NCBI GenBank assembly: GCA_003554965.1 | Contig: PWHR01000037.1 | Span: 62,001 to 126,000, forward strand | Origin: Thermoplasmata archaeon | Lineage (GTDB): Archaea; Thermoplasmatota; Thermoplasmata; Halarchaeoplasmatales; Halarchaeoplasmataceae | Direction: 5' to 3' | DNA: 64,000 bases | In this document: positions 1-64,000 of the stretch, in pieces | Numbering within the stretch: position 1 is the stretch's first letter | Layout: every line of letters starts with the position of its first letter | Position numbers and translations under genes: made by a program | The notes under the pieces: generated by a model | Told to the model about the DNA's origin: nothing | Seen by the model: only the letters and a program-made list of their open reading frames with translations | The model's database searches: none

Positions 1-2
1 TA

Positions 3-419
3 CCTGCGATGGTCCGACTTTATGAGAGGTTCGGTATCGACATGACGGAAGAACCCATACTCGTGTTTCCGACCCTTCACTACCAGAACGGCGGTTTGGT
101 GATAAATCCAGATGGGTCGACACCTGTCAAAGGATTGTTTGCAGGAGGAGAAGTCGAAGGAGGAGTCCATGGAAAGAATAGACTTATGGGCAACTCACTG
201 CTTGACTACAACGTCTTTGGCAGGAGAGCAGGTATTAACGCCGCTAGCCACGCTAAGAAAGCTTCACTCGGCGATTTGACGCTCGATCATGTCAGCAAGT
301 ACGAGCAGCAGTTGGACGAAGCTGGAATCGAGACGGATCGAAAAGCTCCTATGCTTTTGCCTGAATATAGAGGAGAGAAGGTGCTTGAAAGGCATTTGGA
401 TGTAAAAGTGACATTGTAA
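3..419 (+). CDS. C-terminal part of FrdA/SdhA-like FAD flavoprotein (truncated by window start)
   Basis: Motifs GLFAGGEVEGGVHGKNRLMGNSLLDYNVFGRRAG typical of fumarate reductase/aspartate oxidase flavoproteins; frame open to window edge. Confidence 0.75.
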   Translation, partial: PAMVRLYERFGIDMTEEPILVFPTLHYQNGGLVINPDGSTPVKGLFAGGEVEGGVHGKNRLMGNSLLDYNVFGRRAGINAASHAKKASLGDLTLDHVSKYEQQLDEAGIETDRKAPMLLPEYRGEKVLERHLDVKVTL

Positions 420-439
420 AAGATCAGGTGTAGATAAGG

Positions 440-646
440 ATGATAGAAGTTAATGAAAAGTACTGTAAAGGATGCAACCTGTGCATAGAGTTCTGCCCTA
501 GGGACGCGCTAGAACCCGCCGAAGAGTTGAACGAAAAGGGAGTCCACCCTCCAGTAGAAGTGGAGGATCGGTGCGTGAATTGCCACCTTTGTGAATTGAT
601 ATGTCCGGATTTTGCTATAATTGTAGAGGAAGAAGAGGAGGTATAA
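440..646 (+). CDS. korD: 2-oxoacid:ferredoxin oxidoreductase delta subunit, 2x[4Fe-4S] ferredoxin
   Basis: CKGCNLCIEFCP and CVNCHLCELICP motifs; directly upstream of alpha subunit. Confidence 0.85.
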   Translation: MIEVNEKYCKGCNLCIEFCPRDALEPAEELNEKGVHPPVEVEDRCVNCHLCELICPDFAIIVEEEEEV

Positions 647-648
647 AT

Positions 649-1809
649 ATGATCGGAGAAATCGATTTGGATAAGGCCAAGAAGGCCATAGGCGACAGAT
701 CTCAGTTCATACATGGAGATACCGCCGTTGCATACGGTGCTCTATTGGCGGGCTGTAGATTTTTTGGTGGTTATCCCATCACGCCTGCTTCTGAGATAGC
801 TGAGAAGATGGCGGAACTACTCCCAAAGATAGGGGGCAAATATATACAGATGGAGGACGAACTCGGCAGCATAGCCTCAGTGATAGGCTCATCATGGGCG
901 GGAGCTAAGGCTATGACCGCTACTTCAGGACCTGGGTTTTCATTGATGCAGGAAAACATCGGCTTCGCTCACATGAGTGAAACACCTTTGGTGTTAGCTA
1001 ACGTTCAGCGCTCTGGTCCTTCCACTGGTCAACCAACTTTGGGAGCTCAGGGTGACGTGATGCAGGTCCAGTATGGAAGCCACGGTGATTTTGCGGCGAT
1101 AGCACTCTCCCCCAACAATATCCAGGAGACTTTGGATCTAACAATTAAATCGTTCAATCTTGCTGAGAAATACAGAACACCGGTCATGCTTATGATCAGC
1201 GCAGATCTAGGGCATATGAGAGAGATGGTCGAAATACCCGATGAGGTAGAAACTTTTGAAAGGAAAGAGCCTAAAGTATCTCCTGAAGAATATATCCCTT
1301 TTGGCAAAGGCGAGTATGGTAAGGAGAAGGTGCCAGAATTCGGTATATTTGGTAAGGGATTTAGGACTTATGTGACTGGTTTAACCCACGATGAGAAAGG
1401 TTTCCCCGCCACCGACGATCAAGAAGACCACGATAACCTGATCAGGAGGCAGGTCGAAAAGATAACCGATGACAGAGAGGAACTGACCGATATAGAGAGA
1501 AGGCGGTTAGATGACGCGGAGAAGGTGATAATCTCTTACGGGATAACGAGCAGGAGCGCAATGGGGGCTTTAAAAGAGGGCAGGAACAGAGGTGAAAAAT
1601 TGGGTTACCTGCGCTTGAAAACTCTGTGGCCTTTCCCAAAACACGTGATAAAGGAGATATCGGAACAGGTAGACAAGATTATCGTGGCTGAATTGAATTT
1701 AGGGCAGATATATCATAAGGTCGCAGAACATGCTGAATGTGAAGTAGCGCTTGCGGATAAGATCGGTGGCGAAGTCCATTCGCCTGAAGAGATACTAGCG
1801 GAGGTGTAA
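649..1809 (+). CDS. korA: 2-oxoacid (likely 2-oxoglutarate):ferredoxin oxidoreductase alpha subunit
   Basis: FFGGYPITPASEIAEKMAELLP, TSGPGFSLMQENIGFA; ATG at 649 after GGAGG is a better start than the ORF-track 601. Confidence 0.88.
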   Translation: MIGEIDLDKAKKAIGDRSQFIHGDTAVAYGALLAGCRFFGGYPITPASEIAEKMAELLPKIGGKYIQMEDELGSIASVIGSSWAGAKAMTATSGPGFSLMQENIGFAHMSETPLVLANVQRSGPSTGQPTLGAQGDVMQVQYGSHGDFAAIALSPNNIQETLDLTIKSFNLAEKYRTPVMLMISADLGHMREMVEIPDEVETFERKEPKVSPEEYIPFGKGEYGKEKVPEFGIFGKGFRTYVTGLTHDEKGFPATDDQEDHDNLIRRQVEKITDDREELTDIERRRLDDAEKVIISYGITSRSAMGALKEGRNRGEKLGYLRLKTLWPFPKHVIKEISEQVDKIIVAELNLGQIYHKVAEHAECEVALADKIGGEVHSPEEILAEV

Positions 1810-1811
1810 TG

Positions 1812-2714
1812 ATGGCTGAAGAGCAGAAATTTGAGACTGAAGAGAAAGTAGAAAGGAAACAAAAAACAGGCATGATCAATGCCAAAGAGTTGGAAGAGAA
1901 GTACCTTCGAAAAGGTATGATGCCGCATATATTCTGTACTGGATGTGGGATCGGAACTGTTCTTGGACTGACACTTCGTGCTATGGAAGAAATCGATATG
2001 GATCTTGATAATACTGTCTTTTTGTCAGGGATAGGCTGTTCCTCTCGATTACCCGGTTATATCGACGTTGATTCATTACACACGACTCATGGAAGAGCTC
2101 TAGCCTTCGCTACGGGAGTTAAGATAACCAATCCTGATCTGAACGTGGTTATCTTCACCGGTGATGGAGACTGCATAGGTATCGGCGGCAATCATTTCAT
2201 CCACGCTGCTAGAAGAAATATAGATATCACCGTCATAGCCGTCAACAATTACATCTACGGGATGACAGGAGGTCAGGTTGCACCTACCACGCCAGAAGGT
2301 GATTACGCTACGACTGCTCCACACGGCAACGTGGAGCCTCCTTTTGATATGAGCGAGATGGCGATGTCAGCAGGGGCGACCTACGTGGCAAGATGGGATC
2401 TAACAAAACCGGTTCAGCCGATGAAATCGATAAAAGAAGGGCTAGAAAACAAAGGGATGAGCTTCATCGAGTTATTGTCGCCCTGTACGACCGCTTATGC
2501 GAGGCAGAATAAGGTCGGCGATATCCAGGAATTCTGGGAGTGGTATGATGACAGGACGATGCTGGCAGAGGAATATGAATTTGAGGAAGAATTCAGTCCG
2601 ATGGAGGAGTGGGAGGAGATAAAAGAGAAGATGAAGATCGGTGTACTGAAGCACGAGGAAAAGAAGTCTCTTGGTGAGCGGATGCAGGAGAAGATCGAGG
2701 AGGTAAAGATATGA
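1812..2714 (+). CDS. korB: 2-oxoacid:ferredoxin oxidoreductase beta subunit (TPP-binding)
   Basis: HIFCTGCGIGTVLG, GDGDCIGIGGNHFIHAARRN, NNYIYGMTGGQVAPTTP. Confidence 0.9.
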   Translation: MAEEQKFETEEKVERKQKTGMINAKELEEKYLRKGMMPHIFCTGCGIGTVLGLTLRAMEEIDMDLDNTVFLSGIGCSSRLPGYIDVDSLHTTHGRALAFATGVKITNPDLNVVIFTGDGDCIGIGGNHFIHAARRNIDITVIAVNNYIYGMTGGQVAPTTPEGDYATTAPHGNVEPPFDMSEMAMSAGATYVARWDLTKPVQPMKSIKEGLENKGMSFIELLSPCTTAYARQNKVGDIQEFWEWYDDRTMLAEEYEFEEEFSPMEEWEEIKEKMKIGVLKHEEKKSLGERMQEKIEEVKI

Positions 2715-3238
2715 GAAAAGATATCAGGCTATGCGGTAAAGGTGGCCAGGGTATAATGCTTTCCGGCTTCGTGCTTGGAAAAGCCGCAAGCGTTTTCCAT
2801 GATTACAACGCGGTCCAGATGCAGAGTTACGGACCCGAAGCGAGAGGTGGCGCTGCACGCTCTGAAGTCGTCATTTCCGATGAAGAAATAGGCTACTGTG
2901 GTCTTTATCAAGCGGACTACATGATGGTGATGTCTCAGGAGGCCTATAATAAGTACAATGAAGACCTTGCCGATGACGCGGTTCTTCTACTTGACGATGA
3001 TCTCGTAACAGAAGTGGAGCACGATTATATCGGTGTTCCCTGTACTGCGATAGCTGAGGATATAGGGGCGAAGATCGTAGCTAACATTGTAATGCTAGGA
3101 GCCTTCAACGAAGCGGGTGATCTGGTACCTCATGATTCCTTGGAGAAGTCGGTAGAGGACAGTGTGCCTTCGAAATTCAAGGACCTGAACTTGAAGGCGC
3201 TGAACAGAGGGGTTGAAAAGGCTAAGGAAAAGATTTGA
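2711..3238 (+). CDS. korC: 2-oxoacid:ferredoxin oxidoreductase gamma subunit
   Basis: LCGKGGQGIMLSGFVLGKAA, QSYGPEARGGAARSEVVIS; 4-nt overlap with korB. Confidence 0.88.
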   Translation: MRKDIRLCGKGGQGIMLSGFVLGKAASVFHDYNAVQMQSYGPEARGGAARSEVVISDEEIGYCGLYQADYMMVMSQEAYNKYNEDLADDAVLLLDDDLVTEVEHDYIGVPCTAIAEDIGAKIVANIVMLGAFNEAGDLVPHDSLEKSVEDSVPSKFKDLNLKALNRGVEKAKEKI

Positions 3239-3500
3239 TTGTCCCAACGAATAGTATCCTACTTGAAGAATACAGTGCCGGTTATTCTCTTGGTAGTTAA
3301 TAGTTATAGCGATTTTAAACGAGCTGCGCTTGTTGGGTTGCGAGTTTTTCAAACCCAGCTTTACTTTCTAAAATTTTTTCCACTCTACTGCTATAAAGAT
3401 TCGGATCGTCAGATGATGATTATTTAAATATTCCGCTTTCTTTAGACCAAAGATATATTTATATGTCTTATCTTTCCCTCTCTGCGAGGTGAAAAGCAAA

Positions 3501-4079
3501 ATGGAAAAAATAAAAAATGTCGGTTACGGAATTGTGTTCGGACTAGCGATCTTAGCTCTACTAGCTATGGGAACTACGGGGACAATAGAAACCGCATCTG
3601 CCGCAGAAGAGATCGAGGAAGAAAGTCCAGATAGTGTATACATGGGTTCGGCTGATTGGGAGAAACACAATGAAGAATCAGGTGCATATGCGATATCAGT
3701 AGGAGCTAAAGGAGTTGAAGTGGGTTTTGAGTATTCTTGGGAAGACGGTCACGGCGCCGCAGTAGGCATGGCGATGAGAGGATATCAAGACCATGGAAAC
3801 GGTGAGTTTGATTGGGTAACAACCGCTGAAGGTTACAGAACCGGGGACTCTACGGGAACTTGGCAGAGTGACCATTTTTGGACGGTAATAGCTACCGATG
3901 TCTGGCATGAGATCTCTGACTCTGGGGAATGGGTACAACATGAATTCGAGCTCCACTATCTGGTTGAACATGAAAGAGACAGATTCTGGGGAGGTACAGA
4001 GTATAACTACCATAACACACACATATATGGTGGTAATCCGAACGCGCCGCCCACAATCACTGTATGGATAATGGATTGA
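3501..4079 (+). CDS. Secreted protein of unknown function, first gene of an ABC-transporter operon
   Basis: Signal peptide (MEKIKNVGYGIVFGLAILALLAMGTTGTIETASA), no Cys, Trp/His/Gly-rich mature part; GAGGTG RBS 5' of ATG 3501 (ORF track begins at GTG 3489); TATA-like atatatttatat at ~3452. Confidence 0.75.
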   Translation: MEKIKNVGYGIVFGLAILALLAMGTTGTIETASAAEEIEEESPDSVYMGSADWEKHNEESGAYAISVGAKGVEVGFEYSWEDGHGAAVGMAMRGYQDHGNGEFDWVTTAEGYRTGDSTGTWQSDHFWTVIATDVWHEISDSGEWVQHEFELHYLVEHERDRFWGGTEYNYHNTHIYGGNPNAPPTITVWIMD

Positions 4080-4099
4080 TCAAGAGGTGGAGAATATCC

Positions 4100-5296
4100 A
4101 TGAAAATACCCAAAACTTTTCTCCTATTTTTTATTCTTATTATGCTTATAATGCCTATTTCTAGTTTGGGATTGGTATCATCTTCAGAAGATGTAGCTAT
4201 GGATAATCCCTATGGGGAGGGAAGATGGAGATTAAAGAATGCGGGAATCCAAATTCTTTATAATCACGAAGAAGAGGATTATGATTATTTGGTTAAGAAT
4301 TCCAGCTTTTCAACCAATAAAATATCTATAGAGACCATTGAAGAAAGTCAGAATCACGTAGAAGTTTTGTTAAATTTAGAGATAGGGTTTGTGACCTCTT
4401 TAGACCGTTCGGATTACGAAGAGCATTTAGAAGAGGGTCCTATTGATGAAGAGTTACTAGATGCGGTTCATATCGGGTATGATATGTATATAGATAAAGA
4501 TGAGGCAGAGCTTTTAGATGATGACGAAGGATGGTTGGTAAAAGAAGAAGATGTAAAAAGATATAGATTAGAAAAAGATGATGAAAAGATAAATATTTAT
4601 TCGATCCAGTTTGAAGAAAGGATCGATTTCGATTACACTGAGTTGAGATTCTAGATTGATAAGGAAAGCAACGATGCGACCCTTGTTGAAGAGGATCATA
4701 GTGAGAAGGGAGCAAGGTTGGGATTTTTCCCCTTTCTAGGGTTTTTAGAAGAAAACCCCTATGAGAACACCTACGATTATATATTTGGAGGAGAAACAAA
4801 TTCTGTAAGCAAATCAGCAGATTGGATTATTTCCTATCCCGATCCTGAAGATTTTCCTGATGAACCTCATGACAACGATGAGGATTTTGTCCAACCCGAC
4901 ATGATTGAAAAAAATATAGGGTCTACATATTTTTTGAATACAGAAAAAAGGATGACGATCGATAGAGAAAAAGTAATGGAGGACTCTCCCGAAATTACAA
5001 GAAGAGGTCTTTCATTAAACTACAAACGGGATGGCCAAAGTCTTTATCCTGCTGACGGGGAGTTATGTCTGCCGGCAGAATTTTTCATAAGAAATACTTC
5101 AGCCGAAGAGATGGTGTATATAGATATTGATTATGAGTATAATGAGGAAGAGGCAGTCGAGTATCTACAATCTCTGCGACCAAGAGATGATGATGAAGAA
5201 GAAGCTACCTTTGATGAATATAAGTTCCTCGCTATACCCGCAGCCGTAGCCCTTATAGGTGGATATCTCGCTTACAAGAACAAGAAAGGAGGTTAA
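4100..5296 (+). pseudogene. Extracytoplasmic protein with N-terminal signal peptide and C-terminal TM anchor, interrupted by in-frame TAG at 4652-4654 (ORFs 4064..4654 and 4718..5296 are the same frame)
   Basis: Frame is open from 4100 to 5296 apart from one TAG; signal sequence KTFLLFFILIMLIMPISSLGLV in part 1, TM FLAIPAAVALIGGYLAYKNKKGG in part 2. Confidence 0.6.
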
Positions 5297-5302
5297 AGTT
5301 GA

Positions 5303-6145
5303 GTGTTTAGTAGGGATGGATTGATCTACAAGTTTTTTTCTCATAACAAATACGTTCTTGCAGTTGTGATTATTGCTCCTCTTCTTCTTTACTTCGTTTT
5401 TGGTACCTCCTTTTATGGATATCTTGACGACATCGGTGAAGAAGAATTGAGAGGATACGATCTAGACAAAGACTACGATGGTGATATGACCTTCTTCGAC
5501 GATGAACCTATAGATGAGGACGAGTATGAAAAGGTAAATCCCTACGGAGGGGAAGAAAATATTTCTAAGATGCACCAGTACAGCTATGAAGAATCTTTTT
5601 TTCCTTCGCTGATCTCTTTAGCAAGTGTATCTTTTATCGTTGGAGCGGTGATTTCCTCACTGTCCTGGGGACGAATGGCGAGCGATGGTTCAATAGTATA
5701 TCCTATTTTATTAAAGTCCTCTAGGACCAAAAGTTTTATGGAGTTATTTTTGTTACCTCTCGTGTTCATATTGTTGATATCCGTTTTTGCATCTCTATTG
5801 GTAACTTCAGAAGTTTTCGTTCCCTTCCTCGAGATCGGTTTCCGATCAGTATTTTTCTATTCTTTATTGACGGTGCTCGGAACCATGTTCGGTGGTTACA
5901 CAATAGCCCTCTTAATTTCTCTGATCTCTAGAGATTCCTTTCTTCCAATTTTCGGTTCCCTTCTTTTCGTCGGAGGAGTTAATCTTTGGCGTGAAAGATT
6001 TCACATATTATCACCGAGTAGAGGATTGGTCACCCATCATTATTTCGATCACCCGATAGAGAATGAAGTATATTATGGTATTTTGATCATAATCGCTGCA
6101 TTCATACTATCCTACTTTTTCTTCAAAAGAGGTGATTTTTATTAA
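5303..6145 (+). CDS. ABC-2-like multi-pass membrane permease with acidic extracellular loop
   Basis: Six or so hydrophobic segments, N-terminal TM then acidic loop YLDDIGEEELRGYDLDKDYDGD; adjacent to ABC ATPase. Confidence 0.65.
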   Translation: MFSRDGLIYKFFSHNKYVLAVVIIAPLLLYFVFGTSFYGYLDDIGEEELRGYDLDKDYDGDMTFFDDEPIDEDEYEKVNPYGGEENISKMHQYSYEESFFPSLISLASVSFIVGAVISSLSWGRMASDGSIVYPILLKSSRTKSFMELFLLPLVFILLISVFASLLVTSEVFVPFLEIGFRSVFFYSLLTVLGTMFGGYTIALLISLISRDSFLPIFGSLLFVGGVNLWRERFHILSPSRGLVTHHYFDHPIENEVYYGILIIIAAFILSYFFFKRGDFY

Positions 6146-6677
6146 AGATAAGATCCTTTTATCAGTCGTTATCTCATTGCTGTTATCTTCAACGATCATC
6201 ACTCTGCAAAGAAGTGAAGCTGTGGAAGTCTTCGATACAAATTTTGGAGCGGACAGTAGAAAGCACTGGCAGGATAGTAGCCCATATATAAGGCATGATC
6301 ATGAGCACGATGAAAATCTTACTCAGGGGTATTACAGGGGTTCCTCTCAATATGGCCTTGAACCTGGAAGCTACAATATAGAAGTCGATCCAGTTGGTGA
6401 AAACGTTACACTTTATCTGATAGATGGAGAAAAAACTTTAGAAAAGGAATTGAACGAATCCATAAGTTTTGAAACGGATCTTGAAACGAACACGATATGG
6501 ATCGGAATAATCATTGGGGATCCACTTACGTTTGAAGAACATACTGGTGAGGTCTTTGAGATAGAAATCGAGAAAGAGAGAGAAATTTTAGATTATCCTT
6601 TGATAATGTTATGGATATTGACATTGATAGGAGTGATTTATCTTGGAGTCGATACTTACAGCAAAAAACGTGAGTAA
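6132..6677 (+). CDS. Membrane-anchored ectodomain protein, unknown function
   Basis: N-terminal hydrophobic segment ILLSVVISLLLSSTIITL, C-terminal TM YPLIMLWILTLIGVIYLGVDTYSKKRE; overlaps both neighbours. Confidence 0.6.
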   Translation: MIFIKDKILLSVVISLLLSSTIITLQRSEAVEVFDTNFGADSRKHWQDSSPYIRHDHEHDENLTQGYYRGSSQYGLEPGSYNIEVDPVGENVTLYLIDGEKTLEKELNESISFETDLETNTIWIGIIIGDPLTFEEHTGEVFEIEIEKEREILDYPLIMLWILTLIGVIYLGVDTYSKKRE

Positions 6678-7461
6678 AAAGTTCGGCAAGACCGTTGCTT
6701 TAGATAACGTCTCATTTCAGATGACTGAAGGTCTCAACATGTTGTTAGGGCCAAATGGGAGCGGTAAAACTACCTTTTTGAGGATAGCATGTGGTCTTCT
6801 TAGACCAGATGAGGGCAAGGTAAGTATTTTTGGACATGATCCGTTTAAGGAGTATTCCGAGATAAAGGATAAAGTATCGTTCGCTCTGCAGAAACCGCAT
6901 CTTCCTCAAAACATAACCGTTAAAGATTTTTTAGAGGGGGTGAAAACGGAAAAAAACGCACGATCTTATAACAGCGCGGTTAAGGCTTTTGGACTTGAAG
7001 ATATACTGGATAAGAAATTTAAGAATCTATCAGGAGGGTTCAAGAAAAGGGTTTCGCTGGCACAAGCTTTTATCGGCAAACCGGATCTGCTCGTTGTTGA
7101 TGAACCTTTTGCTAATCTTGATATCGAAGCTAAACTACGTATTTCTGACATGATAAACAAACTTTCCAAAAGGGAGAACACTTCATTGGTAATGATAACC
7201 CACGATTTAGGTTCACTGAAACCAGACCATCTAACAATCCTTTACGCGGGAAAAACTATCCTAAGTGATTACTACGATGAACTTGGATTTGATGAGATAA
7301 AGTCATTTTACGTTAAAAAGGACGATGAAAAGTATGTTATAAATAATAGAGAAAGTCTGCATAAAAATGTAAAAAAGGGTGCGAAGATTATAGACGTTGA
7401 AAAGAGGGGCTTTGAAGACTATCTTAAAGAGAAATTTGAAAAAGAAGAAATAAAAAGATAA
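6643..7461 (+). CDS. ABC transporter ATP-binding protein
   Basis: Walker A LGPNGSGKTTF, signature NLSGGFKKRVSLAQA, Walker B LLVVDEPFANLD. Confidence 0.95.
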   Translation: MESILTAKNVSKKFGKTVALDNVSFQMTEGLNMLLGPNGSGKTTFLRIACGLLRPDEGKVSIFGHDPFKEYSEIKDKVSFALQKPHLPQNITVKDFLEGVKTEKNARSYNSAVKAFGLEDILDKKFKNLSGGFKKRVSLAQAFIGKPDLLVVDEPFANLDIEAKLRISDMINKLSKRENTSLVMITHDLGSLKPDHLTILYAGKTILSDYYDELGFDEIKSFYVKKDDEKYVINNRESLHKNVKKGAKIIDVEKRGFEDYLKEKFEKEEIKR

Positions 7462-7483
7462 TTATAACTATTATGAAGCTAGA

Positions 7484-7554
7484 TGAGGCCCCGGGCGAGG
7501 TGAAAAGCAGAATGTAACGGAAAACCGTTATATCCTGTTTTTTCCGGGCCCTCA
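7484..7554 (+). terminator. Long stem-loop downstream of ABC operon, followed by a T-rich run (terminator or structured RNA)
   Basis: TGAGGCCCCGG(7484-7494)/CCGGGCCCTCA(7544-7554) with one mismatch; GAAAAGCAG(7502-7510)/CTGTTTTTT(7535-7543); TAACGG(7515-7520)-AAAA-CCGTTA(7525-7530); then tattctttttcttcttccc. Confidence 0.5.
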
Positions 7555-7615
7555 CGTATTCTTTTTCTTCTTCCCATATTAAGACGAGTCCATTTTTATA
7601 TAACAGTTTTACTTA

Positions 7616-7735
7616 TGTCTAAAGGCGCAGACGCTATGCTAGAGATATCTCAAGGACATGGAGTATATCTAGAATAGACAGATTACTGGTGGGGACGTCA
7701 AGACCTTAGGGGGATTAGCCTACAATAGTGTAATC
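7616..7735 (+). ncRNA. Candidate structured non-coding RNA
   Basis: Abutting stems TGTCTA(7616-7621)/TAGACA(7675-7680) and GATTAC(7681-7686)/GTAATC(7730-7735); TATA-like tttttatataa upstream (~7593-7603); no ORF. Confidence 0.35.
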
Positions 7736-7802
7736 AGCAAGACAATGGAACAAAGAACAATAAATATAAAACCCTTTTTATTCATTTTTAAATCAAGAAT
7801 TG

Positions 7803-8237
7803 GTGAAAACGATCGCCCATCCACTCGATAAAAAGAAGAATGCGCTTGTATTCACTACGGTAGTGTGGATTCTAATAATTTTAGGAATCTTTACCATTGA
7901 CTTGTTGAGTTTTGATCTATCGGTTCTTATCGGTTTTCTCTTCACTCTTTTATTTTTCACTTTGGGTCATATTGTAAATAACATAACATCTACCAGGAAG
8001 ACTAATTTTCTTGGCGTTATTATTTTAACAGTGCCTTTCGCGTTGTTCTTGTATTACTTGTTTTCAATGGTCGATCTTGTTTTCTATAGTTTTTCTCTTG
8101 GAATCTTAATGATGGTGACCCTTAGGCCTGCTTTGACTGCATGTTTTGGATTATTTGAAGTTATGATGATGGAGGCGGCTGGTGGCCGCCTTGGTAGCCA
8201 AAAAAGTAATAATGTTGAAAACATAGAAGTGAGATGA
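7803..8237 (+). CDS. Multi-pass membrane protein, unknown function
   Basis: Several hydrophobic segments; TATA-like aaatataaaa upstream. Confidence 0.55.
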   Translation: MKTIAHPLDKKKNALVFTTVVWILIILGIFTIDLLSFDLSVLIGFLFTLLFFTLGHIVNNITSTRKTNFLGVIILTVPFALFLYYLFSMVDLVFYSFSLGILMMVTLRPALTACFGLFEVMMMEAAGGRLGSQKSNNVENIEVR

Positions 8238-8258
8238 TATGAAGGCAGAGGAGATATA

Positions 8259-8681
8259 ATGGGGAATGAGAGAACAAGAAAAAACATATTTATCTTTTCT
8301 TTTTTCTCTATTTTAATGATGGCTTTTACTCTTATTCAGTTCATTAGATTGGAAGGATTCTGGAGTGGCTTTTATTTTACGGCATTTTTGCTTTTTTTAA
8401 TTCTTTCCCTAGTAACCTTGTTAGGGATTAAATATAGGTGGTCATATAATAAATGTAAGTGGTCAGATAAGATAATGGGAAAAGAAAGAAAAAGAAAAAC
8501 CAAATTTATCCAGCTATTTACAAATATTTTAATGATGACCTTAACCCTCTTTCAGTTCACTATCCGGGACGGTTTTTGGAGCGGCTTTTATTTTATGATA
8601 TTTCTGATTTTTTTAATCCTTTTTCCTGTAAGCGTGTTAGAGATCATAACTGGGAAAACATATATGCTATTCCAAAATTGA
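8259..8681 (+). CDS. Membrane protein made of two tandem copies of a ~55-70 aa unit
   Basis: GNERTRKNIFIF..ILMMAFTLIQFIRLEGFWSGFYF vs GKERKRKTKFIQ..ILMMTLTLFQFTIRDGFWSGFYF. Confidence 0.65.
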   Translation: MGNERTRKNIFIFSFFSILMMAFTLIQFIRLEGFWSGFYFTAFLLFLILSLVTLLGIKYRWSYNKCKWSDKIMGKERKRKTKFIQLFTNILMMTLTLFQFTIRDGFWSGFYFMIFLIFLILFPVSVLEIITGKTYMLFQN

Positions 8682-8903
8682 TCCAAAGATGAGAAGGATG
8701 TCGGATAAAAGATAGGATTAGGTACTAAAATAATATCTGTCCCACTGAGGAGAAAGCAAGATAATAGGGATGTTGAATACTGCTAGTGGCCTTGGAAGTC
8801 TACCAAAAATTTTCCTTTTTATCCTCCCGCCCCTCGAACATCGACCAAATACTTTTATATTCTCATCCGTTCACCTAAAATCGGCTTTAGCAGAACTAGC
8901 CGG

Positions 8904-10100
8904 ATGAGACGTCCTTTGGAGGAAATCGTAATGTCGGAAATACCGGAATATGTAGGGCCCATGGCTATGGGTCTGAAGATGGGTGTGATCGTTCCAGGCA
9001 TGGATATAGTGGACGAGGTTTTCAAGTCGATCGAACGATGCAGCGATAACGGTTTGTTATATGATGGAGATGTTATCTGCATCACTGAATCCGTGGTTGC
9101 AAGGGCCCAGGATAATTATGTGACCATCGATGAGGCATCCGAAGAGATCAGGGAGAAATTGGATGTTGAAAAAGATGAGACTCTAGGTGTTGTATTTCCG
9201 ATAACCAGCAGAAATAGATTTTCGATGATCCTTCAGGCTATAGCTGAGTCTGTTTCAGAAGGAAAAGTGATCGTTCAGATGTCCTTTCCATGTGATGAAG
9301 TGGGTAATCAGTTCATCTCTCCTGAGTTCGTGGAGGAGTTAGATAAAGATGTCATCACCATGGATGATCTGAAGGGTGAAGATTTCACACATCCTATCAC
9401 CGAGGTCAACTACATAAAATTCTACAAAAATATAATAGAAGAGGTGGGTGCCGAAGCCGAGATCGTTCTTTGTAATGATCCCCTACATATTCTTATGCAT
9501 GATCCTGATGGTGTTATAGCGGCGGATATCCATACTAGAAAAAAGACTAAAGAAAAGATAACTGAGAGGTTTAAAAATTGTATAACTTTGGATGAGGTAT
9601 GTATTGAAGGTGAAACACGCTCTGAATGGGGTCTTTTGGGAAGCAATATGTCCTCTGGCGATCGTTTGAAGCTAGCTCCTAAAGATGGATACAACGTTTT
9701 AAAAGAGCTGCAGGACAGGGTGAGAGAAGAGTTGGAAGTACAAATCGAGGCGATAATCTACGGTGACGGCGCCTACAAGGATCCAACTAGCGGTATCTAT
9801 GAGTTAGCTGATCCTAGCGTGACCATAGCCTCGACGGACGGACTCAACTGCTTCCGTAGAGGTGTAAAATACAAGTACATAGCCGACCAGCATTATCACA
9901 ACGAAGGAATGGATGTTGACGAGATAGAGGAGATAATACAGGAAAAAAAGGAAGAAGGGAACAAATCCGAAGATTGTATGGAGAAGGAAGGCACCACACC
10001 TAGACAGATGGAAGACTTACTCGGCAGTCTAGCGGATCTGGTTAGCGGTTCAGCGGATGCAGGAACTCCGGTGGTATTGGTAAAAAATTTCTTAGACTGA
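8904..10100 (+). CDS. Coenzyme F420-0:L-glutamate ligase family protein (CofE-like domain)
   Basis: DGDVICITESVVARAQ..., DGYNVLKELQDRVREEL; F420_ligase-type signature recalled by similarity. Confidence 0.65.
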   Translation: MRRPLEEIVMSEIPEYVGPMAMGLKMGVIVPGMDIVDEVFKSIERCSDNGLLYDGDVICITESVVARAQDNYVTIDEASEEIREKLDVEKDETLGVVFPITSRNRFSMILQAIAESVSEGKVIVQMSFPCDEVGNQFISPEFVEELDKDVITMDDLKGEDFTHPITEVNYIKFYKNIIEEVGAEAEIVLCNDPLHILMHDPDGVIAADIHTRKKTKEKITERFKNCITLDEVCIEGETRSEWGLLGSNMSSGDRLKLAPKDGYNVLKELQDRVREELEVQIEAIIYGDGAYKDPTSGIYELADPSVTIASTDGLNCFRRGVKYKYIADQHYHNEGMDVDEIEEIIQEKKEEGNKSEDCMEKEGTTPRQMEDLLGSLADLVSGSADAGTPVVLVKNFLD

Positions 10101-10385
10101 GTTTTTCTCGATAAATTCTTCTTTTCTTTCTTTGCTCCAACTTTTGATCTCAGCCTCTCTTTTTAAGGCCTCGCTTCTGTTTTCAAGCTTTTCCGTGTAG
10201 ATAAGCTCGCACGGCAGTCTACTTCTCACGTATTTGCTGCCGTTTCCTGATCTATGCTTTTCCAACCTATTTTCTATGTCCTTGGTAATTCCAGTATATA
10301 GGGAGTCGTCAGATAGTCGCAGTATGTATAGGTGCCACATCATACTGCAATTTACTTCTTTCACAAATAATTTACCTTCTATCAA
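10092..10385 (-). CDS. GIY-YIG domain endonuclease-like protein (YhbQ/UPF0213 type)
   Basis: WHLYILRLSDDSLYTGITKDIENRLEKHRSGNGSKYVR. Confidence 0.85.
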   Translation of the reverse strand: MIEGKLFVKEVNCSMMWHLYILRLSDDSLYTGITKDIENRLEKHRSGNGSKYVRSRLPCELIYTEKLENRSEALKREAEIKSWSKERKEEFIEKNSV

Positions 10386-10397
10386 AGCGGAAACATT

Positions 10398-11600
10398 ATG
10401 AGTGATGAATTATGTTCTGATATCACAAGAGGTGTTATACGGATGCAGGATATACTGAAAAAATTTTCCTTTTCTATTCCTACGAAATTAGAATATGAAA
10501 ATAATTACATAAAAAATCTAGGAAAAACAGTATCGAGCTATGACAGAATATTGATCATCACTGATGAAGGCCTTATAGAGGCGGGTATTTTAGAAACTGT
10601 TAAAAACCATATCGCCGATAAGAAATACAGTATATACAGTGATATAGGATCAAATCCAAAAGATTATCAGGTAGAGGAGGGAGCTGAAATAGCACACGAT
10701 TTTAATCCTGATCTTCTCCTGGCTGTAGGAGGAGGTAGCCCTATTGATTGTGCAAAGGGGATAGAAGCCCTCATCAGCAAAAATGAAGAATCAATAAGTG
10801 AACTTTACGGGAAGAGAACGATCAGTAAAAAAAAGATTCCTTTCATTGCTGTACCAACTACAGCAGGGAGTGGAAGCGAAGTTACCTTTTCTGCAGTCAT
10901 AACGGATACCGATACACGTGTTAAAAAGAGTATAAGAAGTAAAAATATTGCTCCCGATTTGAGTCTCTTAGATCCTTCACTCACGGTCAGCTTACCTGAA
11001 GATCTGACTGCTTTTTCTGGCATGGACGCTTTCACCCATGCAATAGAAGCTTTTACGGCTAAAACTTCGACCGTTGTGACCAACGCTTTAGCGATCCATT
11101 CTATGAAACTTATCTTGAAGAATCTTGAAAAAGCAGTGAACGATCCAGAAGATATAGAAGCCAGAGGAGGGATGTTATTGGGTAGTACACTGGCTGGCAT
11201 CTCATTTAATAATTCTGATGTGGCCTCTGTTCATTGCATGGCTGAATCATTAGGAGGAAAATATGATGCTCCACACGGATTTTGTAATTCCATCATACTT
11301 CCCTTTGTCATGGAACATAACAAAGATTATTGTGCAAAAAAGTATGCAAAAGTCGCTCAGTTGATGGGATTAGATTGTTCAAATCCTTCAAAAGGAGCTG
11401 AGAAAGCTATAGAAAAAATTAGAAAGATCAATCAAAGAATTGGGATAGATGCGGAAAAGATGCAATTAAAAAAAGAAGATATCGGGGAATTGGCTGAGAG
11501 ATCCGTTGACAATCTATCAAATGAAAGTAATCCAAAGCCGATGGACAAAGAAGATTATGTTAGGTTGTTCTATAAAATACTAGAAGAAAAGGAAAAATAA
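10398..11600 (+). CDS. Iron-containing alcohol dehydrogenase
   Basis: LLAVGGGSPIDCAKGIEAL, VPTTAGSGSEVTFSAVI, MDAFTHAIEAF. Confidence 0.9.
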   Translation: MSDELCSDITRGVIRMQDILKKFSFSIPTKLEYENNYIKNLGKTVSSYDRILIITDEGLIEAGILETVKNHIADKKYSIYSDIGSNPKDYQVEEGAEIAHDFNPDLLLAVGGGSPIDCAKGIEALISKNEESISELYGKRTISKKKIPFIAVPTTAGSGSEVTFSAVITDTDTRVKKSIRSKNIAPDLSLLDPSLTVSLPEDLTAFSGMDAFTHAIEAFTAKTSTVVTNALAIHSMKLILKNLEKAVNDPEDIEARGGMLLGSTLAGISFNNSDVASVHCMAESLGGKYDAPHGFCNSIILPFVMEHNKDYCAKKYAKVAQLMGLDCSNPSKGAEKAIEKIRKINQRIGIDAEKMQLKKEDIGELAERSVDNLSNESNPKPMDKEDYVRLFYKILEEKEK

Positions 11601-11726
11601 TGCATATCTTGGATTTTTCCATGAACATAGTTTTGAAAAGGTAAACGCTGAAGACCATCCAATAGTATCGAGTGACGATCTGGAACGTTCACATCCTTAT
11701 CTGTTCATTTTGGTTATCCTGTAAGA

Positions 11727-12689
11727 TCACCAGATCAGAAACACGAATGAAAATATTATACCTATACAAAAAATTAAAAAGCTTATGAAATTAATCTTAG
11801 CCCCCTTCTTTATGTGTTTCCTGTCGCTTGGATCCTCAAGAAGCATCTTAAAGGCAATCAAGGCCGTTATCACGTAAGGTATCAGCGGTACAAACATTGA
11901 GTGACCTGTTCCTGTTATCCGTGAAATTACATACACGTTCAGAAGTATGAGTATATGGAGAGCACCTAAAACGTATACGCTCTTCTTGATACCTATCCTT
12001 ATAGCCAAACCAAATTTTTCTGCCTCTCTGTCGTAGGGCATGTCGACCATTTCGCCTCCCCATGAGAAGGTCAAAGTACTGAGACCTGTGATAGGCATCG
12101 TTAAAATCACAAGCTGGTTAAAGCCTACCCCTTGTGCGGTTGTAGCTAGAAATATCGCCAAAGGTCCGAACCCGAACCAGACAGTTATTTCACCTAGACC
12201 TCTATATGCGAGTTTTATTGGTTCAGCAGTGTAGAATTTGCTCAAAAATGCCATTGAACCGAAAACAAATATCATGAGAGGCCATAATTCAGTGTCAAGG
12301 AGATATAAAAGTCCTAACATACCTAAAAAGGCGATAAGTATCCCGGACCTAGATATCCAAAGCATTTTGTCTTTGAGTTCAGGATGTTCGATCAGAATCG
12401 CTGAGCCGCCACTGAACAGACTTTTACTTGATTTTAAACTGTCAGACCCTTGCTCAGTATCGTATATATCGTTATAAACGTTCATAGATATGTGAAGACT
12501 GAAGCCGACAATACAGGCTAGCAAAAATGAAGTGAAGTCTACGCTGCCTTGGATGTGGAATGCGAGTATGGTTCCTATTATAAGAGGTGGGATTATAGCA
12601 ACAAGGCCACCTACTCTGATCATCTTGAGGAAACCTGGCTTTTCCATCGTGGAAAGATATTGGGATGGGTTCGATATGGAGGGTATCAA
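11727..12689 (-). CDS. UbiA family prenyltransferase (MenA-like)
   Basis: NVYNDIYDTEQGSDSLKSSKSLFSGGSA, YDREAEKFGLAIRIGIKKS; multi-TM. Confidence 0.82.
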   Translation of the reverse strand: MIPSISNPSQYLSTMEKPGFLKMIRVGGLVAIIPPLIIGTILAFHIQGSVDFTSFLLACIVGFSLHISMNVYNDIYDTEQGSDSLKSSKSLFSGGSAILIEHPELKDKMLWISRSGILIAFLGMLGLLYLLDTELWPLMIFVFGSMAFLSKFYTAEPIKLAYRGLGEITVWFGFGPLAIFLATTAQGVGFNQLVILTMPITGLSTLTFSWGGEMVDMPYDREAEKFGLAIRIGIKKSVYVLGALHILILLNVYVISRITGTGHSMFVPLIPYVITALIAFKMLLEDPSDRKHIKKGAKINFISFLIFCIGIIFSFVFLIW

Positions 12690-12764
12690 TTTGAATAATA
12701 AAAGATGAAGTATGATTAGTACTTTGGGTTATCTGGGTTTATAACTTAAGGACATCACCAAAAG

Positions 12765-12837
12765 AGCTGGGGGCGGGATTCGAACCCACGGAAAACCGCT
12801 CTGCAGGCGGTCACATTAGCCACTCTGTCACCCCAGC
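12765..12837 (-). tRNA. tRNA-Cys (GCA)
   Basis: Reverse complement gctggggtgacagagtggctaatgtgaccgcctGCAgagcggttttccgtgggttcgaatcccgcccccagc; closed acceptor and T arms, U73, no encoded CCA. Confidence 0.93.
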
Positions 12838-12907
12838 ATCAGGGTCTAGAGACGTTTAAATCAAATATTCGGGCGGCTATAACTTTTATGGTTTTCTACG
12901 GTTGAAT

Positions 12908-13747
12908 TCATCTCTGTTTCAATGCTGCTTCGAATGTGTTTTCCAGCAGCGATAAAACCGTAGTTGGTCCAACGCCTCCAGGAACCGGAGTGATCTTCTT
13001 CGCCTTCTCTTTGCATTCCTCATAAACCGCGTCTCCGACTAGACCACCGTCTTCAGTTCTATTCATGCCCACATCTATGATTATCGAATCCTCTTTGATC
13101 ATATCTGCGGTCAAAAAATCAGCTTTGCCTACAGCGGTGATGATCACCTCTGCATCATTCGTGTGGGAAACCAGATCGTCGGTGAATTCATGCACAACTT
13201 TCACCGTGGCGTTCCTGTTCAGTAAAGTTATCGCCATGGGTTTTCCTACAGTCACGTTATGACTTATTAGGCAGACCTCTTTTCCCTTCAGTTCGATGCC
13301 TTCGTGCTCGAACATGGTTAGTATGCCTTTAGGTGTGCACGGTATTATCCTCTCTTCTCCGGTCATCAACCTTCCAAAGTTGATAGGATGTACCCCTTCT
13401 ACGTCTTTGATAGGCTCTATCTCTTCGATCAGCTCCCATGCTTCAAGATTTCCAGGAAGCGGCATCTGTACAAGGATACCATCGACCTCATCGCTCTCGT
13501 TCAAATCGTGCACTTTTTGCTTCAGATAATCTATCGTGACTTCGTTACTAAAGCGGTGCGTTTCAGTTTTGATCCCTACTCTATCGCAGCCGCGGTTCTT
13601 AACTCCGATGTACACTTTGGATCCTTCGTCGTCGCCAGCGAAGATGGTATCGAGTCTAGGAGGTTTTTCCATCTTCTTTATCTTCTCCTTGAGTTCCGCT
13701 TCCCCTTTACCAGCGATCTCTCTACCGTTGATAATTTTCCCGCTCAT
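12908..13747 (-). CDS. folD: Methylenetetrahydrofolate dehydrogenase/cyclohydrolase
   Basis: GILVQMPLPGNLEAWELIEEIEPIKDVEGVHPINFGRL, ITPVPGGVGPTTVLSLLENT. Confidence 0.95.
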   Translation of the reverse strand: MSGKIINGREIAGKGEAELKEKIKKMEKPPRLDTIFAGDDEGSKVYIGVKNRGCDRVGIKTETHRFSNEVTIDYLKQKVHDLNESDEVDGILVQMPLPGNLEAWELIEEIEPIKDVEGVHPINFGRLMTGEERIIPCTPKGILTMFEHEGIELKGKEVCLISHNVTVGKPMAITLLNRNATVKVVHEFTDDLVSHTNDAEVIITAVGKADFLTADMIKEDSIIIDVGMNRTEDGGLVGDAVYEECKEKAKKITPVPGGVGPTTVLSLLENTFEAALKQR

Positions 13748-14214
13748 CTTTTTCCCCTCCTTTCCTCTTTATCGGGAACCCATTCAGGATATTTTACTCC
13801 TTCCACATGATAATTTGACGTGTAAGGCTTGATATCTATGACAGGAGTATTATCGAAGGCGTCTAATCCTTTTACGTATAGTTCATTCTCTTCTCTCTTC
13901 TCCAGCTCACATATCGTCTCAGCGATCGGGTTGGGTCTTACTGGTGCTCTTGTAGCGAAGACTCCCGTAAGTGGATTTGACTCATCACCGAAAGGATGGA
14001 CTCTTTTCACCTTTCTATCACTCCTGTCGAACCAGCAGAGCACCGCCAGGTGCGAGTTCCCTTCTATCCCTAGAAGCGCTTCCTCAAATTCTGGATAGAT
14101 CTTTAAAAGAGAAGTTTTGTTCCGATAATCTTCTGGAATCTCATCTTTAAAATCGTTTTTTACGGTCCCTATTTCCTTGACTTTAAAGGTTCTACCAACA
14201 TCTAAAGATGTCAT
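13744..14214 (-). CDS. tRNA (N6-threonylcarbamoyladenosine) methyltransferase family (TrmO/TsaA/YaeB)
   Basis: GVFATRAPVRPNPIAETICELEKRE, GLDAFDNTPVIDIKPYTSNYH. Confidence 0.88.
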   Translation of the reverse strand: MTSLDVGRTFKVKEIGTVKNDFKDEIPEDYRNKTSLLKIYPEFEEALLGIEGNSHLAVLCWFDRSDRKVKRVHPFGDESNPLTGVFATRAPVRPNPIAETICELEKREENELYVKGLDAFDNTPVIDIKPYTSNYHVEGVKYPEWVPDKEERRGKR

Positions 14215-14267
14215 ATCATTATAAAAGAAATAGAGGGTTAAGTGTATTTCGGAATCAGTATCTAGTA

Positions 14268-15365
14268 CTATTCTTTTATATCAACAGCTCTCTTAGCACC
14301 TTCATCCATGCCGTCTACAACATCATAACCTGCTTCTCTCAGCATCTCTTTTCCTTTTTCCTCGTTGGTCCCCATCATCCGAATTACTGTGGGTTTTGTG
14401 GGCTCATAATCGATGATGCCTTGTGCTATCTTGTCGCACTGTGTGATTCCTCCAAATATGTTTAGATAGATGGACTTGATGCCCTCTTTCATGTCAATGA
14501 TTTCCAATGCGTGTTTGGTATCTTCAGCATCAGCTCCTCCACCAAGGTCCAAAAAACAGGCGGGCTTTCCATCAAACTCTGCAACGGAATCAAGAGTGGC
14601 CATCACTAGTCCGGCCCCACATCCGACTATGGCTATATCACCTTCAAGGTCCACATAGGCTAGATCATGCTCTTCTGCTTTCTTTTCCCGTTCAGTGACC
14701 AACTTACTTTCGCCTTTTTCGAATTCCTGTCTAAATAGCGCGTTGTCGTCTATATTGAATACTGCGTCGATGGCTAATAGCCCATCCGGTGTAGAAACGA
14801 GTGGATTTATCTCAGCCAATTCGGCATCATAATCTTCGAACGCCTGGTAGAGCTTTTGGGCTATCTTGGCCAATCCGGATAGTTCATCTCCTTCAAGTCC
14901 GATCGAGTCAGCTAGATGGAGCGCTTCGTATCCCTTGAGGCCAGTCACAGGGTCAATTTCTCTTTTAGCTATCTTATCAGGGTGTTCATCCGCAACTTCT
15001 TCGATGTTCATGCCGCCCTCCGTGGTCATTATCAGTGTCGGTCTTCTATTTTCTCTGTCCATAACAAGACCGACGTAATATTCCTTCTTGATCTCTGCCT
15101 TTTCAGCGACTAGTATCTTTTCGACTTCTAGTCCTCTTATCTCCTTACCGAATAGTTCTTTGGCTTTCTCTACCGCTTCAGCTCTATTTTCCGCGAACAA
15201 GATACCGCCGGCTTTACCCCTTTTACCCACTGTGACCTGAGATTTAAGAACGACTGGTCTTTCTACTTCCTTTATCTCTTCCGGCTCTTCGATCAGGTAC
15301 CTATCAGCGACCGGTATCCCATAATTTTCGAAGATTTCCGCAGCCTGATACTCTTGGAGTTTCAT
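14268..15365 (-). CDS. sucC: Succinate-CoA ligase (ADP-forming) beta subunit
   Basis: MKLQEYQAAEIFENYGIPVADRYL, GKRGKAGGI, NIFGGITQCDKIAQGII. Confidence 0.92.
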   Translation of the reverse strand: MKLQEYQAAEIFENYGIPVADRYLIEEPEEIKEVERPVVLKSQVTVGKRGKAGGILFAENRAEAVEKAKELFGKEIRGLEVEKILVAEKAEIKKEYYVGLVMDRENRRPTLIMTTEGGMNIEEVADEHPDKIAKREIDPVTGLKGYEALHLADSIGLEGDELSGLAKIAQKLYQAFEDYDAELAEINPLVSTPDGLLAIDAVFNIDDNALFRQEFEKGESKLVTEREKKAEEHDLAYVDLEGDIAIVGCGAGLVMATLDSVAEFDGKPACFLDLGGGADAEDTKHALEIIDMKEGIKSIYLNIFGGITQCDKIAQGIIDYEPTKPTVIRMMGTNEEKGKEMLREAGYDVVDGMDEGAKRAVDIKE

Positions 15366-15449
15366 ATTTTATACCTCTTTAGACGACTTTTCAAACTCTT
15401 AAATCATCAGGGTTATAAAATGGTTACGAGATATTGAGGGTTGAAGACC

Positions 15450-15830
15450 TCAGCGGTACATCATCCTCCGGCTCTTTTCCGACCCCTTGTCGTCATCATC
15501 TTTTTCCTTCATTCTCTTCTTCTTTATTGCTTCCTCTTGGGTCGGATTTGTTCCATGGAACTTTATGTCGCTTCTCATCAGTCGGAGATATTTTTTGTCT
15601 GGGAGTTCTTCAATCTCAACGATCCCTCTAGAAGCCAATCCCTTCACGGCTCTCTCCACCCTAGAAACTGAGATTTTCAGTTCATCAGAAACTTCTTTCA
15701 GGGTCAAAGGCCGTCCCTCCATAAGGAGCTTGATTATCCTACCTTCCAACGAATCAGCATCCATTTCGATCGGCATATTATCCCTCACTTCATCCAAAAT
15801 AGGTATTTGTATCCTGCTTTTCCTTTTCAT
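15450..15830 (-). CDS. Winged-helix transcriptional regulator-like protein
   Basis: LLMEGRPLTLKEVSDELKISVSRVERAVKGLASRGIVEIEELPDKKYLRL. Confidence 0.6.
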   Translation of the reverse strand: MKRKSRIQIPILDEVRDNMPIEMDADSLEGRIIKLLMEGRPLTLKEVSDELKISVSRVERAVKGLASRGIVEIEELPDKKYLRLMRSDIKFHGTNPTQEEAIKKKRMKEKDDDDKGSEKSRRMMYR

Positions 15831-16065
15831 CCGGTTCTGCTTGATCTATTACATCGATGCTAGTTATCATGTGGCAGGGGATCACACGGTGCTGGCCTTC
15901 CTCTTCGTGAGAATCATCCAATTCCAGATTCAGTGCCTGATGTTTTCCTATTTGAATATATCCTCTGAAATATCCTTTAGTCAAAAGACTATCTTCTCTG
16001 GTAGATAGTGATTTGACTTCGTAATGAGAGCCTTCCGTGAGTTGGATATCTTTTTCATTTCCCAT
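15790..16065 (-). CDS. Conserved small protein, unknown
   Basis: ORF in a co-directional overlapping block with two HTH genes. Confidence 0.5.
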   Translation of the reverse strand: MGNEKDIQLTEGSHYEVKSLSTREDSLLTKGYFRGYIQIGKHQALNLELDDSHEEEGQHRVIPCHMITSIDVIDQAEPDEKEKQDTNTYFG

Positions 16066-16068
16066 GAT

Positions 16069-16596
16069 TCAATCACCTTTGTTCAGATTAACATCCTTCA
16101 TCTTTTTTATTTCTTCCCCACAGTTAGGACACAAATGATCGGTTATCATGGTCTCTCCGGAAGCTAGCATATTTATCCGTTCCACAGTTTTCTTATACTT
16201 TTTCAAGTTAGATTCAACATTCAACTCAGCTATAAGCCAAGCCTTCAAAAAGGAACCTTGTCTGAAACGGTAACCCTTTTTGACTACTTCTCCATCGTCC
16301 TCTATGGTCAATTCTTTCTCCTCCATCAACTGCAATTTTTTCAGCTTATTGAGATGTCTGTATATGGTAGGTTTAGTGGTATCTAGGATCGTGGCTAGTT
16401 CATCTATAGTAAAAAATTTTTCAGGTTTGTCTAAAAAACATTCGGTCCATAATTTGAAAGGTACGCTGTCGTAAAGTTCCTCATCGCTTTTTCTACCTGA
16501 AAGGTAACCTATATCCAGAAGGAAGTTCTCCAGTATCTCCTCTAGATCATTGGAAACCATCGGTTTGTGATCTGCGACTTTTATTTCGAAGTCCAT
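16069..16596 (-). CDS. Winged-helix regulator with C-terminal CPNC half zinc motif
   Basis: FTIDELATILDTTKPTIYRHLNKLKKLQLM; HLCPNCGEEIKK. Confidence 0.7.
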   Translation of the reverse strand: MDFEIKVADHKPMVSNDLEEILENFLLDIGYLSGRKSDEELYDSVPFKLWTECFLDKPEKFFTIDELATILDTTKPTIYRHLNKLKKLQLMEEKELTIEDDGEVVKKGYRFRQGSFLKAWLIAELNVESNLKKYKKTVERINMLASGETMITDHLCPNCGEEIKKMKDVNLNKGD

Positions 16597-16738
16597 GTAG
16601 AATAAAGAAAGTTGCTTAACATATAACTATTTTGGAAAAACCCGCAGCGTCTTAAAATAACCGTGTTATTTTTGGCAGTATAAAATCGGAAAGTTTATTA
16701 TCCATCGTCATTTCATCCTTTTAAAAGGTGAAACTAGC

Positions 16739-17287
16739 ATGTATGAAGTACGATTCCACGGTAGAGGTGGACAGGGTGCCGTGACTGCTGCCCACACGCT
16801 TGCAGAAGCGGCTTTCAGAGAGGATAAAGATGTTCAGTCCTTTCCCATGTTCGGTGTAGAAAGGAGAGGTGCCCCTGTTGCGGCCTTTGCCAGGATCGAT
16901 GAAAAGGAAATAGATATAAAGACACAGATATACGAGCCGGATATGGTCATCGTATTGGACATGAGTCTCTTGGACGTTGTTGATGTAACCGACGGTCTAA
17001 AAGAAGGCGGAAAGGTAATTTTGAATACCGCGAAGGATCCGTCGGAATTTGATTTCGATGATGCAGAGGTCTACACTGTGAACGCGACCAAGATAGCTGT
17101 TGACAATGGACTTGGAACAGAAACCAACCCGATCGTGAACACCGCCGTTTTGGGTGCATATTCAAAAGTAGCGGGTAACGTGGATATAGAGAACGTTAAA
17201 AAGGCGATAGAGAACAACGTCCCTGTGAAACACGATGAGAACAAAAAAGCAGCGGAAGAAGCTTACGAAAATGTAATTGGGGTGTAA
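16739..17287 (+). CDS. porG: Pyruvate:ferredoxin oxidoreductase gamma subunit
   Basis: [42 protein letters not shown]. Confidence 0.9.
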
Positions 17288-17289
17288 AC

Positions 17290-17559
17290 ATGTCAAAGGT
17301 TAAAATAACTATAGCTGGAGTAAACAAAAAGCCAGGTAGTTCAAGAGAATACAAGACAGGTGGTTGGAGAACGATGAAACCGGAAGTCGATATTGAGAAG
17401 TGTATACAATGTTTAAAATGCTTCGATTATTGCCCTGATGGAGCTGTAAAGAAAACCGAAGATGCCATAGAGTTCGATCTTGATTACTGCAAAGGTTGCG
17501 GCATCTGTGAAAGAGAGTGTCCGGTAGATGCTATCGAGATGAAAGTGGAGGAGAAGTGA
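17290..17559 (+). CDS. porD: Pyruvate:ferredoxin oxidoreductase delta subunit (ferredoxin)
   Basis: [33 protein letters not shown]. Confidence 0.9.
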
Positions 17560-17563
17560 TAAT

Positions 17564-18763
17564 ATGGGTGAACAAAAAGGTTTGACGATCCAAGGAAATA
17601 TGGCTACCGCTTTGGGTGCAAAGCTCTGCAAACCCGATGTTATACCAGCTTATCCTATAACTCCGTCGACTCTCTTCCCTGAGAAAATCTCGGAATACAT
17701 AGCCGACGGTGAATTGGATGCTGAGATGATCAGAGTTGAGAGTGAGCATTCAGCGATGAGTGCCTGTATAGGCGCATCACTTACTGGGGCTAGAACCTGT
17801 ACAGCTTCAGCATCACAGGGAGTAGCGTTGATGCATGAGATGTTGTTTATAGCTGCAGGGATGCGTTTACCGATCGTCATGGCGGTAGGTAATCGAGCAT
17901 TGTCTGCTCCGATAAACATATGGGCAGATCATCAGGACACCATGGCTTCGAGAGATTCTGGATGGATGCAGTTCTATGCGGAAAAGAACCAGGAAGGTCT
18001 CGACCTTATGATACTCGCCTTCAGGATCGCCGAAGATGAAAGAATACTTCTTCCGGCGATGGTCGGCATCGACGGATTCGTTTTGACTCATACGGTAGAA
18101 GGTGTGCAAGTACCTGCGCAGGAAGATGTTGATGAATTTTTACCATCCTATGAACCCCCCCATGGAAAACTCGATCCAGAGGAACCTATGACCTTCGGCT
18201 CGTTAGGCACGCCGGAATATTATCAGGAGTTAAAACATGATCAGACACAGGCGATAGAGAACGCCCCTGAGGTAATAGACGAGATATTCGACGAGTTTGA
18301 AGAAGAATTCGGTAGAGAATACAATAGAGTTACTCCTTACAAATGTGAGGACGCCGATATAATTCTATTAACGATGGGTTCCATGAGCGGTACTGCAAGA
18401 GCTGCTGTCGATGAGATGCGCGAAGAAGGTAAAAAGGTCGGTCTAGCGAAAATGACAGTTTTCAGACCATTCCCAAGTGATCTCATAAAAGAGATATTAG
18501 GTGATGCTGACGGTGTCGCTGTAGTCGATAGGAACATATCTCCTGGTTTTGGAGGAGCCGTTTTTGCTGAAACAGCTGGAACATTTATAAACGAGAGCAA
18601 GTCCCCTCTTCTGAAGAATTTCATAGTCGGTCTTGGCGGAAGAGAGATATTCAAAAAGAACTTCAAAGAGATGTACGAGAAGACTAAAGAAGCGGTTGAA
18701 ACAGGTGAAGTCGAAAAACCGGTAGAATGGATTAATATGGATGAGGATGTGATGAGGGGATAG
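17564..18763 (+). CDS. porA: Pyruvate:ferredoxin oxidoreductase alpha subunit
   Basis: VIPAYPITPSTLFPEKISEYIADGELDAEMIRVESEHSAMSACIGASLTGARTCTASASQG. Confidence 0.92.
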   Translation: MGEQKGLTIQGNMATALGAKLCKPDVIPAYPITPSTLFPEKISEYIADGELDAEMIRVESEHSAMSACIGASLTGARTCTASASQGVALMHEMLFIAAGMRLPIVMAVGNRALSAPINIWADHQDTMASRDSGWMQFYAEKNQEGLDLMILAFRIAEDERILLPAMVGIDGFVLTHTVEGVQVPAQEDVDEFLPSYEPPHGKLDPEEPMTFGSLGTPEYYQELKHDQTQAIENAPEVIDEIFDEFEEEFGREYNRVTPYKCEDADIILLTMGSMSGTARAAVDEMREEGKKVGLAKMTVFRPFPSDLIKEILGDADGVAVVDRNISPGFGGAVFAETAGTFINESKSPLLKNFIVGLGGREIFKKNFKEMYEKTKEAVETGEVEKPVEWINMDEDVMRG

Positions 18764-18765
18764 AT

Positions 18766-19644
18766 ATGACGGAAGAAGATAAAGAATTGTTTGCATCCGG
18801 TCACAGGATGTGTGCTGGGTGCGGTGAAGGAACTGCAATGCGAGCCATCTTGAACGTAGCGGGCCCCAACACGATAGCCACCGTAGCTACGGGATGTTTG
18901 GAAGTCACTACAACGGCTTATCCTCAAACTGCATGGGATATACCGCTGGTTCATGCAGCTTTCGAGAACGCTGCCAGCGTCGCTTCAGGTATCGAATCAG
19001 CTTTAAAACAGATGGGTGAGAAAGGAGAGACCAATATCATATCTTTTGCAGGTGACGGAGGTACTTTCGATATAGGATTCCAGGCATTGTCAGGTATGTT
19101 CGAAAGAAAGCACAATGTGACTCACATATGCTTGGATAATGAGGCATATATGAATACAGGAATCCAGCGCTGCAGCTCAACACCCTATGGCGCTTCTACC
19201 ACTACGTCCCCTTCTGGAGATGTGAGTATAGGTGAAGATAGACCCAAAAAACCACTAGCGAGGATCTCAGCGGCCCACGACATACCCTATGCTGCGACAG
19301 CCACTATAGCTTACATCGACGATTTAAAGAAGAAAGTAAAAAAGGCTTTAGAAGCCGACGGTCCCGCCCTTGTGCACGTTTTCGCTCCTTGCCCTACCGG
19401 TTGGAGGCACGGTAGCGATGACACTATAGAACTTTCGAAGCTAGTTGTTGAAACAGGTATATTCGTACTCTGGGAAGCGGAAGACGGCGAGATATGTGAT
19501 ATAAATATTACAAAGAAGCCGAAGGAAAGGAAACCTGTGGAAGAATATCTAAAGAAACAGAGAAGATTTGCACACCTCACCGATGAACACATCGAAAAGA
19601 TACAGAAAGAAGTGGACGAGAAGTGCGAGCAGTACGGCTTTTAA
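18766..19644 (+). CDS. porB: Pyruvate:ferredoxin oxidoreductase beta subunit
   Basis: HRMCAGCGEGTAMRAIL, FAGDGGTFDIGFQALSGMFERKHN, NEAYMNTGIQRCSSTPYGA. Confidence 0.93.
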   Translation: MTEEDKELFASGHRMCAGCGEGTAMRAILNVAGPNTIATVATGCLEVTTTAYPQTAWDIPLVHAAFENAASVASGIESALKQMGEKGETNIISFAGDGGTFDIGFQALSGMFERKHNVTHICLDNEAYMNTGIQRCSSTPYGASTTTSPSGDVSIGEDRPKKPLARISAAHDIPYAATATIAYIDDLKKKVKKALEADGPALVHVFAPCPTGWRHGSDDTIELSKLVVETGIFVLWEAEDGEICDINITKKPKERKPVEEYLKKQRRFAHLTDEHIEKIQKEVDEKCEQYGF

Positions 19645-19676
19645 AAACCCCTCTTTTACTTTTTTTCTTTTAGGTT

Positions 19677-19916
19677 TTACTCTTCTACCGTCTCGATAGA
19701 ATACGAAACATCGTATCCTTCGAGAGTGGCATGTATTTTATCGGCGAACCACACGGCTTCTTTTACTTCAGCACCGTCATCCCAATCATAGACCATGTCG
19801 TATTCGCCTTTCTGTGGTTCGAAGCCAAGACCGTGAAGAACGTCCATGACATCGGACGGTTTGGCTCCTTCGCTATTGAACATCAGCATTATGTAGGTCT
19901 TCATGGTATTAAACAA
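19677..19916 (-). CDS. Small conserved protein, unknown
   Basis: 79-aa ORF with coding-like composition between converging genes. Confidence 0.5.
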   Translation of the reverse strand: MFNTMKTYIMLMFNSEGAKPSDVMDVLHGLGFEPQKGEYDMVYDWDDGAEVKEAVWFADKIHATLEGYDVSYSIETVEE

Positions 19917-19960
19917 TAAAATTCCTATTATTAATCATTTGCCTTTGGTTTGCGAAGCAC

Positions 19961-20758
19961 TTAAAGCGGTTTGTCGGATTCTTCAGGCCTATTACCGAAA
20001 AGTTTGCATCCAACATAACCGAAGAATGCGGGTATCATTCTGATGAAATACCAAGGGGTGATCTGATGGTCCAGCATCTTGGCGGGTGAATACTTACTCC
20101 AAAGTTTTCCGTGTTTCATGGTCAATTGCTTTCGACCAAAACCGTTCCAAAATGCCTGCTTAAAGAACCCGTAGAAGCTCCCTCTTGTTCTATGGTATAC
20201 AATAGCGTCTTTATTGTATCCTATCGATGCGCCCGCTTCTACCGCTCTGAGGTTAAGATCGATATCCTCAGCGGTCTGAAACCAGGGATCGAATCCATCT
20301 ATCTTTTTGAACACCTCTTTATCGTAGAGAAGGTTACAGCTAGGATAGGTTATATCGTATCCTTTATAAAAGAGTTCGACTCTTTCTAACTCTTCGAAGC
20401 TGTGATAACCTATTGAAATGGTCTTTCCCGCAACGATGTCATACTCTTCTGCAGTCTTTCTCATCTCCTCTGCCCAGAATGGATTCACGATAGCATCGCC
20501 GTCTATGAAAGCCACTAGATCTCCTTCTGCCTTTTTCACACCGAAATTTCTCGATTTTCCTCTAGTTCCTCCATGGACGTAAAGATTCACAAAATCATAC
20601 TCTTTTGAGTATTCTTTAACGATCTCTTGGGTTCTATCCTCGCTGTGCGCGTCGACGACTATGATCTCGATAGGCGGCTCTTGAACTACCAGACTATCGA
20701 GAAGATCGGGCATATCTCTTTCTTCATCTTTGACCGTTATAACTATACTGATTAGCAT
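19961..20758 (-). CDS. Family 2 glycosyltransferase
   Basis: ISIVITVKDEERDMPDLLDSL, FIDGDAIVNPFWAEEM, FQTAEDIDLNLRA. Confidence 0.9.
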   Translation of the reverse strand: MLISIVITVKDEERDMPDLLDSLVVQEPPIEIIVVDAHSEDRTQEIVKEYSKEYDFVNLYVHGGTRGKSRNFGVKKAEGDLVAFIDGDAIVNPFWAEEMRKTAEEYDIVAGKTISIGYHSFEELERVELFYKGYDITYPSCNLLYDKEVFKKIDGFDPWFQTAEDIDLNLRAVEAGASIGYNKDAIVYHRTRGSFYGFFKQAFWNGFGRKQLTMKHGKLWSKYSPAKMLDHQITPWYFIRMIPAFFGYVGCKLFGNRPEESDKPL

Positions 20759-20878
20759 TTTTATCGAAGTTCCTGATCCTTTAACCTTTAATTATGGGTG
20801 CTCGTATTTAAAATACGCCCCCTCTCACTAGAGTCTAATCCCATAAATTAAATATTGTTGGACCTTAATTGATGAAAT

Positions 20879-21490
20879 ATGTTTACTCAGGAAGATGGCG
20901 AGAAGGCGGTTGCGCTAGCTCGAAGCGCTGTAGAGAGTGAAGTGAAAGGTGAGGATATTCCAGACTTAGAACTCCCGGATAAATTCAGTGAAAAGATGGG
21001 GGCTTTCGTTACCTTGAACAGGCATCCTTCAGAGGAATTGAGAGGCTGTATAGGCTATCCAGAACCCACGTTTCAACTCAAGGAAGCCATCATCCAAGGA
21101 GCAAAAAATGCAGCTCTTCAGGATCCACGTTTTCCCCGGCTGAAGGAAGAAGAACTTGATTCTGTGGTGGTCGAGGTCAGCTTATTGACACCGCCCGAAA
21201 AACTCGAATTTGACGAACCTGAAGAACTACCTAAGAAGATTGTCTGTGGTAAACACGGTTTGATCATTGCCAAAGGCGGTCGGAGAGGTCTACTCCTTCC
21301 CCAAGTCCCTGTTGATCAAGATTGGGATGAAGAACAATTTTTAGACCAAACCTGTAGGAAGGCCGGTTTGAGATCAAAAGAATGGAGAGAAGGAAACTGT
21401 GACCTGCAAGTTTTTAAAGGTGTAATCTTCGCAGAGATGAAACCTAATGGCGAAGTGATAAAAAGGGAAATTGGTAAGGATGATAATTAA
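20879..21490 (+). CDS. AMMECR1 domain protein
   Basis: AFVTLNRHPSEELRGCIGYPEP, LLLPQVPVDQDWDEEQFLDQTCRKAGL. Confidence 0.92.
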   Translation: MFTQEDGEKAVALARSAVESEVKGEDIPDLELPDKFSEKMGAFVTLNRHPSEELRGCIGYPEPTFQLKEAIIQGAKNAALQDPRFPRLKEEELDSVVVEVSLLTPPEKLEFDEPEELPKKIVCGKHGLIIAKGGRRGLLLPQVPVDQDWDEEQFLDQTCRKAGLRSKEWREGNCDLQVFKGVIFAEMKPNGEVIKREIGKDDN

Positions 21491-22724
21491 GGGGACCGCT
21501 TACGTAAAGGGCGAGTACGAAAATTGTTACATCGGGATCGAAGAGAAAAATATCGATTTTGTGAAAAAGAGTTTAAAAACTACGGAGGAAGTTAAAAAAT
21601 TCGATGGAGTTATCCTCCCAGCAGGAACCGATCTTCATGTCCACTTTAGAGATCCTGGTATGACAAAGAAGGAAGATTTTCACACGGGATCGATGAGTGC
21701 GGCTTGTGGTGGGATAACCACTGTGATGGATATGCCCAACACCGATCCTCCCACGAACACATATGGGAGGTTGAAAGAAAAGATAAAGATCGGGGAAAAC
21801 AAATCAGTGATCGATTTTGGACTCTATGGACTGCTGAGTGAAGAGATAGAGGATATGAAGGAACTGACCGATTTTTTTAAAGTTTATATGGCCCCCTCTA
21901 CCAGTGCCGAACGTTTAGAGGAAGCAGAACTTATGGGCTTACTGCAGAAAGCTGGGTCGTTAGGGGCAAAAGTCGCGTTTCACTGTGAAGACGAAAACTT
22001 CTTTGAGGAGGACTCTTTCGAAGATCTTTCGGAGTTCAACAAAAGTCGGCCGCTTGAGAGCGAACTCAACTGTATAGATAAACTAGATGATCTGCCCTGT
22101 GAAGAAAAGTACATATGCCATCTCACAACGAGAGAATCCCTGGAACGAGTGGACGACCTAGGATACATCGGAGAGGCGACCCCTCATCATCTGTTTTTGA
22201 GTACGGACGCTTTTCTGGGCCCCTACGGCAAAGTGAATCCTCCCTTAAGGAGCCACATGAAACAGTATGAGCTTTGGGAAGACTTTGAGAGAGGAAGATT
22301 AGATATAGTGGCTAGTGATCATGCCCCACATCTAGAAAAGGAGAAAGAGGAAATTAAACAAGCTCCTTCTGGCGTGCCTGGCGTGGAGACGATGTATCCT
22401 CTACTTCTAAACGAGGTAGCAAGGGGCAGGGTCTCGATCTCCAACGTGATCGATATGGTAGCTTTGAATCCCGCTAAGCGATTGGGGTTGAAAAAGGGTA
22501 AGATAGAAGAAGGATACAGATCTGACCTCATTCAGATCGAATTCCGTGATAATGAACCTATCGATAGCGATAAATTACACTACAAATGTGGATGGACTCC
22601 TTTCGAAGGCTTTCAGGGCATCTTCCCTAAAAAGGTTTTGTCGAAGGGTGAAGTCATAGTCGAGGACAAACAGTTTGTAGGAGAGAAGGGGGAAGGAGAA
22701 TACTTGAAGAAAAATAACATATAA
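21471..22724 (+). CDS. pyrC: Dihydroorotase
   Basis: PAGTDLHVHFRDPGMTKKEDFHTGSMSAACGGITTVMDMPNTDPPT, ASDHAPH. Confidence 0.92.
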   Translation: MVRMIIKGTAYVKGEYENCYIGIEEKNIDFVKKSLKTTEEVKKFDGVILPAGTDLHVHFRDPGMTKKEDFHTGSMSAACGGITTVMDMPNTDPPTNTYGRLKEKIKIGENKSVIDFGLYGLLSEEIEDMKELTDFFKVYMAPSTSAERLEEAELMGLLQKAGSLGAKVAFHCEDENFFEEDSFEDLSEFNKSRPLESELNCIDKLDDLPCEEKYICHLTTRESLERVDDLGYIGEATPHHLFLSTDAFLGPYGKVNPPLRSHMKQYELWEDFERGRLDIVASDHAPHLEKEKEEIKQAPSGVPGVETMYPLLLNEVARGRVSISNVIDMVALNPAKRLGLKKGKIEEGYRSDLIQIEFRDNEPIDSDKLHYKCGWTPFEGFQGIFPKKVLSKGEVIVEDKQFVGEKGEGEYLKKNNI

Positions 22725-22772
22725 CTTGTCTTAATGAATGATATATAGTACAAGATATAGGAGCGTGTAAAA

Positions 22773-23753
22773 TTGACTAAAGAAACTTATGTGGAAGACC
22801 TGATCGAAGGGGATGAGATAAACGACAGATTTGCCATAAAAGAAAAAAAACCACCGAAGGAATACACGAAGGGATGGTTCTTCAAACTTATCGTGGGAGA
22901 TAAGACTGGAAAGATACCTCTAGTCTATTGGGGAGGATCTGACGAAAGAGAGGTCCGTCAGCTTTATGAGGGACTAAAGGGAGGGGACGTGATCAAGGTT
23001 AGAGGGGTGGTTAGTTCTTTCAAGGGGGAGGAACAGATATCTATAAACGAGAAAGAACTGCACGGTATCGAAAGGGTAAGATGCGGTGAATACGAGGAGG
23101 CGGAATATATCCCTTCTACAAAGAAAGATGTAGAAAATATGTTCTCAAAACTTCTCCAGTTAGCTAGAACTATCGATGATGAGAACCTTTATGAACTTGT
23201 TTCATCCTTTTTGAAGGATGAAGATTTCGTAGGGAGTTTCAAACAAGCTCCTTACAGTAAGAGATATGCTTACAACTATCTGGGTGGCCTTCTTGAACAT
23301 ACCTTGATAGAGAGCAAAATCGCCGCCAACATCGCCGATATTTATGATGAGCTGGACAGGGACTTACTTCTTGCATCGGCGATCGTACATGATTTTGGTA
23401 AGGTAAGGGAATACAATACGACCACATCTATAGAACTCACAAACGAGGCCCAGCTCGTGGGTCATACCGTGATGTGCGAGAGGATGATAAACGAGAGGAT
23501 AGAAAGCATACCGGACTTTCCGGAGGAGTTAAAATTAAAACTTGCCCATATCGTTCTATCACACCACGGCGATTACGAATGGGGTAGTCCACGGAGTCCT
23601 AGGACGGAGGAGGCTGTAGCACTTCATCATATCGATCTTTTGGCAGTTAGGCTGAGCGGCTTCATCCAGGCCAAAGAAGAGTTAGATCCAGAAGACGAAG
23701 AGATGATCTATGTTTCTAAGGAAGGCGTACAGAGACCTATATTCAACAGATGA
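22773..23753 (+). CDS. OB-fold + HD domain nuclease/phosphohydrolase (YhaM-like)
   Basis: GDKTGKIPLVYWGG (OB), GGLLEHTLIESKIAANIADIY...LASAIVHDFGKVREY (HD). Confidence 0.85.
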   Translation: MTKETYVEDLIEGDEINDRFAIKEKKPPKEYTKGWFFKLIVGDKTGKIPLVYWGGSDEREVRQLYEGLKGGDVIKVRGVVSSFKGEEQISINEKELHGIERVRCGEYEEAEYIPSTKKDVENMFSKLLQLARTIDDENLYELVSSFLKDEDFVGSFKQAPYSKRYAYNYLGGLLEHTLIESKIAANIADIYDELDRDLLLASAIVHDFGKVREYNTTTSIELTNEAQLVGHTVMCERMINERIESIPDFPEELKLKLAHIVLSHHGDYEWGSPRSPRTEEAVALHHIDLLAVRLSGFIQAKEELDPEDEEMIYVSKEGVQRPIFNR

Positions 23754-23762
23754 CGATCTTCC

Positions 23763-24530
23763 TCAACCTTCTTTAGATATATCGAATCCACAGCTTTTAA
23801 GTATCTCGAGCTGATCATCAAGATCATCATACCACTGACCCCACTTACGTGATATGTGCTCTGTCCAACTGTAGTCCTCGTAAGTGAACGTCTCCTCATC
23901 CTTTTCTTTCAAAGATATCATGGCATCGAGATTGCGGTAATAATCTTCTTTTAGGAAGCCTTCGTCCATTTTTTCTTTTGCCTCTTCCACTTTTTCGTCA
24001 TCCAACTCAGGATATTGATCTTCGAAAAGAACGAAATCCAATGGATAGCGCGGTCTAACTGGTGGATCTTCTGCAGGATATCCTACGACCAGCTGAACCA
24101 TAGGGAAGACCTTTTCAGGTAGTTCGTACTTCCCCTTGAGACTTTTGGCGGTTCTTATAGGAGCACCCAGATAACAGGGCCCCAATCCCATGCTCTCCGC
24201 TGCGATGACCATGTTCTGAGCAAAGTAGGATGCATCCTGTAATCCAAAGAGGAGCATCGATAGATCATTAGTGACGATTTCCCATCCTCTCTTTTCCATG
24301 ATCTTTTCCAATTTATGTATATCTACACAGATAGTGAAAAGGACCGGTGCCTGGAAAGGCAGGTTTTCTTCTTCTTTTTCTACTATGACACTGTACATCT
24401 GAGATACAAATGGAGCCTGTTGTCCGGCTTTAACTATTTTTTCTATCTTTTCATCTTCGACTTTTCTATCTTCGTATTCTCTTATAGAACGATGACTCAA
24501 GAGAGTACCTATAGTTGGATTCTCTTTCAT
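23763..24530 (-). CDS. Nitroreductase family protein
   Basis: LLSHRSIREYEDRKVEDEKIEKIVKAGQQAP, AAESMGLGPCYLGAPI. Confidence 0.87.
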   Translation of the reverse strand: MKENPTIGTLLSHRSIREYEDRKVEDEKIEKIVKAGQQAPFVSQMYSVIVEKEEENLPFQAPVLFTICVDIHKLEKIMEKRGWEIVTNDLSMLLFGLQDASYFAQNMVIAAESMGLGPCYLGAPIRTAKSLKGKYELPEKVFPMVQLVVGYPAEDPPVRPRYPLDFVLFEDQYPELDDEKVEEAKEKMDEGFLKEDYYRNLDAMISLKEKDEETFTYEDYSWTEHISRKWGQWYDDLDDQLEILKSCGFDISKEG

Positions 24531-24644
24531 TTTAAACCTCGAGTTAAGATTTAGTTTTGTATATTTATTTTTAATGGTTATTACCTCCTCAAGATCAAAA
24601 GGTCAATTTTTAATAGTGGTCTGCATTAAGTATATTGGAAAAAG

Positions 24645-25085
24645 ATGAGTGCAGAAGAGGAAATAGAGTGCGAGAACTGCGGTGAGATGATACCTCCAGA
24701 AACAGAAGAATGTCCCAATTGTGGGGAGGATCAGACCGTGGAAAATGACAATTTATACGAACATGATAAGATAGAAAAGGCTATGGAAGCCCTCGATATG
24801 ATAGATGATGAGAGTTATCAGGTCAAAGGGGGAGACTCATCCTCTTTGGTTGAACGTCTCAAAGAATTAGCTCCTGACGATCTTCAGAAAAGAGAGAAGA
24901 GAACACCTCTCAGGAGTGAAGTTGAAAGAGAGGAGCTCGATTACAAAGATATGGATGAAGAAGAGGCGGAGGAACTAGAAGAAGAGATGGAGGAAGTCGT
25001 TGAATATGAGTGTCCATTGTGTGGAACGACGGTTAGTGAGGATGACGAAGAGTGCCCCGGTTGCGGAGCTGTATTTCAGGAGTGA
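24645..25085 (+). CDS. Double zinc-ribbon protein
   Basis: CENCGEMIPPETEECPNCG near N-terminus and CPLCGTTVSEDDEECPGCG near C-terminus separated by acidic linker. Confidence 0.75.
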   Translation: MSAEEEIECENCGEMIPPETEECPNCGEDQTVENDNLYEHDKIEKAMEALDMIDDESYQVKGGDSSSLVERLKELAPDDLQKREKRTPLRSEVEREELDYKDMDEEEAEELEEEMEEVVEYECPLCGTTVSEDDEECPGCGAVFQE

Positions 25086-25139
25086 GATTGAAAAAGGTTA
25101 ATATTGCATAAACACTCTCTTTTTTCGTCGTGATGCGAT

Positions 25140-26306
25140 ATGTTCGAAACAAGGGTAGTGAGTGAACTGAGTCAAAAAGAGATCAGAGATTTGCTTATAG
25201 ATCTCGGGTGTGATGATGAAGGTATCGAGATAATGGCACCTAAAGCAGAACATTTCATTATCTATGCAAAAAATTTGGATCCTAGAGCCGCGAATATAAC
25301 CAAGCAGGAATTCCTTTCGGCGGGTGGTGAAACAGCTGTAGCCTGGAAAACTTTAGACCTCTCGATCGAAAAGAGTGAAGTATTGATGATGGGTACACTT
25401 GCCCAGTATGAAAGGGTGATCAAGAAATTGAGAGCCCAACCCTTCGATCTCGAGATACTAGCTGAAGAGATTGAAAGATCTGTAGAATCATATAAAAACA
25501 GAATATATCCTTCAGATGGCGGATGCGAAATCATGGGCATTCTAAACGTGACCCCGGATTCTTTTTTCGATGGTGGACGATATGAAAGGACTGAAAAAGC
25601 AGTCGAAAGAGCTTTGCAGATGGAGAAAAACGGTGCCGACATCATAGACATCGGTGGTGAAAGTACGCGTCCAGGTAGCGAACGGGTGAGTATCGAAAAG
25701 GAGCTAGAAAGGGTCATCCCTGTAATCGAGGATTTGGCTCCAAGAATCGATATACCTCTTTCTATAGATACACATAAGCCCGAGGTTGCAGAGGAGGCGG
25801 TTAAAGCCGGCGCTGACATGATCAATGATGTGTTCGGATTAAGGACTGAAGGTATGGCTAAAAAAGTCGCGGACCTTGGTGTACCTGTGGTGATAATGCA
25901 TATGCAGGGCAGACCAAAAAACATGCAGGAAAATCCTTCTTACCGAGATGTCATCACAGATATATCTACATTCTTTCTCCAGAGAATAAAGGAGGCAAAA
26001 GATGCTGGGATTGAAGATAATAATATCATCATCGATCCGGGCATTGGTTTCGGAAAGAGGTTGGAGCACAACTTGGAGATATTGAAGAGATTAAATGAAT
26101 TCACATCGTTCGGTTATCCAGTCCTACTGGGTGCTTCTAGAAAGAGCTTTCTTGGAGAGATCTTGGGAAAGAGGGCGGATGAAAGACTCTTTGGGTCTTT
26201 AGCTGTTGCAGCCTCAGCAGTTGAAAAAGGGGCATCCTATCTGAGAGTTCACGATGTAAAAGAGACTAGAGACGTGATAAAAACCGTAGAAGCTATCAGA
26301 GGATAG
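25140..26306 (+). CDS. folP: Dihydropteroate synthase family protein with N-terminal extension
   Basis: IMGILNVTPDSFFDGGRY, IIDIGGESTRPGSERVS, NIIIDPGIGFGKRLEHN. Confidence 0.88.
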   Translation: MFETRVVSELSQKEIRDLLIDLGCDDEGIEIMAPKAEHFIIYAKNLDPRAANITKQEFLSAGGETAVAWKTLDLSIEKSEVLMMGTLAQYERVIKKLRAQPFDLEILAEEIERSVESYKNRIYPSDGGCEIMGILNVTPDSFFDGGRYERTEKAVERALQMEKNGADIIDIGGESTRPGSERVSIEKELERVIPVIEDLAPRIDIPLSIDTHKPEVAEEAVKAGADMINDVFGLRTEGMAKKVADLGVPVVIMHMQGRPKNMQENPSYRDVITDISTFFLQRIKEAKDAGIEDNNIIIDPGIGFGKRLEHNLEILKRLNEFTSFGYPVLLGASRKSFLGEILGKRADERLFGSLAVAASAVEKGASYLRVHDVKETRDVIKTVEAIRG

Positions 26307-26412
26307 AGGAATTGAATATGAGTTTTGAGCATCGGTTTGACAGGAAAAAATTATTGTGATAGTGTTAGTTAGGACAAATCCTTATATATCCGTTTCTACC
26401 TACCATGACGTG

Positions 26413-26505
26413 ATGGAACAAAATCTTTCGAATGGTCTTCGGATCGCCCGAAAGATAGTTTACTCAATACGCATAAAGAACGGATCGGATAAAATACCCA
26501 TGTGA
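26413..26505 (+). CDS. Possible 30-aa leader ORF upstream of nep1
   Basis: MEQNLSNGLRIARKIVYSIRIKNGSDKIPM; ATG ~24-31 nt downstream of ttatatat (26382-26389); stop 6 nt before nep1 ATG. Confidence 0.35.
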   Translation: MEQNLSNGLRIARKIVYSIRIKNGSDKIPM

Positions 26506-26510
26506 TAACC

Positions 26511-27050
26511 ATGTTGACACTAGTTTTGGCTGACTGCGAGATGGAATTGACCCCGGTCGGTATGGAATCGAAAGGCTTCAGACCCGATATGGTCCACTTT
26601 TCTCTCCTTCTAACTCAAGACTCGGGTCTTGCAGAAGAAAGAGAATTAAGAACAGTCGTTCACACAAGAGATGATAATATATTCTTGTTTGAGGCCGACG
26701 CGGAGATACCGGAGGATTTCAAAAAATTCAAAAAGATGATGCTCAGAGCAGTTAGAGGTGACACACCCCAAGGTGTTAGAGTTCTTCAAGGAGATCTTAT
26801 GGAATTTTTGGACAAGCAGATAGGTAGAGGAATAGTGATGACTCCAAAGGCACGAAAAGTCGATCCCACAGACCTCCTATCGAGGACCGAGGATTATATC
26901 GTTATAGTAGGTGGTTTTTCTGAAGGTGACTTTCGTTCACCGGTCTATGATTGGGCTGACGACAAAGTCTCCATTTCGGAAAGAGCGATGAAACCTTGGT
27001 CCGTCACAGCGGAAACTCTAGTGAGTTACAGGTACTGCTCCCTCGAATAA
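26511..27050 (+). CDS. nep1: rRNA small subunit pseudouridine methyltransferase Nep1 (SPOUT)
   Basis: LTLVLADCEMELTP, GGFSEGDFRSPV, ISERAMKPWSVTAETLVSYRY. Confidence 0.82.
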   Translation: MLTLVLADCEMELTPVGMESKGFRPDMVHFSLLLTQDSGLAEERELRTVVHTRDDNIFLFEADAEIPEDFKKFKKMMLRAVRGDTPQGVRVLQGDLMEFLDKQIGRGIVMTPKARKVDPTDLLSRTEDYIVIVGGFSEGDFRSPVYDWADDKVSISERAMKPWSVTAETLVSYRYCSLE

Positions 27051-27899
27051 TTTGGCAACGTTCTTGTCGAAGGGGACTCCCATCGTTTTAGAGACTGGTT
27101 TGCATTTACTCCTCGTGAGAAAAGCTATAGGTGAGTAATCGCTTTCTGAAAAAGATTCCCAATTAGCCATGCCCTTAGCGATTATAAGGTCGGCTTCTTT
27201 GAGTTTTTGCTCCACTTTTTCAGGCAGTAAGTCAAAATCTACTCCAACTGCAAAGCCTCCTGTGGTATCCACCTGGTCGGCTATATCATCTATATCGTAT
27301 TTCAGAGCATCTTTTATGGTCGCGTCGGTCAGGATAGGGGCTCCTTTCATGACTACGGTTAGATGAACGTCGTAATCTTTTATCTTTTTTAGGAGGAGAG
27401 TATCGAATACGATCTCTCCAGCATTGTCTGTGAAAAAAACTACCTTTTCTCCTTTTTGTAAGATGGCTTCTATCTTATCAGTATCATCGCATTCCAATCC
27501 CTCTTGGAGAAGGTTTTCAAATTCTTTTAGTAGATAATCTGCCGAAACTATATCATCCCGATATCCAAAATCTAAAACATTTCCAACGATGGAGACCAAA
27601 ATCATATCTCTCAAGGAGTCCCTATCTAGAATATTCTTCGCCTTTTCGAGCAGTTCTTCTGCATTGGCGTTGCTCTGCTTTTTCATCTCTAAATAGGGAT
27701 CATCGCACTCAAGGATTTCGTAAATTTTACCGTGGACCTTTGTCGCGACTTCTGCAGATACAGCTCCCGGTTCGAAATTCTCCTCCAATATCGGTAGAAC
27801 CTCTTCTATTACTTCTCTTTTTTTATCTTCGTCGACGATGCTGGTCTCGAAGAGGCCTCTTTTCAACAGGCATGGAACACATTCAGGATGTATCTCCAC
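27018..27899 (-). CDS. DUF89/ARMT1-like protein
   Basis: HPECVPCLLKRGLFE, VVFFTDNAGEIVFDTLLLKKI, IAKGMANWESFSE. Confidence 0.85.
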   Translation of the reverse strand: MEIHPECVPCLLKRGLFETSIVDEDKKREVIEEVLPILEENFEPGAVSAEVATKVHGKIYEILECDDPYLEMKKQSNANAEELLEKAKNILDRDSLRDMILVSIVGNVLDFGYRDDIVSADYLLKEFENLLQEGLECDDTDKIEAILQKGEKVVFFTDNAGEIVFDTLLLKKIKDYDVHLTVVMKGAPILTDATIKDALKYDIDDIADQVDTTGGFAVGVDFDLLPEKVEQKLKEADLIIAKGMANWESFSESDYSPIAFLTRSKCKPVSKTMGVPFDKNVAKLFEGAVPVTH

Positions 27900-28202
27900 T
27901 TATAATTCCCCACTAGAAAGTTTCTCGTTGATCTGTTCAGCGTTAAGGTGACCTTCAACAGTAATATCTACATCGTCTTCCTCAACACCTTCTAATTCAA
28001 CCAGATTCTTTTTTATACGGACGGCGAGCTGTACTCCTAGGGGGCAGAATGGGCTGGTCGGTGTGAAAGTGAGACTGACACTACCATCTTCGACTTCTAT
28101 ATCGGATATCAACCCCATCTCGTAGACGCTCGTTCCGGTCTCAGGATCTATGACCTGTTTCAATTTTTCTACAACTTCATCTTTTTCTGGCATGTTCTTC
28201 AC
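27900..28202 (-). CDS. MIP18/DUF59 family Fe-S assembly protein
   Basis: VIDPETGTSVYEMGLISDIEVEDGSVSLTFTPTSPFCPLG. Confidence 0.85.
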   Translation of the reverse strand: MKNMPEKDEVVEKLKQVIDPETGTSVYEMGLISDIEVEDGSVSLTFTPTSPFCPLGVQLAVRIKKNLVELEGVEEDDVDITVEGHLNAEQINEKLSSGEL

Positions 28203-28326
28203 CTCTGCGATATATTCTTGACTATAACTTATGACATCGAAGGCAGTATATAAATGAAAGGGGTTGGAGACAATTTCAAGGTCGGATCACCGAAGTTTTT
28301 ATTAGAAGGTCCTAAGTGTTCAAAAC

Positions 28327-29232
28327 ATGGCCGATACAACTGATGTTCAAAGTCAGATGGTTGAGCACAGGTTCAGGATAACTAGAGTTGGAGTCACGGG
28401 TGTGAAGAAACCGATAGTGGTGGAACGTCCTTCAGGGAGGAGAACTCTGAACGCTACTATCGACGTTTTTGTAGACTTGCCTTATGACCAAAAAGGATCG
28501 CACATGTCGAGAAACGTAGAGGTGACCGGAGAAGTGGTTGATAAGAGTGTCAGAGAACCAGTGAAAGGGCTGGAGAATCTGGCAGCAGACATGTGCGATA
28601 TGCTTCTAGACAGGCACGAATACGCATCTTATTCTGAAGTCGACATAAAAGCGGATTATTTTCTGGAAAAAGAGTCGCCTAAAGGAAGAAGGAGCCTGGA
28701 GAGTTATAAGATCAGAGCCAAAGGAGAAGGTTACCGAAAAAAGGACGATGATACGGAAAGAGAGATCATGAAGTTCATAGGCGCTACCGTGGTAGGTATA
28801 AATGCATGTCCCTGCGCAATGGAGACGGTGAAGGACGAATACAAAAAAAGATATCCTAAACATACTAGGGCTTTGGAAGAACTACCGACGATCACTCACA
28901 ACCAGAGGAACAAGTCCACTCTAATGGTCGAAGTGCCAAACGACAAAGAGATAGAAGTGAATGATATTATAGAAATATTAGAGTCCTCTGTTTCATCACC
29001 TACCCACGAGATACTAAAAAGGGAGGATGAGGCTGAGGTGGTTATGCAGGCTCACGAGAATCCTAAATTTGTTGAGGATATAGTGAGAGATGTATTGTCA
29101 AAGTGTCTTGATAAATATCATGATTATCCCGATTCCGCTCATATTGAGGTGAAGAGCAAGAGCGAAGAATCGATACATAAGCACGACGCGTTCGCGGAAA
29201 GAGTCACTACATTTGGGGAACTCAGAAAATGA
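28327..29232 (+). CDS. mptA: GTP cyclohydrolase MptA (FolE2-like)
   Basis: GVTGVKKPI, DLPYDQKGSHMSRNVEV, GATVVGINACPCAMETVK. Confidence 0.9.
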   Translation: MADTTDVQSQMVEHRFRITRVGVTGVKKPIVVERPSGRRTLNATIDVFVDLPYDQKGSHMSRNVEVTGEVVDKSVREPVKGLENLAADMCDMLLDRHEYASYSEVDIKADYFLEKESPKGRRSLESYKIRAKGEGYRKKDDDTEREIMKFIGATVVGINACPCAMETVKDEYKKRYPKHTRALEELPTITHNQRNKSTLMVEVPNDKEIEVNDIIEILESSVSSPTHEILKREDEAEVVMQAHENPKFVEDIVRDVLSKCLDKYHDYPDSAHIEVKSKSEESIHKHDAFAERVTTFGELRK

Positions 29233-29251
29233 TCATCTGACCTTGAAACCT

Positions 29252-29962
29252 TTACTTTTTCGCCGTCAATTCAAACAGCGCGCCGGAGATGATTTCCTTG
29301 TTTTCAGAAGAGTCCATTATGTTCTGCAACTTCTTTTCTAGAGCTTCACGCAGATATCTATCCTCGATTTTCTCCATATCCTTTAGAATAAGCTTTTCGT
29401 GTTCTTCCATCAGACCCGACCAGGGTAGATCTTTTCTAAAAATAGAATGATCTGCTTCTTTGAAACCAATAGATAATAATTCGTCTTCTAGCGCCTCAGG
29501 AGAATATTCTTCAAGATGACTTTCGCCTAAAAGTTCAAAAACAGCTTTTTCCAACCTCCATATTTCTACCTGAAGCTCATCCAAAGGTACAGGCGAAGTC
29601 TTTTCTTCGAAAGGATAATAGTCGATGATCGTCAGCTGCCCTTTATCTTTTAAGATTCTATAGAACTCTCTCAACACCGATGTAACGAAAAGAGATTTGT
29701 TCACCGAGAGGGCACTTATAGTAGCTTTACAAAAAACGTGATCGAAACTCTCCGACTCTATAAAACCCATCTCTGAAAGATCAGCCTGAATGAAATCGGC
29801 GGAATAGGTTTGATCACGGCAGTCTTTTAAGTATTCTCTCTCCATGTCGACGGAGACTATCTTTCCTTCTTTTTCTCCTAGGATTTTGGTCATGCCACAG
29901 GCACCGGTTCCAGCATCCAAAACCAGCTCATCTTCTAATTCGAGGTCCTCTAGTTTCTGCAT
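29252..29962 (-). CDS. SAM-dependent class I methyltransferase
   Basis: LVLDAGTGACGMTKILGEKEGKIVSVDME. Confidence 0.8.
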   Translation of the reverse strand: MQKLEDLELEDELVLDAGTGACGMTKILGEKEGKIVSVDMEREYLKDCRDQTYSADFIQADLSEMGFIESESFDHVFCKATISALSVNKSLFVTSVLREFYRILKDKGQLTIIDYYPFEEKTSPVPLDELQVEIWRLEKAVFELLGESHLEEYSPEALEDELLSIGFKEADHSIFRKDLPWSGLMEEHEKLILKDMEKIEDRYLREALEKKLQNIMDSSENKEIISGALFELTAKK

Positions 29963-30113
29963 ACTTCAGTGACTAAATGAAGTGTATAAATAGGTGTTGG
30001 AACTAGACTCACCTTAAAAAATCGGATAAAAATCATCTTATAAACCATAATCCTTATATCACAACCCTCTTATTTGTGTGCGAATATCACTGTAAAAATT
30101 AAAGGGGATTATC

Positions 30114-30851
30114 ATGTTGAACGCTGAGATAAACTCTAACGTATTGAAGGACTTAGTGGAGATCGTAGGTACGATAGTCGATGAGGTCAAGATCAATCTG
30201 ACTGAAGATGGATTGAGCCTTAAGGCTGTAGATCCAGCTCACGTAGCGATGGTGGATCTTGATCTGGATAAAGATGCCTTTGAAAGTTATGAAGCCAACG
30301 AGACTGAGATCGGTCTTAATCTTAAAAAGGTGGAACAGTTCTTGAAATTAGCTGGAGCCGGTGACGTTGTCAGGATGGAGCATGATGAGGAAGATAACAG
30401 GCTGGTGATGGAAGTGAACAACATAACCCAGAAGATGGCTCTTCTCGATACCGCCGGTATGACGGATCCGAACGTACCTAGTTTGGATTTACCGTTGAAT
30501 TTGAAAGTTAAAGGGAAGCACGTATTGAATGGTGTAAAAGCTTCAGAGAACATCTCCGATCATATATCGATCACTGCTAACCCAGACGGCTTTGAAATAC
30601 TTTCTGAGGAAGACGAGGACATGGTGCGGCTTTCTCTTGGAGAAGATGACTTGGAAGAACTGAGCGCCAATGAAGAGGTCAGGTCTCTATTCGCCTTGGA
30701 TTATTTCTCCAATATGATCAAATGTGTGTCTAAAGAAACCACCTTAGATATAGAGCTGGGTGCTGACTATCCGATCAAGATAGAGTTTTCTTTTGCCGAA
30801 GATAATGGAAACGTTAGGTATCTTCTAGCTCCGAGAATAGAGAGTACGTAA
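30114..30851 (+). CDS. pcn: DNA polymerase sliding clamp PCNA
   Basis: LKDLVEIVGTIVDEVKINLTEDGLSLKAVDPAHVAMVDL; C-terminal PIKIEFSFAEDNGNVRYLLAPRIE. Confidence 0.95.
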   Translation: MLNAEINSNVLKDLVEIVGTIVDEVKINLTEDGLSLKAVDPAHVAMVDLDLDKDAFESYEANETEIGLNLKKVEQFLKLAGAGDVVRMEHDEEDNRLVMEVNNITQKMALLDTAGMTDPNVPSLDLPLNLKVKGKHVLNGVKASENISDHISITANPDGFEILSEEDEDMVRLSLGEDDLEELSANEEVRSLFALDYFSNMIKCVSKETTLDIELGADYPIKIEFSFAEDNGNVRYLLAPRIEST

Positions 30852-30915
30852 ATAAAATAACCCTGAGGCCGAAAAACGGCACAAATTAAAAATACCTTCA
30901 ATTATATACCTTTCC

Positions 30916-31389
30916 ATGATGACTTGGGGAATTGTGCTTATAGCGATAGGGATAGGACTTTTCATCTTTGAGGCAGCAGATCCAGGATTTTTTATCGCCG
31001 TCCCTGGCGGTGTGCTTTTCACCCTTGGGGTAATACTTCTGGCTTTCCCGGACTACGATATAATCTCTCCATGGACTCCTGTGATTGTTGCTGTGGTCGT
31101 ATTACCTATGATGTTCATCTCCCTGATGTTCTACAGAAGGATTTCTCCTCCCTCTAAACCCACTACCACTATGACAACTTCTCTTGAAGGCAAAAAAGGT
31201 ATCGTGGTCAAAGAGGTCCAACCGGACAATATAACCGGCAGGGTCAAAGTCGGTGAGGAGATAGGGGGAGGATGGAGCGCTACAGCGGATGAAAAGATAG
31301 AGGAAGGTGAAAAAGTGAGGATAAAAAAGTCTAAGGGAGTTCATGTGGTGGTTGAAAGATTAGAAAAAAATAGAGCATATAAAAAATAG
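30916..31389 (+). CDS. NfeD family membrane protein
   Basis: TM helices plus OB domain LEGKKGIVVKEVQPDNITGRVKVGEEIGGGWSATADEKIEEGEKVRI. Confidence 0.85.
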   Translation: MMTWGIVLIAIGIGLFIFEAADPGFFIAVPGGVLFTLGVILLAFPDYDIISPWTPVIVAVVVLPMMFISLMFYRRISPPSKPTTTMTTSLEGKKGIVVKEVQPDNITGRVKVGEEIGGGWSATADEKIEEGEKVRIKKSKGVHVVVERLEKNRAYKK

Positions 31390-31400
31390 GAGGAAAGAAG

Positions 31401-32588
31401 ATGTTAGAATGGATAATCCTTCTAGTGGTGATCATAATAATATTTGCTGTCGCCGCTGGAAGAACCGCTTTTTGGATAATACAGCCTTACCAGCAGGGTA
31501 TTTGGATAGTGCTCGGTAATTTCAGAAAGATCTTGGAACCAGGTGTAAATATCGTACATCCATTTGTATCGGAAGTAATAAAGATGGACCTCAGGACGCA
31601 GGTTTTGGACGTTCCCAGACAGGAGGTCATTACCAAAGACAACTCACCGACCAATGTCGATGCGATAATATACATCAAAGTGGTAGATGTTGAGAAAGCC
31701 TATTTTGAGGTCACGAACTACAAAGCGGCAACAATAAACCTTGCCCAGACAACTCTCAGATCGGTCATAGGCGACATGGAACTGGACGAGATACTGTACA
31801 ACAGGGAAAGGATAAACACTCATCTTCGCCAGGTACTCGACGAGGCGACAGATGCATGGGGCGTCAGAGTTGAATCCGTAGAGATAAGAGAGGTCGATCC
31901 TGTACCTCAGGTCAAAGATGCTATGGAAGAACAGACCGCCGCCGAAAGGGAAAGGAGAGCCGCTATTCTCAGAGCTGATGGTAAGAAGCGCTCTGCCATC
32001 CTGAAGGCAGAAGGTAACAGGAGATCCAAGATATTGAATGCTGAGGGTATGAGGCAGAGCAGGATATTGAACGCAGAGGGTACAAGGATGAAGAAGATAC
32101 TGGAGGCCCAGGGTGAAGGACAGAGGCTAAGGATACTCTCCCTAGGAGCTAACACTCTTGACGAGAAGGCTTTGACGTACCTTTCTCTTGATACGTTGAA
32201 AAATATGTCAGAAGGTGAAGCGACCAAGATATTGTTCCCATTCGAAGTCTCGAAACTCATGGAGGGCGCTTCTAACTATCTAGGAGCTTCTAGAGAAGTG
32301 CCGAGCAGGGAACCGGTTGAGATAGATTCATTGGAAGACATAGTAGGAAAGGCCGATGAGATACTTGGAGAGATCCCAGGCAGGACCGAGATGAAACAAA
32401 GGATCGATGAGATCGAAAAGAAAGTCAAAGAGGAAGGGAACAAAGGAAGAGAAGATATCAGAGAAGAGGCGGAAAAAAACGCGAGAGAGGTACTAGAGGA
32501 TGTGAAAGAGTCCACAGGAGATAAAAATATCGAGACCTGGAGAAAGGATAGTGAGAGTGAGGAGAAAGAAGAAGACGACGAAGGGTAA
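31401..32588 (+). CDS. SPFH/band 7 (stomatin/prohibitin-like) protein
   Basis: PYQQGIWIVLGNFRKILEPGVNIVHPFV, TNVDAIIYIKVVDVEKAYFEV. Confidence 0.92.
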   Translation: MLEWIILLVVIIIIFAVAAGRTAFWIIQPYQQGIWIVLGNFRKILEPGVNIVHPFVSEVIKMDLRTQVLDVPRQEVITKDNSPTNVDAIIYIKVVDVEKAYFEVTNYKAATINLAQTTLRSVIGDMELDEILYNRERINTHLRQVLDEATDAWGVRVESVEIREVDPVPQVKDAMEEQTAAERERRAAILRADGKKRSAILKAEGNRRSKILNAEGMRQSRILNAEGTRMKKILEAQGEGQRLRILSLGANTLDEKALTYLSLDTLKNMSEGEATKILFPFEVSKLMEGASNYLGASREVPSREPVEIDSLEDIVGKADEILGEIPGRTEMKQRIDEIEKKVKEEGNKGREDIREEAEKNAREVLEDVKESTGDKNIETWRKDSESEEKEEDDEG

Positions 32589-32685
32589 AAAATATTTCTC
32601 AACCCCTTTCATTTTTATTTATCTAAAATTTCCGGACAAAGTTTTAAATCTTTAAATCTAGATAAGTGTATCGTCCTTGTGATCA

Positions 32686-33027
32686 TTGAACGACAACGAT
32701 AGCGATAATAGAGAAAACTTATCAAAAGGAATCGTGGAAGTACTTATGGGGGAGAAAGGTGAGGAAACTTTAAAAGAAGAGTGGATACCGGTGGCCAAGG
32801 CTCTAGATGACCCTAAAGAACTACCGTTCTTAATGGATCAGATACTCGATATCGAAGCGACAGATGAGCTAAGGCATGCGTTGGTTAGGGTGCAGATCAA
32901 CGCTCAACTTAGGATGAAAGAAGATCTAAATTTTTACAACCAGCAGTTATTCGCTGCTAGATCGATAGAGATATTGCTGTACGAATCATTGAAATTGAAG
33001 TCAAAAAGAAGGAAGAAGAAGTCCTAG
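32686..33027 (+). CDS. Small conserved protein, unknown
   Basis: ORF with TATA-like upstream region; converges on purB. Confidence 0.5.
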   Translation: MNDNDSDNRENLSKGIVEVLMGEKGEETLKEEWIPVAKALDDPKELPFLMDQILDIEATDELRHALVRVQINAQLRMKEDLNFYNQQLFAARSIEILLYESLKLKSKRRKKKS

Positions 33028-34355
33028 CTGACTATATCATCTACTATCTCCTTAGATCGTCCCGTATACTTTTCCGGATCGAAAACCTCCTCTAATTCAC
33101 TTTCCGTGATGACTTTCATCACTTCTTCTCGCTCTTTAAGTACTTCTTTAAGTTTTCTATCTTCAGCTCTAGCTTCCATAGATGCTTCCCTGACAATCTC
33201 GTGCGCCTCCTGCCTGCTCATACCTTTTTCAGAGAGGTGCATCATCACCGCTTCGCCCATCACTAGGCCTTCACTCATCTCTATGTTCTTCTTCATATTT
33301 TCCGGGAACACTTCCACATTTCTAAACAGTTTCTCAGATTTAACCAATATATCGTCCAAAAGCACAAGGACATGAGCAACAGTTATTCTCTCCGAAGAGG
33401 AATTCGTCAGGTCTCTCTCGTGCCAGAGCACCATGTTCTCGAAGGACGGATTTATGAAGCCTCTCAATGTTCTGGCTAATCCGCATATATTCTCAGCTAC
33501 AATAGGATTTTTCTTATGAGCCATAGTGGAACTCCCGACCTGTTTTTCCGTCTCGAAGGATTCAGCGGCTTCCATTATCTCCGGACGCTGCAGGTTCCGT
33601 ACCTCCGTTGCAAATTTTTGCAAAGAGGCCGATATGTTAGAGGCGAGAGAGATCAGTTCTGCGTATCTATCTCTGCCCACGATCTGTCCGCTGGCTTTGA
33701 TCTCATTCAATCCAAGGTCCTCCATCACTAAACTCTGTATCTTTTCTGCATCGTCTCCAAATGCGGCTCCGGTACCAACTGCGCCGCTCATCTTGCCTAC
33801 GAGTACACGCTTTTTCGCTTCTCTCAAACGCTCAAGATGCCTATCGATCTCATCCGCGTAGACCGCTAGCTTCAAGCCGAAGGTCATCGGAACCGCGTGT
33901 TGAGCGTGAGTGCGTCCTATCATCACCGTGTCGCGGTGTTCTTCCGCTCTATCACACAATGTCCGTTTAAGATCCCTGAGATCCTCCTCGATCACATCGA
34001 ACGCTTCCTTGAGCTGGAGCGCCATGCCCGTATCTATGATATCATTTGAGGTCGCTCCCAGATGTATATATTTTTCAGCCTCTCCACAGTGCCTCCCTAG
34101 GACCCTGACCAGCGCCATTATATCGTGCTTGGTCTCTTCCTTTTCTACCCTTTCGACTTCCTCCCAATCGACGATGTCGGTCGTAGCGTTTTCAGTTATG
34201 GTTTTCGCTGCGCTTTCTGGAACATTGTCCAGTTCAGCATGTGCTCTCGCTAGTGCGGCTTCTACCTTCAGCAGCTTATCAGTTTTGTTCTCCTTGCTGA
34301 AGATGGCCTTCATCTCTTCTCTGCCGTAACGATAGTCCAGCGGGCATATCAACAT
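33024..34355 (-). CDS. purB: Adenylosuccinate lyase
   Basis: GSSTMAHKKNPIVAENICGLARTLRG, IGRTHAQHAVPMTFG. Confidence 0.95.
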   Translation of the reverse strand: MLICPLDYRYGREEMKAIFSKENKTDKLLKVEAALARAHAELDNVPESAAKTITENATTDIVDWEEVERVEKEETKHDIMALVRVLGRHCGEAEKYIHLGATSNDIIDTGMALQLKEAFDVIEEDLRDLKRTLCDRAEEHRDTVMIGRTHAQHAVPMTFGLKLAVYADEIDRHLERLREAKKRVLVGKMSGAVGTGAAFGDDAEKIQSLVMEDLGLNEIKASGQIVGRDRYAELISLASNISASLQKFATEVRNLQRPEIMEAAESFETEKQVGSSTMAHKKNPIVAENICGLARTLRGFINPSFENMVLWHERDLTNSSSERITVAHVLVLLDDILVKSEKLFRNVEVFPENMKKNIEMSEGLVMGEAVMMHLSEKGMSRQEAHEIVREASMEARAEDRKLKEVLKEREEVMKVITESELEEVFDPEKYTGRSKEIVDDIVS

Positions 34356-34364
34356 GTTTAGCCT

Positions 34365-35372
34365 CTATTGGATCCCCATGGCTTCGTTTGTTTTTTGGAT
34401 ACTCTTCTCGTTATCTTCCTCGAGTTCACACATCGCCCTTATCGCATCGATGTTCTCTGGGATTATATCGCTCTCCTGATGGATCGCCTGGTAATAGTAA
34501 AGGGTGGAGCCTTCGACCTTTATAGCGTCTTTCCAGACCGCTATCTCGTTTAGGTCTCCTCTGTTGTTATCCCTGTCTTTAGCATACTCCATCACTTTCG
34601 CTGTCGAATCGATCCCTTCAGAGGCTTCGAAAAATTTGACCCTAGGGGTCTCTTCCCAAAGGTCTACGACTTCTTTCGTACCTACCTCTTTTTCCAGATC
34701 CACAATGACGCTGTGAAGATGCATGATGGTCGTCGGCACTTTTACCGCCGTAGTCTGTATGTCTATTTCAGGTAAGACACTTTTCACGTCCGGCCCGTGA
34801 TGAGACGGTATGTCCAAAACTGGATTTATTGAATTTATAGGACCCCTAGAGGTATCCCATGGATCGGCTCCCCGTCTCACCATGACAGCTTTGCAGTTAT
34901 CGATGCCCACATTTTCAAGAAGTGGATATAAAGTTCTGAGAAGTCCTGTCGTGTTACAGGAAACAACTCTGAGATAGTCCGCTCCGTACGCCTCATCGTA
35001 ATTGGCCATGGAGTTGAAAGATATTCCGGTCAGTTCATGGTCTTCGCCTCCCTGCCATATCGCTTTGACCCCAGCTTCCTCGTAGACCGGTTTGTACCCG
35101 GCCTTCTTAGGAGTGCCGTCTATGATTATATTCGCTTTTTCCAAAAGATCTTCAAGCATCCCTTCATAAGGTATACCTTTCTCTTCAAAACCATCTAGAT
35201 ATTTTTCCGAAGCTGCGTAGAAAGGATAGCCTTTGTCGACCGCCATCTCCGCCTCGTAGGTGGGACTTCTCTTCGCCACACCGACCAATTCCATATCGTC
35301 TTGTTTTGTCACTGCGTCGGCCACTCTCTTACCAACGGTTCCATACCCGTTTATTCCAACTTTCACGGTCAT
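34365..35372 (-). CDS. gap: Glyceraldehyde-3-phosphate dehydrogenase, archaeal type
   Basis: MTVKVGINGYGTVGKRVADAV, FNSMANYDEAYGADYLRVVSCNTTGLLR; start moved inward from 35450. Confidence 0.93.
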   Translation of the reverse strand: MTVKVGINGYGTVGKRVADAVTKQDDMELVGVAKRSPTYEAEMAVDKGYPFYAASEKYLDGFEEKGIPYEGMLEDLLEKANIIIDGTPKKAGYKPVYEEAGVKAIWQGGEDHELTGISFNSMANYDEAYGADYLRVVSCNTTGLLRTLYPLLENVGIDNCKAVMVRRGADPWDTSRGPINSINPVLDIPSHHGPDVKSVLPEIDIQTTAVKVPTTIMHLHSVIVDLEKEVGTKEVVDLWEETPRVKFFEASEGIDSTAKVMEYAKDRDNNRGDLNEIAVWKDAIKVEGSTLYYYQAIHQESDIIPENIDAIRAMCELEEDNEKSIQKTNEAMGIQ

Positions 35373-35446
35373 ATTATCCCTGCAGATAGCGGAAAAAGGA
35401 ATAGAGATAAGTAGATTACGGTCTAACGAAAAGCTTTTTTTTTTGA

Positions 35447-36487
35447 TCAATCTATTTTATATCTCAATAATGCTCCATACCCTCCTAGAGCCTCTAACTT
35501 CTCACCACCTTCGTGAGTGCTGCTTATCACGATCACTTCACCGCCCAATTCTTCAGTTCTTTTCATCATCTCTTCGCCTTTCTTTTCTCTCACGTTCTCA
35601 TCCAATATCAGGAGGGTTTCGACCGCCCCCATCTCCACTGCCTTTTCGACCTCCTCCGGACCGTATGAATAAGCTCCATCTTTCTTTATCTCTTTTAGAA
35701 GTTCCTCCACCTGTTCACTCTCATATCCCATGCGCTGACCATCCAATGTCTCTCTTTCTCTACCCTTCTTCAATACTTCGTGAACTCCGGTGAGTCCTCC
35801 TTCACCCGCAGGCACTACCTCAGCGTGTTTGACGAGTTCTGTATGATGATTTTTGCAGTATTCGAAGAAATCCTCCTTGGTGAATCCAGGACCCAATATG
35901 ACAAGAGGTTCTCCAGGCTCCATGATGGTTCTCAATTTTTTTACTATCTTCTCAAAATAATCTTTTTTGCTCAACCTCTCGGAATCATACATCTTCCCTC
36001 CCATGTTTGGAGAAAGACAAGCCATCTCTTTCACACCGTACTGCCTCATTATCGCTATGGTGGCGTTGTTTTCTTCCAAAGCTACAAAAGTTATGATCGG
36101 TTCCTCGCTCCTTTCCACTGCTTCTTTCAACCTTTCGAGTTCATGGTCCTTCCACTCTTTGATCATGGTGAGCTCGTCACCTTCTGTGAGATTGAGAGTG
36201 TGGTAGGAGCCGTGATCCTGAGGTCCTTCTATTATCACCCCTAAAATCCTCAATCTATCTGTAAATTCATGGAATTCTACTTTTTCCACTTCAATATCCA
36301 ATCTCATCTTCTTCTTTTCCCCCCTTTCTGAACGGATCTTGTCTCTCTGAGTCTCTTCTCTCCTGTAGGTTATAGCGGACACCACGTCTTTCTCTTTTAG
36401 GATATTCTTCAAGTGCCAAAGATCATCTAAATTGTCTATTCTGACTTTTATCCTTCCTTCTCTTTTATCCTGGTTCAGTATCTTCAT
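35447..36487 (-). CDS. pelA: mRNA surveillance protein Pelota
   Basis: MKILNQDKREGRIKVRIDNLDDLWHLKNIL, NNATIAIMRQYGVKEM, LGPGFTKEDFFEY. Confidence 0.92.
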   Translation of the reverse strand: MKILNQDKREGRIKVRIDNLDDLWHLKNILKEKDVVSAITYRREETQRDKIRSERGEKKKMRLDIEVEKVEFHEFTDRLRILGVIIEGPQDHGSYHTLNLTEGDELTMIKEWKDHELERLKEAVERSEEPIITFVALEENNATIAIMRQYGVKEMACLSPNMGGKMYDSERLSKKDYFEKIVKKLRTIMEPGEPLVILGPGFTKEDFFEYCKNHHTELVKHAEVVPAGEGGLTGVHEVLKKGRERETLDGQRMGYESEQVEELLKEIKKDGAYSYGPEEVEKAVEMGAVETLLILDENVREKKGEEMMKRTEELGGEVIVISSTHEGGEKLEALGGYGALLRYKID

Positions 36488-36584
36488 CGTGTCCTAAAAG
36501 GGTCAATCCCTTAATATATTTAAGGACGGAGGTGTGCTTCGAAAATAATATTATGAACGAACCGTTAACTCAGAGAGGTCACTC

Positions 36585-37073
36585 ATGAAGAAAACTGTCG
36601 AATATTTCGCATATGGAAGTAATTTAAGTACAGATCAGATGGAGCAGCGAAAGATACCAGTTGTGGGTATGGAACGCGCTGAATTGCCAGGATGGACTTT
36701 ATCATTTCCCGTAAATTCAAGAACTTGGGGAGGAGGTGTAGCAGATATAGTACCATCTGAAAACGAAAGAGTTGAAGGAGTTGTCTATACTATCGAAATA
36801 GAAGGTCTAAAGAACCTAGATCATTACGAAGGAAGAAAATTAGATGAAGGTATGGAGACGGGGATGTACAGGAGACAATATCTTCCTGTAAAATTGGATG
36901 ATGGATGGAAAACTGTATTGACCTATGTGGTGAACCTTGCTGTGGAATACAAAAAGGATATTCATATCAAACCATCAAAAGAGTACCTGGGTACGATAAT
37001 AACTGGTGTGACGGAGCACGGATTGAGTGAAGATTATCTTCAGATGCTGGAAAATATAGATACCAAAAATTGA
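36585..37073 (+). CDS. Gamma-glutamylcyclotransferase-like protein
   Basis: YFAYGSNLSTDQMEQR, GVVYTIEIEGLKNLDHYEG. Confidence 0.85.
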   Translation: MKKTVEYFAYGSNLSTDQMEQRKIPVVGMERAELPGWTLSFPVNSRTWGGGVADIVPSENERVEGVVYTIEIEGLKNLDHYEGRKLDEGMETGMYRRQYLPVKLDDGWKTVLTYVVNLAVEYKKDIHIKPSKEYLGTIITGVTEHGLSEDYLQMLENIDTKN

Positions 37074-37173
37074 TGGAAAAATGTGTTCCTACCTTAAGCT
37101 AGGTACAGTGGGTGAGGTGGGTATTATCACCCTTCTCATGAAACCAGTTATGACCAGATCGTTAAGTCCATCC

Positions 37174-37449
37174 CTATTTACTGACAGTTATCTCGATGGA
37201 AGAAACGTTGGTGGAACCGCCACCTTCTCTGTCATCTAACTCCTCGGTTTCCGTGATTATGTCAGTTATCTCTGATCCTTCAAGGAATCGGTTCTTAGTA
37301 ATCTCGGCCACATCTACGGCTTTGCTGATCGCTCTGCCCCGGGCTTTGATCACTACTTCCTCACTGCCGCTGTTGAATTGGTTCAACATCGCCATAACAT
37401 AATCCATCGTTTCTTTGCTTCCTATGAATACGGTGTTTTCATCGTCCAT
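37174..37449 (-). CDS. albA: Alba family DNA/RNA-binding protein
   Basis: VFIGSKETMDYVMAMLNQFNSGSEEVVIKARGRAISKAVDVAEI. Confidence 0.93.
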   Translation of the reverse strand: MDDENTVFIGSKETMDYVMAMLNQFNSGSEEVVIKARGRAISKAVDVAEITKNRFLEGSEITDIITETEELDDREGGGSTNVSSIEITVSK

Positions 37450-37583
37450 GTTTTTCTCCTCGTATTTTGCTTGTTTTCAAATTTCATAACCGATAAGGTG
37501 TATATACTATTTTAGTTTTAGAGTACGCAGATTCATATCTTAAAAAGAAAAAAGGAGGGAGGGTGATTATCGTAATTTTTTAT

Positions 37584-37754
37584 TCAGATCATTTCAACAT
37601 CGCTCAATTCAAGGGCCCTTTCAAAGCATTCCTGAGCTTCCTCTTCTTTCACATGATCTTTTGCTCTCTTTAGGCACTTGAAGAATTCTTTGTCTTCGAG
37701 CCAGGGATTTTTTCCTATTCCCCCCTGACTTTTCAGAGTATCTTTATCTATCAT
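37584..37754 (-). CDS. Small 56-aa protein (not in ORF track)
   Basis: MIDKDTLKSQGGIGKNPWLEDKEFFKCLKRAKDHVKEEEAQECFERALELSDVEMI; amphipathic, coding-like. Confidence 0.5.
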   Translation of the reverse strand: MIDKDTLKSQGGIGKNPWLEDKEFFKCLKRAKDHVKEEEAQECFERALELSDVEMI

Positions 37755-37877
37755 TTAGGCCCCTTTATGTTATATGCATATGTGTGCAATCGTAAATAAA
37801 ACTTACGGTTTTTTATTTGGAAAAACCCAAAAAACACGACAAGATATATTTGACTCTTAGAGGTATTAGCTTGTAAG

Positions 37878-38315
37878 ATGCACACGCTTAGACGCTTCAT
37901 GAATGATGATTTAAATAGAGTCCATAAGATAGCATCTATATCCCTCAAAGAAAGGTATCCTCCAGAGCTCTACTTGACCATCTACCGGTCTTGGAGCGAG
38001 GGTTTCATAGTAGCTGAAGCAAATGGTGAAGTCGTTGGCTTCATTTGTGGCATAAAAGAGGATGAGATGACTTCACGAGTATTGATCCTTGCTGTTCATC
38101 CTCTGCATAGAAATCGGGGCATCGGGAGTGATTTGCTAAAACATTTTATAGAGATAAGCTCTAATTTTGGAGCGAACAAAGTCATATTGGAGGTTAGAGT
38201 GAATAATAGTAGAACTATCCTTTTTTATAAAAAAAGAGGTTTTAAGGTGGTTGATAGATTGGAACATTTTTACACCGACGGGCAGGACGGATACAGGATG
38301 ACTAGATATCTCTAG
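37878..38315 (+). CDS. GNAT N-acetyltransferase (RimI-like)
   Basis: ILILAVHPLHRNRGIGSDLLKHFIEI-type acetyl-CoA motif, EVRVNNSRTILFYKKRGFKVV. Confidence 0.9.
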   Translation: MHTLRRFMNDDLNRVHKIASISLKERYPPELYLTIYRSWSEGFIVAEANGEVVGFICGIKEDEMTSRVLILAVHPLHRNRGIGSDLLKHFIEISSNFGANKVILEVRVNNSRTILFYKKRGFKVVDRLEHFYTDGQDGYRMTRYL

Positions 38316-38424
38316 GGGTGAAGTTGCAATAGTCACTTTTAAGTATGAGAAGGTATATGAATCTAATCCAAACATAAAGATTAGCAAAGCCAGTATCAAA
38401 TAAAAGACAATTAGGAGGTATAAT

Positions 38425-38880
38425 ATGTCAAGAATGCACAGCTCAAAGAAAGGACGGTCGGGTTCAGACAGACCCCAAATAGAAGAGAACCCGGAATGGG
38501 TTCAGTTGGATGAAGATGAGATAGAAGATATTATAATCAAGTTGGCAAAGAGAGGTAGAACCGCGAGTGAGATAGGAGTTATATTAAGAGATCAGTATGG
38601 GGTGCCTGATGTAGAACTCGCAATAGATAAAAGTGTTTCCGCCGTGATGGAAGAGAAAGATCTTGGTCCCGAGATACCAGAAGATCTATTAGCCTTGATG
38701 GAGAGGGCCGTTAATCTTAAAGAACATCTTGAAGAGCATCCTAAAGATAAATCGAACCGTAGAGGTTTAAGATTGGTCGAATCCAAGATAAGAAGGCTTG
38801 TAAAATATTATAAAAAAGAGGATAAGTTGGATGAGGATTGGAGATATTCCATAGATAAAGCTGAGATGCTCACCCAATAA
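38425..38880 (+). CDS. rps15: Ribosomal protein uS15
   Basis: MSRMHSSKKGRSGSDRP, SEIGVILRDQYGVPDV, HPKDKSNRRGLRLVESKIRRLVKYYKK. Confidence 0.96.
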   Translation: MSRMHSSKKGRSGSDRPQIEENPEWVQLDEDEIEDIIIKLAKRGRTASEIGVILRDQYGVPDVELAIDKSVSAVMEEKDLGPEIPEDLLALMERAVNLKEHLEEHPKDKSNRRGLRLVESKIRRLVKYYKKEDKLDEDWRYSIDKAEMLTQ

Positions 38881-38914
38881 ATGTAGATGATAGGCTACTA
38901 GAGAGGAAGGGAAT

Positions 38915-40249
38915 TTGCTTGAGTTACCTGAAGGCTTGAAAAAAAAGCTAGATGAAGCAGTCTCTGTTTTGGAGGAGAAAGACAAATTTAGACTCATAAC
39001 ACATTACGATGCAGACGGTATTTCCGCCGCTGCAGTGCTTGCTAGATCCCTGATGAAAGATCAGAAGGGATTTCACGCCACTTTTGCAGATAGCTTTCCT
39101 GAAAACATACCAGAAGGATTACCATTGATTTTCACGGATATCGGCAACAGTCATCTGAAAAGACTTGTTGACCTCGAGGAAGAGGTCATCGTTTTGGACC
39201 ACCATGATGTGCAAGAAAAAGAGGATTATCAAGAAAAGAATGATAAAATCTTCGTCAATCCCCATGAATTTGGTATAGATGGAGCACAAGAAGTCAGTGG
39301 AGGCACGTTGGCTCTTCTTCTTTCATTGAGATTCGATAAAACCAATTTGGAAGATGCTGTGTATGGATTGGCTGGTGCTGCTGCGGACAAACAAGCCATC
39401 GGTGGATTCACTGGGTTAAATCAGAGGTTGGCAGAATTAGCGGTTGAAAAGAATGAACTGACTAAAAAAGAGGAGTTGTTTTTAGACGGCGAAAATATCA
39501 GAGATGCGCTGATGAAGGCCGCTGATCCTTACTTCCCTGGTATATCTGGAAATAAAAACGAGATCGATGATATCATAGAAGATCTGAATATAGATCCAGA
39601 ATCTAAGTTAGAAACGATTGGTAGGGATAAAAAAAGGAGATTGAACAGTCTATTGGTCTTATCTCTTATAAAAGAAGACCGTCCTGCAGATGTTATCGAA
39701 TCCATCAAAGGTACACATTATGTCTCGGAAACAAGCGAAATAGATATGGATAGACTGTACAAGTTGCTGAATTCATGTGCTAGGAACAATAAACCTGGAT
39801 TAGGTCTATCTCTGTGTTTCGGCGACCGACAGGCACTTGACGAGGCAAAGGAGATTAGGAACGAGTACCGTAGTGAGATGGTCAAAAAGTTAAGGAATCT
39901 GGGGAGCAAAGTAGAAACTGAAGAGTATGATAATATTCAGTATTTCTTCGACGACAAAAAGACAAGGAAGGGAGAGTTAGCAGGATTAGGGATGTTATAC
40001 TTTCTAGACAAGGCTAAACCCGTTTTTGGGATGGCTGAAGGAGATCAGAAGATAGATATCTCAGCGAGAGCTACCAAAGAGCTGGTCAAGAAAGGCCTGG
40101 ATTTGGGTGCGTTGTGCAGCAAAATTTCGAAAGAATTAGAAGGTGTCGGTGGTGGTCATGATATCGCCGCCGGGGCTACCATAGATAGGGATGCCCTTGA
40201 AAGTTTTCTGAAAAGGATGGACGAAGAGACAGGCGCAGTTCTGTCTTGA
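38915..40249 (+). CDS. DHH family RecJ-like phosphoesterase/nuclease
   Basis: LITHYDADGISAAAVLARS, VIVLDHHDVQ, C-terminal GVGGGHDIAAGATI. Confidence 0.9.
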   Translation: MLELPEGLKKKLDEAVSVLEEKDKFRLITHYDADGISAAAVLARSLMKDQKGFHATFADSFPENIPEGLPLIFTDIGNSHLKRLVDLEEEVIVLDHHDVQEKEDYQEKNDKIFVNPHEFGIDGAQEVSGGTLALLLSLRFDKTNLEDAVYGLAGAAADKQAIGGFTGLNQRLAELAVEKNELTKKEELFLDGENIRDALMKAADPYFPGISGNKNEIDDIIEDLNIDPESKLETIGRDKKRRLNSLLVLSLIKEDRPADVIESIKGTHYVSETSEIDMDRLYKLLNSCARNNKPGLGLSLCFGDRQALDEAKEIRNEYRSEMVKKLRNLGSKVETEEYDNIQYFFDDKKTRKGELAGLGMLYFLDKAKPVFGMAEGDQKIDISARATKELVKKGLDLGALCSKISKELEGVGGGHDIAAGATIDRDALESFLKRMDEETGAVLS

Positions 40250-40822
40250 TTATCTCTTTATCCAAACCTCTTCTAGAGATTTTTTTGGAACTTTTAGAAC
40301 ATCATCTTCAAAATAATACTCCAAATCCTTACTTTTTTCCACGACTTCAGGCTCTTTTTTGGGATATCCAAGAGCGACCATCAACTTGATCTCGTGATCC
40401 TCTGGAACTTCTAGAACATCGTTCAAACTTTCAAAATCTAATGCACCTAGAATACAACTTCCCACCCCTTGATTCCTTGCCGTCAGACAGATGCTTTGGG
40501 CTGCTATACCAGCATCTAGATCGTGCCCTTTCTCTTTTTCTTTTAAAATCACTATATATGCTCTCGGCATTTCATTTAGGGTAGGTTCCCATTCCAAGTA
40601 ACCAGCCCAATTCGTGCATTCAAATGTCTTTTCGAGTTTTTCCGTAACTGTGATGAACTTGAGCGGTTGTAAGTTGGCTCCGCTGGGTGATAACCTTCCA
40701 GCATCGACACATTTTTCCAGCAATTCTTCAGGCACTTCTTTATCTCTGAACCGTCTTATGCTCCTTCTTTTTCGGATGGTTTTGTAAGTATCCATACTTT
40801 TCACCTTGGTTTTTCTTTTCAT
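40250..40822 (-). CDS. Nitroreductase family protein
   Basis: TIRKRRSIRRFRDKEVPEELLEKCVDAGRLSPSGANLQPLKFI. Confidence 0.9.
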   Translation of the reverse strand: MKRKTKVKSMDTYKTIRKRRSIRRFRDKEVPEELLEKCVDAGRLSPSGANLQPLKFITVTEKLEKTFECTNWAGYLEWEPTLNEMPRAYIVILKEKEKGHDLDAGIAAQSICLTARNQGVGSCILGALDFESLNDVLEVPEDHEIKLMVALGYPKKEPEVVEKSKDLEYYFEDDVLKVPKKSLEEVWIKR

Positions 40823-40963
40823 TCCTAGATAGGGATCGCAGTTTATAAGTATTTATTTTAGGCATTCCGCAGATAACACATTTCGAAAATCACAGGGCAA
40901 AATGTTTTATAGTCTCTTGGGATTAACTACATATAAGTCTAGTTCGGTAATAATATTATATCT

Positions 40964-43900
40964 ATGCTTAAAGGTGGAAATATGTCGAACGGATGGCCGT
41001 TTATAAGGAAGATGTTGAGTTTTTGTGTGAGCGCAGTACTTTTGATGGGCTTAATCGCTCCTATAGCAGGTATTGGATATGCATCTTTGAACGAAGATGA
41101 TACGATAACAGATGAAAGATCCGACGATCTTGGTACATTGGATGAAAATACCAGGTATATAGAAGGAACTGAGTACATCAATAATACGGATAGGAAAGAG
41201 GACAATAATATAGTGATAGATGGAGATGATGCCCATTTGAAGCTAAATAACGCTACACTGACACTGCTGATGGATGATAATGATCACATGTGGAACATCT
41301 CTGTAAGAGATGGAGGGAGATTGAGCCTGTGGAACAGTACTATAAGGACCAGCCCTGAACAAGAACTGCTCCGACCTTTCTTGAAGACGGACGTAACTGT
41401 TTCTGGAGGATCTCATCTTTCTTTACAAGAAGGTTCTTCTTTCAGATTTCCCGGTTTCGTTAACATCGATAACTCAGATTTTGAAATGATAGGTTCTAAT
41501 TTCGAAGCTTTAGATGACGAAGAGATACCCGAGTATGACTATCTTTGGGGCGGAGAGGGAGATGATATAGAAGATAACAATGACGGGCCTAGGTTGATAG
41601 TCGAAAATGGGTCCGACTTTTATATGGAGGACTCTGAGATAAACGATTACTATACCTATGATGATGAAGATATATGGGAGATGACCTGGTATCCGTTGGA
41701 TGACGACGGAGTGCCAATAGAGAGATTTCAAGATAATGACCAACATCATGAGTTAGCTCCTGGTGAGGAATATACCCTAGAAAAGTGGTTCTTGTATAAT
41801 CCGATGGTCGATGAAGATTCTCTCGAGGACTATCCATATATCAATCCTATTGATATGATAAGCTCTCTAGGGGTTGAGGCTACTTTTGAATTTGATGGCG
41901 AATATGAAGGGGGTGCCTACTTAGAGTATGAGAGTCCACAAGAAGGTGAATGGGTTGAAGTCTTTGAACTTGATGAAACTGAAAATCAAGCTTTTGGGAA
42001 CATATGGGAAACAGAATTGAGTGAGTTCTACGAGGGAGAACGAGACGATCAATGGAGATATCTTCACGAAGTTGATATAAGACTCAATAATCAAGATAAT
42101 GATGAAGTGAACATAACGGAACTGAGATTGGTTTCAACCTACGATAACGACATACACATCTGGGACTCGGACTTCACGGCGATAAACAGCTTCATCGACG
42201 TGGATATAAGAGAAAGTGATGTAGATTCAAGACAGAACGAGGAGATGAAAACAGATGGGGATACCTATCTACCTAATTCCAATGTAGACCATAGGGTTCT
42301 GAGAGTCTACGACAGCACTTTTAGATCATATGGTTTGAGCATAGATGTAGACGATCCAGGAGAAGGAGGGGATCCGGAAGGTGATCCGTGGATATTGAAT
42401 ACAGAGGATTCATGGGATGAAACTTTGATATATCGTTGGGTTGATCTACAGATTACGACTGAAGCCGGGACTCCGTTACCCGGAGCAACCGTTGAGGCTG
42501 ATCCAAATATACCCGGATTAGATGAATGGATCGAGGGTTTAAACGATCTGACCGAACCTAGAAATGAAAGGGCTTTAGACTACCTAGAGCGGGAAGGAAA
42601 TGGAACCTATGAAGATGGAATTTATGAGGCGAATGAAGAAGGTCGAGTGTCGATGTTGCTCGCAGCCGGAAGGATCAACTATCCTGAAGATTGGCCTAAC
42701 AGCCGATACTTGGGCACCTACGATCTAAACCTTACTTATGAGGATCCCGAGCTGGGGATATGGGAGAACGCCACTCAAGAGATCAATCTAGATAACTTCC
42801 CTCACATGGAGAATCCAGAAGAGTGGGTCATCCCTATACCAATCAAATTTCCGGATTTTCAGGCTGGATCCATGTGGGTGATGGAAGACGAGATAACTCC
42901 TGGTGATGAAGTCGATGTACACATGGAAGTATTTAATATAGGTGAAAGAGATGCTGAAAATGTTGAAGTCTCTTTTTACGAAGGAGAATTCGACGAAGAT
43001 AATCCAGGAGACAATCTATTCGGTTCTACTTTTATTGATGATCTTCCCGTAGATGATTCTAGAGAGGTGAGCGTTTCCTGGGAAGCAAGTGATCCAGGCG
43101 ATCATGACTTAGTAGGTATGGTCGATCCTGAGAATAATATTCCCGAGATGGATAGAGATAACAATGAGATAGAAGAGACTGTAACAGTGCTTGAGGAAGC
43201 GGAGTTTGAAGTAGATATTACGGAGCCAGAAGAAGGTGATGAGTTCGTTGAAGGCGAAACCGTTACAGTAGATTACACAGTTACTAACACCGGTGAAGCA
43301 GAAGATACTCAGAACATAGAATTCTATGTTGACGAGGATCACGTTGAGACGGGAGAGGATGTTACTTTAGGAGAAGCGGAAGTATTTGATGGCGAATTCA
43401 CATGGGTCGCGGAAGAGCCTTATGGAGAGAGAGACCTGTCGGTACAAAGCGAAGACTACCAGTATGAAGTCAGTGTTACTGTACTCAGCGATGCTGAATT
43501 CACTGTGAACATAGATGAGGATACTAGCGATACTGAAGTAGTCGAAGGAGAAGACTTAGAGATCGAGGTCGAGGTGGAGAACATAGGTGAGGTTCAGGCT
43601 ACTCAGATGATAACACTTTACGACACGGCTGAAGATTCGATCATTTTAGATGAAGAACAAGTTACCATTGAGGGAGAATCCTCAGATACGATAACTCTTA
43701 CCTGGGAAACCCAGGTTGGAGAAGCTGGCGATTATATACTCGAGGTGGCAAGTGAGGATGATGATGATAGGATTGACGTCACGGTATTGGAAGATGCCTA
43801 TTTCGAAGTTGAAATAGAAGAATTGTCCGATGATGAAGTCGTAGAGGGCGAAGAGATAGAAGTGACTTATTCAGTAACTAATACAGGCGAGGCGAGTTCT

Positions 43901-45898
43901 ACACAGACTATCGATCTCAGGATCGATGGCGATCCTATAGAAGATAAAGAGGAAGATTTGTTACTTGGTCCAGGGGAAGATTATGAAGGAACATTCACTT
44001 GGCAAACTGAGGGGCCTGGTGAAGATCGCGAAATGACGGTTCAAAGCGATGATGACTCAGATGGTGTATTATTGACGATCTTGAAAGATGCGTATTTTGA
44101 AGTAGAGATCACCGAACCTGGAGATAGAGATGAATTGATTGAGGGTCAAGAAGTAACAGTTGAATACTATGTTGAAAATATAGGTGACGTGGAAGCCACC
44201 CAGGATATAGTATTTGAAGTGTATGATCAAGCTGGAAACCTGATCCATGAAGATATCGAGGAAGAGATAAATCTCCATCCTGAGTTGGATGATCCGCACG
44301 AAGGCGAGTTCATTTGGACTGCGGAGATAAGTGGTGAAGGCGATAGAGAGATGAAGTCGTTGACGGTCTCTTCTGAGCAAACAGATCACACCACTGATGC
44401 ATGGATCTTGTCAGCACCACGTTTAGAAATAACTGAGAAGATCTGGGAGAAAAGAGACATGGATGAAGATGAATGGTATGAGATAGACTTCACTGAGGAG
44501 GATTTAGAAGAGAAAGACAAGATCAGATTCCGAGGATCAGTGGAGAATACTGGACAAACGACTTTTGAAGAGATAGACGATCAGGGTCTAATACACTTCG
44601 ATTATCCTGACGGGACTAGCGAGCAAATTCCATTTAATCCAGCTCCGGGTGAAGAAGAGGTAGTAGAAAGTGAAGAATGGACTGTAGCTCTTCCTGATGA
44701 CTGGGACGAAGGAGAAGATTTGGAACTTTTTGTAAATTCGACGTCAGAAAGACGTCTTGATGATGAAGACCCCTATTACGGGGAAAGTTTCGATATATCC
44801 ATAACTCCTTTAGAGATAGATATAGTTGATATTGAAATACCTGATGACCCAACTCCCGGAGGAGAGTATTCGATGGAAGGCAGACTGGTCAGGGCCGAAG
44901 AGGTCAATGGTAAGCCTTTAGAGGGCATCGATGTTGAAGTTACTATAGAGTCGAACGGTGAAGTAGTCCATACCATCACCCCGAGTACCGATTCAGAAGG
45001 AAATTTCTTCGCCTCTCTAAGCATGCCGGAAGAAGCTGGGGATTACACGATCTCTATCGAAGTTCAGACGTTTTGGAGGGAGCTCGAGACCGAAACGGTG
45101 ACTGTAGCAGAAGAAGATATAGAATTTGCAGGTATACCTCTTTGGTTGTTCATAGTCATCGTTGCGGCAGCGGCAGGCGGAGTCGGCTCGATTTTCGCTT
45201 ACTTCAAATTCTTCGGGCCGAAAGAAGTAGTCGAATGCGGCAACTGTGGCACAAGCATATCTGCTGAGGCCTCTACCTGTCCTAACTGTGGCGTCGAATT
45301 CGACATGGAAACGGCGAAATGTAGTGAGTGTGGTGAATGGATACCAGCCACTTCTGATACTTGTCCCGAGTGTGGGGCAGAATTCATCAAGACTGGAGAA
45401 GAGGTTCAGGATTACACAGAGAGGATGAGACAACAGTATGAGAGATTCGTTGAGCAGAGGAAGGAAGAGGCTGAAGATGAGGTAGGTCGCGAGCTTTCAA
45501 AGAAGGAATTCGTGAGATGGTGGAAGCAGCAGCCGTCTTTCGTGACCTTCGACGAGTGGTTAGAGAGGAAAGAGAAGCAGCGCAAGGAAGGAGGACAAGA
45601 ATGTCCTAACTGTGGAACGCTCAACAGCGTTGAGGATGCCGTATGCCAGAAGTGCGGTACAAGCCTGATCGAGTTGGATGAAAAAACGGAAAGAAGGAGA
45701 GAACTAGAAGAGGATGAAGAGGAGCTAGAAACTTCCGAATCCGACGAATTAGGATTGGAGCTTGAAGAAGAGAGAATCGAGGAAGAGGAACCAGCGAAAG
45801 ACGAAAAAGAAAAGAAGAAAACTAGGAGAAAAAAGGTGAAGAAGAAACCTAAAAAGAAAGTGAAAAAGAAAGTAGTCAAAAACAAAGATGAAGATTAA
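40964..45898 (+). CDS. Giant surface protein: signal peptide, acidic ectodomain with CARDB-like repeats, single TM, cytoplasmic zinc ribbons, Lys-rich tail
   Basis: FCVSAVLLMGLIAPIAGIGYA; repeats with VEGE.V.V.Y.V.NTGE...TQ.I; TM IPLWLFIVIVAAAAGGVGSIFAYFKFF; CGNCGTSISAEASTCPNCG, CSECGEWIPATSDTCPECG, CPNCGTLNSVEDAVCQKCG; tail KKKTRRKKVKKKPKKKVKKKVVKNKDED. Confidence 0.85.
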   Translation: MLKGGNMSNGWPFIRKMLSFCVSAVLLMGLIAPIAGIGYASLNEDDTITDERSDDLGTLDENTRYIEGTEYINNTDRKEDNNIVIDGDDAHLKLNNATLTLLMDDNDHMWNISVRDGGRLSLWNSTIRTSPEQELLRPFLKTDVTVSGGSHLSLQEGSSFRFPGFVNIDNSDFEMIGSNFEALDDEEIPEYDYLWGGEGDDIEDNNDGPRLIVENGSDFYMEDSEINDYYTYDDEDIWEMTWYPLDDDGVPIERFQDNDQHHELAPGEEYTLEKWFLYNPMVDEDSLEDYPYINPIDMISSLGVEATFEFDGEYEGGAYLEYESPQEGEWVEVFELDETENQAFGNIWETELSEFYEGERDDQWRYLHEVDIRLNNQDNDEVNITELRLVSTYDNDIHIWDSDFTAINSFIDVDIRESDVDSRQNEEMKTDGDTYLPNSNVDHRVLRVYDSTFRSYGLSIDVDDPGEGGDPEGDPWILNTEDSWDETLIYRWVDLQITTEAGTPLPGATVEADPNIPGLDEWIEGLNDLTEPRNERALDYLEREGNGTYEDGIYEANEEGRVSMLLAAGRINYPEDWPNSRYLGTYDLNLTYEDPELGIWENATQEINLDNFPHMENPEEWVIPIPIKFPDFQAGSMWVMEDEITPGDEVDVHMEVFNIGERDAENVEVSFYEGEFDEDNPGDNLFGSTFIDDLPVDDSREVSVSWEASDPGDHDLVGMVDPENNIPEMDRDNNEIEETVTVLEEAEFEVDITEPEEGDEFVEGETVTVDYTVTNTGEAEDTQNIEFYVDEDHVETGEDVTLGEAEVFDGEFTWVAEEPYGERDLSVQSEDYQYEVSVTVLSDAEFTVNIDEDTSDTEVVEGEDLEIEVEVENIGEVQATQMITLYDTAEDSIILDEEQVTIEGESSDTITLTWETQVGEAGDYILEVASEDDDDRIDVTVLEDAYFEVEIEELSDDEVVEGEEIEVTYSVTNTGEASSTQTIDLRIDGDPIEDKEEDLLLGPGEDYEGTFTWQTEGPGEDREMTVQSDDDSDGVLLTILKDAYFEVEITEPGDRDELIEGQEVTVEYYVENIGDVEATQDIVFEVYDQAGNLIHEDIEEEINLHPELDDPHEGEFIWTAEISGEGDREMKSLTVSSEQTDHTTDAWILSAPRLEITEKIWEKRDMDEDEWYEIDFTEEDLEEKDKIRFRGSVENTGQTTFEEIDDQGLIHFDYPDGTSEQIPFNPAPGEEEVVESEEWTVALPDDWDEGEDLELFVNSTSERRLDDEDPYYGESFDISITPLEIDIVDIEIPDDPTPGGEYSMEGRLVRAEEVNGKPLEGIDVEVTIESNGEVVHTITPSTDSEGNFFASLSMPEEAGDYTISIEVQTFWRELETETVTVAEEDIEFAGIPLWLFIVIVAAAAGGVGSIFAYFKFFGPKEVVECGNCGTSISAEASTCPNCGVEFDMETAKCSECGEWIPATSDTCPECGAEFIKTGEEVQDYTERMRQQYERFVEQRKEEAEDEVGRELSKKEFVRWWKQQPSFVTFDEWLERKEKQRKEGGQECPNCGTLNSVEDAVCQKCGTSLIELDEKTERRRELEEDEEELETSESDELGLELEEERIEEEEPAKDEKEKKKTRRKKVKKKPKKKVKKKVVKNKDED
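43193..44412 (+). repeat. Four degenerate tandem CARDB-like modules (~100 aa each) inside the giant surface protein
   Basis: Module starts EAEFEVDITEP, DAEFTVNIDED, DAYFEVEIEEL, DAYFEVEITEP. Confidence 0.75.
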
Positions 45899-45961
45899 GA
45901 TGGGGACTAATAAGAAGGGTTAACCTCTCTCTTTACCCTTTTTATTTAATACCGATCAGTG

Positions 45962-45978
45962 ATGTTGATTATCAACAT
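45962..45978. promoter_or_regulatory. Palindromic candidate operator abutting the tgtA TATA-like box
   Basis: ATGTTGAT-T-ATCAACAT perfect 8-bp arms followed by atatttaaac. Confidence 0.45.
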
Positions 45979-46002
45979 ATTTAAACAAATAAAAGATAAG
46001 CA

Positions 46003-47955
46003 GTGAATGGAATGTTTGAAATAGAAGAAAGGGACGGACTCGCTAGGATAGCTCAGTTTGACACGCTTAGCGGTCCGATCGAGACACCAGCTATAATGCC
46101 CGTGATCAATCCGAATATCGAGCTTATCTCACCTAAACGGCTCCAAAATGAATTCGATGTACAGGTGCTGATAACAAATTCCTACATAATCTATAAAACA
46201 GATGAACTGAAAGATAGAGCTTTGGAGAAAGGGATACATGACTTGCTAGGTTTTGATGGACCCATAATGACTGATTCTGGGACATTCCAGGCCCACGTGT
46301 ATGGTGATGTAGAAGTAAAACCTGGTGAGATACTTGAATTTCAAAGTAAAATAGGCTCTGATATCTCTACGATACTTGACGAATTCACCGAGCCTGAGGA
46401 TAGTAGAGGAGAGGCTGAAAGGAAACTGGAAAAGACAGTAGAAAGGGCTAAAAAAGCTAAGAAAAAATATGAACAAGAAGAGAGTGCTATAGCATACCCT
46501 ATACAGGGATCTATATATCCTGATCTAAGAAAAAGATGCGGAGAACTTTTAGGTGATTTGGATGGTGATTTTTATCCGATCGGAGGAGTAGTTCCTCTGA
46601 TGGAAGATTATAGATTTAAAGAACTTGTTAAGATCATTTTGGCTTCTAAAAAAGGGCTTGGTCCTAGAGGTCCCGTTCATCTGTTCGGGGCAGGCCATCC
46701 AATGATTTACTCTTTGGCAGTCCTTTTAGGATGCGATCTCTTCGATTCGAGTTCTTACGCTAAATATGCTAAGAGAGAAGACTTGATGTTCTCAGATGGT
46801 ACCAAGAATTTAACCGAAGTGGAGTATTTGGGATGCAATTGCCCTGTATGCACCTCGAACAGTGTAGGGGACATAAAAGGATTAGACAAGAAAACCAAGC
46901 AGAGATTGATCGCTGAACATAACCTATGGATAAGTTTGAAAGAGATAGAAAAGATAAAGCAGGCTGTTAAGGATGGTGGATTGTGGGAACTTGTTGAAAA
47001 AAGGGTCAGGAGTCATCCTCAACTTTTGAAGATTTTCAGTATGATAGATGAAGAATACGAATTTTTGAACCGTTTTGAACCGAGGAGTAGAAAAAGAGCC
47101 CTCTTTTTCACAGGGATGGAAACCTATTACAGGCCCGCCGTCAAACGTATTATGAGATGGGTAAAAGAAGGGTATGCACCTCCCGTAGATGGCCCTACGG
47201 TTCTTTTTGAGATCGACCCGGATAGAAAACCGTATTCGAGATATCTTAAGAAAGAGATCGAACTCCTAAAGGATTATTCCGTAAACATGCTTGTGAAAAC
47301 TCCTCTAGGCCCGATACCCTTAGAGATGGATGAGATTTATCCAATAGCGCAATCAATTTTTCTAGATTCTCATAACATTGACGATCCTTTGGAGGAGTAC
47401 AAGCAGAATAAAGCTTTAGATGATATCATACGTTGGGATGGAGAAGAGACCCTTGCTTCTCTCTCTAACAGAAGAAGTAAGGAGCTCAAATTCGACGAGA
47501 TGAAGATCAAAAGCATCGCTGATTATCAGTTCTGTAGAGGAGCCGGTGATGTATTTTGTGAGGATGAACTCGAATTCGTAAAGAATAGGAAGGGCCGGAT
47601 AAAGAACGTTCTTTTAAAAGGAGAGCACATACTCTCTAAAAGGCATTATGACGGCTTTTTTACCCTTAAAAAAGAAGGAGCTGAAAAGCTGTGGAAAAGG
47701 ATCCAAGCACCGAAACTTAGGATAAAAGTAACGGAAGAGAGTGCCAAATTCAATTCTGAGGGTAAAAATATCTTCGCTAAATTCGTAAAATCGATGGACA
47801 GTGACCTTAGACCAGGAGATGAGGCGATAGTGGTGACCGATGAAGACCAGCTGGTAGCTACGGCTAGAATCTTCTTGAATCGAGATGAAACTGAAGTTCT
47901 TACCCGCGGATTAGCAGCTAGGACGAGAGAAGGATTCGATATCGACATAGGCTAA
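46003..47955 (+). CDS. tgtA: Archaeosine tRNA-guanine transglycosylase with PUA domain
   Basis: GPIMTDSGTFQAHVYGDVEV, HLFGAGHPMIYSLAVLLGCDLFDSSSYAKYA, CNCPVC; C-terminal PUA. Start may be ATG 46012. Confidence 0.94.
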   Translation: MNGMFEIEERDGLARIAQFDTLSGPIETPAIMPVINPNIELISPKRLQNEFDVQVLITNSYIIYKTDELKDRALEKGIHDLLGFDGPIMTDSGTFQAHVYGDVEVKPGEILEFQSKIGSDISTILDEFTEPEDSRGEAERKLEKTVERAKKAKKKYEQEESAIAYPIQGSIYPDLRKRCGELLGDLDGDFYPIGGVVPLMEDYRFKELVKIILASKKGLGPRGPVHLFGAGHPMIYSLAVLLGCDLFDSSSYAKYAKREDLMFSDGTKNLTEVEYLGCNCPVCTSNSVGDIKGLDKKTKQRLIAEHNLWISLKEIEKIKQAVKDGGLWELVEKRVRSHPQLLKIFSMIDEEYEFLNRFEPRSRKRALFFTGMETYYRPAVKRIMRWVKEGYAPPVDGPTVLFEIDPDRKPYSRYLKKEIELLKDYSVNMLVKTPLGPIPLEMDEIYPIAQSIFLDSHNIDDPLEEYKQNKALDDIIRWDGEETLASLSNRRSKELKFDEMKIKSIADYQFCRGAGDVFCEDELEFVKNRKGRIKNVLLKGEHILSKRHYDGFFTLKKEGAEKLWKRIQAPKLRIKVTEESAKFNSEGKNIFAKFVKSMDSDLRPGDEAIVVTDEDQLVATARIFLNRDETEVLTRGLAARTREGFDIDIG

Positions 47956-48011
47956 TGATAAGCTCAAAAGTCCATCAACCTAAAATATAACCGATATTAT
48001 GAGTGGTTTCA

Positions 48012-49769
48012 ATGCGGATAGCTGTAGTACTAGATGATAAATGTCAGCCGGATCGGTGCAGTTACGAGTGCATAAATTACTGCCCTAAAGTGAGGACTGG
48101 AGACGAGACCATAGTAAAAACGGAAGACGGGATAAAGATATCTGAAGAACTCTGTGCTGGTTGCGGTATTTGTGTGGATAAATGTCCTTTCGATGCCATA
48201 AAGATAATCAACCTACCAGAGGAACTCGATACAGATCTAATACACCAATTCGGCGAGAACAGTTTTAGACTTTATAGGTTGCCTCTACCTGAAGATGGCC
48301 TTGTAACAGGTCTGTTGGGAGCGAACGGGATAGGTAAAACAACAGCGGTGAGGATCCTTTCTGGAGAGATCGTTCCAAACCTTGGCAGGTATGAGGAAGA
48401 CCCGTCCTGGGAGTTTGCAATAAAAGAGCATTCTGGTACTGCTTTGGGAGAATATTTTAAAGAATTATCGGAGAAAAAAGTGGATACAGCATTAAAACCT
48501 CAATACGTGGATAAGATACCGGCCCATTACTCAGGAAAAGTGGAGGACCTTCTTTCACAGGTCGGCGATGACTACGAAAAGTGGATCGAGATGTTGGAAA
48601 TTGAGGATATCCTTCAATCCAAGGTCACAAACCTTTCAGGGGGTGAACTTCAGAGGGTGGCTATAGCCGCTACGACAACTAAAGATGCCAATGTATATTT
48701 CTACGACGAACCTTCTTCCTATTTGGATATAAGGCAGCGTTTGAAGGTGGCCGAGGTGATAAGAGAAAAAAGTGAAGAGCACAGGGTCATTGTGATAGAG
48801 CATGATCTTGCTGTCTTAGATTTTCTCGCAGACAACGTTCACGTACTTTATGGATCTAAAGGGGCTTACGGTATAGTATCTCATCCTAAAGGTGTTAGAA
48901 AGGCCATAAACTCTTATCTAAACGGATTCTTGGAAGAAGAAAATGTTAGATTTAGAGATACGCAGATAACATTCGAAAAGAGATCTCCAAAATCTGAATG
49001 GCATTCAAAACCTATCGTGGAGTACGATGAGCTGGTGAAACAATGGGATGATTTCAGATTGGAAACAGAGAAGGGGGAGATACCTGAAGGAGAGGTGATC
49101 GGTATCGTGGGACCAAATGCAACTGGTAAGACAACCTTCGTTAAGATGCTCGCCGATACTATTGAACCGACTGAGGGAAAAATAAAAAAAGAGATCGACG
49201 TCAGTTATAAGCCGCAGTACATCAAACCGAATTTCGATGGAAGAGTGATCGATCTGTACAGAATCGAGATGAGCGAAAGCATGGATGACGGATTTTTCAA
49301 GTCAAACGTACTGAATCCTTTGAATGTTGAGAACCTCTACGAGAGAGAAGTATCCAATTTGAGTGGAGGGGAACTTCAGCGAGTCGTTATTGCCTTGTGT
49401 TTAGGGAGAAATGCAGACCTATATCTTATCGATGAACCGAGTGCTTATCTTGACGCTGGAAGGAGGATGACCGCTGCCAAAGTTATAAGAAGATTTATGG
49501 AAAAAAGCAAAAAAGGCGGGATGATCGTTGACCACGACGTTTATTTCATAGATTATGTTTCCGACATGATAATGAACTTTTCAGGAGTTCCTAGTAAAAA
49601 AGGAAAGGGGGAAGGCCCTTATCATATGAGAAAAGGCATGAACAATTTTCTTAGAGATGTGAATATAACTTTTAGAAGGGACGAAGAGACCAAAAGGCCG
49701 AGAGTCAATAAACTAGATTCTAGGCTTGATAAAAAACAAAAATCAGAAGGAGAGTACTATTACATCTAG
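48012..49769 (+). CDS. ABCE1/Rli1 ribosome recycling ATPase
   Basis: N-terminal Fe-S motifs CAGCGICVDKCPFDAI; two ABC domains, GANGIGKTT and GPNATGKTT, two LSGGELQRV. Confidence 0.96.
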   Translation: MRIAVVLDDKCQPDRCSYECINYCPKVRTGDETIVKTEDGIKISEELCAGCGICVDKCPFDAIKIINLPEELDTDLIHQFGENSFRLYRLPLPEDGLVTGLLGANGIGKTTAVRILSGEIVPNLGRYEEDPSWEFAIKEHSGTALGEYFKELSEKKVDTALKPQYVDKIPAHYSGKVEDLLSQVGDDYEKWIEMLEIEDILQSKVTNLSGGELQRVAIAATTTKDANVYFYDEPSSYLDIRQRLKVAEVIREKSEEHRVIVIEHDLAVLDFLADNVHVLYGSKGAYGIVSHPKGVRKAINSYLNGFLEEENVRFRDTQITFEKRSPKSEWHSKPIVEYDELVKQWDDFRLETEKGEIPEGEVIGIVGPNATGKTTFVKMLADTIEPTEGKIKKEIDVSYKPQYIKPNFDGRVIDLYRIEMSESMDDGFFKSNVLNPLNVENLYEREVSNLSGGELQRVVIALCLGRNADLYLIDEPSAYLDAGRRMTAAKVIRRFMEKSKKGGMIVDHDVYFIDYVSDMIMNFSGVPSKKGKGEGPYHMRKGMNNFLRDVNITFRRDEETKRPRVNKLDSRLDKKQKSEGEYYYI

Positions 49770-49778
49770 TTAGACAAA

Positions 49779-50798
49779 TTATGAGATTATGATTCCATCC
49801 ATAGCCATGGCTTCCTGTTCTTCTTTAGCGATAAAATCTACCAGGCCGTTTTTCCTTTCCTCTTCTGGAACTAAATTTTCTAAAAGTATCTGCCCATCAG
49901 GATATCCAAGCTGTTTCACCTTTATTTTGTTCTGTTTATTCAGGAAAAGAACAGATATCATAGCTGTGATAATGTCTTTTTTTCTCTCATCATGGATCAT
50001 GCTTAATGTTATCACGTTCTGCTCATAACAGCATATCCTATCCCAGATCAAAGATATATCTCTCTGAAGGTTCTCTTTATGTGACCTAGTATCGTATTCT
50101 TCTTTTTGTTCCTCTAGCTGTTTTTCTCTTTCCTTCTTTTTTTCCTTTCTGATCTTCTCCATTTTTTCTTTATATTTCGCTTCTTTTTTTGCATCTTCGA
50201 ATGCGTCTACCAACTGCATGAGAGAAACTGGCTTTTTTTCCTTTCTTCTTACGGCCTTGTTCAAGGGCGATTCACCTTCTTCTAAAACCTTTTCTTCGTA
50301 ATCTATGTCTTCTGGCTCTTCGTAAAAGTCCTGTTCGAAAACATCCCAATCGTTAAAGAACTCATCTTCTTCTTGTGCTTCCTCTTCCTCTTTTTCATCT
50401 TCGGCGGAATTCAGAACATATTCACACTGCATCTTTAGTATAGACCAGGCCATGTTCACCAATCGACCAGCAACGATGAAGTTTAAGTTCTCTTTTTTGC
50501 GTGCCTTTGAAAGGTACATCTCTGTGAAAGAAACGAGATCGATTTCCCAGGGATCCATCCTCTCTTCTATAACGAGTTTGAATATAGAGGCTATAGAATT
50601 TTCAAAAGGATCATTGGAGATGTCGTTATCTCCCTCTTTCAATTCATCTATCATCTCTATGTATTTATTGATACGTTCACCGTTCCTTTCCTCGTCGATG
50701 AGTGATTTGTGAAATGTGAGATGTTGGATAACTTCCTCAGTTGGATCATCCTCTGTCAACTCAAGAGGGATAGCAGACTCCTTTGTCTCCGAAACCAT
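49779..50798 (-). CDS. scpA: Segregation and condensation protein ScpA-like (kleisin)
   Basis: MDPWEIDLVSFTEMYLSKARKKENLNFIVAGRLVNMAWSILKMQCE; immediately follows smc. Confidence 0.85.
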   Translation of the reverse strand: MVSETKESAIPLELTEDDPTEEVIQHLTFHKSLIDEERNGERINKYIEMIDELKEGDNDISNDPFENSIASIFKLVIEERMDPWEIDLVSFTEMYLSKARKKENLNFIVAGRLVNMAWSILKMQCEYVLNSAEDEKEEEEAQEEDEFFNDWDVFEQDFYEEPEDIDYEEKVLEEGESPLNKAVRRKEKKPVSLMQLVDAFEDAKKEAKYKEKMEKIRKEKKKEREKQLEEQKEEYDTRSHKENLQRDISLIWDRICCYEQNVITLSMIHDERKKDIITAMISVLFLNKQNKIKVKQLGYPDGQILLENLVPEEERKNGLVDFIAKEEQEAMAMDGIIIS

Positions 50799-50799
50799 T

Positions 50800-53700
50800 T
50801 CACTCCACCTCCGTTTTCAATTTACTGACATCTGAAAACTCTGGTATGTCTTTCTCCTTCGCCTTCCCGATATTTACTTTCATTATCACATCAGAGATAC
50901 CGTCGTCATCTATAGTAACACCGATTATATGGTCAGATTTCTTCAAAGTGACTTTTCTGAGAGATATCTGAATGAACTGAGCAGTATTAGAGTTATGGCT
51001 CACCATCTCGGCGACGTTTTCCGCATTCACACCATCTAAGTTCTGGTCGATCTCATCCAAAAGATAGAACGGTGATGGGTCATACATCTGTATCGAGAAT
51101 ATGAATGCCATCGAAACGAGGCCTTTCTCTCCTCCTGAGAGGGCATCGACGAGATGGACCTTTTTTCCTGGCGGTCTAGCTTTTATTATGAGTCCACCTT
51201 CAAAAGGATCTTCACGGTTCTCTAATTCTAGGTGAGCTTCACCACCGCCTGAAAGCTCTTCATAAACTTTGCCAAAATTCTCATCTATACCATTGAAGAC
51301 CTGCTGAAGTCCGTCTTTTTTCTTCTCGTCTAACTCCTCTATGAGATTATTTAATTCTTCCTTCCTGTTCTCTAACTCAGTATATTCCTCTTGTAGTTCT
51401 TCTTTTCTTTCTTTCTTCCTTTTATAGTCTTCAAGTGCCCTCATGTTGACGGGTTGGAGTTCCTCCATCTTATTGTTACATCTTTTTATGGTATTTTTCA
51501 GTTCCTTTGTGGAAGGTAACTCTTCTTCTGAATAATCTTTATCGGTGTCTATATCTTCCTTCAAGTCCTCCAATTTTTCTCTCTCTGTACTTAGTTTTCT
51601 GTTCAAGGTCCTCAGGTATTCTTTTTTTGATTCGATTTCGGTCTCTGTTTGATCTATCTTATGCCTAAGTTCAACCCTTCTCTCTTTCTTTTCTTCAAGT
51701 TGACTTCTGATGTCCTCGAGCTCGTCATCTACTGCTTCCTCTTTAGCCTCGATACTTTCGAGTTCCTCGGTCTTTTCTTCGATAACTGATTCGGCCTTCT
51801 TGATGTCACTCTTTTTCTCCTCGATCTCCTTTTTGAGTTCCCCCCGTTGTTCTTTGATCTCATCTACCTTCTCCTCGATATTTTCTCTCTTATTTTCCTT
51901 TTTATCGATCTCAGAGTCCAATTTGTTCCATTTCTTGTTTAGTTCGACTTCCTTTTCTCTCAATTCCTTAAGTTCTCTAGATAACTCCTCTGGGCTGATC
52001 CTTCTTATCTCTTCCCTTATCTCCTCTTTTTCCGATTTCAAATTTTCTAACGTATCTTCTAGATGCTCGACAGATCTATCTAATTTTTCTTTCTCTTTTT
52101 CCAATTCTTCCTCTTTTTCTTTCTTTTTTTCTAACAGACCTATTTTGCTCTTTATCTTCTCTTCTAAGCGGCTTATCGCGGATTCAAGTTCAGACTGCTG
52201 CTGTTTTTTGCTTTTATTTTTGAGCTTCTGCATCTCATCCTGTATCTCTTGGATCCTGTTTTGAACATCCTTCAATTCTTTTTCAACTTTCTCCAAATTT
52301 TCCCGGCTATTTGTTAGATCCATACTGACCTTATCAAGCTTACCTCTATCGGGAGCACTGAATCCTATCATGTTCTTCTTCAAAGTGCCTCCAACCATGG
52401 CACCACTCTTCTGTATCTTTTCACCGTCTAGGGTAACCATCCTTACCCCTCCCATATGATCTCTTGCAGAATCTATGTCCTCCATCACCACAGTATCGTG
52501 GAAAACGTACCAAAAAACGTTTTCATATTTTTCATCATAATCCACCAGTTCTATGGCAAAATCTACGGCCTTATCGTCTTTCACCGCTCTGAGGGCTTTT
52601 CCCCGTGGCCTCCCTGTGCGCATTTTGTTTAGGGGAAGAAAAGTTGCTCTACCAGCGTCGTTCTGCTTCAGATATTTTATAGATTTAGAAGCGACAGAAT
52701 CATTTTCAACGACAATAGACTGCATCCGTCCTCCCGCTGCTACTTTTAGTGCGGTTTCATAGTCCTTCTGAACATCGGCTAATTCCGCTATAGTGCCGTG
52801 AATACCTTCTAGTTCGCCTTTGTCTCTAGCTTCCAAGATGGTAGAGACTGCTCTATTGTATCCCCTTTTAACTGATTTAGCCGCTTTTTCCTGAGCTTTC
52901 AACTGCTCATATTTCCTCTTCAATCGACTCACTCTGTCTTCAAGATCTGTTTTGTCCTTTCTCAAGCCATTTTCCTTCCGCTTTTTTTCATGGAACTCCT
53001 CTTTAAGATCTGTCAATCTTTCCTCATACTCTTCATTCTTTTCGCTCAAGTCCTCTAATTCCATTTTCTTCTCTCTTTGTTCGAATTCTAAGTCCTCTTT
53101 ATCCTCTTCTATCTCAGCTATCTCTTCCATCGTCCTCTCGATCTTGTTCTTTGCTGTTTCTAAGGATATCTTTTTATCTGATAGTTTCTCATTTTTCTCC
53201 TCGATCTTCTTGTTTAGACTGACTGCTTTTTTCTTCAATTCCTTTATGTTTTCATCTGACTCTGACTGCTCTTCTTCAATATTCTCGATCTTTTTTTCGA
53301 TTTCTTCCAACTCCCTCCCGGTCTCTTCTTTTTCAGATTTGATCTCCTTGATACTTTTTTTTATTTCGATCAATTCTTCCTTTTTCTCTTTCAGCAGGTC
53401 CTTGAGTCGATCTCTCTTTTCTTTATTGTCTTCTATCGTGTATTGAGCGTCTTCTTTTTTGTCATCGGCTCTTCCTATTTTCAATCTTAGGTTCTTTATT
53501 TTCTCCTGAAGTTCTTTACTTTTTTCACTACCTTTTTCCCCTAATTCCTTCTCCAGTTCATCTATATTTTCCTTGATCTCCTCTCTTTCTTTTTCGTACT
53601 CTTCCATCGTATTTTTCTTGTTCTCGATCTCCTTTTTGTTCTCCTCGATATCGTTATCAATCGAGGTGATATTGTTCTTGGTGTTCTGTAAAAGTTTCCA

Positions 53701-54477
53701 GGATTTCTTCTCTTTAGCCTCTGATTTTTTGTCTGACAGTTCTTGGTAGCGAAGGGCTTTCTTTCTGTCCTCTTCGAGTTCTTCTACTTGCGCACTAATT
53801 TCATCTAAAAGGATATTTATCCTCTCGAGGTCCTGTGAAACTTCCTCTTTCTTTTCTTCCGCCTCTGCTATCTCCTCGTCGTATTCACTGATCCCAGAGA
53901 TATCATCCAATATTTTCCTCCTTTCTGTAGGTCCCATCTCGACTATTTTGGAGATGTCGCCCTGCTGAACTATATTGTAACCGTCAGGGGAAATCCTAGC
54001 ATGTGCTAAAAGATCCTGAAATTCTTTCAAAGTCGATCTTCGTCCATTGACGAAGAAATAGGAGTTGTAGCCCTGCTGATTATCAGATCTTTTCACCTTC
54101 CTGGTGAAAGTCACTTTATCCTCGTCTATTGGTATGGTTCGATCTTCATTTTCAAATTCAAGACTCACTTTGCAGTACTCCGCTGCTTTTCCATTTTTCC
54201 CTCCATTGAAAATGAGGTCTGTCAGACGACCAGCTCTTATCTCCTTAGAGCTCTTCGGCCCTAAAACAAACAATATTGCATCGACGATGTTGGACTTTCC
54301 AGAGCCATTAGGTCCGGTTATATTAGTGTAACCCTTTTTAAAAGGGATTTCCATCTCTTTACCGAACGATTTAAAATTTTCCATCCTGATCTTTTCCAAA
54401 TACAAAGATATCTTCCTCCGACGATAAATTGGGGAGTCTAAATCCCATTGACAGGTTCGAGTGCATTTTGATCCCAT
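50800..54477 (-). CDS. smc: Chromosome segregation protein SMC (true start probably nearer 54400)
   Basis: MENFKSFGKEMEIPFKKGYTNITGPNGSGKSNIVDAILFVLG; hinge; coiled coils; LSGGEKGLVSMAFIFSIQMYDPSPFYLLDEIDQNLD. Confidence 0.95.
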   Translation of the reverse strand: MGSKCTRTCQWDLDSPIYRRRKISLYLEKIRMENFKSFGKEMEIPFKKGYTNITGPNGSGKSNIVDAILFVLGPKSSKEIRAGRLTDLIFNGGKNGKAAEYCKVSLEFENEDRTIPIDEDKVTFTRKVKRSDNQQGYNSYFFVNGRRSTLKEFQDLLAHARISPDGYNIVQQGDISKIVEMGPTERRKILDDISGISEYDEEIAEAEEKKEEVSQDLERINILLDEISAQVEELEEDRKKALRYQELSDKKSEAKEKKSWKLLQNTKNNITSIDNDIEENKKEIENKKNTMEEYEKEREEIKENIDELEKELGEKGSEKSKELQEKIKNLRLKIGRADDKKEDAQYTIEDNKEKRDRLKDLLKEKKEELIEIKKSIKEIKSEKEETGRELEEIEKKIENIEEEQSESDENIKELKKKAVSLNKKIEEKNEKLSDKKISLETAKNKIERTMEEIAEIEEDKEDLEFEQREKKMELEDLSEKNEEYEERLTDLKEEFHEKKRKENGLRKDKTDLEDRVSRLKRKYEQLKAQEKAAKSVKRGYNRAVSTILEARDKGELEGIHGTIAELADVQKDYETALKVAAGGRMQSIVVENDSVASKSIKYLKQNDAGRATFLPLNKMRTGRPRGKALRAVKDDKAVDFAIELVDYDEKYENVFWYVFHDTVVMEDIDSARDHMGGVRMVTLDGEKIQKSGAMVGGTLKKNMIGFSAPDRGKLDKVSMDLTNSRENLEKVEKELKDVQNRIQEIQDEMQKLKNKSKKQQQSELESAISRLEEKIKSKIGLLEKKKEKEEELEKEKEKLDRSVEHLEDTLENLKSEKEEIREEIRRISPEELSRELKELREKEVELNKKWNKLDSEIDKKENKRENIEEKVDEIKEQRGELKKEIEEKKSDIKKAESVIEEKTEELESIEAKEEAVDDELEDIRSQLEEKKERRVELRHKIDQTETEIESKKEYLRTLNRKLSTEREKLEDLKEDIDTDKDYSEEELPSTKELKNTIKRCNNKMEELQPVNMRALEDYKRKKERKEELQEEYTELENRKEELNNLIEELDEKKKDGLQQVFNGIDENFGKVYEELSGGGEAHLELENREDPFEGGLIIKARPPGKKVHLVDALSGGEKGLVSMAFIFSIQMYDPSPFYLLDEIDQNLDGVNAENVAEMVSHNSNTAQFIQISLRKVTLKKSDHIIGVTIDDDGISDVIMKVNIGKAKEKDIPEFSDVSKLKTEVE

Positions 54478-54592
54478 CCCAAACGGGATAATAGTCAGAC
54501 GATTGAACTGTATGCGTCCGACAAAATAGAGAATGAAGGTGATAGTATAAAAATATTTTGGTTATATATTTTGCCGTTCTCTGATATCTTAT

Positions 54593-54760
54593 TTACTGCA
54601 AGCTTTCGTTCTGGATGTCTTTAAAAAGTTCCAAAAGAGTCTGCGAATGCATACCGCCGTTCTCTAAAACAGAATCAAAGACGAAGAAAACGGTCATATA
54701 TTCGTCTGACCCTTCTATCTGGACAACATTCCCGTCGAAATCTGATGCATCCTGTAACAT
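54593..54760 (-). CDS. Small 55-aa acidic protein (not in ORF track)
   Basis: MLQDASDFDGNVVQIEGSDEYMTVFFVFDSVLENGGMHSQTLLELFKDIQNESLQ; aaggt upstream of ATG. Confidence 0.5.
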   Translation of the reverse strand: MLQDASDFDGNVVQIEGSDEYMTVFFVFDSVLENGGMHSQTLLELFKDIQNESLQ

Positions 54761-54788
54761 ATTTTTACCTTCTTTATATCTTTTAATC

Positions 54789-55352
54789 TTATTCAGCGAC
54801 CCAGACCTTGTATTTGCTATCGGGATTCTTCAGTTCATGGAGGATCCTGTCTTTGATCAGCTTTTTAGGCTTGTGTAAGAGTGGCACCCTTTCTGTTAAA
54901 TCCCCAAATGATTCGAACGCTCCTTCCTTTTCTCTTTCGTCCAATATGGCTCGCATCTTCTTACTGCCCAAGCCCGGTAAAAGCTCTAGCATATGATATC
55001 TTTTAGTGATCGGATGGGCTTCGTTGTAGAACTTTAAAAATCTATCCTCTTCTTCATCGATTATATCTTCAACTACGTAGGGCACTTCACTCTGAGCAGC
55101 ATGTGTCAATTCGTCCCATCCGATACGTCTCTTGACATGCTTTATTTTTTCTCTTTTATCGAGTTCTTTTCCGATGTAAAGTTTATCTCCTATATTGCAT
55201 GTCTTATCCTCTCTTGGGATTAGTTCAAAAAGCTTGAATTCGTCTTTTCCTAACGCTAGCACTAAGCTCTCGTGCTTGTAACTTTTAGAGTCGGGTCTTC
55301 CCTCGGCTAGATAATCTAGCACGTAGGCATAATCTTCCATATTCTCCCTCAT
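54789..55352 (-). CDS. DUF655 family nucleic acid-binding protein
   Basis: YAYVLDYLAEGRPDSKSYKHESLVLALGKDEFKLFELIPRED; HhH-like LLPGLGSKKMRAILDERE; follows rpoF. Confidence 0.9.
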   Translation of the reverse strand: MRENMEDYAYVLDYLAEGRPDSKSYKHESLVLALGKDEFKLFELIPREDKTCNIGDKLYIGKELDKREKIKHVKRRIGWDELTHAAQSEVPYVVEDIIDEEEDRFLKFYNEAHPITKRYHMLELLPGLGSKKMRAILDEREKEGAFESFGDLTERVPLLHKPKKLIKDRILHELKNPDSKYKVWVAE

Positions 55353-55678
55353 TTGTATTTTTTGACTATATTTATTATCTCTTCTGCATCTTCATTAGAT
55401 GGGGTGTATCTATCCTGCTGAAAAATAGCTCTAACTCCTCCTTCTTCTTCGGGTAAGATGTCTGCAGTTTTGTAGATCAGATCTTCACTCATGAAGTCAA
55501 AATTTTCTCTCAATTCCTCCATCAGTTCTTCGGTTTCTTCTACAGAAAGCTCTACAAACTTCTCAGCGTGGCTCAGAGCGAGGCTCTGCTCGTAGCTCAC
55601 CTCTCTTTTTTCCGCTTCTTCATTTAGTAGTTTTTTGACTTTAGCAAGTGAAACATACCTAGGTTCATCTTCTGACAT
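55349..55678 (-). CDS. rpoF: RNA polymerase subunit F (Rpb4-like)
   Basis: Position between L21e and DUF655; VSLAKVKKLLNEEAEKREVSYEQSLALSHAEKFVELS. Confidence 0.9.
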   Translation of the reverse strand: MSEDEPRYVSLAKVKKLLNEEAEKREVSYEQSLALSHAEKFVELSVEETEELMEELRENFDFMSEDLIYKTADILPEEEGGVRAIFQQDRYTPSNEDAEEIINIVKKYK

Positions 55679-55691
55679 GAAAACCCTCCTT

Positions 55692-55988
55692 TCAAGCCCT
55701 TTCTAGATGTTCGGACCTCGTTATCACTTTTTTCATCTTTCCGCCATCTTTTACATTTACAACGAAAGCACTGCCCTGTTTACCTTCTATCTCTCCGATC
55801 TTGCCATGGAACCTCCTATGAGGCTGGCCTTTATGGACACTTGGTTCTATCTTGATCTTCACTTTTTCCCCTTCCTCAAACTCCTGCAACGCTTTGTTTA
55901 CAGGGATGAGTCCCCTTTCGCTAGGACTTTTTCTTAATATCTTACGCGTTCCCTGTCTAGTTCCTTTTGACTTTTTCATCTTGATCAC
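55692..55988 (-). CDS. rpl21e: Ribosomal protein eL21
   Basis: SKGTRQGTRKILRKSPSERGLIPVNKALQEFEEGEKVKIKIEPSVHKGQPHRRFHGKIG. Confidence 0.96.
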   Translation of the reverse strand: MIKMKKSKGTRQGTRKILRKSPSERGLIPVNKALQEFEEGEKVKIKIEPSVHKGQPHRRFHGKIGEIEGKQGSAFVVNVKDGGKMKKVITRSEHLERA

Positions 55989-57219
55989 ATCCTTCAGGAT
56001 AGTGTATTTTTAACACATCTAGTTCCTTTACTTCACATCTTGTACTTAACTCATCAGATAGGTTAGGTTGTGTTCTACCATCATCGCCATGGATGAATTC
56101 TTTTATGTATGTGCCGGCTTCACTGGTGATCTTCAATATAGCTTCTTTGTTATCTAATGATAGCAATCCTATTTCTTTTATCCGGCGTTTCCTAACCTTA
56201 TCCGACCGCCTATGGCTGACCCTTGAAGGGGTCTTCTGCGATATATCTTTGCACCTCAATTCATCGAGGACCTTTTTAAACTTTGTCCTATCTACCGCCT
56301 CTTTCATTCCCATCTTCACTTTATAGGATTTATCGCTGCGCGCCTGCTTTATCTCTATAACTTTTTCTCTCTCAGTGACCCGAAGTGAACTTACTTTTAC
56401 TGCATCACTCTTGTTTATCTTCTCTTCTGATTTTTCTAAGTCTTTGTATCTTTTTTTCGGATTTTTAATCTCTAAAACGAAAGGTCTTCCATCCCCCAAC
56501 ATCTTTGCGTCTATATCTTCTCTCCCCATCCCATGGAGTGTAAAATCATCTCCTGAAAAGGCCTTGACAAGCGGGTCTCCAATAATCTCTTCTACACTTG
56601 TCTCGTACATCTTTCCAGTACCGTCACACTTTTCGCATCCTTTACCTCGACAGCGTTTACATGGCCACCTGGTTTGTGGTATATTCCTATCCAATTTTTT
56701 ATATCTCCCGTATATGAAAAGAGGTGATATCTCTATCTCTATCGAATCGAATCTAGTATCTATTATTGCTTTTATATCCGGTTTTTCCAGGTCTACTTCT
56801 TTATCTATCATCTCCTGGATTTTTTTCCCCACTTCTCGGTTTATTTCTGATTTTATCTGTTCGGCTGTGTTCAGATTAAGTTCCGTCCAAAGTTTTTCTT
56901 CCCTCTCTTCTATTTCAGGGTCGATCCTTGATCCAACTAAAAAGTCTTCAAATTCAAACTTATTCAATTCCTCTGAAACTAGTTCAGCGAATTTATTCAG
57001 CTCGTCAAAGAGATTTTCACATGTTTCACAAGTTCCAGCTTCTTCCGGCACATTCTCTCTTTTTTCTTCCGTGGTTTCCATCATCGCATGGACTATGCGC
57101 AGCGCTTTTCCTCTTTCCTCATTAGTCACTCCGTGACCCAGTTGTGCGAATAGACGGCCTAAACAGTGATCGCAGAGGTCCTTCTCTAGAGCTTTTTCGA
57201 CTTTCTTCAATACTTCCAT
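55957..57219 (-). CDS. pus10: tRNA pseudouridine synthase Pus10
   Basis: LCDHCLGRLFAQLGHGVTNEERGKALR, GREDIDAKMLGDGRPFVLEI, SHRRSDKVRKRRIKEI. Confidence 0.93.
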   Translation of the reverse strand: MEVLKKVEKALEKDLCDHCLGRLFAQLGHGVTNEERGKALRIVHAMMETTEEKRENVPEEAGTCETCENLFDELNKFAELVSEELNKFEFEDFLVGSRIDPEIEEREEKLWTELNLNTAEQIKSEINREVGKKIQEMIDKEVDLEKPDIKAIIDTRFDSIEIEISPLFIYGRYKKLDRNIPQTRWPCKRCRGKGCEKCDGTGKMYETSVEEIIGDPLVKAFSGDDFTLHGMGREDIDAKMLGDGRPFVLEIKNPKKRYKDLEKSEEKINKSDAVKVSSLRVTEREKVIEIKQARSDKSYKVKMGMKEAVDRTKFKKVLDELRCKDISQKTPSRVSHRRSDKVRKRRIKEIGLLSLDNKEAILKITSEAGTYIKEFIHGDDGRTQPNLSDELSTRCEVKELDVLKIHYPEGCDQDEKVKRN

Positions 57220-57284
57220 ATACGAATGGAAAAACCGAACCTATTTAGTATTGTTGAGTGAGTCAAGTTTTCTACATTTACTCA

Positions 57285-57725
57285 TCATACACTTCTTGCT
57301 AAACTATGGAGTCTTTCCTTAGTCAACAGTAGTGCAGTCACCACTACCGTTACGAACCCGGCTTCGACCGCGTAACCCTGATTGATGAACACACCTAATA
57401 AGAAAGTGATGAATAAAGCAACAGATGTGGTGATACCAATGGTGTGGATCTCGTATTTGAGATATGCAAGCATGATTGCGAACCCTCCAAAGATGATGAC
57501 CCCTACTTCAATCAGATGAAGATTCAATGATGAGGAGAGAAAAGAAAACAACACACCACTCAAAGACGTTAGAGGGAAGGTCCTAACCCCGGCTATGACT
57601 TTTGGTTTCTTTTTTTTATGCTCCCTTTCCAGCCCTATTAGACCACCCATACCTACCGCTAAAAGAACGTGGATGACGAAATCAAGGTTTATTATCGCTT
57701 CCATGGTAGTAATTGCACGTAGCAT
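57285..57725 (-). CDS. MgtC/SapB-type membrane protein
   Basis: LLAVGMGGLIGLEREHKKKKPKVIAGVRTFPLTSLSG. Confidence 0.8.
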   Translation of the reverse strand: MLRAITTMEAIINLDFVIHVLLAVGMGGLIGLEREHKKKKPKVIAGVRTFPLTSLSGVLFSFLSSSLNLHLIEVGVIIFGGFAIMLAYLKYEIHTIGITTSVALFITFLLGVFINQGYAVEAGFVTVVVTALLLTKERLHSLARSV

Positions 57726-57810
57726 CGGTTATTTTTTATTTTCGGACTTAAAGTCTAAGCAGCCGAAAAGGTGAAAAGTATTAAAAAGGAGTACCGTTTA
57801 GTTCCCACAG

Positions 57811-58596
57811 GTGGCCCAAATGGAAGATGGAGATTTAATTTATGTGGACTTTGATGTCTGGGTAATGCCAGAAGATGAAGACGAAGAACCGATGCTCTTC
57901 AGAACGACCGACGAAGAGAAAGCTAAAGAAGAGGAGATATACGAAGAGGATGAAACTTACGGTCCTCAGCCCGTACTTTTGGGAAAAGGTAATCTGACTG
58001 AAGGTTTTGAAGAATCTTTGATGGACAAAGAAGTGGGTGATGAGGGCTCTGTTGAAGTACCACCAGAAAAAGGCATAGGTATGCGGGACCCAGATAACAT
58101 CGAGTTGTTCAGCATGAGAGAGATGAGAAGAAGAGATATCGAACCGGTGGAGGGAAAAGAAGTCGAGATAGATAATCGTAGAGGTACTATCATCCAGGCT
58201 ACGGCTGGAAGGGTCCGTATTGATTTTAATCACCCTCTTGCGGGGAAGACGTTGAAATATGACTATGAGATAACGGAAAAACCTGAAACTACAGAGGAGA
58301 AAGCAGAAGCCATCTTGACTTTAGATTATCAAGAGGCAGATTTCAAGATAGAAGAAACTGATGATGGTTTAGATATAGTCCTGCCGGAGCAGTGCAAGTA
58401 CGATCAGGGTTGGTTCGCTATGAAATATAGAGTGGTCGGTGATCTTAGGGAAACGTTGGACCTTACAAGTATAAGGTTCATAGAGGAATACGTCCAAGAG
58501 GAAGAAGAAGAGATAGAAGAAGAATTTGAAGATCTTGATGAGGAAGAACTACTAGAGGAAGAAGAAGACGAAGAAGAGGACGAAGAAGAAGAATGA
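57811..58596 (+). CDS. FKBP-type peptidyl-prolyl isomerase with polyacidic C-terminus
   Basis: VLLGKGNLTEGFEESLMDKEVGDEGSVEVPPEKGIGMRD, RVRIDFNHPLAGKTLKYDYEI. Confidence 0.93.
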   Translation: MAQMEDGDLIYVDFDVWVMPEDEDEEPMLFRTTDEEKAKEEEIYEEDETYGPQPVLLGKGNLTEGFEESLMDKEVGDEGSVEVPPEKGIGMRDPDNIELFSMREMRRRDIEPVEGKEVEIDNRRGTIIQATAGRVRIDFNHPLAGKTLKYDYEITEKPETTEEKAEAILTLDYQEADFKIEETDDGLDIVLPEQCKYDQGWFAMKYRVVGDLRETLDLTSIRFIEEYVQEEEEEIEEEFEDLDEEELLEEEEDEEEDEEEE

Positions 58597-58655
58597 GCAG
58601 AACGAAAACCCTTTTAACTATCTTCATCTATCTTTCATTGTTTGGTTGAGTGATC

Positions 58656-58868
58656 ATGGGGTTAAAAGTCACGTTCAAAGAATGGATATTCCTTGTGTTG
58701 CTGTTCTCAGTTTTCCTTGCATTAACAGGATTTTTGATAAACATCTATTTCCAAGTAGACGGCATATTGTTGACAACGGTAGGATTGGTCATAATCTTTA
58801 TAATCTTCAAGATCCAACAGTGGCGGAGCGATGACTCGGATGTTGATGAGCCAACTGAAGATGAATAA
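58656..58868 (+). CDS. Small two-TM membrane protein
   Basis: MGLKVTFKEWIFLVLLFSVFLALTGFLINIYFQVDGILLTTVGLVIIFIIFKIQQW. Confidence 0.6.
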   Translation: MGLKVTFKEWIFLVLLFSVFLALTGFLINIYFQVDGILLTTVGLVIIFIIFKIQQWRSDDSDVDEPTEDE

Positions 58869-58900
58869 TTGCTGATCGATCTTTGATTTTAGGAATTCAA

Positions 58901-58975
58901 CGGGCGTAGGGGGATTCGAACCCCCGTTCTACAGCTTAGGAGGCTGTCGCCATATCCAGACTAGGCCACACGCCC
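58901..58975 (-). tRNA. tRNA-Arg (CCT)
   Basis: Reverse complement gggcgtgtggcctagtctggatatggcgacagcctCCTaagctgtagaacgggggttcgaatccccctacgccc; anticodon loop ctCCTaa. Confidence 0.92.
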
Positions 58976-59086
58976 ATACAGTTTCAATAAGTATCGTATC
59001 ATCAAGGGGTGCCGTTAGTTAAATTTTACGTGTTTAAAAGAGCAGATGAAAAGATATTTACCTATGATCTATAGATTTTTGAATCG

Positions 59087-59254
59087 ATGAAGAACGCTGA
59101 AGGGGAAAAAAGATTTCAAAACCTAAATTGCCCGAAGTGCGATCAGGGTTGGTTGGCCAGAGATTGGGACGACAACATGGTCTGTCAGAACTGCGGAGCC
59201 AAGTTCGACGTAGAAGATTTGTTCAAGAGGATAAAGAAAAAAGGGGTAAAATAG
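59087..59254 (+). CDS. Small 55-aa zinc-ribbon protein (not in ORF track)
   Basis: MKNAEGEKRFQNLNCPKCDQGWLARDWDDNMVCQNCGAKFDVEDLFKRIKKKGVK with CPKC...CQNC. Confidence 0.6.
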   Translation: MKNAEGEKRFQNLNCPKCDQGWLARDWDDNMVCQNCGAKFDVEDLFKRIKKKGVK

Positions 59255-59347
59255 AAAAGCGATCTATATATTGACTATTCTAAGAAAATTTTCATTAGAT
59301 CTCTCTTCTTTACAAAAATTTTATAAACATCTAATAGTTTTGTATCC

Positions 59348-59983
59348 ATGATGCATAATCCGAAGAAGTTTTTTATGGTTTTCCTAGCTACGATGTTTAT
59401 TGTTCTATCGGTTTCAATCCCGATGACCGCCTCCCCCGATCTCAACAACGAGATTGGATGGTACTCTTATGAGGAAGGAAATGATGAAGCACAGCAGACA
59501 GATCGACCTATTTTGATCTATTTTAGAACTGAGTGGTGCGGTGCCTGCGAAGACATGGAAGAAGATACTTTTAGAGATCCTCAAGTAAAAGAACTCGAAG
59601 ATGACGTGGTATTCATAAAAGTAGATGTAGATGAGAGAAATGATCTTGGAGAAGAGTATGGTATCGCCTCGGTTCCTACGTTGCTAGCTAAGGAGTCCGA
59701 TGGTACAGAGATAGATAGTCACATAGGTTTTATCGAAGCAGAAGATCTAGTTAAAAACATTGAAGAGGAATTGTTGGAAGAAGATGAGAGTGAAGACAAC
59801 GAAGAAGAAGGGGGAGATGAAGATGGCGGTAAGGATGAAAGTAGTCAAGACACCTCTAATGATGAAAACGAAAGTCTATTTTGGAGAGATCCGCTTTTTC
59901 TGAACATTATGGTCTCGATACTTATAGCGATCGGATTGATCATCTTTTTGAGAGAAAGGGAGGATAACAAGACTGATGAATGA
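59348..59983 (+). CDS. Membrane-anchored thioredoxin-fold protein
   Basis: Signal peptide; RPILIYFRTEWCGACEDMEEDTF; C-terminal TM. Confidence 0.85.
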   Translation: MMHNPKKFFMVFLATMFIVLSVSIPMTASPDLNNEIGWYSYEEGNDEAQQTDRPILIYFRTEWCGACEDMEEDTFRDPQVKELEDDVVFIKVDVDERNDLGEEYGIASVPTLLAKESDGTEIDSHIGFIEAEDLVKNIEEELLEEDESEDNEEEGGDEDGGKDESSQDTSNDENESLFWRDPLFLNIMVSILIAIGLIIFLREREDNKTDE

Positions 59984-61202
59984 AAAAAAGAGATCTAGTA
60001 AAAGGATAGTTTCGTTAATTCTAATAGTGATCACAGTCCTTTTACTGATCAATTCAATCGCCTTTAACACCTCGGGAGACGCATCAGAACTTGTAGTGGA
60101 AACTGCAGAACATGATAAGTTCGACTTAGCCGAAGAGGAAAAACCAGTAGTTGTTGAATTCATGACTCCTACATGCATCGATTGCGAAAGACTGGAGGAA
60201 AATCTAAAATCGATCTATCCTAGATACGAAGGGGATTTCACCTTTCTGAGTATAGACATAACGAATCCAGATCATGAAGAACTGTTGGAACTGAAAGAAG
60301 ATAGAGATATACCTTGGCAAGTAGGCAGTGGGGATGAAGAACTCTTTCTAGAATATCAAGGGACTTCCGTCCCTAAATTGCTCATTTTCGATGAAGATGA
60401 TATTCTTTACTTTGCTGAAGAAGGTGTCATATCTGAAGAAGATATAGAAGATGAGATGGAAATGGTGTTTAGAGGAGAGGCGGAAGAGGAAATTCTTTCG
60501 GATTATGGGATCTACACTTTAGCGGTTATCGGAGGCATCGCCTCATTCTTTTCTCCATGTTCCTTCCCTCTACTGCCCTCATACATGACCTATTATCTTA
60601 ATCCAGCAAAAAAGAAAAGTAAGGATGATGGAAAAAACCAAGTCGGAGGTCTTTGGATGGGAATCAAGACATCAATGGGTATAGTGCTGATCTTCGGCGG
60701 TGTAGGTATTATAGTTGCTTTTGGAGGGAGGGAACTGACGGGATTCATACCTCTCTTTCAGCCTGTGACTTCTATACTCCTTATTTCTATAGGTGTTATA
60801 ATTTTAGCTGACTTGGATTTAAGAAATCATTTCAACAGTTTTAAAGAGAAAGTATTTGGTTCACGACCGAAGGTAACTATCTCGAAAGACAAAAGTCGTG
60901 ATCAGATCGACCCATTTTATTACGGCATTGGTTATGGATTGGGGGCGGCCGGATGCACGGCGCCGGTCTTCATAGCAGTACTCATTTCCTCATGGCTCAC
61001 GGAAGGATATTTATCAGCTCTTTTTGTTCTTCTTCTGTTCCTGGCGCCGATAGTTATATTGATGATAGTTGTGTCCGTATTGACTCAATATGCCAAGGAT
61101 ACAATAGTTAATAAACTTACTATCCTTATCAAACCCATCAGGTATGTCTCTGGAGTCTTTTTGATCTTAGTCGGAGTTTATATCCTTCTATTGTTCCTTT
61201 GA
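59976..61202 (+). CDS. Thioredoxin-like domain fused to CcdA/DsbD-type transmembrane domain
   Basis: VVEFMTPTCIDCERLEENL then IASFFSPCSFPLLPSYMTYYL ... GYGLGAAGCTAPVFIAVL. Confidence 0.88.
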   Translation: MNEKKRSSKRIVSLILIVITVLLLINSIAFNTSGDASELVVETAEHDKFDLAEEEKPVVVEFMTPTCIDCERLEENLKSIYPRYEGDFTFLSIDITNPDHEELLELKEDRDIPWQVGSGDEELFLEYQGTSVPKLLIFDEDDILYFAEEGVISEEDIEDEMEMVFRGEAEEEILSDYGIYTLAVIGGIASFFSPCSFPLLPSYMTYYLNPAKKKSKDDGKNQVGGLWMGIKTSMGIVLIFGGVGIIVAFGGRELTGFIPLFQPVTSILLISIGVIILADLDLRNHFNSFKEKVFGSRPKVTISKDKSRDQIDPFYYGIGYGLGAAGCTAPVFIAVLISSWLTEGYLSALFVLLLFLAPIVILMIVVSVLTQYAKDTIVNKLTILIKPIRYVSGVFLILVGVYILLLFL

Positions 61203-61273
61203 AATTAAGGAAAAACCTAAGAAAGATTAAAATCAACCTTTCCCTTGTAGAATCCCGATAGACGATAGAGAGA

Positions 61274-62389
61274 ATGGAGCCCGATAGAAAGTCTTGGCCT
61301 GACTTCAGATTCACCATCGAGGAGTTGTCTGGAGCCGTAGGAGATTATGGAACACTGTTTCCGATAGTTTTAGCGGTAGCTCTGGTCACGGATATACATC
61401 TAGGGCACATACTCTTTTTCTTCGCTCTCTGGTATATCTTCACCGGATTTTATTACAAAAAACCAGTACCTGTAGAGCCCATGAAGGCAATAGGAGCTAT
61501 AGTTATCGCAGGTGAGTTCACTCATGGAGAGATAGCGGCATCTGGGATCATATTAGGTGTTATGTTCATAGTTTTAGGCTTTACGAAAGGGATGAAATTC
61601 CTTAGTGATAAAGTTCCCAACAGCGTCATAAGAGGCATACAACTGGGTTTAGCTCTAATACTGATAGAGACCTCGATAGACTTCGTAACTCAAGACTACC
61701 TCATTTCTGCTATCGCGATAGGGATAATCCTCTTTTTCTTTTTCATCAAAAGATTTAAAAATATACCGGACGTATCTTCGCTTTTGGTACTCGCAATAGG
61801 TTTAGGTATAGGTTTGGCTACTTATGGATTCCCGGGGATCGCTTTTCCACCGGCACCGAGCCTTTCTATTCCTAACTTATCAGACCTCTTTACTGGTACT
61901 TGGTTATTAGCCATACCTCAAGCACCTTTGACCATAACCAACTCTATATTGGCGACTTCGGTTTTATTGGGTGATCTCTTTCAGCGGGAGACGAACCCTG
62001 ATAAGCTTTCTAAAACAGTCGGATTGATGAATCTGATCTCATCTCCTTTAGGCGGGTTTCCGATGTGTCATGGATCTGGAGGGCTAGCTGCTCAGTATAG
62101 ATATGGTGCTAGAACAGGTGGGTCCAACGTAATGAGTGGCATTATACTTCTCATCATAGCTCTTTTCTTTGCAAGCCCCGCTTTTATTGAGATATTGCCC
62201 TTTGCGATCTTTGGAGCTTTATTGGTCTTCGTCGCAATCGAATTGGGTAAGCATTCCTTCAAAACTGAGACTTACTTTATAACCGGATTGGTAGGAGTTC
62301 TTTCTTTGATCTTCGACATAAGTGTAGGATTTGTGATAGGACTGGGGGCATACTACGTATTAAGAAAGTTTGACATATTAAAAAAATAA
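61274..62389 (+). CDS. MOT1-like sulfate/molybdate transporter (SulP-related)
   Basis: EELSGAVGDYGTLFPIVLAVAL, PVPVEPMKAIGAI, GGFPMCHGSGGLAAQYRYGARTGGSNV. Confidence 0.87.
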   Translation: MEPDRKSWPDFRFTIEELSGAVGDYGTLFPIVLAVALVTDIHLGHILFFFALWYIFTGFYYKKPVPVEPMKAIGAIVIAGEFTHGEIAASGIILGVMFIVLGFTKGMKFLSDKVPNSVIRGIQLGLALILIETSIDFVTQDYLISAIAIGIILFFFFIKRFKNIPDVSSLLVLAIGLGIGLATYGFPGIAFPPAPSLSIPNLSDLFTGTWLLAIPQAPLTITNSILATSVLLGDLFQRETNPDKLSKTVGLMNLISSPLGGFPMCHGSGGLAAQYRYGARTGGSNVMSGIILLIIALFFASPAFIEILPFAIFGALLVFVAIELGKHSFKTETYFITGLVGVLSLIFDISVGFVIGLGAYYVLRKFDILKK

Positions 62390-62465
62390 AATCTAGACAT
62401 TGGTTTCTCTACTACAATAAAGTATATATTTGATAAAGACTTAATTTATTAGGAGTGTGATTTGT

Positions 62466-62930
62466 ATGCCAAGGATAAAGAGGATAGAACCGAAAACTTT
62501 TATCAGCAAGGAATATAAAGGCCCGTTAGAAGAATTACCTTTCAAAGAATACATTAAAGATCTGAAAAAATGGGGCAAAAAGAAAAAAGCTAGACCTCAT
62601 GGTAAACCAGTCTTCTTCTATTATCATCCATACGACGAGAAGGATGAGAGAAATTTTAGAATAGATGTAGCCAAACCTATAAAGAGGTTGAAAAAAGGAG
62701 GTGCAGGATACAAGTTGAAGTATCTGCCGAAAACGAAGTTAGCTGTGAAAAATTTCAACGGTACTCCTTCCGATTATGAAGAAATTTACAAAGATTTGTT
62801 AAATTGGATAGATAAAAAGGGTTATACGGCTTATGGAAATAGGATGGAGAAGATAAAAAAATTCCCTAAGAAAGAGGAAGAGGAATTTATAATCAAAAGC
62901 CAAATCCAGTTGCTAGTTCAAAAAAGGTAA
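62466..62930 (+). CDS. GyrI-like/effector-binding-domain protein
   Basis: VFFYYHPYDEKDERNFRIDVAKPIKR...YLPKTKLAVKNFNGTPSDYEEIYKDLLNWIDKKGYTAYG. Confidence 0.6.
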   Translation: MPRIKRIEPKTFISKEYKGPLEELPFKEYIKDLKKWGKKKKARPHGKPVFFYYHPYDEKDERNFRIDVAKPIKRLKKGGAGYKLKYLPKTKLAVKNFNGTPSDYEEIYKDLLNWIDKKGYTAYGNRMEKIKKFPKKEEEEFIIKSQIQLLVQKR

Positions 62931-62949
62931 AAAGGTTTTGGTTGAATTA

Positions 62950-64000
62950 CTATAGTTCTTCGAACCGTTCCTCTAGTTCGTCCATTACTTCAGGGAGTGT
63001 GGTGTATTCCATCTCTTCCATGGGTAAACGATGAGGCTCAAAAGGACCGTGTCTTCTCATGTATTCCGCCATGTCAGCGGATTTTTCCCTCACATTATCG
63101 AAGGCTGGATCATCGAATAGATCAGCAGGTTCGTCGAATTCTCCATTTTTAACCTGTGTACCTAGACTCAAGACCCTTGGTGGACCGTCGAATCTCGTAC
63201 ATTTCGCATCTCCCTGAGAAACAGGCATGATAGGCCCGTTATGGCTTCCTCTCATCCATCCTGAGACAAGATATGGATGTGCGAAAGGCTCGAGTACTTC
63301 ACCGAGTGCTGGAAGACCTGATTGCGCTCTCACCAACGCCACAGGATCGTCTTTACCTACGTATTCTCCCGCGACCTGATACAATTTTTCGGTGCTCACA
63401 ACAGCTACAGGTTCATCAGCTGGTAATTTACTATTTTCTTTGGGATAAACTCTTTTTATGACGAATCGGCCTTTAGCACCTAATAGCGCCAAGATATCGT
63501 AGAGTTCCTCGGGAGCGTTCATCATGATCTTCTTGTTCTCTTTGATGTCCATTATTTCAAATCTGAATCCTGGATGAAGTGATGGATCGATGACCAGACC
63601 TGCGGTATTGAAAGGATCTGCGAAAATTTTGAATATCGGATAATTGAAGGCTCCGGGTTCGGTCTTATCCATAAGGAAAGCCACCACTGGTTCAGCTTTC
63701 CTTTCAGTGAACTCCATCTCTGCTATACCCGGTCCCATCCCTCTCACATTGCCTGAGAAGGCATCTGAAAGTAGATCTTGACCTGCACCGTAGAGACCCA
63801 GTTCCTTTGCCTTTTCCGTAGCTTCTTGGAAGGTATCCCAGGCCAAGGAGTGTATCTTTTCAGAATCTTCCCCTTCTCTGTGAGTCATCAGAAGCTCTAG
63901 GTCATCTCCACAGTGCGTAACATGGTAGTTTATGAGTACATCGGACTCGCTCAACTTCTTCTCCGCCACTTCCATCAGTTCGTCATGAACTCTGGCGTGC
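62950..64000 (-). CDS. fbp: Fructose-1,6-bisphosphate aldolase/phosphatase (5' end beyond window)
   Basis: ADPFNTAGLVIDPSLHPGFRFE, SGWMRGSHNGPIMPVSQGDAKCTRFDGPPRV; frame open at window end. Confidence 0.93.
   Translation of the reverse strand, partial: HARVHDELMEVAEKKLSESDVLINYHVTHCGDDLELLMTHREGEDSEKIHSLAWDTFQEATEKAKELGLYGAGQDLLSDAFSGNVRGMGPGIAEMEFTERKAEPVVAFLMDKTEPGAFNYPIFKIFADPFNTAGLVIDPSLHPGFRFEIMDIKENKKIMMNAPEELYDILALLGAKGRFVIKRVYPKENSKLPADEPVAVVSTEKLYQVAGEYVGKDDPVALVRAQSGLPALGEVLEPFAHPYLVSGWMRGSHNGPIMPVSQGDAKCTRFDGPPRVLSLGTQVKNGEFDEPADLFDDPAFDNVREKSADMAEYMRRHGPFEPHRLPMEEMEYTTLPEVMDELEERFEEL

Follow-up and report, generated by a model that had tools for sequence, protein, structure and literature searches.

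A conserved five-gene cassette encoding a predicted secreted protein and ABC transporter components in an uncultured Thermoplasmata archaeon

The stretch of DNA analyzed here (64,000 nucleotides, referred to as the window) derives from the draft genome G000 (2.33 Mb, 93% complete) of a member of the Thermoplasmata, which belongs to the same family as the genome carrying the best relative of the cassette described below. Five co-directional, tightly packed ORFs are located on the + strand at positions 3501–7461, 3' of genes for 2-oxoacid:ferredoxin oxidoreductase (korG). Using the general archaeal promoter consensus, a BRE/TATA-like box (CCAAAGATATATTTATATG) is predicted at about 3446–3465 (+ strand), ∼40–55 nt 5' of the ATG of the first gene, which agrees with the TATA-like box proposed in the original prediction. 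The leader and start of this gene (3484–3506, + strand) include the Shine-Dalgarno sequence GAGGTGA. The first gene, P1 (3501–4079), encodes a predicted secreted protein of 192 aa and has an ATG start, with a GTG at 3489 as a possible alternative; it is followed by P2 (4100–5296, 398 codons), a predicted surface protein with an in-frame TAG, P3 (5303–6145, 280 aa, GTG start), a predicted membrane protein, P4 (6132–6677, 181 aa, GTG start), a predicted ectodomain between two transmembrane segments, and P5 (6643–7461, 272 aa, TTG start), an ABC transporter ATPase. All five ORFs were thus present as originally predicted. P3 and P4 overlap by exactly 14 nt (6132–6145), and P4 and P5 by exactly 35 nt (6643–6677). 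A terminator-like hairpin (7481–7565, + strand; dG −36.6, z −4.3) is found 3' of the operon. Pfam, NCBIfam, PADLOC and PHROGs (the latter compared with P1–P4, the P5 ATPase being left out) recognize the ATPase alone, so that the absence of a named family for the other proteins was borne out; PADLOC gave only generic ATPase matches, and an Rfam scan of 3200–8950 gave no match.

All five genes could be identified in the same order in a genome from another genus of the same family (G014, contig JAFDTZ010000123.1, 5,952 bp). In G014, P1–P5 comprise 174, 310, 279, 179, and 158 residues, respectively, P5 being cut by the contig end, and the overlaps are the same 14 and 35 nt. The protein identities between G000 and G014 are 33% for P1, 34% for P2, 54% for P3, 53% for P4, and 70% for P5. 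Because order, orientation and overlaps are kept between genera at 33–70% protein identity, the five genes are a real conserved unit, beyond chance, in line with the operon originally proposed, and P1 co-occurs with the ABC genes in the second genome as well. As far as the two five-gene loci show, the set travels as one unit. The pN values between G000 and G014 were 0.43 for P1 and 0.46 for P2, compared with 0.30 for P3, 0.29 for P4, and 0.18 for P5; pS was near saturation, and pN was well below pS for all five genes. In a third genus (G008), a P1 gene with 41–43% identity is located at a contig end. It is followed on its 3' side by a ribosome-binding site and then by ATGATGGCAGATTATAAA, which resembles the start of P2 in G014 (MNGKDYK). 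The known copies therefore amount to two with all five genes, one of them cut inside P5, and a partial one.

When profiles of P1, P2, P3, and P4 were each searched in 399 genomes of the class, P2 and P3 were confined to G000 and G014. P1 was additionally present in G008 but nowhere else, and P4 gave two marginal matches beyond those in G000 and G014. A close relative of P5 was found only in G014 among 61 genomes. The cassette is thus rare, with an occurrence in 2–3 of the 399 class genomes and in 3 of 16 searched genomes of the family. In the congeners G002 and G003, a homolog of the gene at 8904 begins 107 and 54 bp, respectively, after korG, and these genomes represent the empty site. Compared with them, G000 carries an insertion of 5.6 kb (3239–8890, delimited by synteny, the right boundary being approximate) with a GC content of 0.378 versus 0.472 and 0.437 in the flanks. 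The insertion also carries two small membrane-protein ORFs (7800 and 8259); no integrase or transposase gene was seen in it, and no tRNA was found in it with ARAGORN. In G014, the cassette is located 3' of a DEAD-box helicase gene, and in G008 the copy is located 3' of a gene for a 609-aa protein. Since three copies occur in three contexts and the site is empty in two congeners, the cassette is accessory and probably horizontally mobile. The occupation of three sites in three genera is most simply explained by horizontal movement, the alternative being repeated loss combined with rearrangement.

P1 has a predicted signal peptide up to about residue 35 and no other hydrophobic segment, which leaves a mature protein of ∼157 aa. 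After the presumed signal, the protein contains 12% Gly, 6.4% His, 5.7% Trp and no Cys, and it is strongly acidic. A Sec-type signal peptide is present in all three P1 relatives (G000, G014, and G008). The description of P1 as a secreted, Cys-free protein rich in Trp, His and Gly thus holds for its composition and for the signal peptide, from which secretion is predicted, but freedom from Cys is not a family trait, since one Cys is present in the G008 relative. P1 matched no named family in Pfam or NCBIfam, housekeeping families included, and no PDB sequence; neither viral contigs, searched with the P1 profile, nor plasmid records yielded relatives. A structure model based on a two-sequence alignment consisted mostly of beta strands, at low confidence (pLDDT 37).

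P2 was originally described as an anchored protein with a signal peptide, a C-terminal transmembrane segment and an interrupting TAG. The N-terminal signal and the TAG could be confirmed, while a short C-terminal anchor is likely but not certain: the C-terminal tail falls below the simple 19-residue hydropathy threshold, yet it is conserved (LIGGYLAYKNKKGG/SAGAGYVAYKKKGG). The in-frame TAG at 4652–4654 corresponds to codon 185, and the frame is otherwise open to 5296. In G014, P2 has AAG (Lys) at this position, and a single A-to-T difference accounts for the TAG. Read-through by pyrrolysine incorporation was considered and rejected. A search of G000 for PylS gave only a weak match below the cut-off, of a kind also found in genomes without PylS, and without a convincing pyrrolysyl-tRNA synthetase, with TAG serving as an ordinary stop (it terminates 9 of the 37 long ORFs of the window) and with AAG in G014, the TAG is attributed to a premature stop, to polymorphism or to an error in the assembly and not to recoding. 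With P1 intact and P2 carrying a stop, P2 cannot be indispensable for immunity in G000, barring an assembly error at the stop, and P3–P5 are better immunity candidates than P2. No named family was found for P2 in Pfam or NCBIfam.

P2 is further separated from the syntenic P2 of G014 by an insert of 75 aa (residues ∼95–170; 4382–4609, + strand), which is missing from the latter. The same domain was found in 19 places in G000, copies are present in most genomes of the family, and five were found in one distant genome of the class. It is located, as clean insertions, in the outer loops of ABC-2 permeases recognized by Pfam and also in regions of surface proteins close to the C-terminal anchor, and in large membrane proteins, one of them an OppC-type permease, it is repeated in tandem, with up to about eight units per array. 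Another clean insertion is seen in a pair of permeases, of which the one on C18 has 481 aa and the one on C21, without the unit, 362 aa. The ∼70-aa consensus reads LFxLxRxEYEEYLEEGPIxEELxEAFExEGxxLxEDAELxEExxxWxIxEDxxxxYRIExxxExLxIY. Besides the copy in P2, sites in G000 include C18:5234, C18:57258, C19:61547, C22:78882, C8:48531–49124, and C8:64735, and further loci are L009, L054, and L075–L078. No relative was found in Pfam and the PDB, and the insert is, judging from its sequence, an unnamed extracellular domain of its own. Spread as a mobile DNA element was considered and rejected, as the copies are only 24–44% identical to the P2 copy at the protein level and stand in tandem in some hosts; domain shuffling appears to fit better.

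In P3, hydropathy predicts about six helices and an acidic outer loop of ∼60 residues after helix 1. A structure model from a two-sequence alignment agrees with this topology, at low confidence (pLDDT 40). No match to the Pfam ABC2_membrane families was obtained, hhalign against real ABC-2 permeases of G000 gave 0.5%, and PDB sequences and plasmid records contained no relatives; profiles of P3 and P4 found none in viral contigs. Therefore, of the original prediction of an ABC-2-like permease with an acidic outer loop, the predicted topology and loop are compatible with the sequence, membership of the family is not supported, and the term "ABC-2-like," given on topology and on coupling to the ATPase gene, is weakened. 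For P4, the proposed anchored ectodomain agrees with transmembrane segments predicted by hydropathy at both the N- and the C-terminus. P5 is indeed an ABC ATPase, with a match to Pfam ABC_tran (5e-28) and with Walker A (GPNGSGKTT), signature (LSGGFKKR) and Walker B (LLVVDEP) motifs; its best NCBIfam match is drrA (2e-38, below the cut-off), and the Pfam scan revealed no peptidase domain. DrrA/NatA-type ABC-2 transporters (PF12679 and PF12698) resemble the cassette in the type of ATPase and in the predicted topology of P3, with ∼six helices and a large outer loop following helix 1, but P3 has no ABC2_membrane match and P4 would be an extra anchored subunit.

The layout was further compared with that of lactococcin 972, using four family members from annotated records. 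The locus on plasmid pBL1 consists of lcn972, a gene for a DUF1430-type membrane protein and a gene for an ABC ATPase. Like the cassette, it combines a small, Sec-secreted, Gly/His/Trp-rich and Cys-poor protein with a membrane protein and an ABC ATPase in this order. However, mature P1 is acidic and exceeds the bacteriocin more than twofold in length, and the membrane part of the cassette is split over P2, P3, and P4, without similarity. P1 did not match the Pfam model of lactococcin 972 at E ≤ 1, and hhalign against its profile gave a probability of 1.6% over 10 columns. DUF1430 was absent from the cassette in a Pfam scan, and the similarity of P3 to the pBL1 membrane protein was not significant. 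P5 and the pBL1 ATPase are 32% identical, which is the general ABC level only, and P5 scored 99 bits with TIGR03608 against a cut-off of 255. Membership was therefore rejected, as the layout is similar but the proteins have no detectable relationship; by analogy, the cassette may work like lactococcin 972 without belonging to its family. The lactococcin 972 family acts by binding lipid II, and archaea have no peptidoglycan.

An archaeocin-like role with ABC-mediated self-protection is, tentatively, the leading guess for the function of the cassette. P1 would leave the cell via the Sec pathway, as its signal peptide suggests, and act outside the cell as an effector that either diffuses or stays bound to the surface, with P2 as a putative surface-anchored partner. 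P3, P4, and P5 would form one ABC complex, with P5 as the ATPase, P3 as the membrane channel half and P4 as an anchored outside subunit, and this complex would protect the producer in that P1, or the cargo of P1, is removed or extruded from the producer's own membrane. The model for such self-protection is provided by bacteriocin loci in which the product is secreted via Sec and an ABC transporter confers immunity. A role in competition is favored by the accessory and mobile character of the cassette, by its gene order and by the more rapid divergence of P1 and P2, although none of these proves it, and by analogy the lactococcin 972 locus, which has the same logic, counts for it as well. P1 and P2, which diverge more than P3–P5, are predicted to face outward and would carry specificity; however, faster divergence is common among secreted proteins. 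Further points against competition are that bacteriocins are typically cationic while P1 is large (∼157 aa when mature) and strongly acidic, that P2 is broken by a stop while P1 is intact, and that the copies are few. To our knowledge, no ABC operon of this layout has been described for archaeocins. The resemblance to bacteriocin or archaeocin loci noted originally extends to the accessory character and the different sites, as is often the case for bacteriocin loci, but not to homology, since neither sequence nor profile comparisons (Pfam, NCBIfam, and hhalign with lactococcin 972) linked P1 to a bacteriocin or archaeocin. Archaeocins such as halocins and sulfolobicins are likewise archaeal secreted or surface proteins, and the cassette products would share with them a possible antagonistic function, but P1 matches none of their families. 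The archaeocins described so far are restricted to Haloarchaea and Sulfolobales (PMC10105419). With four unnamed families in a compact mobile set of five genes from uncultured Thermoplasmata, the cassette is an archaeocin candidate outside these two lineages. The fuller proposal, a first antagonism cassette of the Thermoplasmata that comprises a new family of Sec-secreted acidic archaeocins, an anchored partner and dedicated three-subunit ABC self-protection and has spread horizontally between genera, is rather improbable. If it does not serve antagonism, the cassette nonetheless constitutes a defined accessory module of surface and ABC proteins with known partners.

The tight linkage of P1 and P2 to the ABC genes would also suit assembly of the cell surface, in which P1 and P2 have a structural or adhesive function and P3–P4–P5 acts as a module (motor or trafficking) for their placement or retrieval, without any antagonism. 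Models for such modules are GldA/GldFG and FtsEX. Both P2 and P4 appear to be anchored in the membrane and to expose domains on the outside, and the P2 insert occurs in many surface proteins of the family; however, such systems are usually stable within a lineage, whereas the cassette is present in only 3 of 16 family genomes and at different sites, and this explanation, while serious, is unlikely. Efflux or resistance to membrane stress, with P1 and P2 capturing a compound or peptide made by others, is consistent with the mobile accessory distribution, which suits resistance genes, and with the closeness of P5 to DrrA-type efflux ATPases. Against this, P1 is the first gene behind the sole evident promoter and is predicted to be soluble and unanchored, and resistance operons rarely begin with such a secreted protein, which makes efflux a rather doubtful explanation.

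The dedicated exporter suggested originally is very unlikely as the main role of the ABC proteins. P1 stands in a tight operon with the ABC genes in two genera, but it would need no ABC exporter, because it has its own Sec-type signal peptide, which all three P1 copies share, and the ABC protein has no peptidase domain. It is equally improbable that the locus is a decaying island without function in G000. The in-frame TAG in P2, the lower GC content and the extra small membrane ORFs of the island would suit decay, but P1, P3, P4, and P5 are intact, the overlaps are kept, pN remains far lower than pS in every gene, and the single A-to-T difference behind the TAG could be recent or an assembly error.

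Several repeats were observed in the insertion. The 18-nt sequence GAGGTGAAAAGCARAATG occurs exactly in only three places among 17 genomes, namely the P1 leader, position 7497 and the P1 start of G008. A 22-nt direct repeat at 3484 and 7495 was considered as a site of cassette excision and rejected, as the copy at 7495 is part of a hairpin repeat with another genomic copy; this copy does not appear to be an obvious attachment site. The second copy of the hairpin at 7481–7565 is located on contig C99 of G000 (L089, 1454–1534) and is 78% identical over 89 nt. The left arm of the palindromic hairpin is identical between the copies over 32 nt and includes GAGGTGAAAAGCAGAA; the ribosome-binding leader of P1 has this same sequence in G008 and, with one difference, in G000. 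The ORF at 8259–8681 encodes a 140-aa membrane protein consisting of two ∼72-aa units (140-nt direct repeat, 74% identical, spacing 216). The gene at 8904–10100, which is conserved beside korG in the congeners, encodes a 398-aa protein with partial similarity, far below the family cut-off, to CofE (coenzyme F420-0:L-glutamate ligase).
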